Assembly (NCBI RefSeq): GCF_014191715.1
Contig: NZ_JACHWY010000001.1
Location: 558,001-622,000, forward strand
Origin: Litorivivens lipolytica
Lineage (GTDB): Bacteria > Pseudomonadota > Gammaproteobacteria > Pseudomonadales > Spongiibacteraceae
Direction of reading: 5' to 3'
Length of the DNA: 64,000 bases
In this document: positions 1 through 64,000 of the stretch, in pieces
How positions within the stretch are numbered: the first letter of the stretch is position 1
How the letters are laid out: each line of letters begins with the position of its first letter
Made by a program: the position numbers and the translations under genes
Notes under the pieces: model-generated
What the model saw: the letters and a program-made list of their open reading frames with translations, nothing else
What the model was told of the DNA's origin: nothing
Database searches by the model: none

Positions 1-175
1 ACAGGCAATCCACCACATGCATTCCCGAGATGAGTTCTTCCTGTGAAGGCGCCGAGCCGGTTTGAGGATTGGTTGCGGTGCAGGCACTTAGCAGCAGGCC
101 GGCGAATCCTGCGGCACTCCATCTTGCCAAACACCCGGTTGCGAGGCTGCGTATGCCAAAATGGTTCAGCTTCAT
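1..175 (-). CDS. Lipoprotein, N-terminal part (cut by window edge)
   Basis: Reading leftward from the ATG at 175, the first 58 codons form an open frame running off the window. The product begins with a basic region, then a hydrophobic stretch ending in the lipobox LLSAC, which predicts signal peptidase II processing and lipidation at that Cys. The mature part seen (TATNPQTGSAP...) is low-complexity linker and gives no family. It lies about 130 bases downstream of the barrel-protein gene on the same strand. Function unknown because the domain lies outside the window. Confidence 0.6.
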   Translation of the reverse strand, partial: MKLNHFGIRSLATGCLARWSAAGFAGLLLSACTATNPQTGSAPSQEELISGMHVVDCL

Positions 176-304
176 GGCGCCACCTATTTTCGTTTTAGTT
201 TGGTTGCCGCGGTGAGGAAATATACACACCGACTGGTTAAATATTGGTCCATATCCGCAGAGGTATCAAGAGCGGTTACCGTCACGCTGTTTTGAAAAGA
301 TGTC

Positions 305-1459
305 TTACAACTCGACACGGCAACCCAGCGCGAGGCTTTCCTGATCCATCTGATAGTGCTCAAAAGCGCGCTCGAGGCTGACAAAGGCAGCAACCCCTCG
401 TGGGAGTTGCAGTGCAAGGCTAAAACGGGCTGCGCCATAGTTTTGTTCCGGCTTGTCACTGAATTGCTTCAATCCGGACTTGGTGCCGGCGGCTTGGGCG
501 TCGCTGAATTCGTGGTAGTAAGCGACGTATAGTCTGGGCGTCACCGTTCCGAAATCAGTGAGAAATACATAGTCGAATTGCAGGGCAGCGCGCAGGTTTA
601 AGGACTCGAAATGCTGGGTGTTATAAGCCAATGCACCGCCACCGCCGATCAGCGCGGTCTCCTCGAAATCGTCCAGTTCACCTCGTATATGGAATGCCCT
701 GAGAGATGGCGTGAGCGTGACTTGCTCACTGCCAAAAAAATGACCTACTGTGACTTCCGCTGAGTGGAATTTGCCCTCTGTTTCAGTGGCATAACTGCCT
801 GTGCTCGAGTTTCGAACCAAATCTATATCGATTTCACCATGGGTAATTAAACCGTCGACGAAGGTGTTGCCCCAGTAACTTGATGTGTGGATACCCAAAA
901 TATTGGTATCGCTATCGGCGCTTCCACCTTGTTCGGCAATAACCGTTTCCGATCGCATGTGGTTGACGGTTGCTCCAATGATCAGGTTTCGTCTTGCGCG
1001 AAAATCCATGCCGAGCATTCCGATATGGGTATCTTGATTATAGGCTTGCGTTCGCTCCGTCTGGCGGTGGTCGGTATCGCTGGTGTCAGCCACCAGAAAG
1101 GGCGACCAAGGGCTGAAATCGCCTGAATCGGCACCTGCAGAACCACCTTTTTTAGGTAAGCGTGAAATGATAGAAAATTGTTTGTTGCTCGAGCCGCGCG
1201 CCTGATCGATGCGTCCTCCGAGCGCGCCAACGGCTTTGCTGGTGCCTTTGCCAACCGAACTCAGTGATGCAATGCTGGGGCAGTCCGCCTGCCCGCAGCG
1301 GCCATTTCCGGATTGACCGCCAATCACTATGAGGTCATTGACCAGCGTAATGTTGTCATCATGGACGCTGATCAGATTGTCTTCATGATCCGCTATAGCA
1401 AATGGGTCAAAGATCAACATAGCGAGTGCGATCAAGCGACAACAGATACTGCGATTCAT
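305..1459 (-). CDS. Autotransporter-type outer-membrane beta-barrel protein
   Basis: 384 residues. A signal peptide (about residues 1-23, ending FAIA) is followed by a short, Gly/Ser-rich region of roughly 80 residues. From about residue 110 to the end there are alternating amphipathic strands (LIIGATVNHM, HSAEVTVGHFF, TVTPRLYVAYYHEF, AARFSLALQLP) typical of the roughly 270-residue autotransporter barrel. The segment FSPWSPFLVAD is a usual entry to such a barrel. The N-terminal passenger is far too short for a classical adhesin or enzyme. The last residue is Leu, where most barrel proteins end in Phe or Trp. The ATG at 1459 has a purine-rich region just upstream. The fold is fairly sure; no specific function can be assigned. 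Confidence 0.6.
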   Translation of the reverse strand: MNRSICCRLIALAMLIFDPFAIADHEDNLISVHDDNITLVNDLIVIGGQSGNGRCGQADCPSIASLSSVGKGTSKAVGALGGRIDQARGSSNKQFSIISRLPKKGGSAGADSGDFSPWSPFLVADTSDTDHRQTERTQAYNQDTHIGMLGMDFRARRNLIIGATVNHMRSETVIAEQGGSADSDTNILGIHTSSYWGNTFVDGLITHGEIDIDLVRNSSTGSYATETEGKFHSAEVTVGHFFGSEQVTLTPSLRAFHIRGELDDFEETALIGGGGALAYNTQHFESLNLRAALQFDYVFLTDFGTVTPRLYVAYYHEFSDAQAAGTKSGLKQFSDKPEQNYGAARFSLALQLPRGVAAFVSLERAFEHYQMDQESLALGCRVEL

Positions 1460-1622
1460 ACAAGGTCCCTGTTAGAGGCGTCAGAATGCGGTTTTTTGTC
1501 TTTTTAATGAGAACCGCGTTTTTATTACTTTAATTTTAGCACTGGCGCTGAGTTTGTTGAGGCATGCTACTGATTGTTGAGAGTTATGCCCACTTTAGTG
1601 GCTTACCAAGAGGAATAGCTTT

Positions 1623-2147
1623 ATGAGTTTAGACGGTATTGCCCTGTTTCGGGGTGATGTCAAAACAGCGCTTCGGGAAGCCACAGGAGGAGAACCGACA
1701 CTATTGGTGTTGCTGCGGCACAGTGGCTGCCCCCTTTGTAGAGAGCATTTGGTCGTGACCGAGGGCATGCTGAACGAGATCCCGGCTGGCCGTTGCAAGG
1801 TTGTTGGTATTTGCCAGGGAGAAGGGGGGGATGCGCTCTCGCTGGAGCAGGAACTGGAGCTCAGCTTTCCGGTGTATGCCAACCCCGATGCGTCGCTATA
1901 TCGGGAGTTATCACTGCCGCGAGGTTCCTGGTGGCAGGTAACGCTCGGCCCAATGTTGCGTCATCCACTTAAGGCTGTGCGGCGGATGAGCGATGTGCGC
2001 CGCCCCGGAAAGGACGTCAGGCAGCTGGGGGGTGTCGTTCTACTATCATCGGACCTCAAGGTTCTCTATCGCTACGCCCAGCGGGATTCTGGTGATCTGC
2101 CGGGGGATGACAAGGTGCTGGCAGCGATCAATCAATTCTGTAACTAG
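1623..2147 (+). CDS. Peroxiredoxin-like (AhpC/TSA, PRXL2-type) redox protein
   Basis: 174 residues with a thioredoxin fold. The segment LVLLRHSGCPLCREH places a CxxC pair at C36 and C39 after the first long strand, as in the AhpC/TSA-like PRXL2 family. A second beta-alpha unit (CKVVGICQGEG, then FPVYANPDASLYREL) and the late GGVVLLSSDLKVLYRY strand-turn-strand fit the same fold. No signal peptide, so cytoplasmic. A good ribosome site (GAGGAAT) precedes the ATG. It is followed 77 bases later by an SDR dehydrogenase on the same strand; no functional link is evident. Likely a thiol peroxidase or disulfide reductase; substrate unknown. Confidence 0.65.
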   Translation: MSLDGIALFRGDVKTALREATGGEPTLLVLLRHSGCPLCREHLVVTEGMLNEIPAGRCKVVGICQGEGGDALSLEQELELSFPVYANPDASLYRELSLPRGSWWQVTLGPMLRHPLKAVRRMSDVRRPGKDVRQLGGVVLLSSDLKVLYRYAQRDSGDLPGDDKVLAAINQFCN

Positions 2148-2224
2148 AGCATCTGATCCAAATAGCGGATGGTGCGGTGCTCGCCGCGTGCTAGGGTGCG
2201 ACTTTATATAAGAGAGGGTTTTCC

Positions 2225-2968
2225 ATGGGACGATTTTCCGGCAAAACAGTATTCATTACCGGTGCGGCTTCAGGCATTGGTCGGGCAGCTGCGCAGTCCT
2301 TTGCGGCAGAGGGCGCAAACCTGTTTCTCTGTGATATCAATGGTCAGGGGCTGGAAGCTGTTGGCAAAGACTTGCCGGGCAAGGTGGCAACCCGCTTGCT
2401 GGATGTTACTTCATCAGCGGATTGTCGGGCGGCGGTAGCAGAGGCGGTCGAAGCGTTTGGGCAACTGGACGTGCTCTGCAATATCGCAGGAATTGCCATG
2501 ACCCATCACTTCCACGAACTTACTGACGAGCAGTGGGACAAGATTGTCGGCGTGAATATATCCAGTGTGGTCTACCTGTCGCGTGCGGCGATGCCTCACC
2601 TGATTGAGCAAAAGGGCAACATCATCAATATGGCCTCGATCGCGGGCTTGATGGGGCAGGCCTATACTACCGCCTATTGCGCCACGAAAAGCGCCGTGGT
2701 GATGCTGACCAAATCCATCGCACTGGAATATGCCAAGCAAGGTGTGCGCTGCAATGCCATCTGTCCGGGTGGCGTGCAGACGGATCTGGTGAAAAACTTT
2801 TCCGCGCCGGAAGACGTGGATTTCAATTTGATGGCGCGCTATATGCCGCTGACCGAAATGGCAGAAGCCGAAGATGTGGCTAATTCGGTGCTGTTTCTGG
2901 CGTCGAATGATGCCAGGCATCTCAACGGGGTGGCGCTGCCGCTGGATGGCGGGGTCAGTGCCGGCTAG
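2225..2968 (+). CDS. SDR-family NAD(P)-dependent oxidoreductase
   Basis: 247 residues, a complete classical short-chain dehydrogenase. It has the cofactor motif TGAASGIG (residues 12-19), an acidic residue at the end of the second strand (CDING, Asp38) that favours NAD over NADP, and a CNIAG motif. The catalytic set is N111, S138, Y151 and K155 (YCATK), followed by the PGGVQTDL cofactor segment. The C-terminus LNGVALPLDGGVSAG is typical. A GAGGG ribosome site precedes the ATG. The substrate cannot be read from sequence; relatives act on hydroxysteroids, 3-hydroxyacyl compounds or sugars. Confidence 0.85.
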   Translation: MGRFSGKTVFITGAASGIGRAAAQSFAAEGANLFLCDINGQGLEAVGKDLPGKVATRLLDVTSSADCRAAVAEAVEAFGQLDVLCNIAGIAMTHHFHELTDEQWDKIVGVNISSVVYLSRAAMPHLIEQKGNIINMASIAGLMGQAYTTAYCATKSAVVMLTKSIALEYAKQGVRCNAICPGGVQTDLVKNFSAPEDVDFNLMARYMPLTEMAEAEDVANSVLFLASNDARHLNGVALPLDGGVSAG

Positions 2969-3073
2969 TCTCGCTTTCCGCTCAATATGGATTACAATGA
3001 CGGACTCGTTTGAATTACAATCAGATGGCTCCTAAAGAGTGATCAACAACCTATTGATTTTTAAGGATTAGCG

Positions 3074-3409
3074 ATGAGTTTTTTTATCTCCCAGGCCCAT
3101 GCGCAAAGCGCCGGTTCACCGCCACCTCCCGGTGGCGAAATGTTTCAGTTGGGCTTTTTGGTGCTGCTGTTTGTGCTGTTTTATTTCCTGGCTATCCGTC
3201 CTCAGCGCAAACGTCAGAAAGAACACGCGGAAATGGTCGCTGCTTTGGGTAAGGGCGATGAGGTGGTCACCAGCGGCGGTATTTTGGGCAAAGTCGTGCG
3301 CCTCGATGACAGCTACGTTGTCTTGCAAGTGGCCGACAATATGGAGCTCAAGTTTCAGCGCGTTATGATCAGCGCCGTTCTCCCCAAGGGCACGATTAAA
3401 GCGATCTGA
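3074..3409 (+). CDS. yajC: Preprotein translocase accessory subunit YajC
   Basis: 111 residues. A short N-terminal region (MSFFISQAHAQS) with a Pro/Gly-rich linker leads to one strong membrane helix (about residues 24-44). The basic RPQRKRQKEH stop-transfer and the conserved cytoplasmic block LGKGDEVVTSGGILGKV follow; both are hallmarks of YajC. YajC associates with SecDF-YidC at the inner membrane in Sec-dependent export. In most gammaproteobacteria it lies between tgt and secD; neither is present here. The next gene starts two bases after its stop, suggesting co-transcription. Confidence 0.95.
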   Translation: MSFFISQAHAQSAGSPPPPGGEMFQLGFLVLLFVLFYFLAIRPQRKRQKEHAEMVAALGKGDEVVTSGGILGKVVRLDDSYVVLQVADNMELKFQRVMISAVLPKGTIKAI

Positions 3410-3411
3410 TC

Positions 3412-4428
3412 GTGTCGTTGCCGCCGCTGCCACCCAGGCTTGCCCTGGCTCAACTGCCAACGCCCCTCCAGCCTCTTAATCGCCTGAGCGAGTGGTTGGG
3501 GGGCGGCACGCGAATCTGGGTCAAGCGCGACGACCTGACTGGCAGCGTGCTCAGCGGCAATAAGGTTCGCAAGCTCGAATTCACGCTGGCGCAGGCTATG
3601 GAAGAGGGTTGCGATACCATCATTACCTGTGGCGGGGTGCAATCTAACCACTGCCGTGCCACGGCGCTTCTGTGCGCGCAGCTGGGTCTGCGCTGCCATC
3701 TGGTATTGCGCGGCACTGAACCCGAGGTTGCCGACGGTAATCTGTTACTGGATCAGTTGGCCGGTGCCAGTATCGAATTTCACCCGGCCCGTCACTACCA
3801 GCAAAATCTCGACTCCCTGCTGGAATCTGCCAGACAGCGCAGCAGCGATTCCGGTCATCCCGCTTTTATTATTCCAACCGGCGCGTCAGACGGCATTGGT
3901 GTGTGGGGCTATCTGCTAGCCGCACGGGAATTGCAGAATGATTTTGAGCGGCTTGGCATTGCGCCCGAGCACATTGTCTGTGCCACGGGTTCCGGTGGCA
4001 CCCAGGCAGGCCTAACGCTGGGCGCTCATTTGCTCGGTTTGAAGTCTCAGGTTTGGGGCGTCAATGTTTGCGATGATGAGGCCTGGTTCCTGAACAAGGT
4101 AAATCAGGATGTGAGTGATTGGAGCCAGCGCTACCAGCCGGACTTTGATCCCGCTCGCCTCAATACCCGCGTGATCGACGGCTATGTTGGCGCGGGTTAT
4201 GCCATCGCAGACGCAGCGATCTTCGAAACCATCAGCCTGCTCGCGCGCATGGAAGGCCTGGTATTGGACCCTGTCTACACGGGCAAGGCCTTTCACGGCA
4301 TGATTGCAGAGCACCGTGCCGGCCGTTTGCAGGGCAAACACATTGTATTTGTTCATACCGGCGGCACCTTCGGCTTATTCCCCCAGCGTGACCAGCTCGC
4401 GCCAGCGCTGAAAATCAATAATCCATAA
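3412..4428 (+). CDS. dcyD: PLP enzyme, D-cysteine desulfhydrase / ACC deaminase family
   Basis: 338 residues, fold type II PLP enzyme. The block WVKRDDLTGSVLSGNKVRKL carries the PLP-binding Lys (NKVRKLE). GGVQSNHCRATA and the phosphate-binding stretch CATGSGGTQAGL follow, and the C-terminal VFVHTGGTFGLF is conserved in this family. Members convert D-cysteine to pyruvate, H2S and ammonia, or deaminate 1-aminocyclopropane-1-carboxylate; sequence alone does not separate these, so the symbol is tentative. GTG start two bases after the yajC stop. It lies just upstream of an amino-acid symporter, consistent with amino-acid use. Confidence 0.8.
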   Translation: MSLPPLPPRLALAQLPTPLQPLNRLSEWLGGGTRIWVKRDDLTGSVLSGNKVRKLEFTLAQAMEEGCDTIITCGGVQSNHCRATALLCAQLGLRCHLVLRGTEPEVADGNLLLDQLAGASIEFHPARHYQQNLDSLLESARQRSSDSGHPAFIIPTGASDGIGVWGYLLAARELQNDFERLGIAPEHIVCATGSGGTQAGLTLGAHLLGLKSQVWGVNVCDDEAWFLNKVNQDVSDWSQRYQPDFDPARLNTRVIDGYVGAGYAIADAAIFETISLLARMEGLVLDPVYTGKAFHGMIAEHRAGRLQGKHIVFVHTGGTFGLFPQRDQLAPALKINNP

Positions 4429-4442
4429 CAACAGGAAACCTC

Positions 4443-5780
4443 ATGCTGCAGACACTGGAAGGCTTGGTAGCCACAATTAACGGCTGGGTGTGGGGTGTGC
4501 CCATGCTGGCGCTGATATTGGGCACCGGCCTGTACCTGATGCTGGGGCTCCGCTTTATGCCGCTGCGCAACATTGGTCGCGGTTTTCGTATGCTATTCGA
4601 CAAAAAAGATACGGATAGCGACGGCAATATCTCGTCTTTTCAGGCCTTGATGACTTCACTGTCAGCCACCATCGGCACCGGGAATATTGCGGGCGTTGCA
4701 ACCGCTATCGCTTTGGGTGGGCCGGGTGCCTTGTTCTGGATGTGGTGCACCGCGCTGGTTGGCATGGCGACAAAATATGCAGAGGCGGTTTGCGCTGTGC
4801 ATTACCGCGAACGTGATGCCAATGGCAATTTCAGTGGCGGGCCGATGTACTACATCAAAAACGGCCTGTCTGAAAACTGGCGCTGGCTGGCGGTTGCATT
4901 TGCCCTGTTTGGTGCGGTGGCGGGTTTCGGCATCGGCAATGGCGTGCAGGCCAACTCGGTAGCCGACGCACTGGACAGCAGTTTTGGCATCGACGCGCGG
5001 ATAACGGGCATCTGTCTGTTTATAGCCGTTGCGGCGGTTGTACTGGGTGGCGTAAAGCGTATTGCTGAGGTTGCCGGTGTATTGGTGCCTTTGATGGCGG
5101 CCCTGTATCTGTTGGCTGGACTGATCATCGTTATTTCTTCATTGGGCGAGCTGCCGGGAGTAATCGCTCTGGTATTTGAATCGGCGTTTACGGGCACGGC
5201 GGCCACCGGTGGATTTGCCGGCGCAGCGGTTTGGGCTGCGATTCGCTTTGGTGTGGCCCGGGGTATTTTCAGTAACGAAGCGGGGCTGGGCAGTGCGCCT
5301 ATCGCTCATGCGGCTGCCAAAACGGACAGTGCCGTAGGGCAGGGCATGATTGCCATGCTCGGTACCTTTATCGATACCTTGATCGTTTGCAGTATCACAG
5401 GTTTTGTTATCTTGCTGAGCGGCGCGTGGACGAGCGGCGAAAATGGCGCCGCGCTGTCGGCAATGGCTTTTGATCAATTACTGCCGGGCGGTGAATATGT
5501 GGTGTCGATTGGTCTGGTGCTTTTCGCCTTTACCACCATTCTTGGCTGGAGCTACTACTGCGAACGCTGCGTGGTTTACCTGTTTGGGGTGAAAGCCGAA
5601 CTGCCGTTTCGCATATTGTGGGTGAGTGCGGTGCCATTCGGTGCGCTGGCGAATCTGGAAATGATCTGGCTGGTGGCCGATACCTTGAATGCCATGATGG
5701 CATTGCCGAATCTGGTGGCGCTGCTGCTATTGAGCCCGGTGGTGTTCAGGCTGACCCGGGAATACCGGGCAGCGCGCTGA
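4443..5780 (+). CDS. Sodium:alanine/glycine symporter family (AGCS) protein
   Basis: 445 residues with about ten to eleven membrane helices. The diagnostic AGCS block is present: SSFQALMTSLSATIGTGNIAGVA (about residues 62-84) and then GGPGALFWMW and FSGGPMYYI. GIFSNEAGLGSAPIAHAAAKT in the middle is also a family signature. These carriers move alanine, glycine or other small neutral amino acids with Na+ across the inner membrane. It follows the PLP enzyme gene by 14 bases with an AGGAAA ribosome site, so import and breakdown of a small amino acid may be coupled (inference). Convergent with the EAL gene. Confidence 0.9.
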   Translation: MLQTLEGLVATINGWVWGVPMLALILGTGLYLMLGLRFMPLRNIGRGFRMLFDKKDTDSDGNISSFQALMTSLSATIGTGNIAGVATAIALGGPGALFWMWCTALVGMATKYAEAVCAVHYRERDANGNFSGGPMYYIKNGLSENWRWLAVAFALFGAVAGFGIGNGVQANSVADALDSSFGIDARITGICLFIAVAAVVLGGVKRIAEVAGVLVPLMAALYLLAGLIIVISSLGELPGVIALVFESAFTGTAATGGFAGAAVWAAIRFGVARGIFSNEAGLGSAPIAHAAAKTDSAVGQGMIAMLGTFIDTLIVCSITGFVILLSGAWTSGENGAALSAMAFDQLLPGGEYVVSIGLVLFAFTTILGWSYYCERCVVYLFGVKAELPFRILWVSAVPFGALANLEMIWLVADTLNAMMALPNLVALLLLSPVVFRLTREYRAAR

Positions 5781-5794
5781 GCTCGGTTCTACCG

Positions 5795-6976
5795 TTACTT
5801 AACGTAGGATACGAGGTCGCTCTCACTGACGTCGACGAGTAACAGGTGGTTGGCGCTCAGATTGATGCCATAGGTGCGGCACAATTCCTGCCGTTCCTGA
5901 TCCTTGTAAGTCGATGAGTGGATAATGTAGTCGTCCGGTGTGCCTGCGTCACGACGGGCAATCAATTCTGGGAAATAGGGTCGGGTGCTCCAGTTAAAAC
6001 CACAAAATGCCCGGTCGATAGTCAAGCGATCCAGCACGTTGTAGTTCGATGACACCTGTTCACCATTGGCGCGGCAGACGAAGAATCGCAATATCCCCAA
6101 GCTGCGCAATCGATTGACTTCAACTTTGCTAAGGTCTTCCGCCAAGATCAGTTCTTTGAGCGCCAGAATCGCATCGTTAACTTCCGCCTGATGCAAGGCC
6201 GCGCGCTTGCGGCTTTCTGACTTCTGCGCCAGATAGCGCTGGCGCAGCGCGCTGACGTCGTCCGTGAACTTATCAGCAGGCAGAATATTCGGCTCGGCTC
6301 CGGAAAAGAGAAAACCCTGAATGTAACGGGCGCCGCAATCGACGGCGAACATAAACTCGTCTTCGGTTTCGACGCCTTCGCAAACAACTTTGATGTTGTT
6401 GCGTTCGGTTACGTAGCGCAAGGCTTGGAGATAGTCCGCACGCACACCGCCTTTGGATGCGAGGCGGAACAGATTCATATCGATTTTCAGATAATCGGGG
6501 CGCAGGTCAAACAATCGCTCCATGTGCGAGTAGCCTGCACCAAAGTCGTCTATTGCCACCTGCAAGCCCGCTTCGCGAAAGCGCTTCGCCAGTACATGCA
6601 CTGACTTCCGTTTCCCCGGCGACTCCATGATTTCTGTCACCACCTTGTAGGGCGGCAACTCGAGGCGATCCAGTAAGGCCAGCGTGTTTTCACCGAGGTC
6701 GGTGCGTCCGGGTTTCATAAAGGAGGGTGAGATATTCACGCTGATAAACTCACCGCCGGTTCGCGTTGCGAAGGTCGCCAGTGCGGTGGCACGAATATGA
6801 CGGTCTACGGTGAGTTTGTCGTCGGCATTGATGCCTTCATCGTTGAAGAACGGCCATGCGCTGATGATGCTTCCGTCTTTGGTTTTACAGCGTGCCAGCG
6901 CTTCATAACCACCAATCTGCCCGGTATAGATATCGACGATCGGCTGGTAATGCGGGAAGAACTGCTTGAGATCCAT
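5795..6976 (-). CDS. EAL-domain c-di-GMP phosphodiesterase with C-terminal sensory domain
   Basis: 393 residues. An EAL domain fills residues 1-250 with no N-terminal sensor. The catalytic set is complete: E25 of EALAR, N81, E115, DD at 143-144 (DDFGAGYS), K164 (LKID), E200 (CEGVET) and Q220 (QGFLFSG). An active enzyme that linearises c-di-GMP is therefore expected. After a helical linker (about 255-290) comes a C-terminal domain of about 100 residues, CRANGEQVSSNYNV...STRPYFPELI, which resembles the PAS/Cache-like YkuI_C module that follows EAL domains in some proteins. No membrane helix. It ends 17 bases before alr on the same strand; no functional tie is obvious. Confidence 0.85.
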   Translation of the reverse strand: MDLKQFFPHYQPIVDIYTGQIGGYEALARCKTKDGSIISAWPFFNDEGINADDKLTVDRHIRATALATFATRTGGEFISVNISPSFMKPGRTDLGENTLALLDRLELPPYKVVTEIMESPGKRKSVHVLAKRFREAGLQVAIDDFGAGYSHMERLFDLRPDYLKIDMNLFRLASKGGVRADYLQALRYVTERNNIKVVCEGVETEDEFMFAVDCGARYIQGFLFSGAEPNILPADKFTDDVSALRQRYLAQKSESRKRAALHQAEVNDAILALKELILAEDLSKVEVNRLRSLGILRFFVCRANGEQVSSNYNVLDRLTIDRAFCGFNWSTRPYFPELIARRDAGTPDDYIIHSSTYKDQERQELCRTYGINLSANHLLLVDVSESDLVSYVK

Positions 6977-6993
6977 AATGATCCGGTTGTTTG

Positions 6994-8067
6994 TCAGCGA
7001 TAATGCCGGGGTACGCGAGGCGTGACGCCGGTAAATAGATGATAGCTTATGGTGCCGGCTCTGCTAGCAATCTCGTCAGCCGATAGCCCTTCTCCCCAAA
7101 GTGTTGCGTGATCACCTACCGCAATTTGTAATGTAGCGCTTGAAATGTCAATGCTGCAGATGTCCATGGAAATGCGCCCGACAATGGGAAAACGCTGCCC
7201 ATTGACCAGCACCGGCGTGCCATTTGGTAGCTGTCGTGGGTATCCGTCACCATAGCCGATGCCCAGTGCGGCTATCGTACTGTTCTCTTTCGCAGTCCAG
7301 CTCCGGTTGTAGCCCACACTATTGCCAGCTCCTACCTCTTTGATGGCGAGAATTTTGGCCTTAAGCGTCATCACGGGCTTCAGGTCGATAGGCTGGTCTG
7401 TTGGATTGGAGCCATAGAGCATAATGCCGGGGCGTACCCAGTCGCGGTGGCTTTTCGGCTGGGTGATGATCGCTGCAGAATTCGCGAGGCTGGCGGGAAG
7501 GTCAGCCACTTGCTGAGCGACATGGTCAAAGCTGTGAATCTGGCTGGCAGTGGCGGGAGTGTGTTCATCGGCACTGCTAAAATGGGTCATCAGCAGAAGT
7601 TGGTGCCCTTGATCCGGATGCGCGAGCAGGTGGTAGGCCTCTAGAGCTTCCTCAGGTGATAGGCCGAGCCGGTTCATTCCCGTATCGATTTTAAGCCAGA
7701 GCTCCATAGGCGTATCGAGCCCAGCGATCAAGCGCGCCTGATCAAGCGTGTGTACGGCGACGGCAATCTGATTCCCGGCGCAATAGCGCAGGGCTTCGGC
7801 AGAGAGCAGAGTGCCCATCAGCAATAAAGGCGTTGCTATACCCTGTTGTCGAAGGTGTTGAGCCTCGCTAAACCGGGCGATGCCGAGTTTGTCTGCGAGG
7901 CCGTCTAAATGCCGGGCGACCTCAGCTAGCCCATGACCGTAAGCATTAGCCTTGATCATGGTCACTACGCGGGAATGGGGGGCGCATCGACGCACTTGAG
8001 AGAGGTTGTGAGACAGGGCAGAAAGATCAATGTCGGCCCAAGCCGTGTAGTCCATGAAGCTGTGCAT
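6994..8067 (-). CDS. alr: Alanine racemase
   Basis: 357 residues. The N-terminal TIM-barrel strand carries the PLP lysine in MIKANAYGHG (K39). VGYNRSW and LGIGYGDGYPR are conserved barrel-to-C-domain blocks, and VGRISMDICSIDI and LWGEGLSADEIA mark the C-terminal beta domain. The enzyme interconverts L- and D-alanine for peptidoglycan. Two in-frame ATGs (8067 and 8055) are possible starts; the second gives MDYTAWADIDL, the more typical beginning. Divergent from the 5'-nucleotidase gene with about 140 bases between. Confidence 0.95.
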   Translation of the reverse strand: MHSFMDYTAWADIDLSALSHNLSQVRRCAPHSRVVTMIKANAYGHGLAEVARHLDGLADKLGIARFSEAQHLRQQGIATPLLLMGTLLSAEALRYCAGNQIAVAVHTLDQARLIAGLDTPMELWLKIDTGMNRLGLSPEEALEAYHLLAHPDQGHQLLLMTHFSSADEHTPATASQIHSFDHVAQQVADLPASLANSAAIITQPKSHRDWVRPGIMLYGSNPTDQPIDLKPVMTLKAKILAIKEVGAGNSVGYNRSWTAKENSTIAALGIGYGDGYPRQLPNGTPVLVNGQRFPIVGRISMDICSIDISSATLQIAVGDHATLWGEGLSADEIASRAGTISYHLFTGVTPRVPRHYR

Positions 8068-8208
8068 CCGCGCTATAACTGCCTCGGCAAATTACCCTGC
8101 GCGACAGGGGACTGCAAGCACCACCGTCGAGATTCATTTAAAGTGGGAGATAAAATAGCTATGCTAGCGTTTTAACGGGAAAAAATACCACTATTTGGGC
8201 GGTCGATC

Positions 8209-9108
8209 ATGCCAAAGGGTTTTGAAGAAAAGCTGGTTATTTCTATTTCGTCCAGAGCACTGTTCGACCTGGATGAGAGTCATCGGGTTTTTGAGGAGTC
8301 CGGTCTTCAGGCCTATCAGCAATACCAGATTGATCACGAAGAGCAGATTCTCGAGCCCGGTGAGGCCTACCCCCTGGTTCAGAAATTATTGAAGATCAAT
8401 GAGCGGCTTGGCGAAGAACGCGTTGAAGTGATTCTGCTATCGCGCAATTCGGCGGATACCGGATTGCGGGTCTTTAACTCCATCGAGCACTACGGTCTGA
8501 AAATATCCCGTGCAGCCTTCTGCGGTGGCGACAGCCCTTATCGCTATATCGCTGCCTTTGGTTGCCACCTGTTTTTGTCGACCCACGCGGATGATGTGCG
8601 TCACGCACTGAATAATGGGGTGGCTGCTGCGACTTTGCTGCCGCGGAGCAAGCGGGCAGTGGAGGAATCGGATCAGCTACGCTTTGCCTTTGACGGCGAT
8701 GCGGTGCTGTTTTCCGATGAGGCTGAGCGTATTTTCAAGGAGCGGGGGCTGGAGGCTTTTGCTGCCAGTGAGCGCGCTGCGGCGAAAACCCCGCTTTCCG
8801 GTGGACCCTTTAAGCCTTTTCTCGCTGCATTGAACCGCTTGCAGAGCAGCTTTCCACCAGATCAGGCGCCGATTCGTACCGCCCTAGTTACTGCCCGATC
8901 CGCGCCAGCCCACCAGCGCGTGATTCTGACGCTGAGGGACTGGAATATCCGCATTGATGAATCCCTGTTTCTCGGCGGACTGGACAAGGGCGACTTTCTG
9001 CAGGCCTATGGGGCCGACGTCTTTTTCGACGATCAGGCCTCGCATTGCCAGTCAGCCAGCCAGCACGTGGCGACAGGCCATGTTCCCCACGGTGTCGCCA
9101 ATGATTGA
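8209..9108 (+). CDS. Cytosolic 5'-nucleotidase family protein
   Basis: 299 residues. The opening VISISSRALFDLDESHRVFEE, then YQIDHEEQILEPGEAYPLVQKLL and VILLSRNSADTGLRVFNSI, are the conserved blocks of the bacterial 5'-nucleotidase family (PF06189, HAD-like). The FDLDE and LSRNSADTG segments correspond to HAD motifs I and II. FRYD-type endings are replaced by LQAYGADVFFDDQASHCQSA. Members dephosphorylate nucleoside monophosphates; substrate choice is not readable. It stands alone, divergent from alr and 134 bases before cysB. Confidence 0.8.
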   Translation: MPKGFEEKLVISISSRALFDLDESHRVFEESGLQAYQQYQIDHEEQILEPGEAYPLVQKLLKINERLGEERVEVILLSRNSADTGLRVFNSIEHYGLKISRAAFCGGDSPYRYIAAFGCHLFLSTHADDVRHALNNGVAAATLLPRSKRAVEESDQLRFAFDGDAVLFSDEAERIFKERGLEAFAASERAAAKTPLSGGPFKPFLAALNRLQSSFPPDQAPIRTALVTARSAPAHQRVILTLRDWNIRIDESLFLGGLDKGDFLQAYGADVFFDDQASHCQSASQHVATGHVPHGVAND

Positions 9109-9215
9109 GCTTTCTTTCGGTAATAAGCCGGAGCGATAAAAACTTTTCTAAGGTTATAAGCGGCAAGCGTGTTATACCTGTACTAAACTGCCATCAGGTT
9201 GTGAGTTCAGAATAA

Positions 9216-10217
<1,002 letters not shown>

Positions 10218-10302
10218 CGCGGGCGCTGAGTCCCGCTTCTGCGTTGCTTTCACCCGGCGAACTGGGTAGAGTGCAGGCCTTTTCAGCTAGGGGACTATCG
10301 AC

Positions 10303-10923
10303 GTGGAAATAGCCTGTCTTGATCTTGAAGGGGTACTGGTACCGGAAATCTGGATCGACTTTGCCGAGCGCACCGGCATTGAAGAGCTTAAGGCCACCAC
10401 CCGCGATATTCCCGACTACGATGTGCTGATGAAACAGCGCCTGCGCCTGCTGGACGAGCACAAGCTGGGTCTGAACGAGATTCAGGAAGTGATCTCCACC
10501 ATGAAACCGCTGGAAGGCGCTGCCGAGTTTACCAACTGGCTGCGTGAGCGTTTTCAGGTGGTGATTCTGTCCGATACCTTCTATCAGTTTGCCAAGCCGC
10601 TGATGGCCCAGCTGGGTTACCCGACGCTGCTTTGCCACAATTTGGAAGTGGATGCCGACAGCGGACGCATTACCGACTACAAGCTGCGTCAGGCCAATCC
10701 CAAGCGTCAGGCCATTGTCGGTTTCAAGAGCATGTACTACCGCACCATTGCCGCCGGTGATTCCTACAATGACACGACCATGCTGGCCGAAGCCGATGCG
10801 GGCATTCTGTTTCATGCGCCGGACAATGTAATTGCCGAGTTCCCGCAATACCCGGCGGTGCACACCTATGAAGATCTCAAGAAAGAGTTTCTGAAAGCCT
10901 CAAACCGCGAACTGTCGCTGTAA
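10303..10923 (+). CDS. thrH: Phosphoserine phosphatase / homoserine phosphotransferase ThrH
   Basis: 206 residues, HAD superfamily. The motif CLDLEGVLVPEIW puts the nucleophile and acid at D6 and E8; the Asp-x-Glu form with VLVPE is characteristic of ThrH rather than SerB. Motif II is ILSDTFYQF and motif III/IV is AAGDSYNDTTML. ThrH removes phosphate from phosphoserine and can transfer it to homoserine, linking serine and threonine synthesis. GTG start, no better ATG nearby. Convergent with pabB; a strong hairpin at 10935-10960 lies at the junction. Confidence 0.92.
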   Translation: MEIACLDLEGVLVPEIWIDFAERTGIEELKATTRDIPDYDVLMKQRLRLLDEHKLGLNEIQEVISTMKPLEGAAEFTNWLRERFQVVILSDTFYQFAKPLMAQLGYPTLLCHNLEVDADSGRITDYKLRQANPKRQAIVGFKSMYYRTIAAGDSYNDTTMLAEADAGILFHAPDNVIAEFPQYPAVHTYEDLKKEFLKASNRELSL

Positions 10924-10934
10924 GTGGTCGAGCA

Positions 10935-10960
10935 GGGTGATGGGGCTCAACCCATCACCC
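10935..10960. terminator. Perfect 10-bp stem between convergent thrH and pabB
   Basis: GGGTGATGGG (10935-10944), a 6-base loop, then CCCATCACCC (10951-10960). The stem begins 11 bases after the thrH stop and overlaps the end of pabB. There is no T-run on either side, so it is not a classical intrinsic terminator. It may still block or stabilise transcripts of the two convergent genes. Confidence 0.5.
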
Positions 10961-12293
10961 GCAAACTCTCAAGCAGGGCCCCGACTTTGTTCCAGGTCTC
11001 TTCAAACTCCGCTTCCGCTTCGGAGTCCTCCACAATCCCGCCGCCCGACCAGCAATAGATCTTGCCCGCCTCGCAAAGCAGGGTGCGAATCGCGATATTG
11101 CTATCCATCGAGCCGTTAATATCCAGATAGGCGATAGATCCGCAGTAGATTGAGCGATCGTGGGGTTCCAGCTCATGGATAATTTCCATGGCACGACGCT
11201 TGGGCGCACCGGTAATCGAGCCGCCGGGGAAACTGGCCGCGAGCAAATCCAGTGCGGTTTTACCTGCTTTTAATTTGCCGCTAATGGTGCTGACGAGGTG
11301 GTGAACCGTCTGAAAGCTCTGTAGTTCGAACAGTTTGTCCACTCGAATACTGCCCGGTTCACAGCAGCGTCCCAGATCGTTGCGCAGCAGGTCGACAATC
11401 ATCAAATTCTCGGCACGATCTTTTTCGCTGTGGGCGAGCTGCTCAGCGAGAGCCCGATCTTTATCCGGGATGGGCGAGCGGGGCGCGGTGCCTTTGATGG
11501 GGGCGGTACTGACCTGCCCATTCTGAACCTGAATAAAGCGTTCCGGTGACAGGCACAGGATTTGGCTCTCGGGCAGTTCCAGAAATGCAGACCAGGGCGC
11601 AGCCGCGACCATCCTCAGCTGGTGATAGGCCTGCCAGGCGTCCCCTTCGCAAGTGGCCTGAAAACGGCGGGCTAGGTTGATTTGATAGCTGTCACCCGCC
11701 CGAATATAGCTTTTAACATGCTTGAAAAGTGTATTGTAATCAATTGAATTTAAATTGGTTTCAAATTCAGATTTCAGTCTAAAAGGCGTGGTGGAGCGAG
11801 CCTTCTCGTCCTCTGCTAGGCGCGCTTCGATGTCCTGCAATAATTCGCTTGGCGTGTCAGGGTGGCTAACCAGCCAGCGACGTTTTTTATGGTGATCGAC
11901 TACAAAAGCCCAACTGTAGAGCCCGGCGTAGAAATCGGGTAGCCGATAACTGCTCTGCTGGTTGCCGACGTTGGCCAGATAGCGGCCTCCGTCATAGCCG
12001 AGGCTGGTGATCAGGCCGGCGGAAAAGGGCAGGTCAATAGTGAGCGTTGCCGGGTTTAGCCCTTTCAAGAGCGTTGAAATCTTCTCGAAAGATTCTTTGA
12101 AATTGCTACTAGTGTCTGTTTTTGATAGAAAAAGCGTTCCTATCGGGGCTGCACTGATAATGTCATAGCGGCCGCGTTCCGAGTACGGCCAGGCGCTGTC
12201 GAGAAAGACCGGGCAGGGCAGGTCGCGCACGCGCTCAAAGAGCTGGCTGCTGTCGGACTGATAGGTCAGTTCGCGGACCGTGAATGGCGCCAT
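10947..12293 (-). CDS. pabB: Aminodeoxychorismate synthase component I
   Basis: 448 residues of the chorismate-binding family. SYQINLARRF, the PIKGTAPRS block (lysine of the active site), DLLRNDLGRCCEPGSI and FPGGSITGAPKRRAMEIIHELEP are all present and intact. SIAYLDINGSMDSNIAIRTL and YWSGGGIVEDS complete the C-terminal catalytic domain. With an amidotransferase (PabA/TrpG, not in this window) it aminates chorismate to 4-amino-4-deoxychorismate for folate. The choice of PabB over TrpE rests on length and the PIKGT form. No fused PabC. Confidence 0.88.
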   Translation of the reverse strand: MAPFTVRELTYQSDSSQLFERVRDLPCPVFLDSAWPYSERGRYDIISAAPIGTLFLSKTDTSSNFKESFEKISTLLKGLNPATLTIDLPFSAGLITSLGYDGGRYLANVGNQQSSYRLPDFYAGLYSWAFVVDHHKKRRWLVSHPDTPSELLQDIEARLAEDEKARSTTPFRLKSEFETNLNSIDYNTLFKHVKSYIRAGDSYQINLARRFQATCEGDAWQAYHQLRMVAAAPWSAFLELPESQILCLSPERFIQVQNGQVSTAPIKGTAPRSPIPDKDRALAEQLAHSEKDRAENLMIVDLLRNDLGRCCEPGSIRVDKLFELQSFQTVHHLVSTISGKLKAGKTALDLLAASFPGGSITGAPKRRAMEIIHELEPHDRSIYCGSIAYLDINGSMDSNIAIRTLLCEAGKIYCWSGGGIVEDSEAEAEFEETWNKVGALLESLRVMG

Positions 12294-12404
12294 AGTGAAA
12301 AGGGACAGCTCTGTTGAGTTGCGGGGCGATATTGTATCGAGCGCAAGTTGTTGAAATCCAGCGGGATTAACGTATTAGACAACATTTAGTGTCCGCTTTG
12401 TACA

Positions 12405-12433
12405 TTGACACTGACCCCCTATGCAATTAATGT
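12405..12433 (+). promoter_or_regulatory. Candidate sigma-70 promoter of the propionyl-CoA operon
   Basis: A consensus -35 TTGACA (12405-12410) is followed after 17 bases by TAATGT (12428-12433). An alternative -10, ATTAAT, is two bases closer. It would give a leader of about 190 bases before the start of the carboxyltransferase gene. The -35 is perfect but the -10 is weak. Confidence 0.45.
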
Positions 12434-12460
12434 TGTCGCCCGCCTGAAGCCGAAGAACAC

Positions 12461-12565
12461 GGGCTTAAGCCCTTGAATGCAAAGTGTTCTTTGTCAACTT
12501 TCGATTCAAAAGAGTGGGCCGCTGCGCACCAATACAGCGGCAGATAAGTGAGCTCTGCTTATCTG
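12461..12565 (+). promoter_or_regulatory. Leader with successive inverted repeats
   Basis: Three palindromic elements lie in the long gap upstream of the operon (12294-12631): GGGCTTAAGCCC at 12461-12472; GCCGCTG and CAGCGGC (12518-12524 and 12535-12541) around a 10-base loop; and CAGATAAG and CTTATCTG (12541-12548 and 12558-12565) around a 9-base loop. The last two are contiguous and share a base. They could be operators or a structured mRNA leader. No known riboswitch consensus was recognised. Confidence 0.4.
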
Positions 12566-12631
12566 AATCCAACCCGCCGTCATCGTCAGTTGCTTAAACA
12601 CGCCTCAACTTTAGTTGCTGAGACAGGAAGC

Positions 12632-14341
12632 ATGACAAAAAAATCGCAGATCGCCCCGACACTGACAAACCCGTTTGAGCAGTCCAAGGACGTGGAATTC
12701 ACCGTCCCCGGCCAGCTCGATTACGACCCCGGCCTTTACGAAACGACCCTGATGATGGGTCACGAGTTGTTACAGCTCCCTTATAAGGCCGCTGGCGTAA
12801 AAAGCGTCCAGAAACAGCACCAGAAAAAGCGCATGACCGTTTGGGAACGCATTCAGGTGCTGAAAGACCCGGATTCCGAGCCCAAGATCCTGTATCAGAA
12901 CTGGGGTAAAAACCTCGACGGTGCCTCGCTGGTTACCGGCATCATTAAGGTTAACGGTCGCGATGTGGCGATCTACGGTCACGATTTCACCGTGCGCGCC
13001 GGCTCCATGGACGCCACTAACGGCAGCAAACTGGCTCGCCTGTTTGAGCTGGCTGGCAAGCTGGGTATTCCGCTGGTCGGCATGAACGACTCGGCCGGTG
13101 CCTATATCCCCGCCGGTGTGGGTGGTCTGGACGGCTACGCCGAAGCCTTTACTGCGCTGCGTCGTATTAACGGTGTTGTACCGTCAATTATGTGCATGTT
13201 CGGCTATAACGCCGGTGGCGGTGCCTACCTGCCGCGTCAGGGCTCTTTTGTGGTTCAGCCCAACGATACCTTCTTCGGTCTGACCGGCCCCGGTGTTGTT
13301 AAGTCGGTTCTGGGTGAAGACGTTACCGCTGACGAGCTGGGCGGCCCCTCGGTTCACTCCCAGTCTGGCGTGACCGACTTTGTGGTCCCCGACGAAGTGG
13401 CGGCCCTGAACAAGGTCAAGCAGCTGCTGAACTACCTGCCGAACAACAATGCCTCGCAGGCGCCGTTCCAGCCGACCTCTGACCCGATCAGCCGTAAAAC
13501 TTGGGACATCGACCTGCTGTTGAAAAAATCCTTCAACAGCCCCACCGGTTTCAACACGCCGTTTGATATCAGCATTATCATCCAGCAGCTGTGTGATCAC
13601 GGTGACTATTTCGAAGTGCAACCCGAGCGTGCCCGCAACACTATTACTGCCTTCGGCCGTATAGGCGGCAACGTGGTTGGCTTTGTGGCGAACAACTCGG
13701 CGGTGGCCTCCGGTCAGATTGATATTGCAGCGGCTTACAAAAACGCCCGCTTTATCCGCTTCTGTAACGTCTACAACATCCCTGTGATGTTTATGGAAGA
13801 CACCACCGGCTTTCTGCCGGGCCGCGAGCAGGAAGAGGGCGGTATTGTGCAGGCCGGTCGCGCCATGCTCGACTCCATCGTCGATCTGCGCACCCCGCGC
13901 TTCCTGATTATTATCCGTAACGCCTTTGGCGGTGCCTACGCCTCCTTTAACAACTACCCAACGGGCGCTGACTTTGTCTGCGCGCTGCCGACCACCCGCC
14001 TTGCGGTTATGGGCCCGGCCGGTGTTGAGTACGTGTACAAGGATGAGCTGCGCGCCATTCGCGGTACATTGAAAGATCGCGTGGCCAAGGCCATGAAACA
14101 GGGTCTCTCAGAGAAAGATGCCAAGGCCGAAGTGGCTGCCTGGCAGAAAGCCGAAGAAGCCCAGCTGGCTCAGCGCTACGAGCGCGAGCTGATGAACCCC
14201 AACGAGGCCCTGAGCCTCGGCTCCATTTCACAGATTGTCATGCCGTCGGATCTGCGACAGGTCATCGCCGAGCAGCTGCAGCTGCATATGGCGAGCTACA
14301 AGCCCGAAGCCATGGGCGGACCGCAACGCGAATTCCACTGA
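12632..14341 (+). CDS. Acyl-CoA carboxylase carboxyltransferase subunit (probable propionyl-CoA carboxylase beta)
   Basis: About 569 residues. Two crotonase-fold carboxyltransferase halves are visible. The first has [25 protein letters not shown] and [18 protein letters not shown]; the second has [35 protein letters not shown] and [14 protein letters not shown], which make the acyl-CoA and biotin oxyanion pockets. The enzyme moves CO2 from biotin to the alpha carbon of an acyl-CoA. Propionyl-CoA is inferred from the downstream epimerase and mutase. I chose ATG 12632 because of the AGGAAG ribosome site; an in-frame GTG at 12548 would add 28 residues that fall inside the inverted-repeat leader. 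First gene of the operon. Confidence 0.88.
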
Positions 14342-14383
14342 CGTCGCTGTTAAGACAAACCGGATTACAAGGGGAACACACTC

Positions 14384-17227
14384 GTGCAAAGCAACAACTA
14401 CTATCTGAACAACCCGTGGATTCACGCGGATCGCAAGCTGTCCAACTCCTCGTCTGAGTGGGTGCGCAGCTTTTCCTGCGAAGACCTGAAGCCACTTATC
14501 ATCTGCCGTGGTCCGATCCGTAAGGAAGCCATGGATGTGTTTGATGAAATGGGTATCAACGGTTACGGCATTCTGCTGTCGGAAAAAGACTCCATTACCT
14601 ACACCAACGCACTGGCGCCGGAACTGCGCAAGCTGACCGACCCGGACCGCGTTCACCGTGTACCTGACTACACGGGTGCCAACAAGGAAGAGCGGACCAA
14701 GCGCATTCAGCAGATTGTCCGCATCGCCAAAGACAACGGCTACAACTCCATCTTTGCGGGCTACGGCTTTATGTCGGAAGACGCGGAAATGGTTGAAGCC
14801 ATGGAAGAGGCCGGGCTCAACTTTATCGGCCCTTGCTCCTACACCCAGAAAGCGGCGGGCATGAAGGATCAGGCCAAGCGCACCGCACTGGCCACTGGCG
14901 TATCGGTAACTCCCGGTGTGAATAACGCGACCAGCCTGGCTTTGTTTGCCAAATACGGCAAAGACGGTCTGGAAAAATGCGCCAAGGATCACAAGCTGAA
15001 AGTGGATTTCAGCAAGTGTGCCGATGACGAAGACAAGGCTCTGGCCCTGCTGCACGCTTCCTACGATGCGGGTATCGACATCATTGATGCCAAAGACATC
15101 GGCGAAGCGCTGAAAGTTGAAGCCAAGCGCATGCTGGCTGAAAAGCCCAACAACCGCTTCCGTCTGAAAGCTATCGCCGGTGGCGGTGGTAAAGGTCAGC
15201 GTATCCTGCAATCAGCCAACTCTTACAAGGGCAAGACCCTGGAAGAGCGCGTTGAGCAGGCTGCGGCGAAAGTACCTTCGCTGGTCCTGGAATGTCTGAT
15301 CGAGCTGAAAACCAACGGTGTGGGCGACAACAAAAACGTCCTGATCGAAATGAACATCGATACCACTCGTCACCAGGAAATTCAGGTGGTGGGTAACGGC
15401 GAATGGTGCATGACCATGGGTGGTCGTGACTGCTCCCTGCAGATGCACGAGCAGAAACTGCTGGAAGTCTCTGTCACTGTCGAAGAGCTGGAAGCGGCAA
15501 TTGAAGAAGCCAGCGCTGCGGGTCGCCGTGCCGAAGTCACTCAGCTGAAGAAAGACCTCGAAATCCTGAACAAGATGGAAGAAGAGGGTGCAATTTTCGG
15601 CGAAGCGGTGAAGCTGGATTCTGTCGGAACCTTCGAGTGTATCGTCGACGGTGAAGCTCACTACTTCATGGAAATGAACACCCGGATTCAGGTTGAACAC
15701 CGCGTTACCGAGCTGTGCTACAAGCTGAAGTTCACCAACCCCGACAACCCGAACGATTACTTTATCGCGGAAAGTCTGGTTGAGGTTATGGCGCTGATCG
15801 CCCGTCACGGCAAGCGTCTGCCCAAGCCTGAGCGACTGGTACGCGAGCCGGCATCTGTCGAAGCTCGTATGAACGCCACCAACCAGGCTTTGCAGCCTCA
15901 CGCCGGCGGCATTATTGAATACTGGTCCGACGCGCTGGAAGGTGAGATTCGCGACGATCAGGGTATCTCCATGCACAACCCGGATACGGATGTGTTCATG
16001 AAGTACCACCTGGCTGGCGCCTACGACTCCAACATTGCGCTGCTGCTGACCACCGGTCAGAACCGTCTGGACAGCTACACCAAGTTGGCTGAAATCCTGC
16101 GTCGCACTGAATTGCGCGGCAAGGATCTGGCGACCAACCTGCAGTTCCATTACGGTCTGGTTTACTGGTTCCTAGGCAACGGCATCAATGCCCGTCCCAG
16201 CACGCGCTTTATCGTGCCTTACCTGACTGCGGTGGGTGAGCTGAAAGAAGCGACGTCTCAGATCGATCTGGACTTTGCTTATGGTCAGATCAAGCAGAAG
16301 TACCTTGCCGACGCCGATGCCAAAACCGCCAAGGCCTGGGCTACGGCGCTGGATATGAAGCAACTGCTGATTACACGCCCGCTGGAGCGTCTTTTCAGTG
16401 AGCCGCACTACCTGTCTGGTTGGTTGAGCACACACAAAGACGTGGTCAAGATCAGCAAGAAATCGGTGGAGTGGTCAGTTAACCCGATTGAACTGCTGGC
16501 TGAGCTGTATCACTTCCTGAACATGGATTACGAGCCCGGTAAACCGGCCCGTTACATGATCTGGGATCACGACAATGAAGTGCTGCAGGCTGCATTGAGC
16601 TTCTACGCCAGCCTGAAGGAAAAACTGGGCACCGAAGACTTCGCGGAAATCCAGAAAGCGCTGGCTTCCGACAAGGCGCCGAAAGGCATCACCAAGAAGC
16701 AGTGGGCCGAAGTTCAACAGGCGCACGCGGGCTATCAGGCGGGCACCGAACTCTTGTCTGTGCTGAGTTATGTGGCGCGCAAGACCAAGTTCCACGACCT
16801 GAAAGTCAATGCGGACCTGAGCATCACCATCCCGGATCGTCTGACCGAGAAAGAACTGCAGGATCGCATGGCCAAGGTACTGGTGCCGCCGCCGGCCGCC
16901 AAGTCCGACGAAATCCTCGCCGCCAGCGGCGGTATGTTCTACCCGCGCGAAGCGCCGGGCATGGATGTATTCGTGAACGAGGGCGATCACTTCGAGGCGG
17001 GCGACGTGCTCTACATTGTTGAAGTTATGAAGATGTTCAACAAGGTCGTGGCGCCATTCTCCGGCACCATCGACAAGTGCCTGATCGACGGTGACGGTGT
17101 GATCATCAAGAAAGGTCAGCCGCTGTTCAAGGTGACGCCGGACGAGAAAATCGTTATTGAAACGCCGGAAGATATCGCCAAACGCCGTCAGGCGAAAACC
17201 GCTGATTTTCTGAACGCCATCGGCTGA
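14384..17227 (+). CDS. Long biotin carboxylase with fused biotinyl domain (propionyl-CoA carboxylase alpha-like)
   Basis: 947 residues, against about 660-680 for ordinary alpha subunits. Biotin-carboxylase blocks are recognisable but divergent: FAGYGFMSEDAEMVEAMEEAG, the ATP-grasp glycine loop KAIAGGGGKGQ, RHQEIQVVGNG, GRDCSLQMHEQK, the metal site FMEMNTRIQVEHRVTE, VEARMNAT, and YDSNIALLLTTG. A charged helical insert (about residues 364-405, VEELEAAIEEASAAG) interrupts the fold. An unrecognised region of about 250 residues follows. The C-terminal lipoyl/biotinyl domain has the biotin lysine K883 in EVMKMF. GTG start with AAGGGG upstream, 42 bases after the carboxyltransferase. Role: ATP-dependent carboxylation of biotin for its neighbour. 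Sure of class; substrate inferred from context. Confidence 0.85.
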   Translation: MQSNNYYLNNPWIHADRKLSNSSSEWVRSFSCEDLKPLIICRGPIRKEAMDVFDEMGINGYGILLSEKDSITYTNALAPELRKLTDPDRVHRVPDYTGANKEERTKRIQQIVRIAKDNGYNSIFAGYGFMSEDAEMVEAMEEAGLNFIGPCSYTQKAAGMKDQAKRTALATGVSVTPGVNNATSLALFAKYGKDGLEKCAKDHKLKVDFSKCADDEDKALALLHASYDAGIDIIDAKDIGEALKVEAKRMLAEKPNNRFRLKAIAGGGGKGQRILQSANSYKGKTLEERVEQAAAKVPSLVLECLIELKTNGVGDNKNVLIEMNIDTTRHQEIQVVGNGEWCMTMGGRDCSLQMHEQKLLEVSVTVEELEAAIEEASAAGRRAEVTQLKKDLEILNKMEEEGAIFGEAVKLDSVGTFECIVDGEAHYFMEMNTRIQVEHRVTELCYKLKFTNPDNPNDYFIAESLVEVMALIARHGKRLPKPERLVREPASVEARMNATNQALQPHAGGIIEYWSDALEGEIRDDQGISMHNPDTDVFMKYHLAGAYDSNIALLLTTGQNRLDSYTKLAEILRRTELRGKDLATNLQFHYGLVYWFLGNGINARPSTRFIVPYLTAVGELKEATSQIDLDFAYGQIKQKYLADADAKTAKAWATALDMKQLLITRPLERLFSEPHYLSGWLSTHKDVVKISKKSVEWSVNPIELLAELYHFLNMDYEPGKPARYMIWDHDNEVLQAALSFYASLKEKLGTEDFAEIQKALASDKAPKGITKKQWAEVQQAHAGYQAGTELLSVLSYVARKTKFHDLKVNADLSITIPDRLTEKELQDRMAKVLVPPPAAKSDEILAASGGMFYPREAPGMDVFVNEGDHFEAGDVLYIVEVMKMFNKVVAPFSGTIDKCLIDGDGVIIKKGQPLFKVTPDEKIVIETPEDIAKRRQAKTADFLNAIG

Positions 17228-17232
17228 TCTAA

Positions 17233-17260
17233 GGCGGGCGCCTGTGTTCAGGTGCCCGCC
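17233..17260 (+). other. Intercistronic 12-bp hairpin
   Basis: GGCGGGCGCCTG, loop TGTT, CAGGTGCCCGCC: a 12-bp stem with one G-U pair, six bases after the biotin carboxylase stop. No T-run follows. Such stems usually protect upstream mRNA or tune the ratio of upstream to downstream genes within an operon; that role is inference. Confidence 0.6.
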
Positions 17261-17301
17261 GGATTTACACCTCAAACGACTGTTGTACACAGGGTGACCC
17301 T

Positions 17302-17712
17302 ATGATTACCGCACTTGACCATATCGCCATTGCCGTTCCCGAACTGGAAAAGGCCATTGCGCGTTTCAAGGAAGATTTTCAGCTGAATTTTGAAGGGACT
17401 GAAGACGTTCAGGATGCGAAGACATCCACTGCCTTCTTTCCGGTACCGCCCACCAGCATCGAGCTGGTTCACCCCCTGAACGGTGAAGGCCCGATCGCCA
17501 AATACCTGGAGAAAAAGCCGGGTGGCCTGCACCACATCTGCTTTCGCAGCGACAACATCGAAGAAGATGTTGCCCGCCTGAAAGCCAAGGGTTATCAGTT
17601 TCTTTCTGATGAGCCGAGCCCCGGTGCCCACAACTCCAAGGTGATCTTTATTCACCCGAAAAGCTGCGACGGCGTGCTGGTAGAAATTAACCAGCCCGGC
17701 GACGATCACTGA
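17302..17712 (+). CDS. mce: Methylmalonyl-CoA epimerase
   Basis: 136 residues, a two-module VOC-fold enzyme. The metal-ligand strands are LDHIAIAVPEL (His near residue 6), SIELVHPL, GGLHHICFRSDNIEEDVARL and DGVLVEINQP, ending in the ligand Glu. It inverts (S)- to (R)-methylmalonyl-CoA and so connects the carboxylase to the mutase flanking it. Start ATG with AGGGTG upstream. The next gene follows after 30 bases. Confidence 0.93.
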   Translation: MITALDHIAIAVPELEKAIARFKEDFQLNFEGTEDVQDAKTSTAFFPVPPTSIELVHPLNGEGPIAKYLEKKPGGLHHICFRSDNIEEDVARLKAKGYQFLSDEPSPGAHNSKVIFIHPKSCDGVLVEINQPGDDH

Positions 17713-17742
17713 CGCAAGCAGCACACTGACAGGTAACAGCAC

Positions 17743-19908
17743 ATGGCAGACAAAGACTACAAAGCACCCGAGGCGTCTCGCGACGCGTGGGAAGAGATGG
17801 CCAACAAGCAGATGAGCAAGGGCGGCAAGAGCCTGGATGATCTGGTGTGGCACACCCCGGAAGGCATCGACGTCAATCCGCTGTACAGCAAGAAAGACAT
17901 CGAGAACCTCGAGTACACCGACACCATGCCCGGCATGGAGCCTTTTATTCGCGGCCCGCAGCCGACCATGTACGCCGGTCGTCCTTGGACGATTCGCCAG
18001 TACGCGGGTTTCTCTACGGCGGAAGAATCCAACGCCTTTTACCGCAAGGCGCTGGCCGCTGGTGGTCAGGGTGTATCCGTGGCCTTCGATCTGGCAACTC
18101 ACCGCGGCTATGACTCGGATCATCCGCGGGTAACCGGTGATGTGGGTAAAGCCGGTGTGGCGATTGATTCCGTTGAAGACATGAAAGTGCTGTTCGACGG
18201 TATTCCGCTGGATAAAGTCTCTGTCTCTATGACCATGAACGGCGCGGTACTGCCGGTACTGGCGGGTTATATCGTAGCGGCGGAAGAGCAGGGCGTTTCG
18301 CAGGAGCAACTGTCCGGCACCATTCAGAATGACATTCTGAAAGAGTTTATGGTGCGCAACACCTACATTTATCCGCCGCAGCCGTCGATGAAAATCATCG
18401 GCGACATCATTGCCTATGCGTCGGATCACATGCCGAAGTTCAACACCATCTCCATCTCTGGCTACCATATTCAGGAAGCCGGTGCCGATGCGGCGCTGGA
18501 GTTGGCCTACACCTTGGCTGACGGTAAAGAGTACATCCGTACCGCACTGGCTGCCGGTCTGGATATCGATAAGTTCGCGGGCCGCCTGTCCTTCTTCTGG
18601 GGCATCGGCATGAACTTCTACATGGAAATCGCGAAACTGCGCGCCGCTCGTCTGCTGTGGGCTCGCATTGTCAGCGAATTCAACCCAAAGAACCCGCGGT
18701 CGAAAATGCTGCGCACCCACAGCCAAACGTCTGGCTGGTCGCTCACCGAGCAGGACCCTTACAACAACGTGGTGCGTACCACCATTGAAGCGATGGCGGC
18801 GGTGTTTGGCGGTACCCAGTCTCTGCACACCAACGCACTGGATGAAGCGATTGCGCTGCCGACGGAATTCTCCGCCCGTATCGCCCGCAACACCCAGCTC
18901 ATCATTCAGGAAGAAACCGGTATCACCAAGGTGGTAGATCCTTGGGGCGGTTCTTACATGATGGAATCCCTGACCAACGACATCGCTGAAAAAGCCTGGG
19001 AGCTGATTCAGGAAGTTGAAGAGAAGGGTGGCATGGCCAAGGCCATCGAAACCGGCATGCCCAAGCTGCGCATCGAAGAATCTGCGGCTCGCAAGCAGGC
19101 CCGTATCGACCGTGGCGAAGACGTTATCGTCGGCGTGAACAAGTATCGTCTCGAAAAAGAAGACGACGTGGATATTCTCGATATCGATAACGAGAAAGTC
19201 CGCAAGTCTCAGGTCGCTGCGCTGGAGCGTATCCGCGCTTCACGCGATGAAAAGGCGGTGGAAGATGCCCTTGAAGCCATCTATCAGTGCGCGGTTTCCG
19301 GTGAAGGCAACCTGCTGGACCTGGCGGTGAAAGCCACCCGCGTTCGTGCTACCGTAGGTGAAATCTCTTTTGCCATGGAGCGCGAATTCGGTCGCTTCAA
19401 TGCGCAGGCTCAAACGGTATCCGGTGTGTACGGCAGCGCCTATCAGAACGACGACAACTGGAACGAAATCTCCAGCGATATCGAGGCTTTCACTGAGAAG
19501 CACGGTCGTCGCCCGCGTATGTTGGTCTGCAAAATGGGGCAGGACGGTCACGATCGTGGCGCCAAGGTGATTGCCACCGCATTCGCCGACGTCGGCTTTG
19601 ATATCGATCTGTCACCCATGTTCTCCACGCCGGAAGAAGTGGCCAAGCAGGCTATTGAAAACGACGTTCACGTCGTGGGTGTATCGTCTCAGGCCGCCGG
19701 TCATAAAACGCTGGTACCTGCGCTGATCGAAGAACTTAAGAAGCAGGGCGCAGGCGATATTATCGTCGTCGCCGGTGGCGTTATCCCGCGTCAGGATTAT
19801 GACTTCCTGAACAAGGCAGGCGTTAAAGGCATCTTCGGGCCCGGAACCCAGATTCCGAAAGCGGCTCGCGAAGTGCTGGACGCTATTAACGCGAACTATA
19901 AGGGCTGA
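17743..19908 (+). CDS. scpA: Methylmalonyl-CoA mutase, adenosylcobalamin-dependent
   Basis: 721 residues, the large single-chain form. The N-terminal TIM barrel binds substrate ([84 protein letters not shown]). The C-terminal cobalamin domain has the DxHxxG cofactor-His motif in [11 protein letters not shown], followed by GVSSQAAGH and VVAGGVIP. It converts (R)-methylmalonyl-CoA to succinyl-CoA. MeaB downstream would protect and reload it. No separate small subunit is needed or seen. Confidence 0.96.
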
Positions 19909-19960
19909 GTTTGCCCCCTGTGTCGGGGTTCCTGACTAAAAAGGGGGCTCCGACGTCCGT

Positions 19961-20045
19961 CGTCATTGCGAGCGCAGCGAAGCAATCTCGTTATATTGGC
20001 TCCGCAGCAGGAGATTGCTTCGTCGCTTCACTCCTCGCAATGACG
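19961..20045. repeat. Palindromic dispersed-repeat element
   Basis: A long imperfect palindrome: outer arms CGTCATTGCGAG (19961-19972) and CTCGCAATGACG (20034-20045), inner arms CGAAGCAATCTC (19978-19989) and GAGATTGCTTCG (20011-20022), with a 21-base centre. It matches the widely scattered intergenic repeat of the TCATTGCGAG...GAAGCAATC type found in many bacterial genomes. It is placed between the mutase and meaB, where its transcript would fold into a long hairpin. The only copy in the window. Confidence 0.8.
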
Positions 20046-20089
20046 GACTCTAATCGGACCCACTATTTCCAATCAGAGTCTCAATATCC

Positions 20090-21058
20090 ATGTCGATCGA
20101 CGTAGACCAACTCCGCCAAGGCAACCGCCGCGCTCTCGCTAAAGCCATTACGCTGGTAGAAAGCAAAAAAGCTGAACACCGCGAACAGGCCCAAAAACTG
20201 CTGGAAGCTGTTTTGCCCTATACCGGCAACAGCATTCGCGTCGGTATTACCGGCATCCCCGGGGTTGGCAAATCCACCTTTATTGAAAGCTTCGGGCAGA
20301 CCGTTATCGAGCAGGGTAAGAAAGTCGCCGTGCTGGCGGTTGATCCCAGCTCGCCCATCGCTGGCGGCTCTATCCTCGGGGATAAAACCCGGATGGAAGA
20401 ATTGTCTCGGATGGACAATGCCTTTATCCGGCCCTCGCCCTCAGAAGGTGCGCTCGGTGGTGTAGCCCTGAAAACCCGCGAAACTATGCTGCTCTGTGAA
20501 GCGGCCGGCTACGATGTGATTCTGGTTGAAACCGTCGGCGTCGGTCAGTCCGAGTATGAAGTCGCCAGCATGGTCGATTTCTTTATGGTGCTAATGCTAC
20601 CCAATGCCGGTGACGAGCTGCAGGGCATTAAGAAAGGCATCATGGAATTAGCGGATGCTCTGGTGATCAACAAGGCTGACGGCGACAGCCTGAACATGGC
20701 CCAGCAAACCCGGCGCCATTATCAGAATGCCTTGCACCTGCTGCGTCATACCAGCTTCTGGACGCCTCAGGTTAAAACCTGCTCCGCGCTTCGAAAGGAA
20801 AATATCGAGGAAGTCTGGGGCATGATTTCAGACTTTCAGATCGACGCGATTAAGAACAATGCCTTCCACGAAAAGCGTGCCCGTCAGGCCCAGGAATGGA
20901 TGCATAAACTGCTGCACGAAATGCTCGACCTCAAGCTGAAGCAAAACCTGGAAGTGAAGCAGCAGATGCCGGAGCTGGATCGTCAGGTGACCGAGGGCAA
21001 AACCACGCCCTATCTGGCGGCGAAATTGCTGATTGATCTTTTGTTCAAGGCGAATTGA
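20090..21058 (+). CDS. meaB: MeaB-type G-protein chaperone of methylmalonyl-CoA mutase
   Basis: 322 residues. SIMIBI GTPase with Walker [13 protein letters not shown] (about residues 51-62), the switch blocks [21 protein letters not shown] and [13 protein letters not shown], the [14 protein letters not shown] region, and NKADG as base-recognition motif. The C-terminal helices ([20 protein letters not shown]) form the family dimer arm. MeaB gates delivery of adenosylcobalamin to the mutase and releases damaged cofactor. Separated from the mutase by the palindromic repeat, but same strand and almost certainly same functional unit. Confidence 0.95.
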
Positions 21059-21519
21059 TGAAAGACGTTGCCCACACGCTTACCGAGTTTGTTCAAACCC
21101 ATCTGCCGACTGCGCGGGCGCTGGAAATTGAAGTCGCAGATTACGACAGCGCCTCGCTGACACTGAGAGCACCACTCGGCCCAAGCATTAACGACAAGCA
21201 CACCGCCTTTGGTGGCAGCCTTTATGTGGTGGCTGTGATGGCGGGGTGGGGGATGGTTTACCTGCGCTGCCGTGAGCGAGGTATTGATCCCAATATTGTG
21301 GTGGCCAAGGGTGAGATTGAGTATCTGGCACCGGTGCCCACCGATATTGTGGCGTCGTCTATCCCGGTGGAAGAAGCCGATTGGGATAGCTTTTTTAAGC
21401 ACTTTGATGAGCGCGGCAAGGCGAAGATCGAATTGCGCACTCAAGTGCTGCAGGACGGTAAACCTGCGGTCAGCTTTAAGGGGTTGTACGCTATTATTGG
21501 CTTGGCTCCCAATCTATAA
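21058..21519 (+). CDS. Hotdog-fold thioesterase (YiiD C-terminal domain family)
   Basis: About 153 residues. The hotdog helix segment DKHTAFGGSLYVVAVMAGWGMVYL, followed by VVAKGEIEYLAPVPTDIVA, is that of the YiiD_C putative thioesterase family. The ATG shares one base with the meaB TGA stop, so the two are translationally coupled. It could hydrolyse a stray acyl-CoA of the propionyl/methylmalonyl route, or simply ride on the operon; substrate unknown. In E. coli this domain is fused to an acetyltransferase; here it stands alone. Confidence 0.7.
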   Translation: MKDVAHTLTEFVQTHLPTARALEIEVADYDSASLTLRAPLGPSINDKHTAFGGSLYVVAVMAGWGMVYLRCRERGIDPNIVVAKGEIEYLAPVPTDIVASSIPVEEADWDSFFKHFDERGKAKIELRTQVLQDGKPAVSFKGLYAIIGLAPNL

Positions 21520-21526
21520 CGAGCGG

Positions 21527-22672
21527 CTAGTCTCCATACACAAAGCGCCGCAATTCCTCGATATTCGCCATGCCATCGTTGTAGCCCAACTGAATCAGTC
21601 GCTCGCTAAATGCAGTGGTAAACAGCAGATAACTGGCCACGTTTACCCCACCGGCGCTGCGACCGGCATTCCCCCTGAAAAAAGTGCGGATACTGCGCGG
21701 AAGCTCGCGCAGGAAATCATCGGCGATTGCATCGATATCTTCCGAGGGTGAAATCACCAGTGCCTCTATCGGGCGCAGTTGATGCTCAGTAAAGGATTCC
21801 TGTTCCGGCATCAGCCGGATCAGCTGGTTGATCCGTTCAAGACGCTCGATATCGGTCTCGATACTGTCGACAAAGGCGCTGTTCAGCAAGTGGCCTATAA
21901 TCTGACCGAAGGCGGGTGACTGAATTTTCTGCAACGGCCGCCGGTATTCTTTGCGGTGACCGTTGGCCGGAATGATCAGCACGCGCTCAGCGCCCAAGTG
22001 GAGGGCGGGGCTAATAGGTGTGAGCTGACGCAGGGCGCCATCACCAAAGTAATTGCGGCCGATCCGTTGCGGCGGAAAGATGGTCGGTATGGCGGTGGAT
22101 GCCATCACATGGGCAATATCGATGGGCGTTGGTACACCCTGACGGCGCCAGCGCTGCCAACCGGCACGCTCGGGTCCGCCCTGAAAAAAGCTGATGGAGA
22201 CACCCTGAGTATAGTCCATCGCGGTAACGCTCAACGCATCTAGGTGTCCCGCGTTGATGTTCTCCGAGATGGCAGCAATATCGAGATTTTGTTTCAGCAA
22301 TTCCCGCAGGGGTGAGTTATCCAGCAAGCCTACGGGTCGCCCAACCGCAATACCCGAGTTAAACAGGGACAGCAGCAGGCGCCAGGCGTTGCTCATCACT
22401 CCCAGCCAGTCTGAGCGGTAAATTTGATCGGTGCTTAGAGCCGTCCACAAAGATTCGAGCCAGTCAGCGGCATTCGAGAAGTTTTCTGCCTTGCTGGCCA
22501 GCGCAACGGCATTGATAGCCCCGGCTGAAGTACCGCACAGAATGCGGTATGGGTTGTACTGGCGGTCGCCGTGAAGGGTGGCGAGGGCCTTAATAACGCC
22601 GACCTGATAGGCCGCTCTGGCACCGCCGCCGGGAAGAATCAGGGCGGTATCGTATTTGGCTTCTTGCTGCAT
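21527..22672 (-). CDS. Patatin-like phospholipase
   Basis: 381 residues. It has the oxyanion loop LPGGGARAAYQVGV, the nucleophile elbow GTSAGA (GxSxG) and the catalytic Asp in FGDGALRQLTP, which together form a complete Ser-Asp dyad. The C-terminal 130 residues (IETDIERLERINQLIRL..., ISPSEDIDAIADDFLRELPRSIRTFFRG) are as in the bacterial patatins of this size. No signal peptide. Its ATG directly follows the ppsR stop, so both are likely one transcript. Convergent with the thioesterase gene. Confidence 0.88.
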   Translation of the reverse strand: MQQEAKYDTALILPGGGARAAYQVGVIKALATLHGDRQYNPYRILCGTSAGAINAVALASKAENFSNAADWLESLWTALSTDQIYRSDWLGVMSNAWRLLLSLFNSGIAVGRPVGLLDNSPLRELLKQNLDIAAISENINAGHLDALSVTAMDYTQGVSISFFQGGPERAGWQRWRRQGVPTPIDIAHVMASTAIPTIFPPQRIGRNYFGDGALRQLTPISPALHLGAERVLIIPANGHRKEYRRPLQKIQSPAFGQIIGHLLNSAFVDSIETDIERLERINQLIRLMPEQESFTEHQLRPIEALVISPSEDIDAIADDFLRELPRSIRTFFRGNAGRSAGGVNVASYLLFTTAFSERLIQLGYNDGMANIEELRRFVYGD

Positions 22673-23503
22673 CTACTTGCTGTGTCCCCGCAGTCCTGCC
22701 CCCACCAGAATTCGGGTGGCAATCTCCTCAATCGAGGCATGAGTAGATTCAATATAGGGTATACCGAAGCGGTTAAACATAATTTCTGCCTGCCGCACTT
22801 CATATTCGCACTGGGCGAGCGTGGAATAACGGGCATTGGCGCGCCGTTCGGTGCGAATGGTCGCCAGCCGGTCCGGCTTGATGGTCAGGCCGTAGAGCTT
22901 GTCCCGAAAAGGCGCCAAGGGCTTGGGAATGCGGCCATTATCCAGGTCATCTTCGGTCAGGGGGTAGTTGGCGACAAATACCCCGGCCTGCAGAGCCAGA
23001 TACAGGCTGGTGGGGGTTTTGCCACTGCGGGACACGCCAACCAGAATCAGTTCGGCCTGATGATAACGGTCAATTTTGGCGCCATCGTCATTGTCGAGCG
23101 CGTAGTTCACAGCGTCGATCCGGTACTTGTAGTCCGGTTCGCTGGAAACACTGTGGGCTCCACCGACGGTAAACGACGACTTGGTGCCGAGGGCTTCTTC
23201 GAGTGGTGTGAGAAAAGTTGCCAAAATATCCACGGTAAAACCGGCGCTGGCCTTGATGATGCTGCGAACTTCCTCGTTCACGATGGTGTCAAAAACGATC
23301 GGTTGGGTGCCGTCACGGGCGGCCACGCGGTCGATTTTTTCGGCCGCCGACCGGGCTTTCTCGGCATTGTCGATGTAGGGCAGGATGACTCGCTCGAATT
23401 TCAGGCCCTCAAATTGGGCCAGTAGACTGCTGCCGAGAGCTTCTGCGGTGATACCGGTGCTGTCAGAGATGAAGAATGCCGTTCTTTTGGTCATTTCTGT
23501 CAC
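22673..23503 (-). CDS. ppsR: PEP synthase regulatory protein (kinase/pyrophosphorylase)
   Basis: 276 residues, DUF299 family. FFISDSTGITAEALG at the N-terminus and the P-loop GVSRSGKT (156-163) with TPTSLYLA are diagnostic, as is YLALQAGVFVANYPL. It inactivates PEP synthase by ADP-dependent phosphorylation of a threonine near the catalytic His and restores it by phosphate-dependent removal. It is divergent from ppsA, its target, with a 95-base shared control region. Starts at 23503 or 23494 are both possible. Confidence 0.95.
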   Translation of the reverse strand: MTEMTKRTAFFISDSTGITAEALGSSLLAQFEGLKFERVILPYIDNAEKARSAAEKIDRVAARDGTQPIVFDTIVNEEVRSIIKASAGFTVDILATFLTPLEEALGTKSSFTVGGAHSVSSEPDYKYRIDAVNYALDNDDGAKIDRYHQAELILVGVSRSGKTPTSLYLALQAGVFVANYPLTEDDLDNGRIPKPLAPFRDKLYGLTIKPDRLATIRTERRANARYSTLAQCEYEVRQAEIMFNRFGIPYIESTHASIEEIATRILVGAGLRGHSK

Positions 23504-23598
23504 AATACGGGGCCTCTTACGGGGCGAATTTATGTCCGAATTCCAGTATCATACGCGATCTTTAAACCACGTACCTTATTCACTAGAGGAAACCCGTT

Positions 23599-25971
23599 TT
23601 GTCTGAATACGTTCTTTGGTTTCAAGAGCTTGGCATGGATGATGTCGAGCGTGTGGGCGGCAAAAACGCATCGTTGGGTGAGATGATCAGCGAGCTGTCC
23701 GGCGCTGGCGTATCCGTTCCCGGCGGCTTTGCGACGACTGCTTCAGCTTACCGGGATTTCCTTCAGCAGAGTGGTCTGAACGAGCGCATCAAACAGCGCC
23801 TCGAAGGGCTGGATGTCGATGACGTAAAAACCCTGACCGAAACGGGCAAGGATATCCGACAGTGGATTATCGATACCCCCTTTCCCGCAGAACTGGACGC
23901 CGCTGTCAGCAAGGCTTTTGAAGAACTTGCGGAAGGTAACGCGGAAATTGCGGTCGCCGTGCGTTCCTCTGCGACGGCAGAAGATCTGCCTGATGCATCT
24001 TTCGCCGGTCAGCAGGAAACCTTCCTGAATATTCGCGGGCTGGACAACGTCAAGATTGCGATCAAAGAGGTTTTTGCTTCTCTGTATAACGATCGCGCTA
24101 TCGCTTACCGCGTGCACAAAGGCTTCGAGCATGCAGATGTTGCTCTGTCTGCGGGCATTCAACGCATGGTCCGTTCTGAAATCGGTGCCAGCGGTGTGAT
24201 GTTTAGCATGGACACGGAATCCGGTTACGACGGTGTGGTGTTTATTACTGCCTCATACGGCCTCGGTGAAACCGTGGTGCAGGGTTCGGTTAATCCCGAT
24301 GAGTTTTATGTGCACAAGGCGATTCTGGAGCAGGGCAAACACGCCGTGTTGCGTCGTAATCTGGGTGGCAAAGCTATCAAGATGATTTACGGCAGTGAGG
24401 CGTCGGCTGGCAAATCGGTTGAAACCGTGGAGGTCGAAGAGGCTGATCGCAACCGTTTCTGTATTACTGACGACGAAGTCATGGCGCTGGCTAAGCAGGC
24501 TCTGATCATCGAGAAGCACTATCAGCGTCCAATGGATATCGAATGGGCCAAGGACGGTGATACCGGCAAGCTGTTTATTGTCCAGGCTCGCCCGGAAACC
24601 GTAAAAAGTCAGGAATCTGCCAACTTGATGGAGCGCTACTTGCTGAAAGAAAAAGGCAAGGTTATCTGTGAAGGGCGCTCAATTGGGCAGCGAATAGGCA
24701 GTGGTCCGGTTCGGGTCGTGGCTGATCTGTCAGAGATGGATCAAGTGCAAAAAGGGGATGTACTGGTCACCGACATGACCGATCCGGACTGGGAGCCTGT
24801 CATGAAACGGGCTTCGGCTATCGTTACGAATCGCGGCGGCCGAACCTGCCATGCGGCGATTATCGCGCGTGAACTGGGTATTCCCGCGGTAGTCGGTTGT
24901 GGCGACGCTACCGAGGTTCTGACCAGCGGTCGTGAAGTGACTGTCTCCTGCGCCGAAGGTGATACCGGTCTGGTTTATGAAGGCTGTCTGGATTTTGATA
25001 TCAGCCGCAATGAACTCGAGGCCATGCCCGAGCTGCCTTTCAAGATCATGATGAACGTGGGCAACCCGGACCGCGCCTTTGATTTTCAGGCTTATCCGAA
25101 TGCCGGTGTGGGTCTGGCGCGCCTGGAGTTCATCATCAACCGTATGATCGGCGTGCATCCGAAAGCGCTGATGGATTACGAGGAGTTGCCGAGAGATGTG
25201 CAGCAGGCGGTCGCACGCCGCATCGCCGGTTACCCCTCGCCAGTGGATTTCTACGTCGAGAAGCTGGTTGAAGGTATTGCGTCTATCGCCGGTGCCTTCT
25301 ATCCCGAGCGCGTTATCGTGCGGATGTCCGACTTCAAATCCAACGAGTACGCTCACCTGATTGGCGGAACTCTGTACGAGCCGGACGAAGAAAACCCCAT
25401 GCTGGGATTCCGTGGTGCTGGCCGCTATATCTCAGACTCCTTCCGCGAATGCTTCCGTCTGGAATGCCGTGCGCTGAAGAAAGTGCGCGACGAAATGGGG
25501 CTCACTAACGTTGAGATTATGGTGCCCTTTGTGCGTACCGTTGGCGAAGCCAAGCAGGTTATCGAACTGCTGGAAGAGAATGGTCTCAAGCGTGGTGAGA
25601 ACGGGCTGAAGGTCATCATGATGTGCGAGCTGCCGGCTAACGCGCTTCTGGCCGACCAGTTCCTGGAGTACTTTGACGGTTTCTCCATCGGTTCGAACGA
25701 TCTGACTCAGCTGACGCTGGGGCTTGATCGCGATTCCGGTCTGGTAGCTCACCTATTTGACGAGCGCAACGATGCGGTGAAAGTTCTGCTGAAAAACGCC
25801 ATTCAGGCTTGTAAGAAACAGGGCAAGTACATTGGCATCTGTGGTCAGGGGCCCTCCGACCACGCGGATTTTGCGCTGTGGCTGGTGGAGCAGGGTATCG
25901 ACAGTGTGTCGCTGAACCCGGACTCTGTGCTGGAAACCTGGATGTTCCTTAGCGAGGAACTCGCCAAGTAA
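23599..25971 (+). CDS. ppsA: Phosphoenolpyruvate synthase
   Basis: 790 residues. The N-terminal ATP-grasp domain has [11 protein letters not shown] and [25 protein letters not shown]. The swivelling phosphohistidine domain has [21 protein letters not shown] with H418 as carrier and T416 as the PpsR target. The C-terminal PEP-binding barrel has [41 protein letters not shown] and [11 protein letters not shown]. It makes PEP from pyruvate and ATP for gluconeogenesis. TTG start, supported by the AGAGGAAA ribosome site. The methylmalonyl route feeds succinyl-CoA into the same gluconeogenic flow. Confidence 0.97.
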
Positions 25972-25980
25972 GCTGTAGCT

Positions 25981-26012
25981 AGCCGGTGCTGACCAGAAGG
26001 TCAGTGCCGGCT
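25981..26012. terminator. 14-bp stem at the junction of convergent ppsA and protease-like gene
   Basis: AGCCGGTGCTGACC, loop AGAA, GGTCAGTGCCGGCT, with two G-U pairs in one orientation. It starts nine bases after the ppsA stop and overlaps the last codons of the opposing gene. No T-run; likely a bidirectional transcript-end structure. Confidence 0.5.
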
Positions 26013-26882
26013 GATCCCGTACTTCTGTTTCAATCCCTCAAGAGCGGTCATGATTTCCCCGTCCATGATCCGAAAGCCCGCGACCGGTTGCGGATAGCTG
26101 TCGGAACGATGGCGCATCAAACCCTTCGAAAACACGCCAAGATTGATCCACACTTCACCCAGCACGCAAACTGGTGAACAGCCGGAAACACCGTAATCTA
26201 CCTTGCAGCTGGCGTAGCCGGTGCGGCCCTGTTCGCGTTCAATGCTGAGCAGCTGGCAGTTATCTTCCAGCATTCGTTGTCCGGTCTCTTTGCCCTGATC
26301 GAAGTGGTAGCACATAAACTGCACCTGATTCCGACAGTCGGCCAGCTCACTGCTTTCTAGTGGTCTCGTCGGCAGGTGGGGCAGAATATCCGGAAAGTGC
26401 TGGCTGTCATCAAATTCACAGCGCCGAGCGCGCAGAACTAATAAGGCCCAGTCATCAATTTCATCACTGCTCCATTCCAGATCCGGGCTGGCAATAATTT
26501 CTACCGGGTTCAACCAGTCGCCGCCGGGAACCTGAACCGCGATATCCCCGCGATTGGTAAGCCGGCTGAAGCGGTGGTCGAGCACGCTGTGACCAGCGGT
26601 AGACGCGATCCAGTAACAGTGGTTAGCGGCTATCAGTGTGGCGTTGCTGTAGCTCTCGCGGCCGTTGCTCTTTGTACGTTTGAGGCGGGTAAAGACTGCG
26701 GGGTCCACCGGCGCATCAAGGCTGGAAATTTCGCGCCGTTTTGTATTGCCAGAGGCGGCTTCCAATTGAAGAAATACCCGCTCGAGATCGATCGACCGGG
26801 TATCGCCGATGCTGATCTTTTCCGCAAACGCCAGCGGCGTGACTGACAGCGCAAGACAGAAAAACCAACGAATCACTGCCAC
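26001..26882 (-). CDS. Secreted trypsin-fold (S1-like) protein with altered active-site motif
   Basis: 293 residues with a signal peptide ending LAFA (about residue 20). The order of chymotrypsin landmarks is present: LIAANHCYWIAS (H88, compare TAAHC), IDDWALLVL (D143/D144, compare DIALL) and VDYGVSGCSPVC (S233, compare GDSGGP). The oxyanion motif is GVSGCS in place of GDSGG, so activity is uncertain. Eight or more Cys suggest disulfides after export to the periplasm. Its start overlaps the end of the DAHP synthase gene by 10 bases, so it probably shares that transcript. Could be an active divergent protease or a binding protein. Confidence 0.6.
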   Translation of the reverse strand: MAVIRWFFCLALSVTPLAFAEKISIGDTRSIDLERVFLQLEAASGNTKRREISSLDAPVDPAVFTRLKRTKSNGRESYSNATLIAANHCYWIASTAGHSVLDHRFSRLTNRGDIAVQVPGGDWLNPVEIIASPDLEWSSDEIDDWALLVLRARRCEFDDSQHFPDILPHLPTRPLESSELADCRNQVQFMCYHFDQGKETGQRMLEDNCQLLSIEREQGRTGYASCKVDYGVSGCSPVCVLGEVWINLGVFSKGLMRHRSDSYPQPVAGFRIMDGEIMTALEGLKQKYGISRH

Positions 26883-27976
26883 AGCTTCCGTCGTTTTTCG
26901 TAGGTTTCACGGCACAGCGCAACGTCATCCAGATACCGGGGAAGCTCATCCAGCAAAAGGGCCTGTGGCCCATCGACCAGTGCCTTGGTCGGCTCCGGGT
27001 GAAAGTCCACCAGCACCATATTGGCGCCAGCGATAATGCCCTGCGCGGTCGCATGGGCAATATCCATGACTTTGTCAGGGCCGTGGTCGCGGGTGCCCAC
27101 GGAGTGAGACGGATCAATGCACACCGGCATCCGCGTGAGTCGTTTCACTACCGGTACATGGGAGAAATCGACCATATTGCGGTGCGGTGCCCCGTAGTCG
27201 CTCTTCATACCGCGCAGACAGAAAATCACCTGGGTATTGCCTTCGCTGGCGAGATATTCAGCCGCATTCAGTGATTCATTCAGTGTGATGCCGAAACCAC
27301 GCTTTAGCAGTGCCGGGTAGCGCTGCTGCCGTCCAATCGCTTTGAGCAGCTCAAAGTTCTGGGTGTTGCGGGTGCCGATTTGCAGTATGACCCCGGTGGG
27401 GCGGCCGCATTTTTCCAGACAGGTATCGATTTCTTCGATATGGGATTCATGAGTTACTTCCATCGCGATAGTGGCGATATTGTGTTTGCCCGCCAGCTCA
27501 AACACGTAGGGCAGGCAACCCTTGCCGTGACCTTGAAAGGCATAGGGATTGGTGCGCGGCTTGTAGGCGCCCATGCGCGTGCAGCGCTGGCCGTGGGCTG
27601 CGACGGCTTTCATCATGATTTCCACATGCTCGGGAGTGTCTACCGCGCATAAGCCGGCAAAGACGTGTAGCGAGTCTTGATCAAAACGCAGGCCCTGATA
27701 GTCAAAACCACTGACTCGTCGATCGTCGTGGTGCCGCCCGAGAATACGGTACTCCTCGGAAATACGGATGACTCGCTCAACCGCCGGCAAGGCTTCCATG
27801 TCAGCGGTATCGAGCGATTTTGTTTCGCCGAGCAGGTAGATCTCGGTCAGCTTTTGTTGCTGGCCCTGTACCACGTGTTCTTTGACGGACACGCCCTTGA
27901 GTGCTTGGAGGTGGCGCAGGGTGGCCTGATACTCTTCAGACTGGTGATCGATATCCGGATGTAAAATCAGCAGCAT
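26873..27976 (-). CDS. 3-Deoxy-7-phosphoheptulonate (DAHP) synthase, class I-beta-like
   Basis: About 367 residues. An N-terminal ferredoxin-like regulatory domain (1-90, MLLILHPDIDH...) precedes a TIM barrel. The barrel blocks AGLCAVDTPE, MGAYKPRTNPYAFQGHG, LQIGTRNTQNFELL, ALLKRGFGITLNE, CIDPSHSVGTRDH and VDFHPEPTKALVDGPQ match the AroA I-beta group. The usual CERG motif reads CLRG here, and other positions drift. The enzyme joins PEP and erythrose-4-phosphate at the start of aromatic synthesis. I chose ATG 27976, which gives the family's normal N-terminus; longer in-frame starts would run toward lolC. Divergent from lolC. Confidence 0.75.
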   Translation of the reverse strand: MLLILHPDIDHQSEEYQATLRHLQALKGVSVKEHVVQGQQQKLTEIYLLGETKSLDTADMEALPAVERVIRISEEYRILGRHHDDRRVSGFDYQGLRFDQDSLHVFAGLCAVDTPEHVEIMMKAVAAHGQRCTRMGAYKPRTNPYAFQGHGKGCLPYVFELAGKHNIATIAMEVTHESHIEEIDTCLEKCGRPTGVILQIGTRNTQNFELLKAIGRQQRYPALLKRGFGITLNESLNAAEYLASEGNTQVIFCLRGMKSDYGAPHRNMVDFSHVPVVKRLTRMPVCIDPSHSVGTRDHGPDKVMDIAHATAQGIIAGANMVLVDFHPEPTKALVDGPQALLLDELPRYLDDVALCRETYEKRRKLWQ

Positions 27977-28098
27977 TGTGACACTCCGCAGACTGTGGGT
28001 ATGGGCGCTGGTTCTGCTGCCCGGCAAGTTCGCGTATGATGACAAACGTGCTCGGCACAACAATCCTTACTATAAGCCAAACTCACGACGACTCGCCA

Positions 28099-29337
28099 AT
28101 GGCCTGGTCTTATCCTATCAGAATCGGTTTTCGCTACTTTTTCAGCCGTCGCCGCGACCGCTTTTTGTCGGTGGTGACCTGGATTTCACTGCTGGGTATG
28201 GCGGTCGGGATCACCTCGCTGATTGTAGTGATGTCGGTGATGAACGGCTTTGAAGCCGAGCTGCGCAACCGCGTGCTGTCGCTGGTGCCACATGGCTTTG
28301 TCGACGGCCCCGATCGCCGTCTTGAAGACTGGTCGGCGCTTATGAAAACCGTTTCTGAACAGTCGAGCGTAAGAGGGGTGTCGCCCTACACAGGTACCGC
28401 GGCCATGCTGGTGCGCGGAGATCGTCTGCGCGGCATTCAACTCTACGGTATCGACCCCGCAACCGAAGGCTCGGTGTCGGATATCGAGCAGCAAATGGTA
28501 GATGGCAATTACCTCGATAAACCCCGCTTTGAAATCCTGCTTGGCGATATTCTTGCGCGGCGTTTGCAACTTACCGTCGGTGACAGGGTTACGCTGGTTT
28601 TACCCACGGTTACGGTCACGCCCTTGGGCTTGTTTCCACAGGAAAAAACGCTGGAAGTTGCTGGCATTTTTAGCGCTGGTGCCGATGTTGACGGCAATAC
28701 AGCATTCGTTCACCTGAAGGTCGGTCAGCGACTGCTGCGCCTTGGCAACGCGGTTAATGGACTGCGAGTCGAGTTTGACGATCTGTTTGCGGCGCCCGAA
28801 GAGCTGGCAAAACTCGCAAACCTGTTACCGGCGGGTGTTGAAACCCAATCCTGGGCTCAGACTCAAGGCAGTCTGTTTCAGGCGGTCAAGATGGAAAAGA
28901 GGATGGTACGTCTGCTGCTGTTTTTTATTGTGGTGATTGCGGCCTTCAATATTATTTCGATTTTGACCATGGCGGTATCCCAGCGCCGTCCGGCGATTGC
29001 TGTTCTGCGTACCATGGGTGCAACGCCGACAACGATAGTCAGAATTTTTCTGGTCTACGGTCTTCTGACAGCCGTTTTGGGTATAGCGCTCGGAGCCTTG
29101 ATTGGTGTGCCGGTCGCGATGAATGTATCAGAGTTAATCGCTTTTCTGGAATCGAGCCTTGGCATGAAAGTCTTCAATCCCGATGTGTACTTTATCAGTG
29201 CAATACCATCGGTTTTCCGGTGGCTGGATTTTGCCCTCATTGTCAGTGTCGCGCTCGCCTTGAGCGTGCTGGCGACCCTGTATCCGGCCTGGCAATCAGC
29301 CCGGATCGAGCCTGCTGAGGCTTTGCGTTATGACTGA
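28099..29337 (+). CDS. lolC: Lipoprotein-releasing ABC transporter permease LolC
   Basis: About 412 residues. It begins YPIRIGFRYFFSRRRDRF, the usual Lol permease amphipathic start. One membrane helix (about 25-50), a large periplasmic domain, and three C-terminal helices follow, with the FtsX-type coupling region AVSQRRPAIAVLRTMGATP. LolCDE extracts outer-membrane lipoproteins from the inner membrane and passes them to LolA. ATG 28099 is preferred; an upstream in-frame ATG at 28036 would add 21 atypical residues. It overlaps lolD by 8 bases. Confidence 0.9.
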   Translation: MAWSYPIRIGFRYFFSRRRDRFLSVVTWISLLGMAVGITSLIVVMSVMNGFEAELRNRVLSLVPHGFVDGPDRRLEDWSALMKTVSEQSSVRGVSPYTGTAAMLVRGDRLRGIQLYGIDPATEGSVSDIEQQMVDGNYLDKPRFEILLGDILARRLQLTVGDRVTLVLPTVTVTPLGLFPQEKTLEVAGIFSAGADVDGNTAFVHLKVGQRLLRLGNAVNGLRVEFDDLFAAPEELAKLANLLPAGVETQSWAQTQGSLFQAVKMEKRMVRLLLFFIVVIAAFNIISILTMAVSQRRPAIAVLRTMGATPTTIVRIFLVYGLLTAVLGIALGALIGVPVAMNVSELIAFLESSLGMKVFNPDVYFISAIPSVFRWLDFALIVSVALALSVLATLYPAWQSARIEPAEALRYD

Positions 29338-30043
29338 TGTACAAACACCGATCAAGGATCAACTAATGACCGTATTGGCCTGTCAGGGACTGAGCAAATC
29401 CTTTACCCAGGGCCCGGAAACCGTCGACGTGCTGTCCGGTGTGGATTTGGTCGTTGCGAAGGGAGAATTGCTCTCGATTGTGGGGCAGTCGGGCTCCGGC
29501 AAAACCACCTTGTTGCAATTGCTCGGCGGTCTGGATGTGCCAACGGCTGGCACCGTTTCGGTTATGGGCGAGAATATCAACCGGCTTTCCGAGGCCAAGC
29601 GATCCTTGCTGCGCAATCAGGCCTTGGGTTTTGTTTATCAGTTTCATCATTTGCTGCCAGAATTCAGTGCACTGGAAAATGCGGCCATGCCACTGCTAAT
29701 ACGCGGCGTTAGAAAGCGCGATGCGCTGGACAAGGCAGCAGATCTATTGAATCAGGTGGGCCTGTCACAGCGAGTCAAACACCGTCCCTCGGCGCTGTCC
29801 GGGGGTGAACGTCAACGGGTGGCTATTGCCCGAGCTCTTGTGGGCGAGCCCGGTTGCGTATTAATGGACGAGCCAACCGGTAATCTTGATGCGGAAAACG
29901 CGGCTGCCGTTCAAGAGTTGCTGTTGCGACTGAATGCGGATTGCCAAACCAGCTTTGTAATCGTGACCCACGATATGGAGATGGCGTCGCGGTTTGGGCA
30001 GGTGTATCGCATAGCTCACGGCCAATTGGCACGGGAGAGCTGA
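29330..30043 (+). CDS. lolD: Lipoprotein-releasing ABC transporter ATPase LolD
   Basis: 237 residues (225 if the ATG at 29366, which has AAGGA upstream and gives the typical MTVLACQGLSKSF, is used). It has Walker A GQSGSGKTTLL, the Q-loop FVYQFHHLLPEFSALEN typical of MacB/LolD ATPases, signature LSGGERQRVAIARAL, Walker B CVLMDEPTGNLD and switch His VTHDM. It powers the LolC-LolE permease pair on either side. Confidence 0.95.
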   Translation: MTDVQTPIKDQLMTVLACQGLSKSFTQGPETVDVLSGVDLVVAKGELLSIVGQSGSGKTTLLQLLGGLDVPTAGTVSVMGENINRLSEAKRSLLRNQALGFVYQFHHLLPEFSALENAAMPLLIRGVRKRDALDKAADLLNQVGLSQRVKHRPSALSGGERQRVAIARALVGEPGCVLMDEPTGNLDAENAAAVQELLLRLNADCQTSFVIVTHDMEMASRFGQVYRIAHGQLARES

Positions 30044-31264
30044 GTGGTGTGGGGTTTTATCGGACTGCGTTACAGCCTGGATCGTAAAGCGGATCATCTA
30101 CTGGCTTTTTTGTCGCGTCTGTCCACGGCCGGGCTAGTGCTTGGCGTTGCACTGTTGGTTGTGGTGCTGTCTGTCATGAATGGCTTCGACCGTGAAATGC
30201 GCGAGCGAATTTTGTCGTTGGTGCCTCACGTAACCGTGAAGCCGTGGTCTGCGGAAGAAAACTGGGATGCGATGGCGCAGACCGCCCGTCAACAGCCCGG
30301 TGTCGCAGCAGTCGCGCCTTTTATAGAATTTCCTGCCATGCTGTCGCGCGGTCGCAGTATGGAGCCCGCCCTCGTTTATGGTGTGGACGCTGCAGTGGAA
30401 GACCGGGTATCAGGCCTTGGGCGCTTTGTGGATTTGCCGCGTCTTTCGCAAACCAGTGAGCAAGTTGCCCCCGTGATTATCGGTGCCGGTTTAGCAAAGC
30501 TCTTGGGCGTTGCGGTGGGTGACAGCCTGAATCTGGTGACACCGGCATCGGCCCAGCAATCGTCCAATGTCAGCTTTAACCGCCTGGAAGTGGTCGATGT
30601 GCTGGATTCAGGGACGGAGATCGATCAGCGTCTGGTGCTCATGGATTTATATGCCGCTCGCGCTACCGGTGTGGATCCTGTGATTGGGCTGCGGGTTTCT
30701 GTGGAAGATGTCTTCAGCGCGCGAACCATCGCCTGGGAGCTGCGTAATCAGCTTGGTTTCCATTATCAATATTCAGATTGGACCAGCCAGCTAGGCAATC
30801 TGTACCACGCGATTCAAATGTCACGCAATCTGGTTGTGGTGATGCTGCTGGCGGTGGTCGCGGTCGCGGTTTTCAATATCGTGTCGACGCTGGTTATGGT
30901 CGTCCATGAAAAAGAAAGTGATATCGCCATTCTTCGAAGTCAGGGGGCGACACCGGGGCAGATCATTAAAACGTTTCTGCTTTACGGCGCCGTGATCGGT
31001 TTGATCGGTGTGCTGGCCGGTGGTGTGCTGGGGGCACTCGGTGCTTGGGCGATTACCGACATTGTGGCCTGGATTGAACGCGCAGCAGGTATCCAGTTTC
31101 TGCAGGGTGATGTTTACCCGATAACGTATTTACCCTCGGATTTACGCATGGAAGACTGGCTGATGGTGTGTGGCGTGTCGTATCTGATCTGTCTGCTGGC
31201 GACGCTGTATCCGGCGTGGCGGGCGGCGAGCGTACAACCGGCTGCCGTATTGAGCTACCGTTAG
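30044..31264 (+). CDS. lolE: Lipoprotein-releasing ABC transporter permease LolE
   Basis: 406 residues, with the same layout as lolC: one N-terminal helix, periplasmic domain, three C-terminal helices, and the coupling block EKESDIAILRSQGATPGQI. The C-terminus LATLYPAWRAASVQPAAVLSYR matches the lolC ending and shows the two are paralogs. GTG start immediately after the lolD stop. Presence of two distinct permeases marks a LolCDE rather than a LolDF system. Its TAG overlaps the opposing DUF2062 stop codon. Confidence 0.92.
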   Translation: MVWGFIGLRYSLDRKADHLLAFLSRLSTAGLVLGVALLVVVLSVMNGFDREMRERILSLVPHVTVKPWSAEENWDAMAQTARQQPGVAAVAPFIEFPAMLSRGRSMEPALVYGVDAAVEDRVSGLGRFVDLPRLSQTSEQVAPVIIGAGLAKLLGVAVGDSLNLVTPASAQQSSNVSFNRLEVVDVLDSGTEIDQRLVLMDLYAARATGVDPVIGLRVSVEDVFSARTIAWELRNQLGFHYQYSDWTSQLGNLYHAIQMSRNLVVVMLLAVVAVAVFNIVSTLVMVVHEKESDIAILRSQGATPGQIIKTFLLYGAVIGLIGVLAGGVLGALGAWAITDIVAWIERAAGIQFLQGDVYPITYLPSDLRMEDWLMVCGVSYLICLLATLYPAWRAASVQPAAVLSYR

Positions 31265-31812
31265 GTTGTTTTCTTGCGGGCGGCTCGCAGCTTTCTATCG
31301 GCGCGGTCGCGCTTGCGCTTGCGCCATCGGCGAATGGTGTGAATTCGCCAGAGAATGTGCACGGTAACCGCTGATAACAGACCAAAAAACAGTCCCATCA
31401 ACGTGCATCCCAGCAAGAGGGGGCGCCATTTCGTCAGCAAGCCGGTTTGAAACCATTCCCAGCTGAGTTCAAAGTAGAAGCCGGTTGGCGGCATATCCAG
31501 CAGAATGGCACCGAGTTTGTAGGCAATATAAAAAAACGCGGGCATGGTAACCGGATTGGTTATCCAGACCAGGCAGGCAGATAGGGGGAGATTAGCGCTG
31601 AACAGGATGGCCGCCAGCGCAGCAATCACCATCTGGCCCGGAAGCGGCATAAACGCCACAAACACACCGATAAAGAAGGCGAGGGTCACCGAACGACGAT
31701 TCAGGTGCCAAAGGTTGGGTTCATGGATCATCGGTCCCAACCAGCGCACCGACGGATGCTCTTTAATAGCATCCGGGTGTGGCATGTACCTTTTGAAAAT
31801 TTTGCGGGGCAT
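31261..31812 (-). CDS. DUF2062 membrane protein
   Basis: About 183 residues starting MPRKIFKRYMPHPDAI. SVTLAFFIGVFVAFMPLPGQM and the second block LVWITNPVTMPAFFYIAYKLG are the DUF2062 signature, each membrane-embedded; a third strong helix lies near residues 130-155. The C-terminus is very basic (RRWRKRKRDRADRK), so probably cytoplasmic. Function unknown; the family often sits near envelope genes, as here between lolE and comEC. Confidence 0.85.
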   Translation of the reverse strand: MPRKIFKRYMPHPDAIKEHPSVRWLGPMIHEPNLWHLNRRSVTLAFFIGVFVAFMPLPGQMVIAALAAILFSANLPLSACLVWITNPVTMPAFFYIAYKLGAILLDMPPTGFYFELSWEWFQTGLLTKWRPLLLGCTLMGLFFGLLSAVTVHILWRIHTIRRWRKRKRDRADRKLRAARKKTT

Positions 31813-31904
31813 AATGACGTAACAGGCCTGCTGCAAGAGTAGGGCGGGGGATTAACACCGCCAGCAGGCTGCCATTATGCCTGCTAAGGGAATGCTTCAC
31901 CACC

Positions 31905-34151
31905 ATGGTATCAAGGACGATATCCACTGCAGTTGGCGTTGGCTGTGTCGCCTGGTTGCCAGCGCTGCCTTCTATGGCTGTCTTGCTTACAGCCTTTACG
32001 GTCTGTTTGCTCTGTTGGTTTTTTCTGCGCAGTCGCTGGCGTCATTTGAGTGTTTGTGTGGTTTGCCTCTTTGTTGGTCTCATCATCGGGACCGTCCACG
32101 GAAACCTTTTATTGCGTGATCTGCTTCCCGAGCCGCTGGAAGGGCAAGATCTTTCCCTACGCGGGACGATTGAGGGCTTACCCCAGTACCGTCCGCATCG
32201 AGGTGGCACCTGGCGTTTTGATTTTCGTGTCGACCATTGCAGTGAAACGGGCTGTGTCGTGAAACGGGTACGTTTAAGCTTCAGGACAAACGCACTACTG
32301 CGCGAAGGTCAGGCTTGGAACCTTCAGGTGCGACTCAAGCGCCCTCGCAGTTATGCCAACCCGGGTTCATTTGACTACGCTCGCTGGTTGGTGAGCTCAG
32401 GTCTGCACGCTTCCGGCTATGTTCGCTCAGGTACGCTGGTCGCGGAGGGCTCAGCCCCTCGCGCTCGCGTAGTTGAGTATCTAAGGGAGCGTCTGCAGCC
32501 CTATGGGCGCCATCCCTTGCTGCTGGCGCTGGCGGTTGGTGATCGAGATCGCCTGAGTGAGGGCGACTGGGAAATACTCAGGGAGTCTGGTCTCTCTCAT
32601 CTGGTGGCGATTTCCGGCTTGCATATCGGGATTGCGGCAGGGATGGGGCTGCTGTTGGGTCGCTTGTTGTCCCAAATCTATGGGCGCTCTTGGTTGGCTA
32701 TGGCATGTGGTTTGGGCGCGGCGACAGGCTATGCCTGGCTAGCGGGCTTCAGCCTACCCACTCAGCGGGCGTTGATCATGGTTAGCGCGGGATTGTTGGC
32801 GCTTTTTCTGGGGCGCGGCGTCAATCGCTGGCAGGTAATGTCGCTGGCGCTACTTCTTGTCCTTCTCTTGCAACCGATGGCCAGCCTGACGCCCGGTTTC
32901 TGGCTGTCATTCGGCGCGGTTGCGGTATTACTAGCGGTGTTTGACCGCACGAAAAGCTGGCTGAGTCTATTCAGGGCTCAGTGGTCGCTGTTACTTGGGC
33001 TGGCGCCGCTGAGTCTGGCTTTTTTCAGTCTGCTTTCGCCCCTCAGCTTGCCTGTTAACCTGATTGCCGTACCGATTTTCAGTGTGGTGCTGATTCCTCT
33101 GACCTTAGTCGCGCTCTGCCTTGAAGGCGTCCAACCTGCCTTGGCTGAGGGCCTGTGGTGGTTAGCCAATATCGGCTTGCACGCGGTAATGACTAAGGTC
33201 GAGTGGCTGGTGCCGCGATTGCCGGCCTGGCAGTACACGCCTGACACGCACGCCTGGTCAGGCATATGCTTGGCATTCGCTCTGCTGCTGGCTCCAAACG
33301 TATTGCCGGCGCGCTATCTCTTTATACTGTTTCTGACGCCATTAGCTGGCGCGTTAATGCTTGCCGTGCAAAGTCCTGAACTCGACAGGGGGAGCTTGAA
33401 AGTCGATGTACTGGATGTCGGGCAGGGGCTCTCGGTTGTGATCAGAACCCGCAGTCATTCTCTGGTTTATGATGTGGGGGCCCGTTATTCCGACAGTTTC
33501 GATCTGGCCGATGCAGTGGTGCTACCCTTCCTTGCTCACGAGCGTATCAGTCGGCTGGATAAACTGATAGTCAGCCACAACGATAATGACCACGCGGGTG
33601 CGTATTCAAAAGTGGTTCAGGCGTACCCGGACGTGAAGCTCCTTTCTGGCGAATTACTCTCTGACAGTGAGCCGTGTCGGGCGGGTGAAAGTTGGCAGTG
33701 GGATCGCGTGAGGTTTCAGTGGCTGCATCCAAGGCAGGCCCGATTGGAATCTTCCTCGAATAACCGTTCCTGCGTTCTATTAATTCAGTCGGGAAGTGCG
33801 TCTATTCTATTGCCCGGCGATATTGATCGTTCTGTCGAACAACGTTTGCAGGCTGATTTAGCACGTGCTGTTAATCCTCCGCTTTCGGTCCTGATTGCGC
33901 CGCACCATGGCAGCAAAACCTCGTCGTCGAGCTCATTTATTGGGCTACTGCAGCCCCATTTGGTGGTTTTCTCTGCAGGGTATAAACACCAGTTTGGTCA
34001 TCCGGCTCCGGAGGTCGTCGAACGGTATAAAAATGCGGGTAGCGGCGTCGCCTCGACCGCCGCGTCCGGGGCAATCAGCATCCTGCTATCGCCCCGTGGT
34101 GTGGAGGGTGTCACACGGCACCGCGAACAGCGCCGTTTTTACTGGCAGTGA
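31905..34151 (+). CDS. comEC: ComEC/Rec2-type DNA uptake channel
   Basis: 748 residues. It has N-terminal helices, an OB-like DUF4131 region (about 50-190), and a competence domain with LLALAVGDRDRLSEGDWEILRESGLSHLVAISGLHIG and GFWLSFGAVAVLLAV. The C-terminal metallo-beta-lactamase domain reads VDVLDVGQGLSVVI, LIVSHNDNDHAGA, LLPGDID and APHHGSK. In competent cells it carries one DNA strand across the inner membrane; the C-domain is the likely nuclease. This is the usual position in gammaproteobacteria, ahead of exbB-exbD-lpxK. Confidence 0.93.
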   Translation: MVSRTISTAVGVGCVAWLPALPSMAVLLTAFTVCLLCWFFLRSRWRHLSVCVVCLFVGLIIGTVHGNLLLRDLLPEPLEGQDLSLRGTIEGLPQYRPHRGGTWRFDFRVDHCSETGCVVKRVRLSFRTNALLREGQAWNLQVRLKRPRSYANPGSFDYARWLVSSGLHASGYVRSGTLVAEGSAPRARVVEYLRERLQPYGRHPLLLALAVGDRDRLSEGDWEILRESGLSHLVAISGLHIGIAAGMGLLLGRLLSQIYGRSWLAMACGLGAATGYAWLAGFSLPTQRALIMVSAGLLALFLGRGVNRWQVMSLALLLVLLLQPMASLTPGFWLSFGAVAVLLAVFDRTKSWLSLFRAQWSLLLGLAPLSLAFFSLLSPLSLPVNLIAVPIFSVVLIPLTLVALCLEGVQPALAEGLWWLANIGLHAVMTKVEWLVPRLPAWQYTPDTHAWSGICLAFALLLAPNVLPARYLFILFLTPLAGALMLAVQSPELDRGSLKVDVLDVGQGLSVVIRTRSHSLVYDVGARYSDSFDLADAVVLPFLAHERISRLDKLIVSHNDNDHAGAYSKVVQAYPDVKLLSGELLSDSEPCRAGESWQWDRVRFQWLHPRQARLESSSNNRSCVLLIQSGSASILLPGDIDRSVEQRLQADLARAVNPPLSVLIAPHHGSKTSSSSSFIGLLQPHLVVFSAGYKHQFGHPAPEVVERYKNAGSGVASTAASGAISILLSPRGVEGVTRHREQRRFYWQ

Positions 34152-34213
34152 GTGTGTCGCTTCAAGCCGCGAAGTACGTATAATGCAGGCAGATCAGAAT
34201 AAGAGGTATTCCT

Positions 34214-34837
34214 GTGTTTGAACTGGTTAAGGCTGGCGGCTGGTTGATGCTGCCGATACTGCTCTGTTCCGCGGCCGCGCTGGCCATTTGTATAGAGCGC
34301 TGGATTGAACTCGACCCGAAAAAGATTGCGCCACCCAACACCTTCCCTCAAGTCTCCGACTGGCTGAAAAACAATCAGCTGGATGCCGAGAAGCTGCGCC
34401 GCCTGCATCGCTCCTCCGCGCTGGGGGAAATTCTGGCGGCGGGTTTATCGAATGCCCGTTATGGCCGGGATATTATGAAGGAAAGTATCGAAGATGCCGC
34501 GTCGCACGTGATACACCGCCTTGAAAAATACCTGAATGCATTGGGGACCATCGCAGCCATTACGCCGCTGTTAGGTCTGCTGGGCACGGTAATCGGTATG
34601 ATTCGGGTCTTTTCCGAAATCATGCTGCAAGGAACCGGTAATGCCGGGGTTCTGGCGGGTGGTATCTCCGAAGCGCTGATTACCACCGCATCCGGTTTGA
34701 GTGTCGCCATTCCAGCGCTGATGATGCACCGCTACTATATCCGCCGTATCGATTCGATTGTGGTCGAGCTGGAGCAGGAGACCATCAAGCTGGTAAACCA
34801 CATGCACCTAGTGAACCCAAAGGGCGGTAAGTCGTGA
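34214..34837 (+). CDS. exbB: ExbB/TolQ-family proton-channel protein
   Basis: 207 residues with three membrane helices: one near the N-terminus (GGWLMLPILLCSAAALAICIERW) and two after a cytoplasmic loop (LGTIAAITPLLGLLGTVIGMIRVF and GISEALITTASGLSVAIPALMMHRYY). The TPLLGLLGTVIGMI block is the ExbB/MotA/TolQ signature. With the next gene it forms the proton-driven motor; partner TonB is not here. In this lipid-A operon context the pair may serve envelope transport. GTG start; its end overlaps exbD by four bases. Confidence 0.88.
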   Translation: MFELVKAGGWLMLPILLCSAAALAICIERWIELDPKKIAPPNTFPQVSDWLKNNQLDAEKLRRLHRSSALGEILAAGLSNARYGRDIMKESIEDAASHVIHRLEKYLNALGTIAAITPLLGLLGTVIGMIRVFSEIMLQGTGNAGVLAGGISEALITTASGLSVAIPALMMHRYYIRRIDSIVVELEQETIKLVNHMHLVNPKGGKS

Positions 34838-35253
34838 ATTTCAAACGGCAGAAACTGGAAGAGGTTTCGGTCAATCTGACGCCGCTGATTGATGTGGTAT
34901 TCCTGCTGCTGATCTTTTTTATGGTGTCCACAACCTTTACCAAGGAAAGCCGGCTGACGCTGGAGCTGCCCGAGGCCAGTGGTGACCCGGCGCCGCAGGA
35001 AATGGTGCCCCTTGAGGTTATCGTCGATGCCCAGGGCCAATACATGGTCAATAAGCTGACGGTTGTAACGCCGAATCTGAAAGGTTTGAAAGCCGCGATA
35101 GCGGAAGTCTCCGACGGCGATACCACCCAGCCTGTGGTCATTACCGCCGACGCGAAGGCACCGCATCAATCTGTGATCAGAGCGATGGATGCTGCCGGTC
35201 AGTTGGGTTTTACCTCGCTCAGTCTTACAACCCGTGAACCCAAGCCGGAATAA
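34834..35253 (+). CDS. exbD: ExbD/TolR-family motor subunit
   Basis: 139 residues. One membrane helix near the N-terminus follows the conserved VNLTPLIDVVFLLLIFFMV, whose Asp is the proton-carrying residue. A periplasmic domain with the VVITADAKAPHQSVIRAMDAAGQLGFTSLSL ending follows. Forms a complex with ExbB. It overlaps exbB upstream and lpxK downstream (one base), indicating tight coupling. Confidence 0.9.
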   Translation: MNFKRQKLEEVSVNLTPLIDVVFLLLIFFMVSTTFTKESRLTLELPEASGDPAPQEMVPLEVIVDAQGQYMVNKLTVVTPNLKGLKAAIAEVSDGDTTQPVVITADAKAPHQSVIRAMDAAGQLGFTSLSLTTREPKPE

Positions 35254-36278
35254 TGAGCTTTGCGCAGCGCTTAGAAAGAGCCTGGTATAGACGGCGTTTG
35301 CGCGCGCTGTGGCTGCTGTGGCCGCTGGAATGTTTTTATCGCGTTGTTACCCGCTATCGCCGAAAGCGCTTGCAGCAATCCGCCGAGCCGCTGCCTCTCC
35401 CGGTTATCGTGGTTGGCAATGTTGCCGTTGGCGGCACCGGCAAAACCCCCTTGGTCATTGCCTTGGTGCGCTGGCTACAGTCGCAGGGTTACAAGCCCGG
35501 CGTTATCAGCCGGGGTTACGGCGGGCAGGCGCCGACGTATCCCTATGTTGTCAAAGCGAATGCGAGTGCTGAGCTGGTTGGGGATGAGCCCCTGCTGATC
35601 GCCCGCTCAACCGGCTGTCCGGTTGTCGTTGGTCCGGATCGGGTGGCGGATGTCCGGGCGCTACAAGCACAATTTGATTGCGATATTGTGGTCAGCGACG
35701 ATGGCCTTCAGCACTACCGGTTGCATCGGGATATCGAAATCGCTGTGATAGATGGTGTTCGCGGTTTCGGCAATGGCCATTGCCTACCGGTTGGGCCGCT
35801 GCGCGAGCCAGAGAACCGGCTAGACGAAGTCGATTTGATTGTGGTGAACGGAGACAGCACACTTTCACTGACGCGCAGTCACTGTGAAATGCGCCTCGAA
35901 CCCGGCAAACTGAAGAATCTTAAAACCGGGAAGACCCTGGCCGCGGGCGACCTGATTGTAGAGCAGATTGATCAACAAGGTGGCGGGCGTGTTCACGCGG
36001 TCGCTGGTATCGGTAATCCGAAGCGTTTTTTTACCACATTGGTCGAACTCGGCCTGACCCCGATTCCCCATGTATTTCCCGATCACTACGCCTATACCGA
36101 GCGGGATTTGCGTTTTGAAGGGGAACTGCCCCTCGTGATGACAGAGAAAGACGCGGTAAAATGTGCACCTTTTGCCAGCGACGCTATGTGGTCACTGCCC
36201 GTGCAGGCGGCCCTGCCAGCGAGTTTTTACACGAGCCTCGAGCGCAAGCTGAAGAAACTGTCTGAGGATAAGGGATGA
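35253..36278 (+). CDS. lpxK: Tetraacyldisaccharide 4'-kinase
   Basis: 341 residues. An N-terminal membrane-associated helix ([17 protein letters not shown]) is followed by the P-loop [18 protein letters not shown] (about 54-71). [32 protein letters not shown] and LPVGPLREP are LpxK blocks, and [10 protein letters not shown] marks the C-domain. It phosphorylates the 4'-position of the lipid A disaccharide at the inner membrane. Overlaps kdsB by four bases; the small ycaR gene often found between them is absent. Confidence 0.95.
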
Positions 36279-37042
36279 GTTTTACCGTCATAATTCCCGC
36301 GCGCTATGCGTCAACGCGTCTGCCGGGCAAGCCCCTGCTGGATATACAGGGTAAGCCCATGATTCAGCATGTCTGGGATAGAGCCTGTCAAAGTAATGCT
36401 GACCGCGTCATCGTCGCCACGGATGATCAGCGCGTGCAGGCTGCCTGTGAAGGCTTTGGTGCAGAAGTCTGCATGACCCGCGAGGACCACCAGTCCGGAA
36501 CGGATCGTCTTCAGGAAGTGGCGGCCCAACTCGGCTTGGCTGACGATGCGGTTGTAGTGAATGTGCAAGGTGATGAACCACTGATCCCGCCCGTAGTAAT
36601 TGATCAAGTGGCAGAGAATTTGGTGGCCAACGACCGCGCAGAAATGGCGACATTGGCCGAGCCGCTCGACTCCCTTGCTGCCCTGCGCAACCCCAATGTC
36701 GTCAAGGTCGCGCTCGCCGCTAACGGTTTTGCATTGTATTTCAGTCGTGCCTGCATACCCTGGGCGCGGGATGAATTTGCTGCCGAGCCAGAGGTTTTGC
36801 CGACCTCATTGCCATATTTTCGACATATTGGCATCTATGCTTACCGCGTGAGCTTGCTGAATGATTTTGTAAGCTGGCCACCCGGTCAACTGGAAACCAT
36901 CGAAAAACTCGAACAACTGCGTGCGCTCGAACAGGGCGCGCGCATTCACGTGGCCGAAGCCGTAGCCAGCATTCCTGCGGGTGTAGATACCCAGGCGGAT
37001 CTGGAGACCGTTCGTCGCGTGCTGGCAGGGGAGGGCAACTGA
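36275..37042 (+). CDS. kdsB: CMP-KDO synthetase
   Basis: 255 residues. It has the nucleotidyltransferase start [19 protein letters not shown], then [21 protein letters not shown] and [12 protein letters not shown] (metal and CTP site). [17 protein letters not shown] is the KdsB substrate segment and [14 protein letters not shown] its usual end. It activates KDO with CTP for LPS core synthesis. Part of the exbBD-lpxK-kdsB run. Confidence 0.96.
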
Positions 37043-37043
37043 G

Positions 37044-37517
37044 GTGGTACGCGTTCTTTTTGTCTGTCTGGGCAATATCTGCCGTTCTCCTACCGCCCAC
37101 GCGATCTTCGAGCAGCGAGTGAAAGACGCCGGCCTCAGCGACAGGGTCAGCGTGGATTCCGCTGGCACTGGCGACTGGCATATCGGTCGACCGCCGGACC
37201 CGCGAGCCACTGAGGCTGCTGCAAAACGTGGTTTTGATATGTCACACCTCAGAGCGAGGCAGTTTTGCACCGAGGACTTCCAGAACTTTGACTATATTCT
37301 GGCGATGGATGAGGCCAATCTCAGTGACATTCAGGCGCTGGCGCCGGCCTCTCATGGGGCCAGAGTTGAATTGTTTCTCGACTACGCGAGCCACTTTACC
37401 GAGAGAGAAGTTCCCGACCCTTACTATGGTGGCGATGAAGGCTTCACACATGTGCTGGATCTGGTCGAGGATGCCGCCAATGGACTGCTTAAAACCTTGC
37501 AGGAGCGTGGGGCGTGA
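37044..37517 (+). CDS. Low-molecular-weight protein tyrosine phosphatase
   Basis: 157 residues. The P-loop VCLGNICRS at the N-terminus gives nucleophile C8 and R14; the general acid is D125 in VPDPYYGG. GTGDWHIGRPPDPRA is a family block. GTG start one base after the kdsB stop; the end overlaps murB by four bases. In this position the enzyme is usual in pseudomonad-like genomes, but its target there is not established. Exopolysaccharide kinases are targets of relatives elsewhere. Confidence 0.93.
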   Translation: MVRVLFVCLGNICRSPTAHAIFEQRVKDAGLSDRVSVDSAGTGDWHIGRPPDPRATEAAAKRGFDMSHLRARQFCTEDFQNFDYILAMDEANLSDIQALAPASHGARVELFLDYASHFTEREVPDPYYGGDEGFTHVLDLVEDAANGLLKTLQERGA

Positions 37518-38515
37518 GCCCTGAGTCCAACGTCTCCCTTCAGATGAGAAACACGCTGGCAGTGCCGGCAAACGCTCGTCATTTTATTACCGCAACGACA
37601 CTCAGTGAGCTTCGGGACGGTTTGGCCTTTGCCCGTCAACATGAGCTCCCTCAGCTAATTCTAGGCGGTGGCTCGAATATCGTGCTGTCGAGAGATTACG
37701 ACGGTGTGGTCATCGCGCTGAATCTCCGGGGCGTCCGTGTCCTGAGCGACGATGGGGAAACCGTGCTGGTGTCAGTCGCCGCTGGAGAAAACTGGGATGC
37801 CTTTGTTCGCTATAGTCTGGAGCAGGGTTGGTATGGGCTTGAGAATCTCAGCGCGATACCCGGTAGCGTGGGTGCTGCGCCGATTCAGAACATTGGTGCC
37901 TATGGGGTAGAGCTCAGCAGCGTGTTGCATGCCGTGGTCGGCGTCGATCTGGCGAATGACTCTGAGCGCCGCCTCAGTGCAGCAGAGTGCGAATTGTCCT
38001 ACCGGGACAGTATTTTTAAACAGGGTTTGCGCGACCGGTTTGTGATTACCGAGGTGGAATTGGCCTTGCACCGGCAGTCTGCGGTGAATTTGTCGTATCC
38101 GGCGCTGGCCGTTGAAGTTTCTGCTGATGCCAGCCCGCAGGAAGTGGCGGCTGCGGTTCGAAAAGTGCGAGGCCGTAAACTGCCGTCGCCAGCCGATCTG
38201 CCCAATGCCGGCAGCTTCTTTAAAAACCCGATCATCTCACGGGCTCAAGCGGATGAACTGCAACAGTCTCACCCGGAAATGCCGCTATGGCCTCACGGCG
38301 ACGCCTGTAAACTGGCCGCCGGCTGGCTGGTCGAACAGGCGGGCTGGCGAGGTGTCGAGCACAACGGCGTTGGTATGTATCGCGAACAGGCGCTGGTGCT
38401 GATCAACCCGGGCCGTTGCTCCGGAGAGCGGATTCTCGGCTTTGCCGCCGATATTCAGTCATCCGTCCAAGATCGATTCGGTGTTACTCTGGAAATCGAA
38501 CCGAGAGTGTACTGA
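37514..38515 (+). CDS. murB: UDP-N-acetylenolpyruvoylglucosamine reductase
   Basis: 333 residues, type I MurB. The FAD domain has PQLILGGGSNIVLS, ENLSAIPGSVGAAPIQNIGAYGVE and YRDSIFK. The third domain has LPNAGSFFKNPI (active-site Ser in the GSFF loop) and AAGWLVEQAGWRG. It reduces enolpyruvyl-UDP-GlcNAc to UDP-MurNAc with NADPH. GTG start within the phosphatase gene end. Confidence 0.96.
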   Translation: MSPESNVSLQMRNTLAVPANARHFITATTLSELRDGLAFARQHELPQLILGGGSNIVLSRDYDGVVIALNLRGVRVLSDDGETVLVSVAAGENWDAFVRYSLEQGWYGLENLSAIPGSVGAAPIQNIGAYGVELSSVLHAVVGVDLANDSERRLSAAECELSYRDSIFKQGLRDRFVITEVELALHRQSAVNLSYPALAVEVSADASPQEVAAAVRKVRGRKLPSPADLPNAGSFFKNPIISRAQADELQQSHPEMPLWPHGDACKLAAGWLVEQAGWRGVEHNGVGMYREQALVLINPGRCSGERILGFAADIQSSVQDRFGVTLEIEPRVY

Positions 38516-38568
38516 TCGTTTTACCACGTATAGTCGAACGGGCTGATACGCCAGATTCAGGAGGCTTT

Positions 38569-39186
38569 TTGGATCTTTTTGACCCGATAGACCGAGAGAC
38601 GCTGGACTGGCTGGAGTTCGGCGCCAGCCGCGTGGGGCTAAATCAACACTATGTGACAGACCAGCAGGCACTGTATCAGCAACTTTGTGACGAGTGTCAA
38701 TGGTCGCAGCCAGCGGTCTTTCTGTTTGGTAAACGGCATAAAGTTCCACGTTTGAATGCCTTTTACGGGGATTCCGGGGTTGAATACCGTTACTCCGGGC
38801 TCACCCATCGCGCTGAGGGCTGGCCCGCTAGTTTACAGATGCTGAAAACCCGTATCGACAGCTTGCTCGGGACACGTTTTAATACGGTGCTATTGAACTG
38901 GTATCGCGATGGGGGCGATACCATGGGCTATCACGCCGATGATGAAGCCGTCTTAGGCCCTGAGCCGACCATTGCTTCAATCAGCCTCGGGGCGCCACGC
39001 CGCTTTGTGATGAAACGGCGCAATGATCCAAAGGTAAAGCGTGAAGTGATGCTGGAAGGTGGCAGTCTACCGGTCATGGCCGGGCGCTTTCAGCACGATT
39101 GGTTACATGCGGTACCCGCAGCGCGGCGAGTCAGGGAAGGGCGTATTAATCTGACATTCCGCCGTGTGAACTCCCCCGAACACTAA
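38569..39186 (+). CDS. AlkB-like 2-oxoglutarate/Fe(II) dioxygenase
   Basis: About 205 residues. The double-stranded beta-helix carries the iron ligands in NWYRDGGDTMGYHADDE (H and D of HxD) and HDWLHAVP (distal H), and the 2-oxoglutarate arginine in RINLTFR. PRLNAFYGDSGVEYRYSG resembles the ABH2/ABH3 branch. These repair alkylated bases by oxidative demethylation. The frame is open back into murB, but a TTG at 38569 with AGGAGG just upstream is the likely start. It follows murB by 53 bases and may be read from its operon. Confidence 0.85.
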   Translation: MDLFDPIDRETLDWLEFGASRVGLNQHYVTDQQALYQQLCDECQWSQPAVFLFGKRHKVPRLNAFYGDSGVEYRYSGLTHRAEGWPASLQMLKTRIDSLLGTRFNTVLLNWYRDGGDTMGYHADDEAVLGPEPTIASISLGAPRRFVMKRRNDPKVKREVMLEGGSLPVMAGRFQHDWLHAVPAARRVREGRINLTFRRVNSPEH

Positions 39187-39244
39187 AAAATACCAGGGAC
39201 GGACACCACTGAAGGGATGCTCGGGCCAGGCAGGAGTCCCAACC

Positions 39245-39889
39245 ATGGTCAGTATTCTGTTAGCTGACGACCACGATCTTGTTCGCTTTGGCATAGAAAA
39301 AATGCTGGAGGCCGAACCGGGTTACCGTATTGTTGCGACTGCCCGCACCGGCGAAGAAGCCATTGCCCGTAGCCGCGAACTCAACCCTGCCGTTGTGCTG
39401 ATGGATCACCGCATGCCGGGAATTGGCGGCTTGGGCGCTACCCGCCGCATCGTCCAGACCTGCCCATCGACCCGGGTTATCGGGCTCAGTGTATACGCAG
39501 ACGAACCCTTCCCCTCGCAATTTCTCAAGGCCGGCGCCAGTGGTTATGTCACCAAAGGGTCGAGCTTTGATGAGATTATTAAAGCCATTAAAACCGTGGT
39601 TTCCGGTGGGTGCTACATCAGCCCTGAAGTGGCTGGCAATATCGCGCTGCGCAGCCTCGGCGCAAAGGAATCGCCGTTTGATAGCCTCTCGCGCCGCGAG
39701 CTGGAAATCTCCTTGATGCTGGTCAACTGCGAAAAGGTTGCGAATATTTCGAGGCTGCTGAATATCAGCACTAAAACGGTGAATACCTACCGCTATCGTA
39801 TTTTCGAAAAGCTGAATATCAACAGTGATGTCGAGCTGGCCTGGTTGGCATTGCGACACGGTGTGGTAGAGTTGCCCGCGACACCCTGA
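39245..39889 (+). CDS. uvrY: Response regulator of the GacA/UvrY family
   Basis: 214 residues. The receiver domain has acidic pocket DDHD near the N-terminus, phosphoacceptor Asp in VVLMDHRMPGIGG (about residue 54) and Lys in GYVTKGSSFDEI. The LuxR-type C-terminal HTH reads LSRRELEISLMLVNCEKVANISRLLNISTKTVNTYRYRIFEKL. The sensor kinase (BarA/GacS) is not here. The location directly before uvrC is the classical gacA/uvrY position. It would control CsrA-binding small RNAs. Confidence 0.93.
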   Translation: MVSILLADDHDLVRFGIEKMLEAEPGYRIVATARTGEEAIARSRELNPAVVLMDHRMPGIGGLGATRRIVQTCPSTRVIGLSVYADEPFPSQFLKAGASGYVTKGSSFDEIIKAIKTVVSGGCYISPEVAGNIALRSLGAKESPFDSLSRRELEISLMLVNCEKVANISRLLNISTKTVNTYRYRIFEKLNINSDVELAWLALRHGVVELPATP

Positions 39890-39902
39890 ACTGTCGCGGC
39901 AC

Positions 39903-41729
39903 ATGAGTAGTACTTCCTTCGATCACGAAACCTTTCTAAAGCACGTTACCCGCAAGGCCGGGGTTTACGTGATGCAGGACGTCGCCAATGAGATTCTCTA
40001 TGTTGGCAAGGCAAAGAACCTGCGAAACAGGCTGGCCAGCTACTTCCGTGCCTCCGGCCTGGCCGCCAAGACCATGGCTTTGGTGGAGCGCATCGCCCAC
40101 ATTGACGTCACGGTTACTGCGACAGAAGGCGAGGCGCTGCTTCTCGAACAGAACCTGATCAAGCAGTACAAACCGCCCTACAATATTCTGCTGCGGGACG
40201 ATAAGTCCTACCCCTATATTTATCTCTCCACCCAGCACAATTACCCGCGAATTACCGTTCACCGCGGCGCCAAATCGAAACAGGGACGTTATTTTGGCCC
40301 TTATCCGAACGCCTCATCCGTACGTGAGAGTCTGAACCTGCTGCAGAAAGTCTTTAAGGTCAGGCAATGTGAAGACAGCTACTTTGCCAATCGGAGTCGC
40401 CCCTGTCTGCAGTATCAGATTAATCGCTGCACTGGTCCCTGTGTGAATCGTATCAGCGCCGAGGATTACGCCGACGATGTCCGTCACACCATGATGTTTC
40501 TGGAAGGCAAAAATGCCAGCCTTATCGCCGAGCTGGGTGACAAGATGGAACAGGCATCAGAGCAACTGGCATTCGAAGAAGCCGCGACTTACCGCGACCA
40601 GATTGCTCACTTGCAGAAAGTACAAGCCAGCCAGTGGATTGAAGGCGAGGGCGGCGACCTCGATATCGTGGCCGCCATTATTCGCGCCGGTCAGGCCTGT
40701 GTTCAGCTGCTCTATGTGCGGGCCGGGCGAATTCTCGGTAGTCGCAGTTATTATCCCAAACTGCATCTGGAAGAGTCGGAAGCAGAGGTGCTGGAGGCCT
40801 TTATTGCCCAGTACTATTTGAATGGTATTCGCGATCTGCCGGGCGAACTGATTGTGAATCGGGAATTGCCTGAACCCGACACCTTGGTCGCCGCTTTGCG
40901 CGAGGCGCGTGGTCAGAAACTGGTCATTTCTCATCGAGTTCGAGCGGGGCGAGCCAAGTGGCTGAGCCTAGCCGAAACTGCAGCGGAGCAGAATCTGGGG
41001 AATCGACTGGCAACGCAAGCCAATTTTCAGGAGCGCTACGAAGCCTTGCAAGAAGCGCTAGAGCTGGATGAGTTGCCACAACGCCTGGAATGCTTTGATA
41101 TTAGCCACAGTGGTGGGGAACTGACAGTGGCGTCCTGCGTGGTCTTTGACGGCAATGGACCACTGAAATCCGATTATCGCCAGTTTAATATCGAGGGTAT
41201 TACTGGCGGCGATGATTACGCGGCTATGGCGCAGGCGTTACAGCGTCGCTACAAGCGAGTGGCCGCCGGGGAGTATCCCGTGCCCGATATTCTCTTGATC
41301 GACGGAGGCAAGGGGCAATTGAACGCCGCGAAAGAAACCCTCGCGGAGCTGTCTTTGCCCGAATTTCTAGTGGTGGGGGTCGCCAAAGGCGTCGAACGAC
41401 GGGCCGGCATGGAGGTCTTGATTCGCGGTGACAACGGAAAAGAACTCCGGTTGCCGCCCAACAGCCCCGCGCTGCATCTGATTCAGCATGTGCGCGATGA
41501 GTCTCACCGGTTTGCCATCACCGCCCACAAAAACCGGCGGGACAAAAAGCGTCGTCAATCAACGCTCGACAGCATCCCCGGAGTTGGTGCGCAGCGACGG
41601 AAAGCGCTGTTGCGGCAATTTGGCGGCCTGCAGGGCATTGTCGCCGCGAGTGTTGAGGATCTGAGCCGGGTGCCTGGTATCAGCCGTAAACTGGCGCAAG
41701 ATATTTACGAAAGCCTACGCAGCGAGTAG
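39903..41729 (+). CDS. uvrC: Excinuclease ABC subunit C
   Basis: 608 residues. The N-terminal GIY-YIG nuclease has [26 protein letters not shown] Cys-rich block follows ([13 protein letters not shown], four Cys possibly binding a cluster), then the UVR motif [17 protein letters not shown]. The RNase H-like second nuclease has [11 protein letters not shown] and [15 protein letters not shown]. The tandem helix-hairpin-helix end is [19 protein letters not shown] and [10 protein letters not shown]. It makes both incisions in nucleotide excision repair. Follows uvrY by 13 bases. Confidence 0.97.
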
Positions 41730-41781
41730 CACTAAGATCGAATCCCGCCTAAAATGGGCGCACTTTGATTCAGGGGTCCTA

Positions 41782-42339
41782 ATGAATATTCCTAACTTAT
41801 TGACACTATTCAGGATTTTTCTAATTCCTGTGTTTGTCATTCTGTTTTATATGCCCCTGGATAACCGGGCTTTTTATACCGCACTCGTGTTCTCGGTGGC
41901 CGGAATCACCGATTGGCTGGACGGCTATTTCGCGCGCAAGCTTGGTCAGATGACGCCATTGGGAGCTTTTCTGGACCCGGTAGCGGACAAATTGATGGTC
42001 GCTATCGCATTGGCGTTGCTGATTGAGGTATACGATGCCTGGTGGTTTACCTTGCCGGCGGTTGTCATTATCGGTCGTGAAATCGTGATTTCAGCGTTGC
42101 GGGAATGGATGGCGGAGCTGGGCAAGCGCACCAGCGTAGCGGTTTCGTTTATCGGTAAATTGAAAACGACGGCCCAGATAATCGCCATTATTGGTCTGCT
42201 GTTATTTCAGGAAAGCCGTGACAACATTCTCTACATGGCCAATATGGTGGCGCTCTATGTTGCTGCCTTGCTGACCCTGTGGTCGATGGTGATCTACCTG
42301 CGAGCGGCCTGGCCAGACCTTACCCGTTCTCAAGACTGA
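41782..42339 (+). CDS. pgsA: Phosphatidylglycerophosphate synthase
   Basis: 185 residues, five to six membrane helices. The CDP-alcohol phosphotransferase motif D-G-x2-A-R-x8-G-x3-D-x3-D reads [40 protein letters not shown] is the normal PgsA start. It transfers phosphatidyl from CDP-diacylglycerol to glycerol-3-phosphate at the inner membrane. It lies just upstream of the tRNA cluster, as in E. coli. Confidence 0.96.
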
Positions 42340-42400
42340 TGGAGTTGATGGCTATTTGAGCAATCCAGCCTTAAATTTCAATCAATTGCAGTTTCTTGTC

Positions 42401-42428
42401 TTGACTCCTCGCTGTCACAGCATAGAAT
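42401..42428 (+). promoter_or_regulatory. Sigma-70 promoter of the tRNA-Gly/Cys unit
   Basis: TTGACT (42401-42406), 16 bases, TAGAAT (42423-42428). It lies in the 140-base pgsA-tRNA gap, about 45 bases before tRNA-Gly, the expected distance for a stable-RNA promoter. GC-rich bases (CCGCC) follow the -10, compatible with stringent control. Confidence 0.65.
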
Positions 42429-42479
42429 AACCGCCTTCGCCAAACAGGCCCCTTAGTGGCTTATGGCGAGGCCGATGTT

Positions 42480-42555
42480 GCGGGAATAGCTCAGTTGGTA
42501 GAGCGCAACCTTGCCAAGGTTGAGGTCGCCGGTTCGAACCCGGTTTCCCGCTCCA
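42480..42555 (+). tRNA. glyW: tRNA-Gly (GCC anticodon)
   Basis: 76 bases with encoded CCA. Acceptor GCGGGAA/TTCCCGC, D-arm GCTC...GAGC, anticodon stem CAACC/GGTTG with loop TTGCCAA (anticodon GCC), T-arm GCCGG-TTCGAAC-CCGGT. The final CTCCA bases can also pair with TTTGGAG just downstream (42551-42557 with 42563-42569), a trailer hairpin that would need to be opened during 3' processing. Confidence 0.98.
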
Positions 42556-42572
42556 AACTCTCTTTGGAGAGA

Positions 42573-42595
42573 CCGGTTATCGAACCGGCGTACAC
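42573..42595 (+). repeat. Hairpin plus antisense copy of the tRNA-Cys T-arm side, unit 1
   Basis: CCGGTT-ATCG-AACCGG (42573-42588) is a perfect 6-bp hairpin. Bases 42579-42595, ATCGAACCGGCGTACAC, are the exact reverse complement of 42789-42805 in tRNA-Cys. TACACG (42591-42596) can also pair with CGTGTA (42613-42618). It starts the first of two tandem units between tRNA-Gly and tRNA-Cys. Confidence 0.85.
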
Positions 42596-42633
42596 GCTCT
42601 GGTTTTCTGGAACGTGTAGAAAAAATCGATAGA

Positions 42634-42673
42634 GGCATGTTGGCAGAGTGGTTATGCAGCGGACTGCAACTCC
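42634..42673 (+). pseudogene. Truncated tRNA-Cys copy (5' half)
   Basis: Starts GGCATGT where the intact gene has GGCGCGG. Then 33 bases (42641-42673) are identical to the D-arm and anticodon arm of the intact tRNA-Cys (42756-42788), including anticodon GCA. After that it diverges: no matching T-arm in place and no acceptor 3' strand complementary to GGCATGT. It cannot make a normal tRNA and is best read as a decayed duplicate. Confidence 0.8.
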
Positions 42674-42696
42674 AGCGCCAACGGCCAAAGAAAGAG

Positions 42697-42719
42697 CCGG
42701 TTATCGAACCGGCGTACAC
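42697..42719 (+). repeat. Hairpin plus antisense copy of the tRNA-Cys T-arm side, unit 2
   Basis: Second copy of the same block: hairpin CCGGTT-ATCG-AACCGG at 42697-42712, and the 17-mer complementary to tRNA-Cys at 42703-42719. It is followed by a TACAC-TTCTCG-GTGTA hairpin (42715-42730). Directly precedes the intact tRNA-Cys. Confidence 0.85.
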
Positions 42720-42748
42720 TTCTCGGTGTAGAACAAAATCGACTTGAA

Positions 42749-42822
42749 GGCGCGGTGGCAGAGTGGTTATGCAGCGGACTGCAACTCCGTGTACGCCGGT
42801 TCGATTCCGACCCGCGCCTCCA
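42749..42822 (+). tRNA. cysT: tRNA-Cys (GCA anticodon)
   Basis: 74 bases with encoded CCA. Acceptor GGCGCGG/CCGCGCC, anticodon loop CTGCAAC between GCGGA and TCCGT, discriminator T. The T-stem GCCGG/CCGAC has one C-A mismatch; from memory, pseudomonad tRNA-Cys shows the same, so this is not taken as a defect. The opposing GGDEF gene ends nine bases later, so there is no room for a terminator. Confidence 0.95.
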
Positions 42823-42831
42823 TTTCCCCTT

Positions 42832-44916
42832 TTATTCCTGCGCTCCACCTATCACAGATACTTGCCCAGACGCTTTTTTTACGAGCTCTGCAATGGACTC
42901 TCTGGATGTGGGTGCGTGCAAGAAATCACCCTGAGCGCTGCTACAACCGACTTCGCGTAACGCCTGCATTTCGAGTTCATTACTGACGCCAGCGCAGCTG
43001 ACCTCGAAATTAAATTCTCTTCCCAAGATTACAATGGTTTTCAGCAGGGTCTTTGCGTGCTCAGACGCCAGAGCTTGCTTAACAAAATCCGGTGAAAGCT
43101 TTACGCAATTTGCACGTGCATCAGACAGAGATTGTAGAGATGAGGAGTTGTCTACATAACTAATGATTCTACGTGTGCCGGTCTTTTCTAGCTGTTGCAG
43201 TGACTTCTTGGTTGACTCTTGCTGTATAGCGAAAACGCTGGCGGGTATTTCCAGTGCAAGGTTGTCGGGCGATATGCCTGTTTTCTCACAAAAGGCGCTA
43301 ATATCTGCTGGCTCCAGCGCTTCTAACTGCTCTCGGGTAAGTGGGATTGCTACTGGCGGAACCCGGGCCCCCTCGTTTCTCCAATACGCGGTATCCTCCA
43401 CTAAGGTTTCACCAATCTTGTCAATTAGAGCGTCGGCCGGAAGATTTGGCGCGGTCGCATCGTCAACATTGCCTTGGCTATCCAAACTTACCGGCAGACA
43501 AGTTGCGCCGACCAGGTTGCCGGATTTTAGGTCGAAACTGGGCAGATAGCGTATCGATATGTTGTTAAGATCGGCGCCGTTGTTGATAGGGTTCTTGACA
43601 GCCGATAAATGAGGTTTCGTAGCAAAGCAGTAAGGCTGCTGTGAGGATTTGGCTTGGTACATTGCGTCATCAGCGGCTTGGATCAGCTGTTGAGGCGTAT
43701 CCCCGTTATGGGGGTAACGACTGACACCAATGCTAACCTCAATGGAGAGACTTATGCGCCCCAGTACTACGGGCTTTTTCATGGCAGCTTGAATACGCTC
43801 GATCAGGAGCACGAGGTCGCTGCGCGTGCCGAAGTCGCGAACGATGGCTGCAAACTCGTCACCGCCAAGCCGCGCCGGAAGATCCGTTTCTCTCAAGCTT
43901 TTTTTCAAGCGCACCGCGAATTCACGCAGCAACAGATCCCCGGCTGCGTGCCCATAGGTATCGTTTATCGGTTTGAACTTATTAAGGTCGAAATAAAGTA
44001 GCGCGAAATAGCCATCTTGAGAGCGTTTATTTTGTTCGAGCGCAGTTTGTAACTGGTTGTCATAAAGCACGCGATTGGGAAGACCGGTTAATGCATCGGT
44101 GTGCGCCATTCGCTCCAGATGCAGCAGCCTCTGAAAGCCCACTTGCCGGTCGATCCAGGTGGCCAAAATACTGAGCCCCAAAGTAACGGCTGCAAAAATA
44201 CAAATGCCCAGCGCCAGAGTATTGTCGGAGAACTGTGAGCTCGGCACGTGGGTATTGGTTGTCAGAAAGAACTTGCTTGAGGCCATTGCCGTGTAGTGCA
44301 TTCCGGCAATCGACCCGCCAATCACCACGCCCGCAATCAGGTTCACTGCATTTTCAGGCATGCTTTTTGTGGCGCGAAGCTTTATACGCGTGGTTAGTGC
44401 TATTAGCGCGAGCAGATGGGCGACAACGATAGAAAGCACAAACAGAGCAAAGTCGTAGCGTAGTCCGGGCATGAGCATCGCTTCCATCCCGGTGTAGTGC
44501 ATCGTGCCTATGCCGGCGGCGAGTAATAGCGCGGCCATTTGCCGGTGGAAACCCTTTAGTTCGCTCTTGGTAATAAAGTGGAGGGCGGCCATGCTGGCGA
44601 GAAAAGCGGGGAAAACCGATATCAGAGTAAGACCGGCATCGTAATTCATGGCCGGATGGCCGGGCAGCTCGAAGGCCAGCATCCCGGTAAAGTGCATTGA
44701 CCATATACCGCACGCTAGTGCGACAGCTCCGCCTACGTGCCACCAGGCTTTAGTTGAGCGGTCGGGCGATGCGGTGATTCTGTCGGCAAGCGCGAGTACG
44801 GTGATACCGGCAAGCGCAGCTATTGCAACCGAGATCGCTACGAGTATCGGGTCGTAGGTGCCCAGAACCTGATTTCCGAGTGAAGAGTCTTCAAGGTTGA
44901 ATCGCCAAAAGTTCAT
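42832..44916 (-). CDS. Membrane MHYT-GGDEF protein with degenerate EAL domain
   Basis: About 694 residues. Seven or so membrane helices carry three MHYT motifs (MHFTG 74-78, MHYTG 139-143, MHYTA 206-210), the proposed copper/oxygen/NO-sensing unit. The GGDEF domain is intact: GGDEF 351-355, preceded by the inhibitory-site RETD 342-345, so it should make c-di-GMP. The last 240 residues follow the EAL fold but every key motif is lost: GATCLP for EALLR, YVDNSSS for DDFG, VKLS for LKID, CAGVS for EGVET; only QGDFLHAP recalls the end. The EAL part is therefore not a phosphodiesterase. ATG 44916 preferred over an upstream TTG. It separates tRNA-Cys from tRNA-Leu. Confidence 0.88.
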   Translation of the reverse strand: MNFWRFNLEDSSLGNQVLGTYDPILVAISVAIAALAGITVLALADRITASPDRSTKAWWHVGGAVALACGIWSMHFTGMLAFELPGHPAMNYDAGLTLISVFPAFLASMAALHFITKSELKGFHRQMAALLLAAGIGTMHYTGMEAMLMPGLRYDFALFVLSIVVAHLLALIALTTRIKLRATKSMPENAVNLIAGVVIGGSIAGMHYTAMASSKFFLTTNTHVPSSQFSDNTLALGICIFAAVTLGLSILATWIDRQVGFQRLLHLERMAHTDALTGLPNRVLYDNQLQTALEQNKRSQDGYFALLYFDLNKFKPINDTYGHAAGDLLLREFAVRLKKSLRETDLPARLGGDEFAAIVRDFGTRSDLVLLIERIQAAMKKPVVLGRISLSIEVSIGVSRYPHNGDTPQQLIQAADDAMYQAKSSQQPYCFATKPHLSAVKNPINNGADLNNISIRYLPSFDLKSGNLVGATCLPVSLDSQGNVDDATAPNLPADALIDKIGETLVEDTAYWRNEGARVPPVAIPLTREQLEALEPADISAFCEKTGISPDNLALEIPASVFAIQQESTKKSLQQLEKTGTRRIISYVDNSSSLQSLSDARANCVKLSPDFVKQALASEHAKTLLKTIVILGREFNFEVSCAGVSNELEMQALREVGCSSAQGDFLHAPTSRESIAELVKKASGQVSVIGGAQE

Positions 44917-45089
44917 AGTTTTCCACGTGTTGCGCGATGTTCCGTAGAGATACCGCAAGGTTTACAACTGCGAATCAGAGCGCTGAGGCGTTTATTCCAT
45001 AAAACTACAGCATAGTCCTTAAAATCGATTCTTTCCGGAAATCATTGCAACGCGAAAGACCATGAGTTTTTGCCAGCATCACACTTCGA

Positions 45090-45118
45090 TTGTAAAAGCG
45101 TGCGCAGTAAGCTAGTAT
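45090..45118 (+). promoter_or_regulatory. Candidate promoter for tRNA-Leu
   Basis: TTGTAA (45090-45095), 17 bases, TAGTAT (45113-45118), about 130 bases before tRNA-Leu in the 330-base gap between the MHYT gene and the tRNA. The -10 is good and the -35 moderate. The rest of this gap shows nothing recognisable apart from A/T-rich stretches that could hold the MHYT gene promoter. Confidence 0.35.
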
Positions 45119-45247
45119 TCTCCGCCTCCACTGCGCTACTTCAACTTAAGCGATTGAATTTATTGGATAAAGATCGATCGTTTTCAGCGTAATCCCTCAG
45201 GTTGAGCTCTTGCTTAATCTGGCGTCAGTAACGGCGCAGATCTTCAG

Positions 45248-45335
45248 GCCCGGGTGGTGGAATTGGTAGACACAGGAGACTTAAAATCTCCCGCCTATTG
45301 CTGGCGTGCCGGTTCGATTCCGGCCCCGGGCACCA
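45248..45335 (+). tRNA. leuZ: tRNA-Leu (UAA anticodon)
   Basis: 88 bases with encoded CCA and a long variable arm (CCGCCTATTGCTGGCGTG). Acceptor GCCCGGG/CCCGGGC, anticodon loop CTTAAAA, T-arm GCCGG-TTCGATT-CCGGC. In E. coli the tRNAs Gly, Cys and Leu(UAA) are contiguous behind pgsA; here this one lies 2.4 kb beyond tRNA-Cys. Confidence 0.98.
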
Positions 45336-45637
45336 AACCTCTTGAAAACACCATTGCTACGACACAAAAAGGCCCAAATTGAGGCGGATTGGTCGCTTAT
45401 TGGCGTTATAGTACTGTTCTTAAGCCCCCGATAAATGCCGATTTTGGGAATATCGCGGCAAAATAGATTGGTTAGAATCGCCTTCGGCGCTTACTATAAG
45501 CACTGGTGCCCGGGCCATTGGGCATCAGATGATTCCTCTAAGTAATTTTTGCCAAACCCGATGGTCACAACTTAGTCAAAAATTGTACAGGGTGGATTAT
45601 GATGACTCATTTAAGGAAGACTGAGTAATACACAACC
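45336..45637. other. Non-coding gap with two small stems
   Basis: 302 bases without a gene. It holds a CGCC-TTC-GGCG stem (45478-45488) and a 9-bp stem CTGGTGCCC/GGGCATCAG (45503-45511 and 45520-45528, one G-U pair). Either could lie in the leader of the GGDEF gene at 45638. No intrinsic terminator for tRNA-Leu and no clear promoter were seen. Confidence 0.4.
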
Positions 45638-46846
45638 ATGTCTGGATTCGAGAACCAGAAATCGGTGGTTGACGATGCTTTCGAAGTCAAGCAGCGAACT
45701 GTAGACGGTGTACACGCCGTGGTGGCGATTGTCAGCGCCGCCGGCTTGCCGTTTATTCTGGCTCGTGATCCTTCTGCAGCTAACCTGCTAGAGCAGGCTG
45801 GAGCTATTACCTTTACGATTCTCATGCTGATCAGCTGGATGCTCCGCGCTGAAATCAGTTTGTTCGCCCGCAGTCTTTTCATCATCAGCCTTTTGGCGAT
45901 CGCCGGAGTCACTGGCCTTGTTCAATATGGGATGCTTGGGGCGGCGCCGTTCTGGTTGATTGTCTGCGCTTTGTTTAGCGGTATTGTGATCTCCCCGAAA
46001 GCCGGGCGAATCGCAAGTGGCCTTGTGTGCGCCGTGGTCGCTCTGGTGGGGCTTGGATTCGTGCTCGAGATTATCGAGCCGCAGTTTAATCCCCGCGATT
46101 ATGTTTTCAGTTTCTCAGCCTGGGCTAACTACCTTATCGGTGGTGTCGTCGTAACCCTTGTTCTGGTGCATCGTATTTCGTCGGCCATGATTGGTATGAC
46201 AGAGGAGCTGCTCGAGTCGCGTGAAGCACTGAAGGCTGCAGCACACTACGATGATCTGACGGGTGCAATTCGGCCAAACTTGTTAAAAGAAATACTGAAT
46301 ATGGAACTGCGTCAGCGTCCGCGTGATGGCGGTCGTCTGGCGTTACTGTATCTCGATCTTGATCGTTTTAAGGCGATTAATGATGACTATGGTCATGAGG
46401 CCGGTGATGAGGTGCTCATAGAGCTGGTAAAGCGTATTCGCCGCACGCTGCGTGGCGAAGATGTTATAGCGCGCCTGGGTGGCGACGAATTTGCCGTGTT
46501 ACTGCGCAAGATTGACGTTCCGGACGTCGCAGTTTCCGTTGCTCGGAAAATCCGCAAGGCTGTGCTGTTACCGATTGAATTTCGCGGCGTGGAAATTGAC
46601 TTTGGTGCGAGTATTGGTATTGCGATTGCACCTGAAGACGCGTCTGATATCGATAATCTTCTTCGAAAAGCTGATCAGGCGATGTATATGGCCAAACGCC
46701 GTGGCAGTAATCAGATCGCCTTGGCAGGAGCTATTGTGGAGCCGGCCTCGCTCGCATCCATAGATGAGATCAATGATGCCAGAAAAGTGGCGTACAAAGA
46801 TTCAGAGAGCGCTCCAGAAAAAAAAAGAGCTGACACCCAAGGGTGA
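45638..46846 (+). CDS. Membrane-bound diguanylate cyclase (GGDEF)
   Basis: 402 residues. Five or six hydrophobic segments (about 28-182) form a membrane sensor of no recognised family. A short linker helix leads to a GGDEF domain (205-365) with YLDLDRFKAINDDYGHEAGD, inhibitory-site RGED (272-275) and GGDEF 281-285, all intact. The usual DxLTGLxNR start reads DDLTGAIRP. It makes c-di-GMP. The last bases contain the terminator of the opposing gene. A basic, low-complexity tail (SESAPEKKRADTQG) ends the protein. Confidence 0.9.
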   Translation: MSGFENQKSVVDDAFEVKQRTVDGVHAVVAIVSAAGLPFILARDPSAANLLEQAGAITFTILMLISWMLRAEISLFARSLFIISLLAIAGVTGLVQYGMLGAAPFWLIVCALFSGIVISPKAGRIASGLVCAVVALVGLGFVLEIIEPQFNPRDYVFSFSAWANYLIGGVVVTLVLVHRISSAMIGMTEELLESREALKAAAHYDDLTGAIRPNLLKEILNMELRQRPRDGGRLALLYLDLDRFKAINDDYGHEAGDEVLIELVKRIRRTLRGEDVIARLGGDEFAVLLRKIDVPDVAVSVARKIRKAVLLPIEFRGVEIDFGASIGIAIAPEDASDIDNLLRKADQAMYMAKRRGSNQIALAGAIVEPASLASIDEINDARKVAYKDSESAPEKKRADTQG

Positions 46847-46855
46847 TTCAGCTCT
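46817..46855 (-). terminator. Rho-independent terminator of the PEBP/subtilase unit
   Basis: Read on the minus strand: stem AGAGCTGA (46855-46848) and TCAGCTCT (46833-46826) with an inner CACCC/GGGTG stem, followed by a run of eight to nine T. It ends transcripts of the minus-strand PEBP gene. The site lies over the last codons and stop of the plus-strand GGDEF gene. Confidence 0.85.
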
Positions 46856-46874
46856 CTAAGACTTGCGTAAGCTA

Positions 46875-47354
46875 TTAGGCGCGCTGGTAGGTTCCCACCA
46901 AGCGATTCATACCAATCACGTTAGCTTCTATTTTTTCCAAAAGCTCCCACAGGGTTAGACCTTCGGGAAGTTGCTCATCACTGTTAAGTGCCAGTACCCA
47001 AAAGTAGTATCGGTGCAGGCCATGCCCCGGCGGCGGCATCGGTCCGCCATAATTGTTATTCCCAAAGTCATTTTTGCCTGCCGTACCTCTGTCCGAGCCT
47101 TCCGATAGCTCACTGCAATCTGCCGGGAGGTTATACAGAACCCAATGCACGTAACCATAGGTGCCACCTGGAGAAACAAGTGGTGCATCGGGATCGTGGC
47201 AGATCACAGCAAAGCTTTTGGTTCCCTCTGGTGCGTTAGTCCAGCTCAGCGCAGGAGAGATATCTTCGCCTTCGCCAGTGTGTTTACTGGGGATCGCACC
47301 GCCTTCTGTAAAGGCGGAGCTCGTCAATCGCATTTCGGAAAGTGCAAATCCCAT
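46875..47354 (-). CDS. PEBP-family (YbhB/YbcL, Raf-kinase-inhibitor-like) protein
   Basis: 159 residues. It has the ligand-pocket motif VICHDPDAP and the second conserved block YGGPMPPPGHGLHRYYFWVLAL, both intact; GYVHWVLYNLP lies between. No signal peptide, so cytoplasmic in its native form. Bacterial members have no settled function; a yeast relative (TFS1) inhibits carboxypeptidase Y. It follows the subtilase by 12 bases, so an inhibitory or ligand-binding role toward peptidases is possible but unproven. Confidence 0.9.
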   Translation of the reverse strand: MGFALSEMRLTSSAFTEGGAIPSKHTGEGEDISPALSWTNAPEGTKSFAVICHDPDAPLVSPGGTYGYVHWVLYNLPADCSELSEGSDRGTAGKNDFGNNNYGGPMPPPGHGLHRYYFWVLALNSDEQLPEGLTLWELLEKIEANVIGMNRLVGTYQRA

Positions 47355-47366
47355 AGCGTTCTCCGT

Positions 47367-48671
47367 TTAATTGTGAATGACTTGCAGCAGCTTGTCCGGG
47401 CTGCCTTTACGGTCGCCGATTTTGCCGCTGACGCTAGCCTTGAGCAATGCCTTTTCCAGCTCAGCGGGAGAGCGATCTGGCTCGGCCTCCAACATCAGGG
47501 CTGCTACGCCGGCGACGTGTGGGCTAGCCATCGAAGTGCCGCTGATCGTTTTCGTAGAACGATTGCTATCAATCCATGCTGAGGTGATGTCTTTCCCGGG
47601 TGCGAACAGGTCGGCGCATCGACCGTGGTTGGAAAAGCCGGCGCGACGGTCGCGGTTATCACTGGCTGCAACGGTAATGGCCTTTTTCGCCCGGGCAGGG
47701 GAGGCCTGACATGCGTCTTTGTCGTCATTGCCTGCCGCGACAATCACAGTAATGCCTTTGCTGACGAGATCGTTGACCGCGTCGTCCATGGCGGATGACG
47801 CGCCACCACCAAGACTCATGTTAACGACCGCAGGTCGCTTGGCGTTCTTTGCGATCCAATCCAGTCCAGCAATTACGGTTGAGTTGGAGCCCGCGCCTTC
47901 GCAATTCAACACGCGCACAGCATACAAGGTGGTGTTTTTGGCAACCCCCCATTCGGTGCCACCCGCGGTACCAGCAACGTGTGTGCCATGACCATTACAG
48001 TCATTCGTGGGGTCATCGGGTTTTTCCTTCTCACCGAACAGCGCGGCGAAGATCGGATCGAGCAAACCGGCCGGCGGCTGCTTTGGATCATCGCTAGTAT
48101 TTACGCCTTTGCCCAATCGACCGGCAAAGTCTTTGTGATCGCTACGAATACCCGTGTCGACAATATAAGTATGTGTGTTACTACCTGTGAGCGTGTAAGA
48201 GAATTGCTTGTCCAGTGGCAGGTCGCGCTGATCAAGACGATCAAGGCCCCAGGTGGCACCTTGTTGCACCGTTTTTTTGGAAATTCGGGCAATGGCATCT
48301 TGCTCTACATAGCGTACAGTTTTGTCCAGGCTGAGAGCCTTTGCCTGAGTCGAGGTGAGGTAGGCAGCAAAGCCGTTAAGCACACTGGTAAAGCTCAGGT
48401 CTGCTTGTCCACCGAAGGTGCTCATCAGCGTTTTCATTGCCGGCTCAACATTGACGCCGTCTTTCAGCACAATGATGTAACGGTGCGGCAGGGCATCCGA
48501 GACCTGAAGTATCTTGCCCCCTGAGGGGGTGACTTTTTCCAGGGCTTGGGTAGCTGGCTTTGCCGCTTTTTCAACGGTGTCAAACAAGCCGGCGGTAGCC
48601 CCTCCGGCCAAGCTTATACAGAATAGGGCTAGCCCCAGTGTGGCCGATTTTCGCGTTTTGATCGTATTCAT
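47367..48671 (-). CDS. Secreted subtilisin-family (S8, proteinase K-like) peptidase
   Basis: 434 residues. A signal peptide (about 1-27) and a short linker are followed by an I9 prodomain (about 62-130, HRYIIVLKDGVN...VRYVEQDAIARI). The mature domain has a full triad: D172 (VDTGIRSDH), H228 (CNGHGTHVAGT) and S380 (GTSMASPHVAG), with oxyanion N315 (AAGND). An insert between D and H (PKQPPAGLLDPIFAALFGEKE) carries extra hydrophobic residues. It should be an active endopeptidase outside the inner membrane, matured by removing its own prodomain. Shares its transcript with the PEBP gene. Divergent from the second protease operon. Confidence 0.93.
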   Translation of the reverse strand: MNTIKTRKSATLGLALFCISLAGGATAGLFDTVEKAAKPATQALEKVTPSGGKILQVSDALPHRYIIVLKDGVNVEPAMKTLMSTFGGQADLSFTSVLNGFAAYLTSTQAKALSLDKTVRYVEQDAIARISKKTVQQGATWGLDRLDQRDLPLDKQFSYTLTGSNTHTYIVDTGIRSDHKDFAGRLGKGVNTSDDPKQPPAGLLDPIFAALFGEKEKPDDPTNDCNGHGTHVAGTAGGTEWGVAKNTTLYAVRVLNCEGAGSNSTVIAGLDWIAKNAKRPAVVNMSLGGGASSAMDDAVNDLVSKGITVIVAAGNDDKDACQASPARAKKAITVAASDNRDRRAGFSNHGRCADLFAPGKDITSAWIDSNRSTKTISGTSMASPHVAGVAALMLEAEPDRSPAELEKALLKASVSGKIGDRKGSPDKLLQVIHN

Positions 48672-48735
48672 TCTTGCCTCTGTGTGATCAGAATAGTGCG
48701 TGTGATTTATTATGTTCGGGTTTCGGATCAGAAAA

Positions 48736-48749
48736 TACCGGTAACGTTA
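48736..48749. promoter_or_regulatory. Overlapping palindromes between divergent protease operons
   Basis: TACCGGTA (48736-48743) and TAACGTTA (48742-48749) are two perfect 8-base palindromes sharing two bases, in the 186-base region between the two protease units. They resemble LacI/GntR-type operator cores. A further TCATCG-ctgcg-CGATGA stem lies at 48803-48819. Regulator unknown. Confidence 0.3.
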
Positions 48750-48857
48750 TCGATCTCCATGCCCCCGTGCGACACCTTGTGAATTATTACCTAAACGCCG
48801 TTTCATCGCTGCGCGATGATGGGTGACAATGATGACCTATGATTTAAGGCAGTCGAG

Positions 48858-49361
48858 ATGGTATTCGGTTCAAATCTCAGACAGATCAGGTTCAGGCAGA
48901 TCAGGTCTAAGACAGGTGCAGTCCGTCTAGCAGTCCTAGGGATTGTTGCCGTTAGCGGCCTGTTGATGGCCTGTCAGGTCACTTCAGATGCTGCCGCTAC
49001 TTCACAGTCATCGCAAGCGGCATCACGACCCGCGAAAAGCGATGCCGTTCCGCTCGCAAAACCTCATCGCAAACTAGGGCCTTTGCTGGCTTCAATGCCG
49101 CGCCAGGCGTTATTAGTCGAAGAAGCAAAAGCTGCGGGTTTGACGACGACAGAGGAGGGCTTGCTGGTGCAGGTGGCCTATGAGGGAGACGTTAACCCTC
49201 TTGAAGCATCGCTTAACGCTTTAGGTCTAACGGTTTTGCATCGTTACCCACGCTATCAGCGCCTTGATGTTGTGATTAGTAGTTACGCCGAGCTCGATGC
49301 GATCACGGGCCTCGGCAGTGTATTTCGCGTTCAGGCACTTCCAACGGCGATTACCCGATGA
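48858..49361 (+). CDS. Lipoprotein with a protease-prodomain-like module
   Basis: 167 residues. An unusually long basic N-region is followed by a hydrophobic segment and lipobox LLMAC (C39). An Ala/Ser/Gln-rich linker follows. Residues about 96-160 (VQVAYEGDVNPLEASLNALGL...RLDVVISSYAELDAITGLGSVFRVQ) align by eye with residues 74-132 of the next gene's product: V-x-G, L-x-ALG, a Tyr, V-x-V, LDA, L-x-x-V. That region of the neighbour lies just where protease prodomains lie. The stop overlaps the next start (ATGA). Suggested role: membrane-tethered chaperone or inhibitor of that protease; inference only. No family recognised. Confidence 0.6.
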   Translation: MVFGSNLRQIRFRQIRSKTGAVRLAVLGIVAVSGLLMACQVTSDAAATSQSSQAASRPAKSDAVPLAKPHRKLGPLLASMPRQALLVEEAKAAGLTTTEEGLLVQVAYEGDVNPLEASLNALGLTVLHRYPRYQRLDVVISSYAELDAITGLGSVFRVQALPTAITR

Positions 49362-51670
49362 CTTTGAGATGTCTTATTGGCACCTGTGGCGCGCTGATCA
49401 CTTCGCTCGCGCTCGCCGTTCCGGAGAACTATTCAGGCAACGTTCAATCCACGTCGCCGCACATCAGTCCAAAACTCACCCAAAATTCTTTGGCCGCTAA
49501 GCGTTCGCAGCTTGTAGCCCGTTTTGCGGCGCAGAGCTCAAGTATTGATGAGCGCTTTTTGGCCAGTGACTTCCCGCTGACGCTCGAAGTGCGGGGACGC
49601 ATTACATCGCAGTTGATTGCCAACCTTAAAGCTCTCGGTGTTAGCGTGGACTTTGCTTCCAGCCGCTATGGCAGTGCAACGGTCAGTGTGAGTGATGAAA
49701 ATCAACTCGATGCCTTGCTTAACCTGAGAGAGGTTGAGCAGATCGAGCCGCCACCGCCCTTTGTGCGACGTGCCGGGAGCGCGTTGAGCCGCGCGCCTGT
49801 TGCCTTGCGCAGCGAGGCGAGTGAGCTGGGCGGAGGTAGTGGCCAGATCATCGGGATCATTTCAGACAGCTTTGCCCGAACCAACGATGTGCGCGATGGT
49901 GATACCACGCCGCCTAGTGGCGAAGCTGGCAGTCTTCAAGGCAGTCGACCCCAGGATTCTGGGGACCTTCCATCGGTCGTCAATTTGCTGTTGGAGGGTG
50001 CAGTAGGAAGTACCGATGAAGGTGCGGCAATGGCCGAACTGGCCTTTGATATCGCGCCGGAGGCAGGTATTGCGTTCCATGCAGCTGGCAGATCATTAGC
50101 GGCTTTTGCCACTGCGATTGATACCTTGTGTTCTGAAAATCGCGCCACGGTTGTTGTGGATGATATCGGTTTTCTCAACGAGGCGTTCTATCAGGACGAT
50201 ATCGTTGCTCAGGCAGCTGCGCGTTGCGTGGCAGCAGGCATACCCTATGTTAGCTCTGTCGGGAATGATGGCGATCAGGGCTTTCGTAAAATTTACAGAG
50301 ACATTAATCCATCGACAGACGATCAGCCCTCGAGCTTCGTGCCAAGCGGAGATGATCTGCACGACTGGGGTACAGGAGACGGATTTCTTGCTGTGAACGT
50401 GCCGGCAGGAGAGCGGGTCTTTGTTATGTTGCAGTGGAATCAGCCCAATGCCTCGGTTCGCTCTGATAGGGGGGCGCAGATAGACCTCGATCTCTACGCG
50501 ACGCGGTCCGACAATGTAGCGGCCTTGAACCCCTCGCACCCTGACTTTGTCGCGCGCAGTATTGCTCAACAAGGTGTGACCGGAAATCCAGAGGGCGATG
50601 CCGGGGAGCTGCTGCAATTACAGGCTGATCAAGCCAATGACACCCTGTTTTATCTGGCGGTGGAGCACTACGCAGGCAGTCAGGATGACATCCCGCAGGC
50701 TCCTGGCGTACCGCTGGAGTTTCGCTTGCTGCTTGTGGGTTCTGTTGATTCTGCAGAGTATCCTTATAACGGCCCCACAGCTTGGGGACACGTCGCTGCA
50801 GCCGGTGTAATCAGCACGGCGGCTGTGGGGTGGTGGGAATCGCCTGCCTACGCGCCCTCGCAATTTGGTTCAGTCAATATCGACCCCCAGCCCTATACCT
50901 CACGCGGCGGGGTTTTAGAGATTCCGTTTAATACCGCCGGTGACTACGCGCCACAGCAGCGCATCGCGCCCACCGTGTCCGGGGTCGATGGCAATAACAA
51001 TACGTTCTTTGGTCAGGATTTTCAGTCAAATGCCCTGAGCGATTTTGGTGAGCCTGATGGCTTTCCGAACTTCTTTGGCACGTCGGCTGCGGCCCCGAAT
51101 GTGGCCGCCGTAATTGCTTTGCTTCGCGAGGTGGAAAGCAGCGCGACGCCTGTCTTGCTTACCGAAAGCCTGCAAGCGACAGCTATCGATGTTAATGGGA
51201 ACCGGGCGGCGCCGGGAGACGATGACGTTTCAGGCGCGGGTTTGGTTGATGCAGGTGCCGCGCTGACGTATCTGCGTAACAACCGCAACCCTGTTATAGG
51301 ACCACCCTTGGGTGGGTTCGGTGACGGTTCCGGCGGCCCCTGTTTTATCGCCACAGCCGCCTATGGCAGCCTTTGGCACCGTCAAGTGCAAGTGCTTCGC
51401 GAATTTCGCGATCAGGTATTGCAGACGACGGCTGTTGGGCGCTGGTTTATTGAGCGTTACTATGATTTCTCACCGGCAATTGCCGAGGTCATTGAACAAC
51501 ACGAGGGGCTCAAGTGGCTCGTGAGAATGGTGCTGGAGCCTGTTGTTTTCATGATTCGCTTTCCATTGCTGCTCGGCATTTTGCCTCTGCTACTCGGCTT
51601 GTGGTTGCTTAGGCTGGTTGCTCATCGGCATACTCAGGCGATGCTTTCCCTGATACAACAGAGACACTGA
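49358..51670 (+). CDS. Subtilase-like protein with Glu in place of catalytic His and CFI-box C-terminal anchor
   Basis: 770 residues. Signal peptide (1-20), then a prodomain-like module (about 72-134). The S8-type core has the Asp motif IGIISDSF (D170), an STDEGAAMAELAFDIAPEA block (D220-E221) where subtilases have HGTHVAG...APEA, the oxyanion motif VSSVGNDGD (N303) and the Ser motif FFGTSAAAPNVAAVIALL (S576). An insert of roughly 200 residues (beta-rich, 335-500) separates oxyanion and Ser motifs. From C662, CFIATAAYGS opens a CFI-box C-terminal domain with FRDQVL and ending in a membrane helix (about 732-755) and a basic tail. It is thus secreted and membrane-held. Activity may rest on Ser-Glu-Asp as in sedolisins (inference). 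Confidence 0.75.
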   Translation: MTLRCLIGTCGALITSLALAVPENYSGNVQSTSPHISPKLTQNSLAAKRSQLVARFAAQSSSIDERFLASDFPLTLEVRGRITSQLIANLKALGVSVDFASSRYGSATVSVSDENQLDALLNLREVEQIEPPPPFVRRAGSALSRAPVALRSEASELGGGSGQIIGIISDSFARTNDVRDGDTTPPSGEAGSLQGSRPQDSGDLPSVVNLLLEGAVGSTDEGAAMAELAFDIAPEAGIAFHAAGRSLAAFATAIDTLCSENRATVVVDDIGFLNEAFYQDDIVAQAAARCVAAGIPYVSSVGNDGDQGFRKIYRDINPSTDDQPSSFVPSGDDLHDWGTGDGFLAVNVPAGERVFVMLQWNQPNASVRSDRGAQIDLDLYATRSDNVAALNPSHPDFVARSIAQQGVTGNPEGDAGELLQLQADQANDTLFYLAVEHYAGSQDDIPQAPGVPLEFRLLLVGSVDSAEYPYNGPTAWGHVAAAGVISTAAVGWWESPAYAPSQFGSVNIDPQPYTSRGGVLEIPFNTAGDYAPQQRIAPTVSGVDGNNNTFFGQDFQSNALSDFGEPDGFPNFFGTSAAAPNVAAVIALLREVESSATPVLLTESLQATAIDVNGNRAAPGDDDVSGAGLVDAGAALTYLRNNRNPVIGPPLGGFGDGSGGPCFIATAAYGSLWHRQVQVLREFRDQVLQTTAVGRWFIERYYDFSPAIAEVIEQHEGLKWLVRMVLEPVVFMIRFPLLLGILPLLLGLWLLRLVAHRHTQAMLSLIQQRH

Positions 51671-53016
51671 TGACTAGCTTGCGCCGACGCACCTTACTGA
51701 AACAAACTTTTCTTGCAGCCGCCGCTACCACACCCGCGGCGCGCAGCTTGAGCGCCTGTCTGGAGGTCAGTAGCCATCAGCAGATGGCTTTGCCGACGGG
51801 CCCCCTCTGGAATATCGGTTCTCTGCAGCCAGTAAACGGTTTGGGGCTATCGTTGGCAAAAGGCTGCGAGGCGCGATTGCTGGCGGTCGCGGGCGATCGG
51901 GTGGTAACGCCCGGTGGCGTGAGCGACCGGAGTGATTATTCCTGGCATACCTATCCGGATGGCGGGGCGGTGTTTGCCCGTACCGAAGGGGGCTGGGTCT
52001 ATACCTCCAATTCTGAAGTTCCGATGGTGCCCTTAGGCGGCTGCGGCGCGATCAGCTTTAATAAAGAAGGCGTGGTCGATAGCGCCTATTCTATTCTCAG
52101 TGGTACAACGCAGAATTGTGCTGGTGGTACCACGCCTTGGCAGACCTGGATTTCCTGTGAAGAATCACGCGATGGCCAGTGCTTTGAATGCGATCCCTTC
52201 GCGCCCGGTCAGGGGCAGGCCAAACCCGCGCTGGGTATTTTCGCGCATGAAGCCTTTGCCCTCGACGAACGCAGGGCGACTGCTTACCTGACCGAAGATA
52301 CCCGCGACGGCCGATTTTATCGCTGGGTCGCGGACCCGGAAGACAGGCTCGACAACGGTCGATTACGGCTCGAAAAAGGTCGGCTTCAGGTTATGAATAT
52401 TGCGGGCTATGCGGATGACTGCTATCCCGAGAGTGACGCGCTGGTAAGGGGGCAGCTGCCCGTATCCTGGGTAGACTTATCATCGCCGGAACTGCGTCAG
52501 GATAAACATCGCGGTCGTTTGCGCCGAAAAGGGAAAGCGGTTCCGGGCACAACCTTTGCGGGCGGTGAAGGGCTTTGGCAGTACACATTACCGGCGTCCG
52601 TGGCGCGAACACTGCAGCCCAAGGGCGGCAAGGCTCCGGATTCTCTGATCTTCTGGACGACCAAATATGACAACCGGGTCTGGTGTCTGGATGTGGCTAA
52701 TCAAGCCGTTGAACTGATCTTTGATAATTCACAGATTGATGAAGCCATCATGAGCGTCGACAACCTGACAGTCAGCCCCTGGGGCGATATTCTAGTGGCT
52801 GAAGACCCGTCAAAAGACGTTGCCCGTCTCATCATCCTGAACCCCAATCAGGGTGCCAAGACCTTGCTCGAGATCCATCACCCCGGTTCAGAGATATGCG
52901 GCCCGGCGTTCTCACCTGACGGTAGCCGCCTTTATTTCAGTTCCCAGCGCTATCGCAAAGGCGGTGCGACGTACGAAGTAATACTTCCGAAGGAACTGCT
53001 TCCCACTGCCGCGTGA
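51670..53016 (+). CDS. PhoX/DUF839-family secreted phosphatase-like protein
   Basis: 448 residues. The Tat signal peptide LRRRTLLKQTF is followed by a hydrophobic Ala-rich segment. The PhoX-family hallmark GGTTPWQTWISCEES (about 154-168) and the metal-site regions HEAFALD, TEDTRDGRFYRWV and DNLTVSPWGDILVAED are present, on a six-bladed propeller plan. Some relatives are Ca/Fe-dependent alkaline phosphatases; many DUF839 proteins are uncharacterised. Its ATG shares a base with the protease stop, so it is the third gene of that operon. How a phosphatase-like protein would relate to the protease is unknown. Confidence 0.8.
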   Translation: MTSLRRRTLLKQTFLAAAATTPAARSLSACLEVSSHQQMALPTGPLWNIGSLQPVNGLGLSLAKGCEARLLAVAGDRVVTPGGVSDRSDYSWHTYPDGGAVFARTEGGWVYTSNSEVPMVPLGGCGAISFNKEGVVDSAYSILSGTTQNCAGGTTPWQTWISCEESRDGQCFECDPFAPGQGQAKPALGIFAHEAFALDERRATAYLTEDTRDGRFYRWVADPEDRLDNGRLRLEKGRLQVMNIAGYADDCYPESDALVRGQLPVSWVDLSSPELRQDKHRGRLRRKGKAVPGTTFAGGEGLWQYTLPASVARTLQPKGGKAPDSLIFWTTKYDNRVWCLDVANQAVELIFDNSQIDEAIMSVDNLTVSPWGDILVAEDPSKDVARLIILNPNQGAKTLLEIHHPGSEICGPAFSPDGSRLYFSSQRYRKGGATYEVILPKELLPTAA

Positions 53017-53026
53017 GTTGGTACCG

Positions 53027-53911
53027 CTATGAACCCGGCGCGCGTCGGTCGGTTATAAAGTGCAAATCGCGCTGTGGGAAGGGCACCGAAATATTGGCAT
53101 CGCGGAAGGCATCGTCGATGGCGCTGAGGTAAACACCTCGAACCAGCGACGGTCGAGCGGAATACTCAGGCTTGGTCCAGACCAACAGTTCAAAATCCAG
53201 ACTGGAGTCGCCAAACGACTTCATCACGACCTGAGGCTGATGTTCCTTGGTGTCTGACAGGGTCATTTCCTGCGCCAGCGCGGCATCCAGTACGCATTGG
53301 GTCATCAGGGCCTTGTCGGTACCGTAGGCAACGCCAAAGGGAATACGATGGCGGCAAAAATTATCGGTATGGGTAAAGTTGGTAACCTTACCGTTAACAA
53401 ATTCCGCGTTCGGCACAATGACCTCGGAATTTTCCGCCGTGGTGATGACCGTGGCTCGTACCCGGATTTCTGAAACCACGCCAGTGACGCCGCTGTCCAG
53501 CTGAACAAAGTCTCCCACCTTCAGTGAGCGCTCCAGCAGAATAATCAGCCCAGACACAAAGTTACTGACAATGGCCTGCAGGCCAAAACCAATGCCGACC
53601 GACAGCGCCGACACAATCAAGGCCAGTTTGCCGAAATCCACACCCATTACCGATATACCCACCAGTACACCGACAATCATCACAAGGTAATGGGAGATCC
53701 GTTCCAGGGTATAAATGGAGCTGGGCGTTAGCGCATAGCGGCCGCGATTGAGGTTTTTAACGTTCTGTTTGAGTAGTTTCGCCAGATACAGGGAGGCAAA
53801 AATCACGCCTAACCCCAGCATGATCGAGGCGAGGGTTACCGGGCCTTTACCCAGGTCGACGAGGGGGTAGCGCAGTACCGCCATAATGCTGGAGAAAGAA
53901 ATATCTAACAT
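53027..53911 (-). CDS. MscS-family mechanosensitive channel
   Basis: About 294 residues. Three membrane helices; the pore helix region is IVSALSVGIGFGLQAIVSNFVSGLIILLERSLKVGDFV, typical of small MscS-like channels. The cytoplasmic beta domain has VTGVVSEIRVRATVITTAENSEVIVPNAEF. It would release solutes on osmotic downshock. ATG 53911 chosen; an upstream ATG would add 18 residues with no family match. Convergent with the PhoX-like gene. Confidence 0.92.
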   Translation of the reverse strand: MLDISFSSIMAVLRYPLVDLGKGPVTLASIMLGLGVIFASLYLAKLLKQNVKNLNRGRYALTPSSIYTLERISHYLVMIVGVLVGISVMGVDFGKLALIVSALSVGIGFGLQAIVSNFVSGLIILLERSLKVGDFVQLDSGVTGVVSEIRVRATVITTAENSEVIVPNAEFVNGKVTNFTHTDNFCRHRIPFGVAYGTDKALMTQCVLDAALAQEMTLSDTKEHQPQVVMKSFGDSSLDFELLVWTKPEYSARPSLVRGVYLSAIDDAFRDANISVPFPQRDLHFITDRRAPGS

Positions 53912-54184
53912 GGTGACTCGTTGTCTGTGAGTGCAACTCGATTCGGGTTCACATGCTACTGCCAAAGCCCCGTTTTGGGGAGACTTCTTCAGTATAGATG
54001 GCTAATCAAGTTCGGATTCAAAATACCGCACTCCCGCGAGTGAATTTCCGTTAATTTTCGTCGAATGGATGAGTATTCGCGTATCATTGGGTCCAAACCG
54101 CGTTTAAAAGCGGTAACAGAACAGATAGTTGTGCCGTATGGCCTTAGCAGGCACGGCGCTTGAAGGAAGGAATGGAAGGGATCT

Positions 54185-54709
54185 ATGGCTGAAATTGCTT
54201 TTACGCTTAATGGTCGCGAGCAGCGCGTTGATGTAGAACCGGACACCCCGTTACTGTGGGTTGTTCGGGAACAGTTCGAGCTGACCGGCACCAAGTTCGG
54301 TTGTGGCAAGGGCCTGTGCGGCGCCTGCACCGTGCATATGGATGGCTACGCCATACGCAGCTGTAGTTTCCCCGTCTCAGCCGCTGCCGGTCGCGACATT
54401 CGAACCATTGAAGGCATTTCGCCCGATATCACCCAGTTACACCCGGTACAGCAGGTCTGGCTGGAAAACAGCGTCCCCCAATGCGGCTACTGCCAGTCGG
54501 GCCAGATCATGGCGGCGGTTGCGCTGCTGGAGCGAAACAACAACCCCTCGGATGAAGAAATCAACTCAGCCATGAGCAATATCTGTCGCTGTGGCACCTA
54601 TCCCCGCATTCGCACTGCTGTGAAGCAAGCGGCTAGTCTGGTGCGTCAGGACGGCGCGGTGTCGATTGTTGATCCAGTGGTTACCAAAGCGCAGGAGGTG
54701 TCCGCATGA
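54185..54709 (+). CDS. (2Fe-2S) subunit of a molybdenum hydroxylase (IorA-like)
   Basis: 174 residues. The plant-type cluster ligands are C40, C45, C48 and C60 ([14 protein letters not shown]); the second cluster has C100, C103, C134 and C136 (CGYCQSGQ and CRCGTYPR). The order is that of the small subunit of isoquinoline 1-oxidoreductase-type enzymes, with no FAD subunit nearby. It passes electrons from the molybdenum site to an acceptor such as a cytochrome. The gene overlaps the large subunit by four bases (ATGA). The 270-base region upstream contains only small stems. Confidence 0.9.
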
Positions 54710-56871
54710 GCCTCAGTCGTCGAGATTTTTTCAAACGTAGTGCAGCCCTTGGCGGTGGTGTTGCCATCGGTATTCACCTCACCGGTTGCGGCGGAGAGCC
54801 GCCGTATCCGGGTACCACAGCCGATGAGCTGCGCCCCAACGCCTTTCTTCAGGTACGCCCGGACGGCGTGGTCGTGTTCCAGTTGCCACGCGCGGAAATG
54901 GGGCAGGGGGTTTATACCGGTCTGACGACCCTGGCGGCGGAAGAGCTGAATTTGCCTGCCACCGATATTGTAGTGGAGCACGCTTATTACCATCCGGATT
55001 TCAGAGACCCTGAATTTCAGATGATGATGACCGGCGGCAGCGTGTCTCTGCGCAATAACTTCACGGCCATAAGGCAGGCTGGCGCGAATCTTCGCGAGCT
55101 GATGCGACAGGCGGCTGCCAAACAATGGGGTGGCGGTACTGACATGCTGAGCGTTGAAAACGGCATGGTTTACAACGCAAACGGTGACAGTTTCAGTTTT
55201 GCGGAATTGGTTGAAACCGCGCGCAATCTGACACCACCGGAAGCCGCACCACTGAAATCTGCAGAGGATTTCACCCAGATTGGTCGCGATGGTGTGCGAC
55301 TCGATGCGCTGGCGAAGGTTACCGGCACGGCAACTTTCGGTATCGACTGTAATTTGCCCGGTTCGAAGACGGCGGTTATGCGTCGCTGCCCGCACTTGGG
55401 CGGTCGAGTGAAATCCTTCGATGACAGTGGCGCAAAAGCGATTAAAGGGGTTTCGGCAATTTTTGAGACCAATGGCGGTGTTGCCGTGGTCGCCGACGGT
55501 TACTGGGCGGCGCGCAAAGCCGCTGACGCGCTTGATATCATCTGGGACAAAGGTCCACTGGCTGGTCTTGATGAAAAGGGTTTGCGTGCCCATCACACCG
55601 CGCTACTCAAAGAAGAAGGGCGAAATATTAGTGAAGAGGGTGACGCGGCGCTAGCAACGGGCGAGCGCTTCGAGGTGACCTATCAGGCCCCGATGCTATC
55701 CCATAGCCCTATGGAGCCACCCAATGCACTGGTCAATGTAGTTGCTGACCGCGTTGAGATATGGACTGGCACCCAGGTGCCGGATACCGTCATTGGCGTG
55801 GTGGCGGCAGCCCTAGAACGGCCTCGCGAGCAGATTGTTGTGCACAACCAGATGCTCGGGGGCGGCTTTGGTCGCCGCCTGGTGCCGGATTACATCGTGG
55901 AAGCGGCACGTATATCCGAAAAAACCGGAACACCGATCAAAATGGTCTGGAGTCGGGAAGACGACATCCAGCACGACTATTATCGACCAGCCGCGACAAC
56001 AGTTATGGCGGCAACTCTTGATAAAGGCAAGGTCACCAGTATCACGGCGAAAACGGTGGTGCCGAGTATCATGTCCCAGCTGATGCCCATGTTTGCAGCC
56101 GCCTCCATGCCGGAATGGTTGCCACCAGCGATCCCGCGCAGTTTGGGCGGATTGCTAAAACATGTGGATTCCACCATGGCGGAAGGTATCAGTCACACCG
56201 ATTACCGTTTCCCCTATATGAAAGTGGATGCAGTACACGATGACACGCCCATTCCTGTCGGTTTTTGGCGCTCGGTCGGGCACTCCCAGAACGCATTTTT
56301 TACCGAGAGTTTTATCGACGAACTAGCTCATCGGGTTGGTGAAGACCCGGTAGCGTTCCGTATGCAGCATATGCCTACCGACTCCAAGCGCTATGGCGTG
56401 TTGAAAATGGCTGCGGAGAAGGCGTCCTGGGGGCAAACCGAGCCGGGCCAGTATCAAGGCGTCGCGGCGCATGAGAGTTTTCACACTTCGGTCGCACAGG
56501 TCGTGACCGCTTCCGTGGAAAACGGCGCTATTCGCGTTCACAAGGTCGTCTGCGTGGTTGATTGCGGATTGGCAGTCAATCCCGATGTGGTCAAATCCCA
56601 GATGGAAAGCGGTATTGTTTTTGGCTTGACGGCAGCCTTAAAGAGCGGCATTACTCTGGAAGATGGCCGGGTTATGCAGAGCAACTTCCACGATTACCCG
56701 ATGCTCACCCTGGCGGAAACGCCGGAAATCGAGATTCATATCATGCCGTCCCAGGAAGCGCCGACCGGCGTGGGCGAACCCGGGTTGCCACCCGTCGCTC
56801 CCGCTCTGGCGAACGCCGTATTTGCCGCCACAGGCCAGCGCCTGCGCGACTTGCCGCTGAAACTGGCCTAA
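54706..56871 (+). CDS. Molybdopterin-binding large subunit of a molybdenum hydroxylase (IorB-like)
   Basis: 721 residues. The twin-arginine signal [15 protein letters not shown] sends the cofactor-loaded complex to the periplasm; a Cys (LTGCGGE) follows. [24 protein letters not shown], the [23 protein letters not shown] block and the C-terminal [19 protein letters not shown] with the catalytic Glu are all conserved in this group. It hydroxylates an aldehyde or N-heterocycle with water as oxygen source. True substrate unknown; relatives act on isoquinoline, nicotinate or aldehydes. Pterin maturation genes are elsewhere. Confidence 0.9.
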
Positions 56872-56891
56872 GGGCTTAGATAAGGAATTGC

Positions 56892-57980
56892 ATGAGAGAT
56901 ATTTCATACCCCTTTGAAAATACACCAGATACTGGCGAGTGGACTGAAGTCGCAGATGGGGTGTATTGGCTGCGTATGGCTTTGCCCATGGCGCTCGATC
57001 ATATCAATCTCTACGTGCTGGAAGATGAGTCTGGCTGGTGGATCATAGATACCGGTATGGGTCTGAAGCAGACCCAAGCGGCGTGGAATCAGCTATTTGA
57101 AGGGCCCATGCAGGGCAAACCGGTACTTGGCGTTATTGTGACCCACATGCACCCTGACCACGTAGGGCAAGCCGGCTGGCTCTGCGAGAAGTGGCGGGTG
57201 CCCTTGTATATGAGTTTTGGCGAGTATTACAACGCCCGCACTTTCTCCACCATGGACTTCGACAACATCTCCTGGACAACGCGGGCATTCTATAGCGCCG
57301 CAGGTGTTGCGGATGATTATCTGGAGCAGGTGCGCGCCAAGTTTCGCGGTTTTGGTTCCATTGTCGAGCCTCTGCCTATGGCCTTTAATCGTCTCAGCGA
57401 AGGCGATGTACTGAGCATCGGTGGGCGAGATTGGCGGGTAATGATCGGCAGCGGCCATTCACCTGAGCATGTTTGTCTCTTCAATGAGCGCGACAAGCTG
57501 CTGTTCTCCGGGGATCAAATTATCCCGAGAATAACCAGCAATATCAGCGTGATGCCGTCAGAACCTGAGGCGAATCCTCTGCAGCGCTGGCTGGATTCGC
57601 TGGAGCGTTTCAGTCGTGACCTGCCGGATGACGCATTGGTGTTTCCCGCCCACAACACGCCCTTCTATGGTGTTCAATCTCGACTAAACTATTTAAAGGA
57701 ACACCATCAGGATCATCTGGAGGCGATTGAAGAGGCCTGTCTGGAACCGCAACATGCTATCGACATGCTGCCCGTGTTGTTTGATCGCAAGATTGAAGTT
57801 ACCCAGATGAACTTGGCACTTGGCGAGGCCATTGCCCACCTGAATTACCTGGTGGCGACAGGGCGTATGGTGCGTGAACAGGACGAGCGCGGTGTGAACT
57901 GCTACCAGACTACCGATAAAACCGTGGCAACGCGTGCCGGTAAAAGTCACCATAAAGATATGGCGCCAATTGAAGTCTAA
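56892..57980 (+). CDS. Metallo-beta-lactamase-fold hydrolase
   Basis: 362 residues. The zinc motif THMHPDHVG (H85, H87, D89, H90), a third His in GSGHSPEH, and the bridging Asp in LFSGDQIIPR are present. The C-terminal 100 residues are helical (IEEACLEPQHAIDMLPVLF...LGEAIAHLNYLVATGRM), as in the large bacterial MBL hydrolases whose nearest named relatives cleave thioesters or lactones. It lies 20 bases after the molybdenum hydroxylase, so it might open the lactone or thioester made from the oxidised product (inference). Confidence 0.85.
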   Translation: MRDISYPFENTPDTGEWTEVADGVYWLRMALPMALDHINLYVLEDESGWWIIDTGMGLKQTQAAWNQLFEGPMQGKPVLGVIVTHMHPDHVGQAGWLCEKWRVPLYMSFGEYYNARTFSTMDFDNISWTTRAFYSAAGVADDYLEQVRAKFRGFGSIVEPLPMAFNRLSEGDVLSIGGRDWRVMIGSGHSPEHVCLFNERDKLLFSGDQIIPRITSNISVMPSEPEANPLQRWLDSLERFSRDLPDDALVFPAHNTPFYGVQSRLNYLKEHHQDHLEAIEEACLEPQHAIDMLPVLFDRKIEVTQMNLALGEAIAHLNYLVATGRMVREQDERGVNCYQTTDKTVATRAGKSHHKDMAPIEV

Positions 57981-58025
57981 GGCCTGTATCCACTTAAGGT
58001 CTAGGACCACTAACGGGACGAAGAT

Positions 58026-58490
58026 ATGAAAAGGCGCGATCTGATTCAGATGACAGACGAGGAAGTCTGGCATTTCATCGCTACCCAGAAGAACGCGCAG
58101 GTCGCCACGAATGGCAAAGACGGCTGGCCCCACATGACAACGCTCTGGTTTGCGTTGGATGAGGGTGATATCGTGCTGGAGACCTTTACCAAATCCCAGA
58201 AGATTAAAAACCTCGAGCGGGATAACCGCATTTCTGTGCTGTTCGAAAGTGGCACCGAATATGAAGAACTGAAAGCGGTTGTGGTCTATGGCCGAGCTGA
58301 ACTAATCCGTGACCCGGAAGAGGTTCATCGCTTACACATGGCCGTATTACTACGTAACAATACCCGGGACTACCCGGAAGAGATGCTCGTAGAAGCCACA
58401 CGCAGCATGGTCGCGAAGAAAACCGCGATACGTATAATTGCTGAGCGAACAGTAAGTTGGGATCACAGTAAGCTTGATGTAGCTTACTGA
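58026..58490 (+). CDS. Pyridoxamine-phosphate-oxidase-fold (PPOX-class) flavin/F420-type protein
   Basis: 154 residues, a split-barrel fold. AQVATNGKDGWPHMTTLWFALDEGDIVLET, SQKIKNLERDNRISVLFESG and VVVYGRAELI are the usual cofactor-edge segments. Cofactor (FMN, F420 or heme) cannot be settled from sequence. It is 45 bases after the hydrolase on the same strand and may belong to the same catabolic unit. Confidence 0.8.
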   Translation: MKRRDLIQMTDEEVWHFIATQKNAQVATNGKDGWPHMTTLWFALDEGDIVLETFTKSQKIKNLERDNRISVLFESGTEYEELKAVVVYGRAELIRDPEEVHRLHMAVLLRNNTRDYPEEMLVEATRSMVAKKTAIRIIAERTVSWDHSKLDVAY

Positions 58491-58541
58491 AAACAGAAGC
58501 TTATTTGCACAATCGCAACATAAAAACTGTTAGGCTAATAC

Positions 58542-59504
58542 GTGTCGACTGAAACCATATCGCAGGAAAGCTTGCCCGCCAGCATGACGAAAATTCTCGC
58601 CATCGACGATACGCCCTACAACCTGGATATTCTCAAGAACGGTCTTGAGGACGAAGGATTCGATATGGTGACGGCACAAAGTGGCCGCGAGGGATTGATG
58701 TTAATCGATCAGGAGCGACCAGATCTGGTGCTGCTTGATATTGGCATGCCCGAAATGGATGGGCATCAGGTGCTGCAGCAGATCCGCTTGAGCGACGAGT
58801 ACGGCGATTTGCCCGTGATTATTCTTACCGCCAATACCGAAGACAGCAATCTCGCTCGTTGCCTCGAATCCGGCGCCAATGATTATGTGACCAAGCCGTT
58901 TAGCTTCACCGCGCTGGTCGCAAGGGTGAATAATGTACTGCGCACCCAGAAAGATGCCATCAAGCTGACCCGCGAAGCCGAGAAATTGCGCGATCTGGCG
59001 TATCGCGACGAAATGACGGGGCTACTCAACCGGCGCGCGTTTTTTGAACGTGCCAACGCCGAGTTTGAAATCGCCAAATCCGCGAGGGAGCCATTGTCTG
59101 TCGCTATTCTGGATATCGATCATTTCAAACAGATCAACGATACATACGGCCACCCCAAGGGCGATGACGTACTTCGGGCATTCGGCAAACTGTTGAAAAG
59201 CAGCCTTCGATTACATGATGTTGTGGGGCGGATCGGTGGTGAGGAATTTGCTGTATTGCTGCCCAATTCCAAGCCTATGGACGCTTACAATATATTCGAG
59301 CGTTTGCGAACCCGGCTTATAAAAGAGCACCTCCTTAGCAATGAGGACGGTACCATCCGGCCTGTAACCGTGAGTTCCGGTATTGTCGGTATGACCGATC
59401 AAAAGGAGCTTGATGGTCTGATGATCCTGGCAGATATGGCACTTTATCGCGCCAAAAATCAGGGCCGTAATCGAACCATTGTCGAGACCGGTGTAACCAG
59501 CTAA
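58542..59504 (+). CDS. Response regulator-diguanylate cyclase (REC-GGDEF)
   Basis: 320 residues (306 if the ATG at 58584 is used). The receiver has DD at 22-23, phosphoacceptor D66 (LVLLDIGMPEMDG), T97 and K118 (VTKPF). The GGDEF domain starts YRDEMTGLLNRRAFF, with inhibitory-site RLHD (223-226) and GGEEF (232-236), all intact. It resembles WspR/PleD-type soluble cyclases. No partner kinase here. GTG start with only a weak ribosome site. Confidence 0.92.
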   Translation: MSTETISQESLPASMTKILAIDDTPYNLDILKNGLEDEGFDMVTAQSGREGLMLIDQERPDLVLLDIGMPEMDGHQVLQQIRLSDEYGDLPVIILTANTEDSNLARCLESGANDYVTKPFSFTALVARVNNVLRTQKDAIKLTREAEKLRDLAYRDEMTGLLNRRAFFERANAEFEIAKSAREPLSVAILDIDHFKQINDTYGHPKGDDVLRAFGKLLKSSLRLHDVVGRIGGEEFAVLLPNSKPMDAYNIFERLRTRLIKEHLLSNEDGTIRPVTVSSGIVGMTDQKELDGLMILADMALYRAKNQGRNRTIVETGVTS

Positions 59505-59685
59505 GCGCCGCATACTGCCTTATCAATGCTGTTTTTCTATCTATTTCCGGTTGCGACTAGCATAACTGACCGGATTTGCGTGTATATCTGACGTAGTTTG
59601 TTATTGAGAGAGAATGACCCCTTGCGGAGAATACGGTCATTCTTGGCGCTTTATGCAAGCCGACAACGATAACGAGGACGTTACC

Positions 59686-60558
59686 ATGCCCATGCCAACC
59701 GATTTCCCGATCATCGACCTGATGCTCAACGTACCCGGCGAAGACAATAGCCAGTGGTATGAATTCATGAAGCCCTTGCTCATGGATCAGGAAAGCCGCG
59801 AGATGTTTAAATTTCCGGCCCAGTATATGTTCAAGGACGTGCCTCAAGTTGGCGGCAAGGACGACTATATCGCCTATACCGTTGAGCAGATGGACAAGCA
59901 TGGTATTCAGCGCGCCATGCTCGGTATCGACGACCATAACGTCGTCGCCAAGGAAGCACTGGAGCGATTCCCGGAGCGCTTTTTCTGCGCCTACGAGGCA
60001 AACCCCAACAATGGTATGGAAGAAGTGCGCAAGATTGAGCGCCTTCACAAGGAATATGGCATCAAGGCGGTAACGGCCTTTGCCTCCGGCCTGTGCCCGC
60101 AGGTGCCTTACAACGAAAACAAGTGGTACCCGATTTACGCCAAGCTGGTTGAGCTCGATATCCCGTTCTGCCCCTGTATTGGTGTCCCCGGACCACGTCT
60201 GCCGATGGCGCCGCAAAAAGTCGAGCTGCTGGATGAAATCTGCTGGTTCTTCCCTGAGCTGAAAGTGGTTATGCGCCACGGTGCAGAGCCTTGGGAAAAG
60301 CTGGCCTGGAAGCTGATGCTGAAGTACCCGAACCTGTACTACATGACCAGCGCCTTTGCACCAAAACACTATCCGGAAGAGATCATCAACTTCGCCAACA
60401 AGCGCGGTGCTGACAAGATCATGTACGCGGGTTACTTCCCTATGGGCCTGTCTTTGGATCGGATATTCAAGGATATGCCTAACGTGCCCTTTAAAGACGA
60501 AGTCTGGCCAAAATTCCTCGGTGACAATGCTCGCCGAGTCTTTAAACTGGAAGACTGA
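59686..60558 (+). CDS. Amidohydrolase-2-family protein lacking the HxH motif
   Basis: About 290 residues. The TIM-barrel order of the amidohydrolase-2/decarboxylase group is visible: HGIQRAMLGIDD, FFCAYEANPNNGMEEVRKIERLHKEYGIKAVTAF, FPELKVVMRHGAEPW, NLYYMTSAFAP, and ADKIMYAGYFPMGLSLDRIF. Strand one reads PIIDLMLNV where catalytic relatives have DxHxH, and the terminal Asp of the GSDxP motif is replaced by YFPMG. Metal binding is therefore doubtful. ATG 59686 is chosen for its GAGG ribosome site and typical start; an upstream ATG would add 24 residues. A terminator follows. Confidence 0.75.
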   Translation: MPMPTDFPIIDLMLNVPGEDNSQWYEFMKPLLMDQESREMFKFPAQYMFKDVPQVGGKDDYIAYTVEQMDKHGIQRAMLGIDDHNVVAKEALERFPERFFCAYEANPNNGMEEVRKIERLHKEYGIKAVTAFASGLCPQVPYNENKWYPIYAKLVELDIPFCPCIGVPGPRLPMAPQKVELLDEICWFFPELKVVMRHGAEPWEKLAWKLMLKYPNLYYMTSAFAPKHYPEEIINFANKRGADKIMYAGYFPMGLSLDRIFKDMPNVPFKDEVWPKFLGDNARRVFKLED

Positions 60559-60562
60559 TCTG

Positions 60563-60587
60563 AAGGCCGCGAAAGCGGCCTTTTTTT
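60563..60587 (+). terminator. Rho-independent terminator after the amidohydrolase gene
   Basis: GGCCGC-GAAA-GCGGCC (60565-60580) with a GNRA-type loop and seven T. A textbook terminator, five bases after the stop. Confidence 0.95.
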
Positions 60588-60672
60588 ATGGCTGCTCGTT
60601 AGCCCATTAGGGTGAGGTTTATTATCGGGCGTGCTTTTATTCTGTGACTAATGATAACAATGGAGTCACGCC

Positions 60673-61116
60673 ATGCTTTCGCAACAGGAAATCTCGGATC
60701 GCTTTGAAATACAGGATCTGCTCTATCACTATGCCGATATCATCGACCGCAAGGCGGCGGATGAATTGCGCGATGTATTTACCGCCGACGCGCATATTGA
60801 TTACAGTGCCTTTGATGGATCGGTGGGGGACTTGGACACCACGATCGATTTTTTGAAGCAGGCACTGCCCGCCTTCCCGAACTCCCAGCATCTGAATGCC
60901 AATATTCAGATTAAGGTGAACGGTGACACCGGCGAAGGTCGAGTGATGTGTTTTAACCCCATGGAAATGGATATGGGCGAGGGCAAGACCCACGTTTTCA
61001 TGCTTGGCCTTTGGTATGTGGACAAATACGTTCGCACTGAGCAGGGCTGGCGAATCAAGGAGCGGGCAGAGGTGAAGAGCTGGAAGTTCAATACGCCCGA
61101 TTTTATGACCTTCTAA
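60673..61116 (+). CDS. NTF2-like (SnoaL-type) protein
   Basis: 147 residues. The start EISDRFEIQDLLYHYADIIDRKAADELRDVFTADAHIDY is the usual SnoaL-like opening, with the pocket Tyr and Asp residues. GEGRVMCFNPMEMD and GLWYVDKYVRTEQGWRIKERAEVKSW form the sheet. Relatives are dehydratases, isomerases or ring hydroxylase small subunits, or bind small lipids. Own transcription unit: terminator upstream, stem at 61141-61160 downstream. Confidence 0.8.
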   Translation: MLSQQEISDRFEIQDLLYHYADIIDRKAADELRDVFTADAHIDYSAFDGSVGDLDTTIDFLKQALPAFPNSQHLNANIQIKVNGDTGEGRVMCFNPMEMDMGEGKTHVFMLGLWYVDKYVRTEQGWRIKERAEVKSWKFNTPDFMTF

Positions 61117-61140
61117 GGTTTACATCGGGCTGTAAGAATT

Positions 61141-61160
61141 GCCGCCCTGAATAGGGCGGC
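61141..61160. terminator. 8-bp stem between convergent NTF2-like and DUF934 genes
   Basis: GCCGCCCT-GAAT-AGGGCGGC. No clear T-run on either side. Placed seven bases before the end of the minus-strand DUF934 gene and 25 after the opposing stop. Confidence 0.5.
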
Positions 61161-61167
61161 CAGATAA

Positions 61168-61653
61168 TTAACCCTGACGAGCCCGGAAGATGGGCTGGGG
61201 GTTATCAATTGATACCTGATAGTGCACGGAAAAATCCTTCAGACTGGCGACAGCCTTATCCAGATCCGCATTCTCAAGCGCAAAACTGTTAAAACCACAG
61301 CGTGTCAGGTAGGCCAATTGATCGCGCATAAAGCCGCCAATGGCGCGTAACTCACCACTGAAGCCTCGCTCACGCAGTTCGCGGCCGTAGCTGAAACCAC
61401 GACCGTCTGCAAAAGCCGGGAAGTCCACCGCAATCAGCTCAAAGCTTTTAATGTCATCGCCGAGCAGTTTCGGCGATTGATCGCTGGCCAGCCATACGGC
61501 CACATCACCGCGCGCTTGCAGGGCGTCTTTGTTCTCAAGCCAGTGCTGCGCGGGCACAATAATCTTGCCGGCGGGCAGATCGCCTTCAAGCTCGCGAATC
61601 ACTTGCCAGCTGTCGTCGACAACGGCGCCGTCTTTAATAATACGATCAGGCAT
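61168..61653 (-). CDS. DUF934 protein, sulfite-reductase partner
   Basis: About 161 residues. VIVPAQHWLENKDAL (read IIVPAQHWLEN), DFPAFADGRGFSYGRELRERGFSGELRAIGGFMRDQLAYLTRCGFNSF are the DUF934 signature. The family is nearly always encoded next to cysI and is thought to help electron delivery or assembly in sulfite reduction; mechanism unproven. ATG 61653 overlaps the end of cysI by eight bases. Confidence 0.9.
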   Translation of the reverse strand: MPDRIIKDGAVVDDSWQVIRELEGDLPAGKIIVPAQHWLENKDALQARGDVAVWLASDQSPKLLGDDIKSFELIAVDFPAFADGRGFSYGRELRERGFSGELRAIGGFMRDQLAYLTRCGFNSFALENADLDKAVASLKDFSVHYQVSIDNPQPIFRARQG

Positions 61654-63301
61654 AAACACGCTCCTTGAATGGCTCAATACCGATACGGCGGTAGGTATCC
61701 AGGAAGCGTTCTTCCTCGGTACGGTTGGCGACGTAAGTTTCCAGCAGTTTGCTGATCACCTCGGGAACTTCATCCTGAGCGAAAGAGGGGCCCAGAATTT
61801 TGCCGATGGCAGCGTCATTGCTCTGGCTGCCGCCCAGTGACACCTGATAGAACTCCTGGCCTTTCTTGTCGACACCCAGAATTCCGATGTGGCCAATGTG
61901 GTGGTGACCACAAGCGTTCATACAGCCGGAGATGTTCAGCTCAATTTCACCGAGATCGTAGAGATAATCCAGATCGTCGAAGCGACGCTGAATGGCCTCG
62001 GCCACCGGAATGGATTTGGCGTTTGCCAGGGCACAGTAATCACCGCCGGGGCAGCAGATCATATCGTTCAGGGTGCCGATAACCGGTGAAGCCAGGCGCA
62101 GGGCATCCAGTTTTTGCCACAAAGCAAACAGATCGCTCTTGCGGACATCCGGCAGTACCAGATTCTGCTCGTGGGTACTGCGCAGTTCACCGAAACCAAA
62201 TTCCTCTGCGAGATCGGCAACCGCTTCCATTTGCTCGGCGGTAATATCGCCAGGAGCCACGCCCGTTTCTTTCAACGAGACATTCACCGCAGCATAGCCG
62301 GGCTGCTTGTGGGCAACCACGTTATGGCTAAGCCAGGCCGCAAAGCGGGGCTCTGCCAGGCGCTTGTCATCCAGTGCAGACTGAGCGCCGGCGGCATCAA
62401 CTTGCTCATAAGCAGGCGGTTGGAAGAAGCTGAAGGCGTGGTCGATGGCATCCTGTGTCAGGGTCATCGGGCCATCCTTGATGGCTTGCCACTCTTCTTC
62501 AACTTTTTGTTTGAAGGCTTCGGCGCCCATGGCCTTCACCAGAATCTTGATGCGCGCCTTGTACTTGTTGTCGCGACGGCCCAGCTGGTTATAAACCCGC
62601 AGGATGGCGTCGAGGTAGGAGATCACATGCTCTTTCGGCAGGCTGTCGTGAATCAGTGAGCCGATTACCGGGGTGCGGCCCAGACCGCCGCCCACAAACA
62701 CCTTAAAAGCAGTCTCACCCTGGGCGTCTTTAATGATTTCCAGGCCAATGTCATGGAAGGCCACCGCAGCGCGGTCGCGCTTAGAGCCACAGATAGCAAT
62801 CTTGAATTTGCGAGGCAGGAAGGCAAATTCCGGGTGGAAGGTTGACCACTGGCGCAGGATTTCACACCAAGGGCGGGCATCTTCAACCTCGTCCTGAGCA
62901 ACGCCAGAGAACTGATCCGCGGTGAAGTTACGAATACAATTACCACTGGTCTGGTTGGCGTGCATTTCCACTGTTGCCAGATCAGCCAGAATATCGGGCA
63001 CTTCTTCCAGCTTCGGCCAGTTCAGCTGGATATTCTGGCGAGTGCTGAAGTGAGCATAACCCTTGTCGTACTTGCGGCTGATTTCCGCGAGTTTGCGCAG
63101 CTGGGTTGCGTTCAGCGTACCGTAGGGGATACAGATGCGGAGCATCGGCGCCAGGCGCTGAATATAGAGGCCGTTCTGAAGGCGCAGGGGAAGAAACTGC
63201 TCGTCAGTGATTTCACCGGCCAGATAACGCTCGGTCTGATCCCGAAACTGGGCGACACGCTCGTTGATGATCTGACGGTCGAATTGATCGTAAATGTACA
63301 T
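61646..63301 (-). CDS. cysI: Sulfite reductase hemoprotein (nitrite/sulfite reductase family)
   Basis: 551 residues, two ferredoxin-reductase-like repeats. The siroheme/[4Fe-4S] Cys pairs are C-x5-C in CCPGGDYC and C-x3-C in ISGCMNACGHHHIGHIG. KGYAHFSTRQNIQLNWPKLEEVPDIL and TSGNCIRNFTADQF bind substrate and siroheme. It reduces sulfite to sulfide (six electrons). There is no CysJ flavoprotein next to it; the DUF934 pairing suggests the ferredoxin-using type. CysB control is likely but no site was identified. The 280 bases upstream hold no other gene on this strand. Confidence 0.92.
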   Translation of the reverse strand: MYIYDQFDRQIINERVAQFRDQTERYLAGEITDEQFLPLRLQNGLYIQRLAPMLRICIPYGTLNATQLRKLAEISRKYDKGYAHFSTRQNIQLNWPKLEEVPDILADLATVEMHANQTSGNCIRNFTADQFSGVAQDEVEDARPWCEILRQWSTFHPEFAFLPRKFKIAICGSKRDRAAVAFHDIGLEIIKDAQGETAFKVFVGGGLGRTPVIGSLIHDSLPKEHVISYLDAILRVYNQLGRRDNKYKARIKILVKAMGAEAFKQKVEEEWQAIKDGPMTLTQDAIDHAFSFFQPPAYEQVDAAGAQSALDDKRLAEPRFAAWLSHNVVAHKQPGYAAVNVSLKETGVAPGDITAEQMEAVADLAEEFGFGELRSTHEQNLVLPDVRKSDLFALWQKLDALRLASPVIGTLNDMICCPGGDYCALANAKSIPVAEAIQRRFDDLDYLYDLGEIELNISGCMNACGHHHIGHIGILGVDKKGQEFYQVSLGGSQSNDAAIGKILGPSFAQDEVPEVISKLLETYVANRTEEERFLDTYRRIGIEPFKERVYA

Positions 63302-63520
63302 CGTAGTCCCAATCGTAGTTCGATTTTAGCCTCGGAAAGCGGCGAAAAGTGCTCCGGGGCCTACTTTGAAGGCGCGTAATTTTACACTAAAACCCTGTGC
63401 TAGCGCGAGCTTACGCCGCTTTAGCCTAGATCGGGCGCTATGTTACGGATTACGGCGGAGTAGGGGAAAGATTGGTTTTTCATATGCTTAGGACAAAGCG
63501 TCATTGTTGGTCTCTGGCGC

Positions 63521-63549
63521 TTGGTCGTCTGCAGGGAATCCGCTACAAT
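63521..63549 (+). promoter_or_regulatory. Sigma-70 promoter of the 36-residue membrane protein gene
   Basis: TTGGTC (63521-63526), 17 bases, TACAAT (63544-63549), 34 bases before the ATG. Spacing is optimal and the -10 differs from consensus at one base. Confidence 0.7.
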
Positions 63550-63583
63550 GCGGCCCGAATCAAACCACGCTGAGGAATTTCTG

Positions 63584-63694
63584 ATGTCTGATGAAGCCCG
63601 TCAAGACGCCCTGGCCGATGCCTTTGCCAGCATTGCGATCATCGCGCTGGTGGTTGGCACCGTTACTTTCTGGCTGGCGAGCATGCCCAAGTAA
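63584..63694 (+). CDS. 36-residue single-pass membrane protein
   Basis: ATG with GAGG eight bases upstream. An acidic amphipathic start (MSDEARQDALADAF) is followed by one membrane helix (IAIIALVVGTVTFWL) and a short ASMPK end. Its own promoter lies just upstream and a strong terminator 30 bases downstream, which argues strongly that it is a real gene despite its size. Function unknown; the layout resembles small subunits that stabilise membrane complexes or transporters. Confidence 0.7.
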   Translation: MSDEARQDALADAFASIAIIALVVGTVTFWLASMPK

Positions 63695-63723
63695 GTTTGG
63701 CTGCCAAGCCCGCAAGAAAGCAT

Positions 63724-63751
63724 AAAAAAAGCCTCGATTGAGGCTTTTTTT
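63724..63751. terminator. Bidirectional Rho-independent terminator
   Basis: GCCTC-GATT-GAGGC (63731-63744) flanked by seven A on the left and seven T on the right, so it works for the small gene on the plus strand and for metH on the minus strand. Confidence 0.95.
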
Positions 63752-63785
63752 ATGGGCGGGTGTTTTTCACCCTCAGCGAGCTATT

Positions 63786-64000
63786 TTAAGGATCATAGTC
63801 CAGTACCGGTGACAGCCAGCGCTCCATTTCCTTAAGCGATTTGCCCTTGCGCTCCGCGATGCTCTGAACTTGATCCTTGGCGATCTTGCCCACCGCGAAG
63901 TAGCGTGACTGCGGGTGCGAGTAGTAAAACCCGCTGACCGAGGCCGCTGGGGTCATCGCAAAGTGCTCGGTCAGCTCCACGCCGGTTTCGGCTGCGGCGT
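63786..64000 (-). CDS. metH: Methionine synthase, B12-dependent, C-terminal end (cut by window edge)
   Basis: The 71 codons visible form the end of the S-adenosylmethionine-binding activation domain: [13 protein letters not shown], then [21 protein letters not shown] with the conserved Tyr/His face, and [16 protein letters not shown] as the usual ending. Full-length MetH is about 1,230 residues; the rest lies beyond 64000. It methylates homocysteine from methyltetrahydrofolate. Its presence, with the mutase, shows two B12 enzymes near each other in this genome. Confidence 0.93.

Follow-up and report, generated by a model that had tools for sequence, protein, structure and literature searches.

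Free-standing proteins with the fold of a subtilase prodomain are known to act in trans: POIA1, which is I9/propeptide-like and consists of a single prodomain fold, inhibits subtilase in this way. To our knowledge, POIA1-like inhibitors neither carry a lipid anchor nor share an operon with a homologous cis copy; the protein described here resembles them in being a predicted prodomain fold made in trans, but it apparently carries a lipid anchor and is paired with such a copy. Subtilase prodomains fold and inhibit their own enzyme, and according to the available text of PMC3567191, they can also do so in trans: the CspB prodomain supplied in trans restores folding, its C-terminal residues block the active site, and CspB has both a stable prodomain complex and a jellyroll domain. 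Two further systems work most like the one reported here but are laid out differently. In Aeromonas sobria, the subtilase ASP is accompanied by an adjacent, separately encoded protein, ORF2, which is needed for the maturation of ASP and also inhibits it (available text of PMC5638518). In Treponema denticola, the dentilisin operon encodes PrcB, PrcA, and PrtP, and the small lipoprotein PrcB is required for, and interacts with, the outer-membrane subtilase (available text of PMC8167434).

The locus analyzed here lies in a window of 64,000 nucleotides from Litorivivens lipolytica (contig NZ_JACHWY010000001.1, positions 558,001 to 622,000). Three genes follow one another on the plus strand: a 167-residue lipoprotein, P0001 (48858..49361), a 770-residue subtilase, P0002 (49358..51670), and a 448-residue PhoX-family protein, P0003 (51670..53016). 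As the initial annotation had observed, they are joined by overlaps, and the coordinates agree: the stop codon of P0001 (49359-49361) overlaps the ATG of P0002 at 49358 (ATGA), and the TGA of P0002 (51668-51670) has one base in common with the ATG of P0003 at 51670 (TGATG). Compared by description, not by sequence, the first two genes resemble ASP and ORF2 in combining a subtilase with an adjacent, separately encoded partner, and resemble dentilisin in that a small lipoprotein is encoded first in an operon with a subtilase. However, P0002 keeps a cis prodomain, whereas ASP is called propeptide-deficient in the title of a paper cited in PMC5638518; the trans copy here is an upstream lipoprotein homologous to that prodomain, whereas ORF2 lies downstream, and the available text makes no mention of lipid anchoring of ORF2. 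For PrcB, the available text of PMC8167434 states no prodomain relation, and it describes PrtP as acylated. The remark in the initial annotation that no described system with this layout was known must be qualified, since a separate chaperone (ORF2) and a lipoprotein partner (PrcB) had each been described. A literature search, conducted mostly without subscription papers, found no description combining a trans prodomain with a lipoprotein in the titles or abstract openings of the papers listed. Because ASP/ORF2 and PrcB are alike in their working and different in layout, and because ASP lacks a propeptide, we regard the present system as a variant of trans-acting prodomains.

The link between lipoprotein and protease had been proposed from an alignment by eye of a module of about 60 residues with the protease prodomain, and it is upheld by formal comparison. 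BLASTP of this single pair places residues 115-167 of P0001 on residues 86-138 of P0002 (E 1e-4, 34% over 53 residues). Alignment with hhalign of a 13-lipoprotein profile with a 32-prodomain profile (the latter without L015, L017, L025, L027, L028, L029, L033, L048, and exact duplicates) gave a probability of 97.7 and an E of 1.8e-12 over 70 columns, covering P0001 residues 96-166; the score was 69.3, whereas none of 200 column shuffles scored above 14.9. When built from lipoprotein modules only, the profile also matched the cis prodomains of the window (3e-9) and of many relatives, among them L100 (4e-13), L011 (2e-10), and L062 (8e-10); those of the Zhongshania and Spongiibacter loci were unmatched by it. 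Judged by sequence, residues of about 96-166 of P0001 are thus homologous to P0002's own prodomain (residues about 70-137; 49565..49768, plus strand). Together with the lipobox at C39, the profile match supports the proposal that one prodomain is made in cis and a homologous copy is made separately with a lipobox. Neither Pfam nor NCBIfam contains a family that matches P0001 at E up to 1, no Pfam family was common to more than one of 22 P0001 homologues at E up to 0.1, and Inhibitor_I9 (PF05922) was unmatched in the same 22 at that threshold. Against PDB sequences, the lipoprotein profile gave only two chance-level matches (E 0.37 and 0.95). Its probability against the I9 prodomain of P0004, a neighboring canonical subtilase (see below), was 0.11, which is uninformative since the cis prodomain profile scored low as well (0.29).

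Structure predictions place the two modules in the same fold class. The AlphaFold2 model of P0001 has strands at 102-108, 125-130, 135-140, and 155-160 and helices at 112-121 and 143-150 (block pLDDT of 89-96 over residues 91-160 and of 91-96 over 101-160), and that of the P0002 prodomain has strands at 74-80, 96-101, 106-111, and 126-130 and helices at 84-92 and 114-121 (block pLDDT of 75-89). Compared by the order of elements in these predicted models, both run strand-helix-strand-strand-helix-strand, that is, as a prodomain-like beta-alpha-beta-beta-alpha-beta module. In a Foldseek search with the P0001 model, PDB ranks 1 to 6, which include EpiP, a Tk-propeptide complex, and CspB, were all S8 propeptide or protease chains (57-91 columns, probability 0.89-1.00), followed at rank 7 by an RNA-binding domain (probability 0.63); the best E was 0.038, and none was <0.001. 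Rather than adopting different folds, the two modules therefore share a predicted element order, and the lipoprotein module is predicted to have the subtilase prodomain fold.

We propose that the lipoprotein is a membrane-tethered prodomain that acts in trans to cap or fold its partner, a reading that we consider about evenly balanced between right and wrong. On this view, P0001 duplicates the prodomain as a separate, membrane-fixed protein. Its docking site would most likely be the face of the catalytic domain that the cis prodomain also uses, and after cleavage of the cis prodomain it would hold or cap the enzyme at the envelope, with the C-terminal tail of P0001 sitting in the active-site cleft; it may assist folding at the same time. 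Of these roles, capping or restraining an enzyme that has lost its cis prodomain appears likeliest, with help in folding next. The tail after the last strand is 7 residues long in P0001 and ranges from 2 residues (L013) to 20 (L012) among its relatives; with only two residues in L013, inhibition by a tail in the cleft cannot apply everywhere. Since the lipoprotein is encoded first and the genes overlap in the window, coupled synthesis is likely. The same overlap and gene order would also suit an external folding chaperone, in which case the lipoprotein would fold or stabilize the protease as ORF2 does for ASP and inhibition would be secondary. The chaperone activity of the CspB prodomain in trans and the dependence of mature ASP on ORF2, as given in the available texts of PMC3567191 and PMC5638518, both agree with this. 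Nevertheless, P0002, unlike the propeptide-deficient ASP, retains a prodomain of its own, and the protease persists in two Spongiibacter genomes whose lipoprotein gene is interrupted or absent, so that we consider a primarily chaperoning lipoprotein unlikely, if still a serious contender.

These two genomes came to light when the proteins of 390 genomes of the order were searched for the protease, which was present in 19 (18 of the window's family and 1 other). An intact lipoprotein gene lies just upstream in 16 of the 18 family genomes with the protease; one of the other two has a stopped copy and one has none. The former is Spongiibacter marinus (L041, the same region as L002), where the lipoprotein gene contains an in-frame stop, and the latter is S. 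pelagi (L046, as L008), which has a Glu-type protease (see below) without the lipoprotein gene. A stopped gene in one species and none in another indicate that the lipoprotein is not indispensable. The stopped S. marinus gene is at 3900-4760 of L002, and a near relative, L024, has it intact; the S. pelagi protease (L008, L046) is without the CFI box and ends in a Gly-rich stretch plus a helix. Lipoprotein and protease are also paired in L001 and L003, by name of the same family, and in eight loci outside it (L012, L014, L016, L018, L051, L086, L100, and L082, the last with a protease cut by the contig end).

Wider sampling gave a similar picture, although the order, class, and phylum genome samples partly overlap. 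At E up to 0.01, a lipoprotein profile found matches in 13 of the 369 genomes sampled from the class. Six of these have the lipoprotein beside a Glu-type protease (G000, G597, G653, G543, G647, and G565, where only a truncated protease start, cut before the active site, is present), three matches are a protease's own prodomain (G643, G751, and G748), and four cover the N-terminal end only (G400, G527, G603, and G636). For the phylum, a wider profile (E up to 0.001) matched 4 of 398 genomes. One is the window's own genome and another, G982, has the pair; the match in G906 sits at a contig end, and G927 by our reading has another kind of lipoprotein. No free-standing copy of the lipoprotein was thus found in the class and phylum samples; far from occurring mostly without the protease, it was found only beside one of this type, bar the contig-end match in G906. 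The Glu-type proteases of Sumerlaeota, Acidimicrobiia, Planctomycetota, and several gammaproteobacteria had no lipoprotein in the flank examined, and we call them unpaired in the sense that no second module match was found there. One of the same class, in L052, has a CFI box, and no upstream lipoprotein was found.

A lipobox-like Cys preceded by Ala, Gly, or Ser is present in 20 of the 22 lipoproteins (in L043 by a second Cys), and L044 and L045 are without a good one; in P0001, it takes the form L-M-A-C39, as initially annotated. By the usual rule, lipoproteins without an Asp directly after the lipobox Cys are sent to the outer membrane. None of these Cys residues is followed by Asp, and with residue 40 of P0001 likewise not Asp, its membrane is probably the outer one. 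The description of the protease as membrane-anchored is plausible, too, given a CFI_box_CTERM match (NF041770; P0002 residues 662-730; 51341..51547, plus strand; 97.2 bits against a cut-off of 40, the sole match in its own genome) followed by a predicted C-terminal hydrophobic helix. Such a tail (CFI box or Gly-rich stretch, plus helix) was scored by eye in all 23 paired proteases with a readable end, which are not independent (18 of the 23 come from one family), and in 5 of 27 unpaired ones. Left out of this tally were L002 (stopped lipoprotein gene), L019, L054, L082, L086, and L100 (cut ends), and repeat gene copies, and a short terminal hydrophobic stretch in L062 was not counted as a tail. 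A search for rhombosortase was uninformative, as the match in the window's own genome was below the cut-off and the family was also matched in 14 of 14 control genomes. Both partners appear to be membrane-bound when paired, which favors action at the envelope. The frequency of the lipobox, and the precedent of a small dentilisin lipoprotein that is encoded first and interacts with PrtP, could alternatively mean that the module serves only to keep the mature enzyme within a membrane complex, the role proposed for PrcB (available text of PMC8167434). However, a second anchor would be redundant on proteases that already have a membrane tail, unless that tail is removed, and the same text reports PrcB as being without homologues outside oral treponemes. 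We find a pure anchor or scaffold improbable.

Whatever the lipoprotein does, its gene is under purifying selection: dN/dS was 0.06-0.10 in four comparisons (with one locus used twice, and with dS >1 and saturated in two), close to the 0.06-0.09 of the protease in the three comparisons that could be computed. The trans modules also resemble their own cis partners. The mean for trans against own cis module was 45.6, compared with 31.8 for shuffled partners, and 0 of 10,000 permutations was as high. The own cis module ranked 1 to 4 of 25 in 14 of the 25 rows and 9 to 25 in the other 11, seven of which are Zhongshania-type. In a tree of 42 modules (69 columns; without L004, L031, L033, and L036), the label changes between cis and trans four times, three of them forced by supported branches, and the cis and trans modules are sisters in L086 (100/99) and L082 (95/82). 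The four changes disfavor a single ancient duplication behind all of the lipoproteins. The tree suggests instead that the prodomain was duplicated repeatedly into lipoprotein genes, though 69 columns are not proof, and gene conversion or matching coevolution could give the same pattern. If our proposal of a tethered prodomain is true, then a prodomain would have become an independent regulator tethered to a membrane, with the cis copy still in place, and these loci would offer natural cis/trans pairs with which to ask what makes a prodomain specific.

The partner enzyme is unusual in its own right. P0002 is predicted to have the subtilisin fold (VIA-align Z of 29.1, rmsd 4.1 Å over 312 for 3whi_B, and Z of 27.6, 2.5 Å over 248 for 7am4), with the POIA1-subtilisin entry 1v5i (by title) among its VIA-align matches. 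Its top two Foldseek matches in the PDB are CspA and CspC-CspA of the clostridial Csp subtilases, and kumamolisin-As comes at rank 44. We know of no lipoprotein copy of the prodomain for clostridial Csp subtilases. Sedolisins are absent among the 50 VIA-align matches listed, which is not evidence of absence. In sequence, the Pfam S8 match is confined to residues 523-625 (PF00082, 27.5 bits against a cut-off of 21.8) and uses only profile positions 189-285 of 288; all 20 members of the protease alignment A1 match this family (E up to 0.001). Among the best 60 matches of the protease profile to PDB sequences, the top stretches are likewise C-terminal, around the nucleophile Ser. The P0002 model is weak just before that residue (pLDDT of <50 over 546-573 and a block value of 63 over 571-580).

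The initial annotation called this subtilase atypical, which was right and, if anything, understated. By alignment, P0002 is without the S8 Asp-His-Ser triad. Glu221-Gly222 (50018..50023, this and the following features all on the plus strand) falls on subtilisin His64-Gly65, at the start of a predicted helix, and Ser169 falls on Asp32, within Ser169-Asp170-Ser171 (49862..49870), a matching strand end with the acid one residue off. Asp268-Asp269 (50159..50164) occupies the position of subtilisin residues 124-125, Asn303 (50264..50266) that of the oxyanion Asn155, and Ser576 (51083..51085), within GTSAAAP, that of the nucleophile Ser221. Of 60 distinct sequences, 55 have Glu at position 221, four have His, and one has a gap. 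At position 169, Ser occurs in 55 sequences and Asp in the four His rows, with one gap. Within the 55 Glu rows, position 170 carries Asp 53 times and Asn twice, and position 225 (base+4) is Met in 54 and Leu in 1. Asp-Asp is found at 268-269 in 56 of the 60 rows, with His-Ser or His-Thr in the four His rows; Asn303 is kept in all 60, and Ser576 in 56 of the 57 rows with a residue. The 60 sequences, reduced from 96 open reading frames with near-identical locus copies left out, were chosen by profile and not by motif, but the active-site profile was built from Glu-type sequences, and 27 loci had partly been found by the pattern DEGAAMAE, both of which introduce bias; the other searches used Glu-type queries without the pattern, and one with a His-type query was also run. 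Two histidines invariant in A1, His335 and His478, were considered as a replacement base and discarded, as they are kept in only 55 and 51 of the 60 rows.

The four His-bearing relatives (L068, L105, L106, and L107) keep the canonical site, which marks the change of catalytic site as a coupled one. Sedolisins (S53) also combine a subtilisin-like fold with Glu in place of His, and they have an acid at base+4 and Asp as the oxyanion residue (available text of PMC11593635). P0002 resembles them in having, by alignment, Glu at the His position, where it would be the putative base; it differs at base+4, which is Met or Leu in the Glu rows, and in keeping Asn in the oxyanion hole, so that neither core type of PMC11593635 fits. 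The Glu-type catalytic core may be a third type, with putative activity. That the His and the usual Asp position are both replaced could also mean that the protease is a pseudoprotease and that the pair forms a binding or signaling complex, a reading that overlaps the others; the first Foldseek matches, CspA and CspC-CspA, fit it in that CspC is called a pseudoprotease in its NCBIfam name. Yet Ser (56/57), the oxyanion Asn (60/60), Glu, and Asp-Asp are retained across phyla, and the changes at Glu, the shifted Asp, and Asp-Asp go hand in hand, which would be expected if the site works. On balance, we think a dead enzyme rather unlikely. Our broadest proposal joins two parts, namely a third subtilisin-fold core (Glu base, Asp-Asp at 124-125, shifted Asp, and Asn oxyanion) present in several phyla and a membrane-tethered spare prodomain, arising repeatedly by duplication into a lipoprotein gene, that would restrain a surface-bound protease at the envelope; we offer the conjunction tentatively, as somewhat less probable than its failure. 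If this is right, the Glu-type site would be a test of how the subtilisin fold can change its catalytic base, a step that could be retraced by mutagenesis, given that the four His-bearing relatives keep the canonical set. Our literature search, again mostly without subscription papers, found no description of Glu-type subtilases in the titles or abstract openings of the papers listed, and the active site may merit a stronger claim of novelty if activity is shown.

In the window, the genes flanking the pair offer other candidate targets for the lipoprotein, such as a divergent canonical subtilase or PhoX. The former, P0004 (47367-48671, minus strand), has an S8 domain and an I9 prodomain and lies 186 bases upstream of the operon, near enough to be considered. 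However, P0004 has homologues (E up to 1e-30) in 2 of 56 genomes, and PhoX accompanies the pair in the window and L001 alone; the neighbor that recurs throughout is the Glu-type protease, and we regard action on another target as very improbable. The initial annotation had correctly identified the third gene as PhoX-like (Pfam PhoX, E 7.9e-36), and P0003 has an RR signal motif, seen by eye only, which makes its Tat export putative. Its inclusion in a three-gene unit was not borne out: no locus other than the window and L001 (63% identity) has PhoX directly after the protease, and we therefore dropped PhoX as a third member of the system and treat it as a lineage-specific neighbor outside the conserved pair. 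The overlap between lipoprotein and protease genes is shared by the window, L001, and five Zhongshania loci, and a gap of 3-29 bases separates the two genes in five other relatives measured. A P0004 paralogue, 48% identical, is encoded elsewhere in the genome. Further out in the window, tRNA-Gly, tRNA-Cys, and tRNA-Leu genes surround a GGDEF-type protein (the latter recognized by eye) at 42480-45335, and a pair resembling a 2Fe-2S subunit and a large molybdenum-hydroxylase subunit, also recognized by eye, is at 54185-56871; a similar pair lies downstream of the protease in L013.
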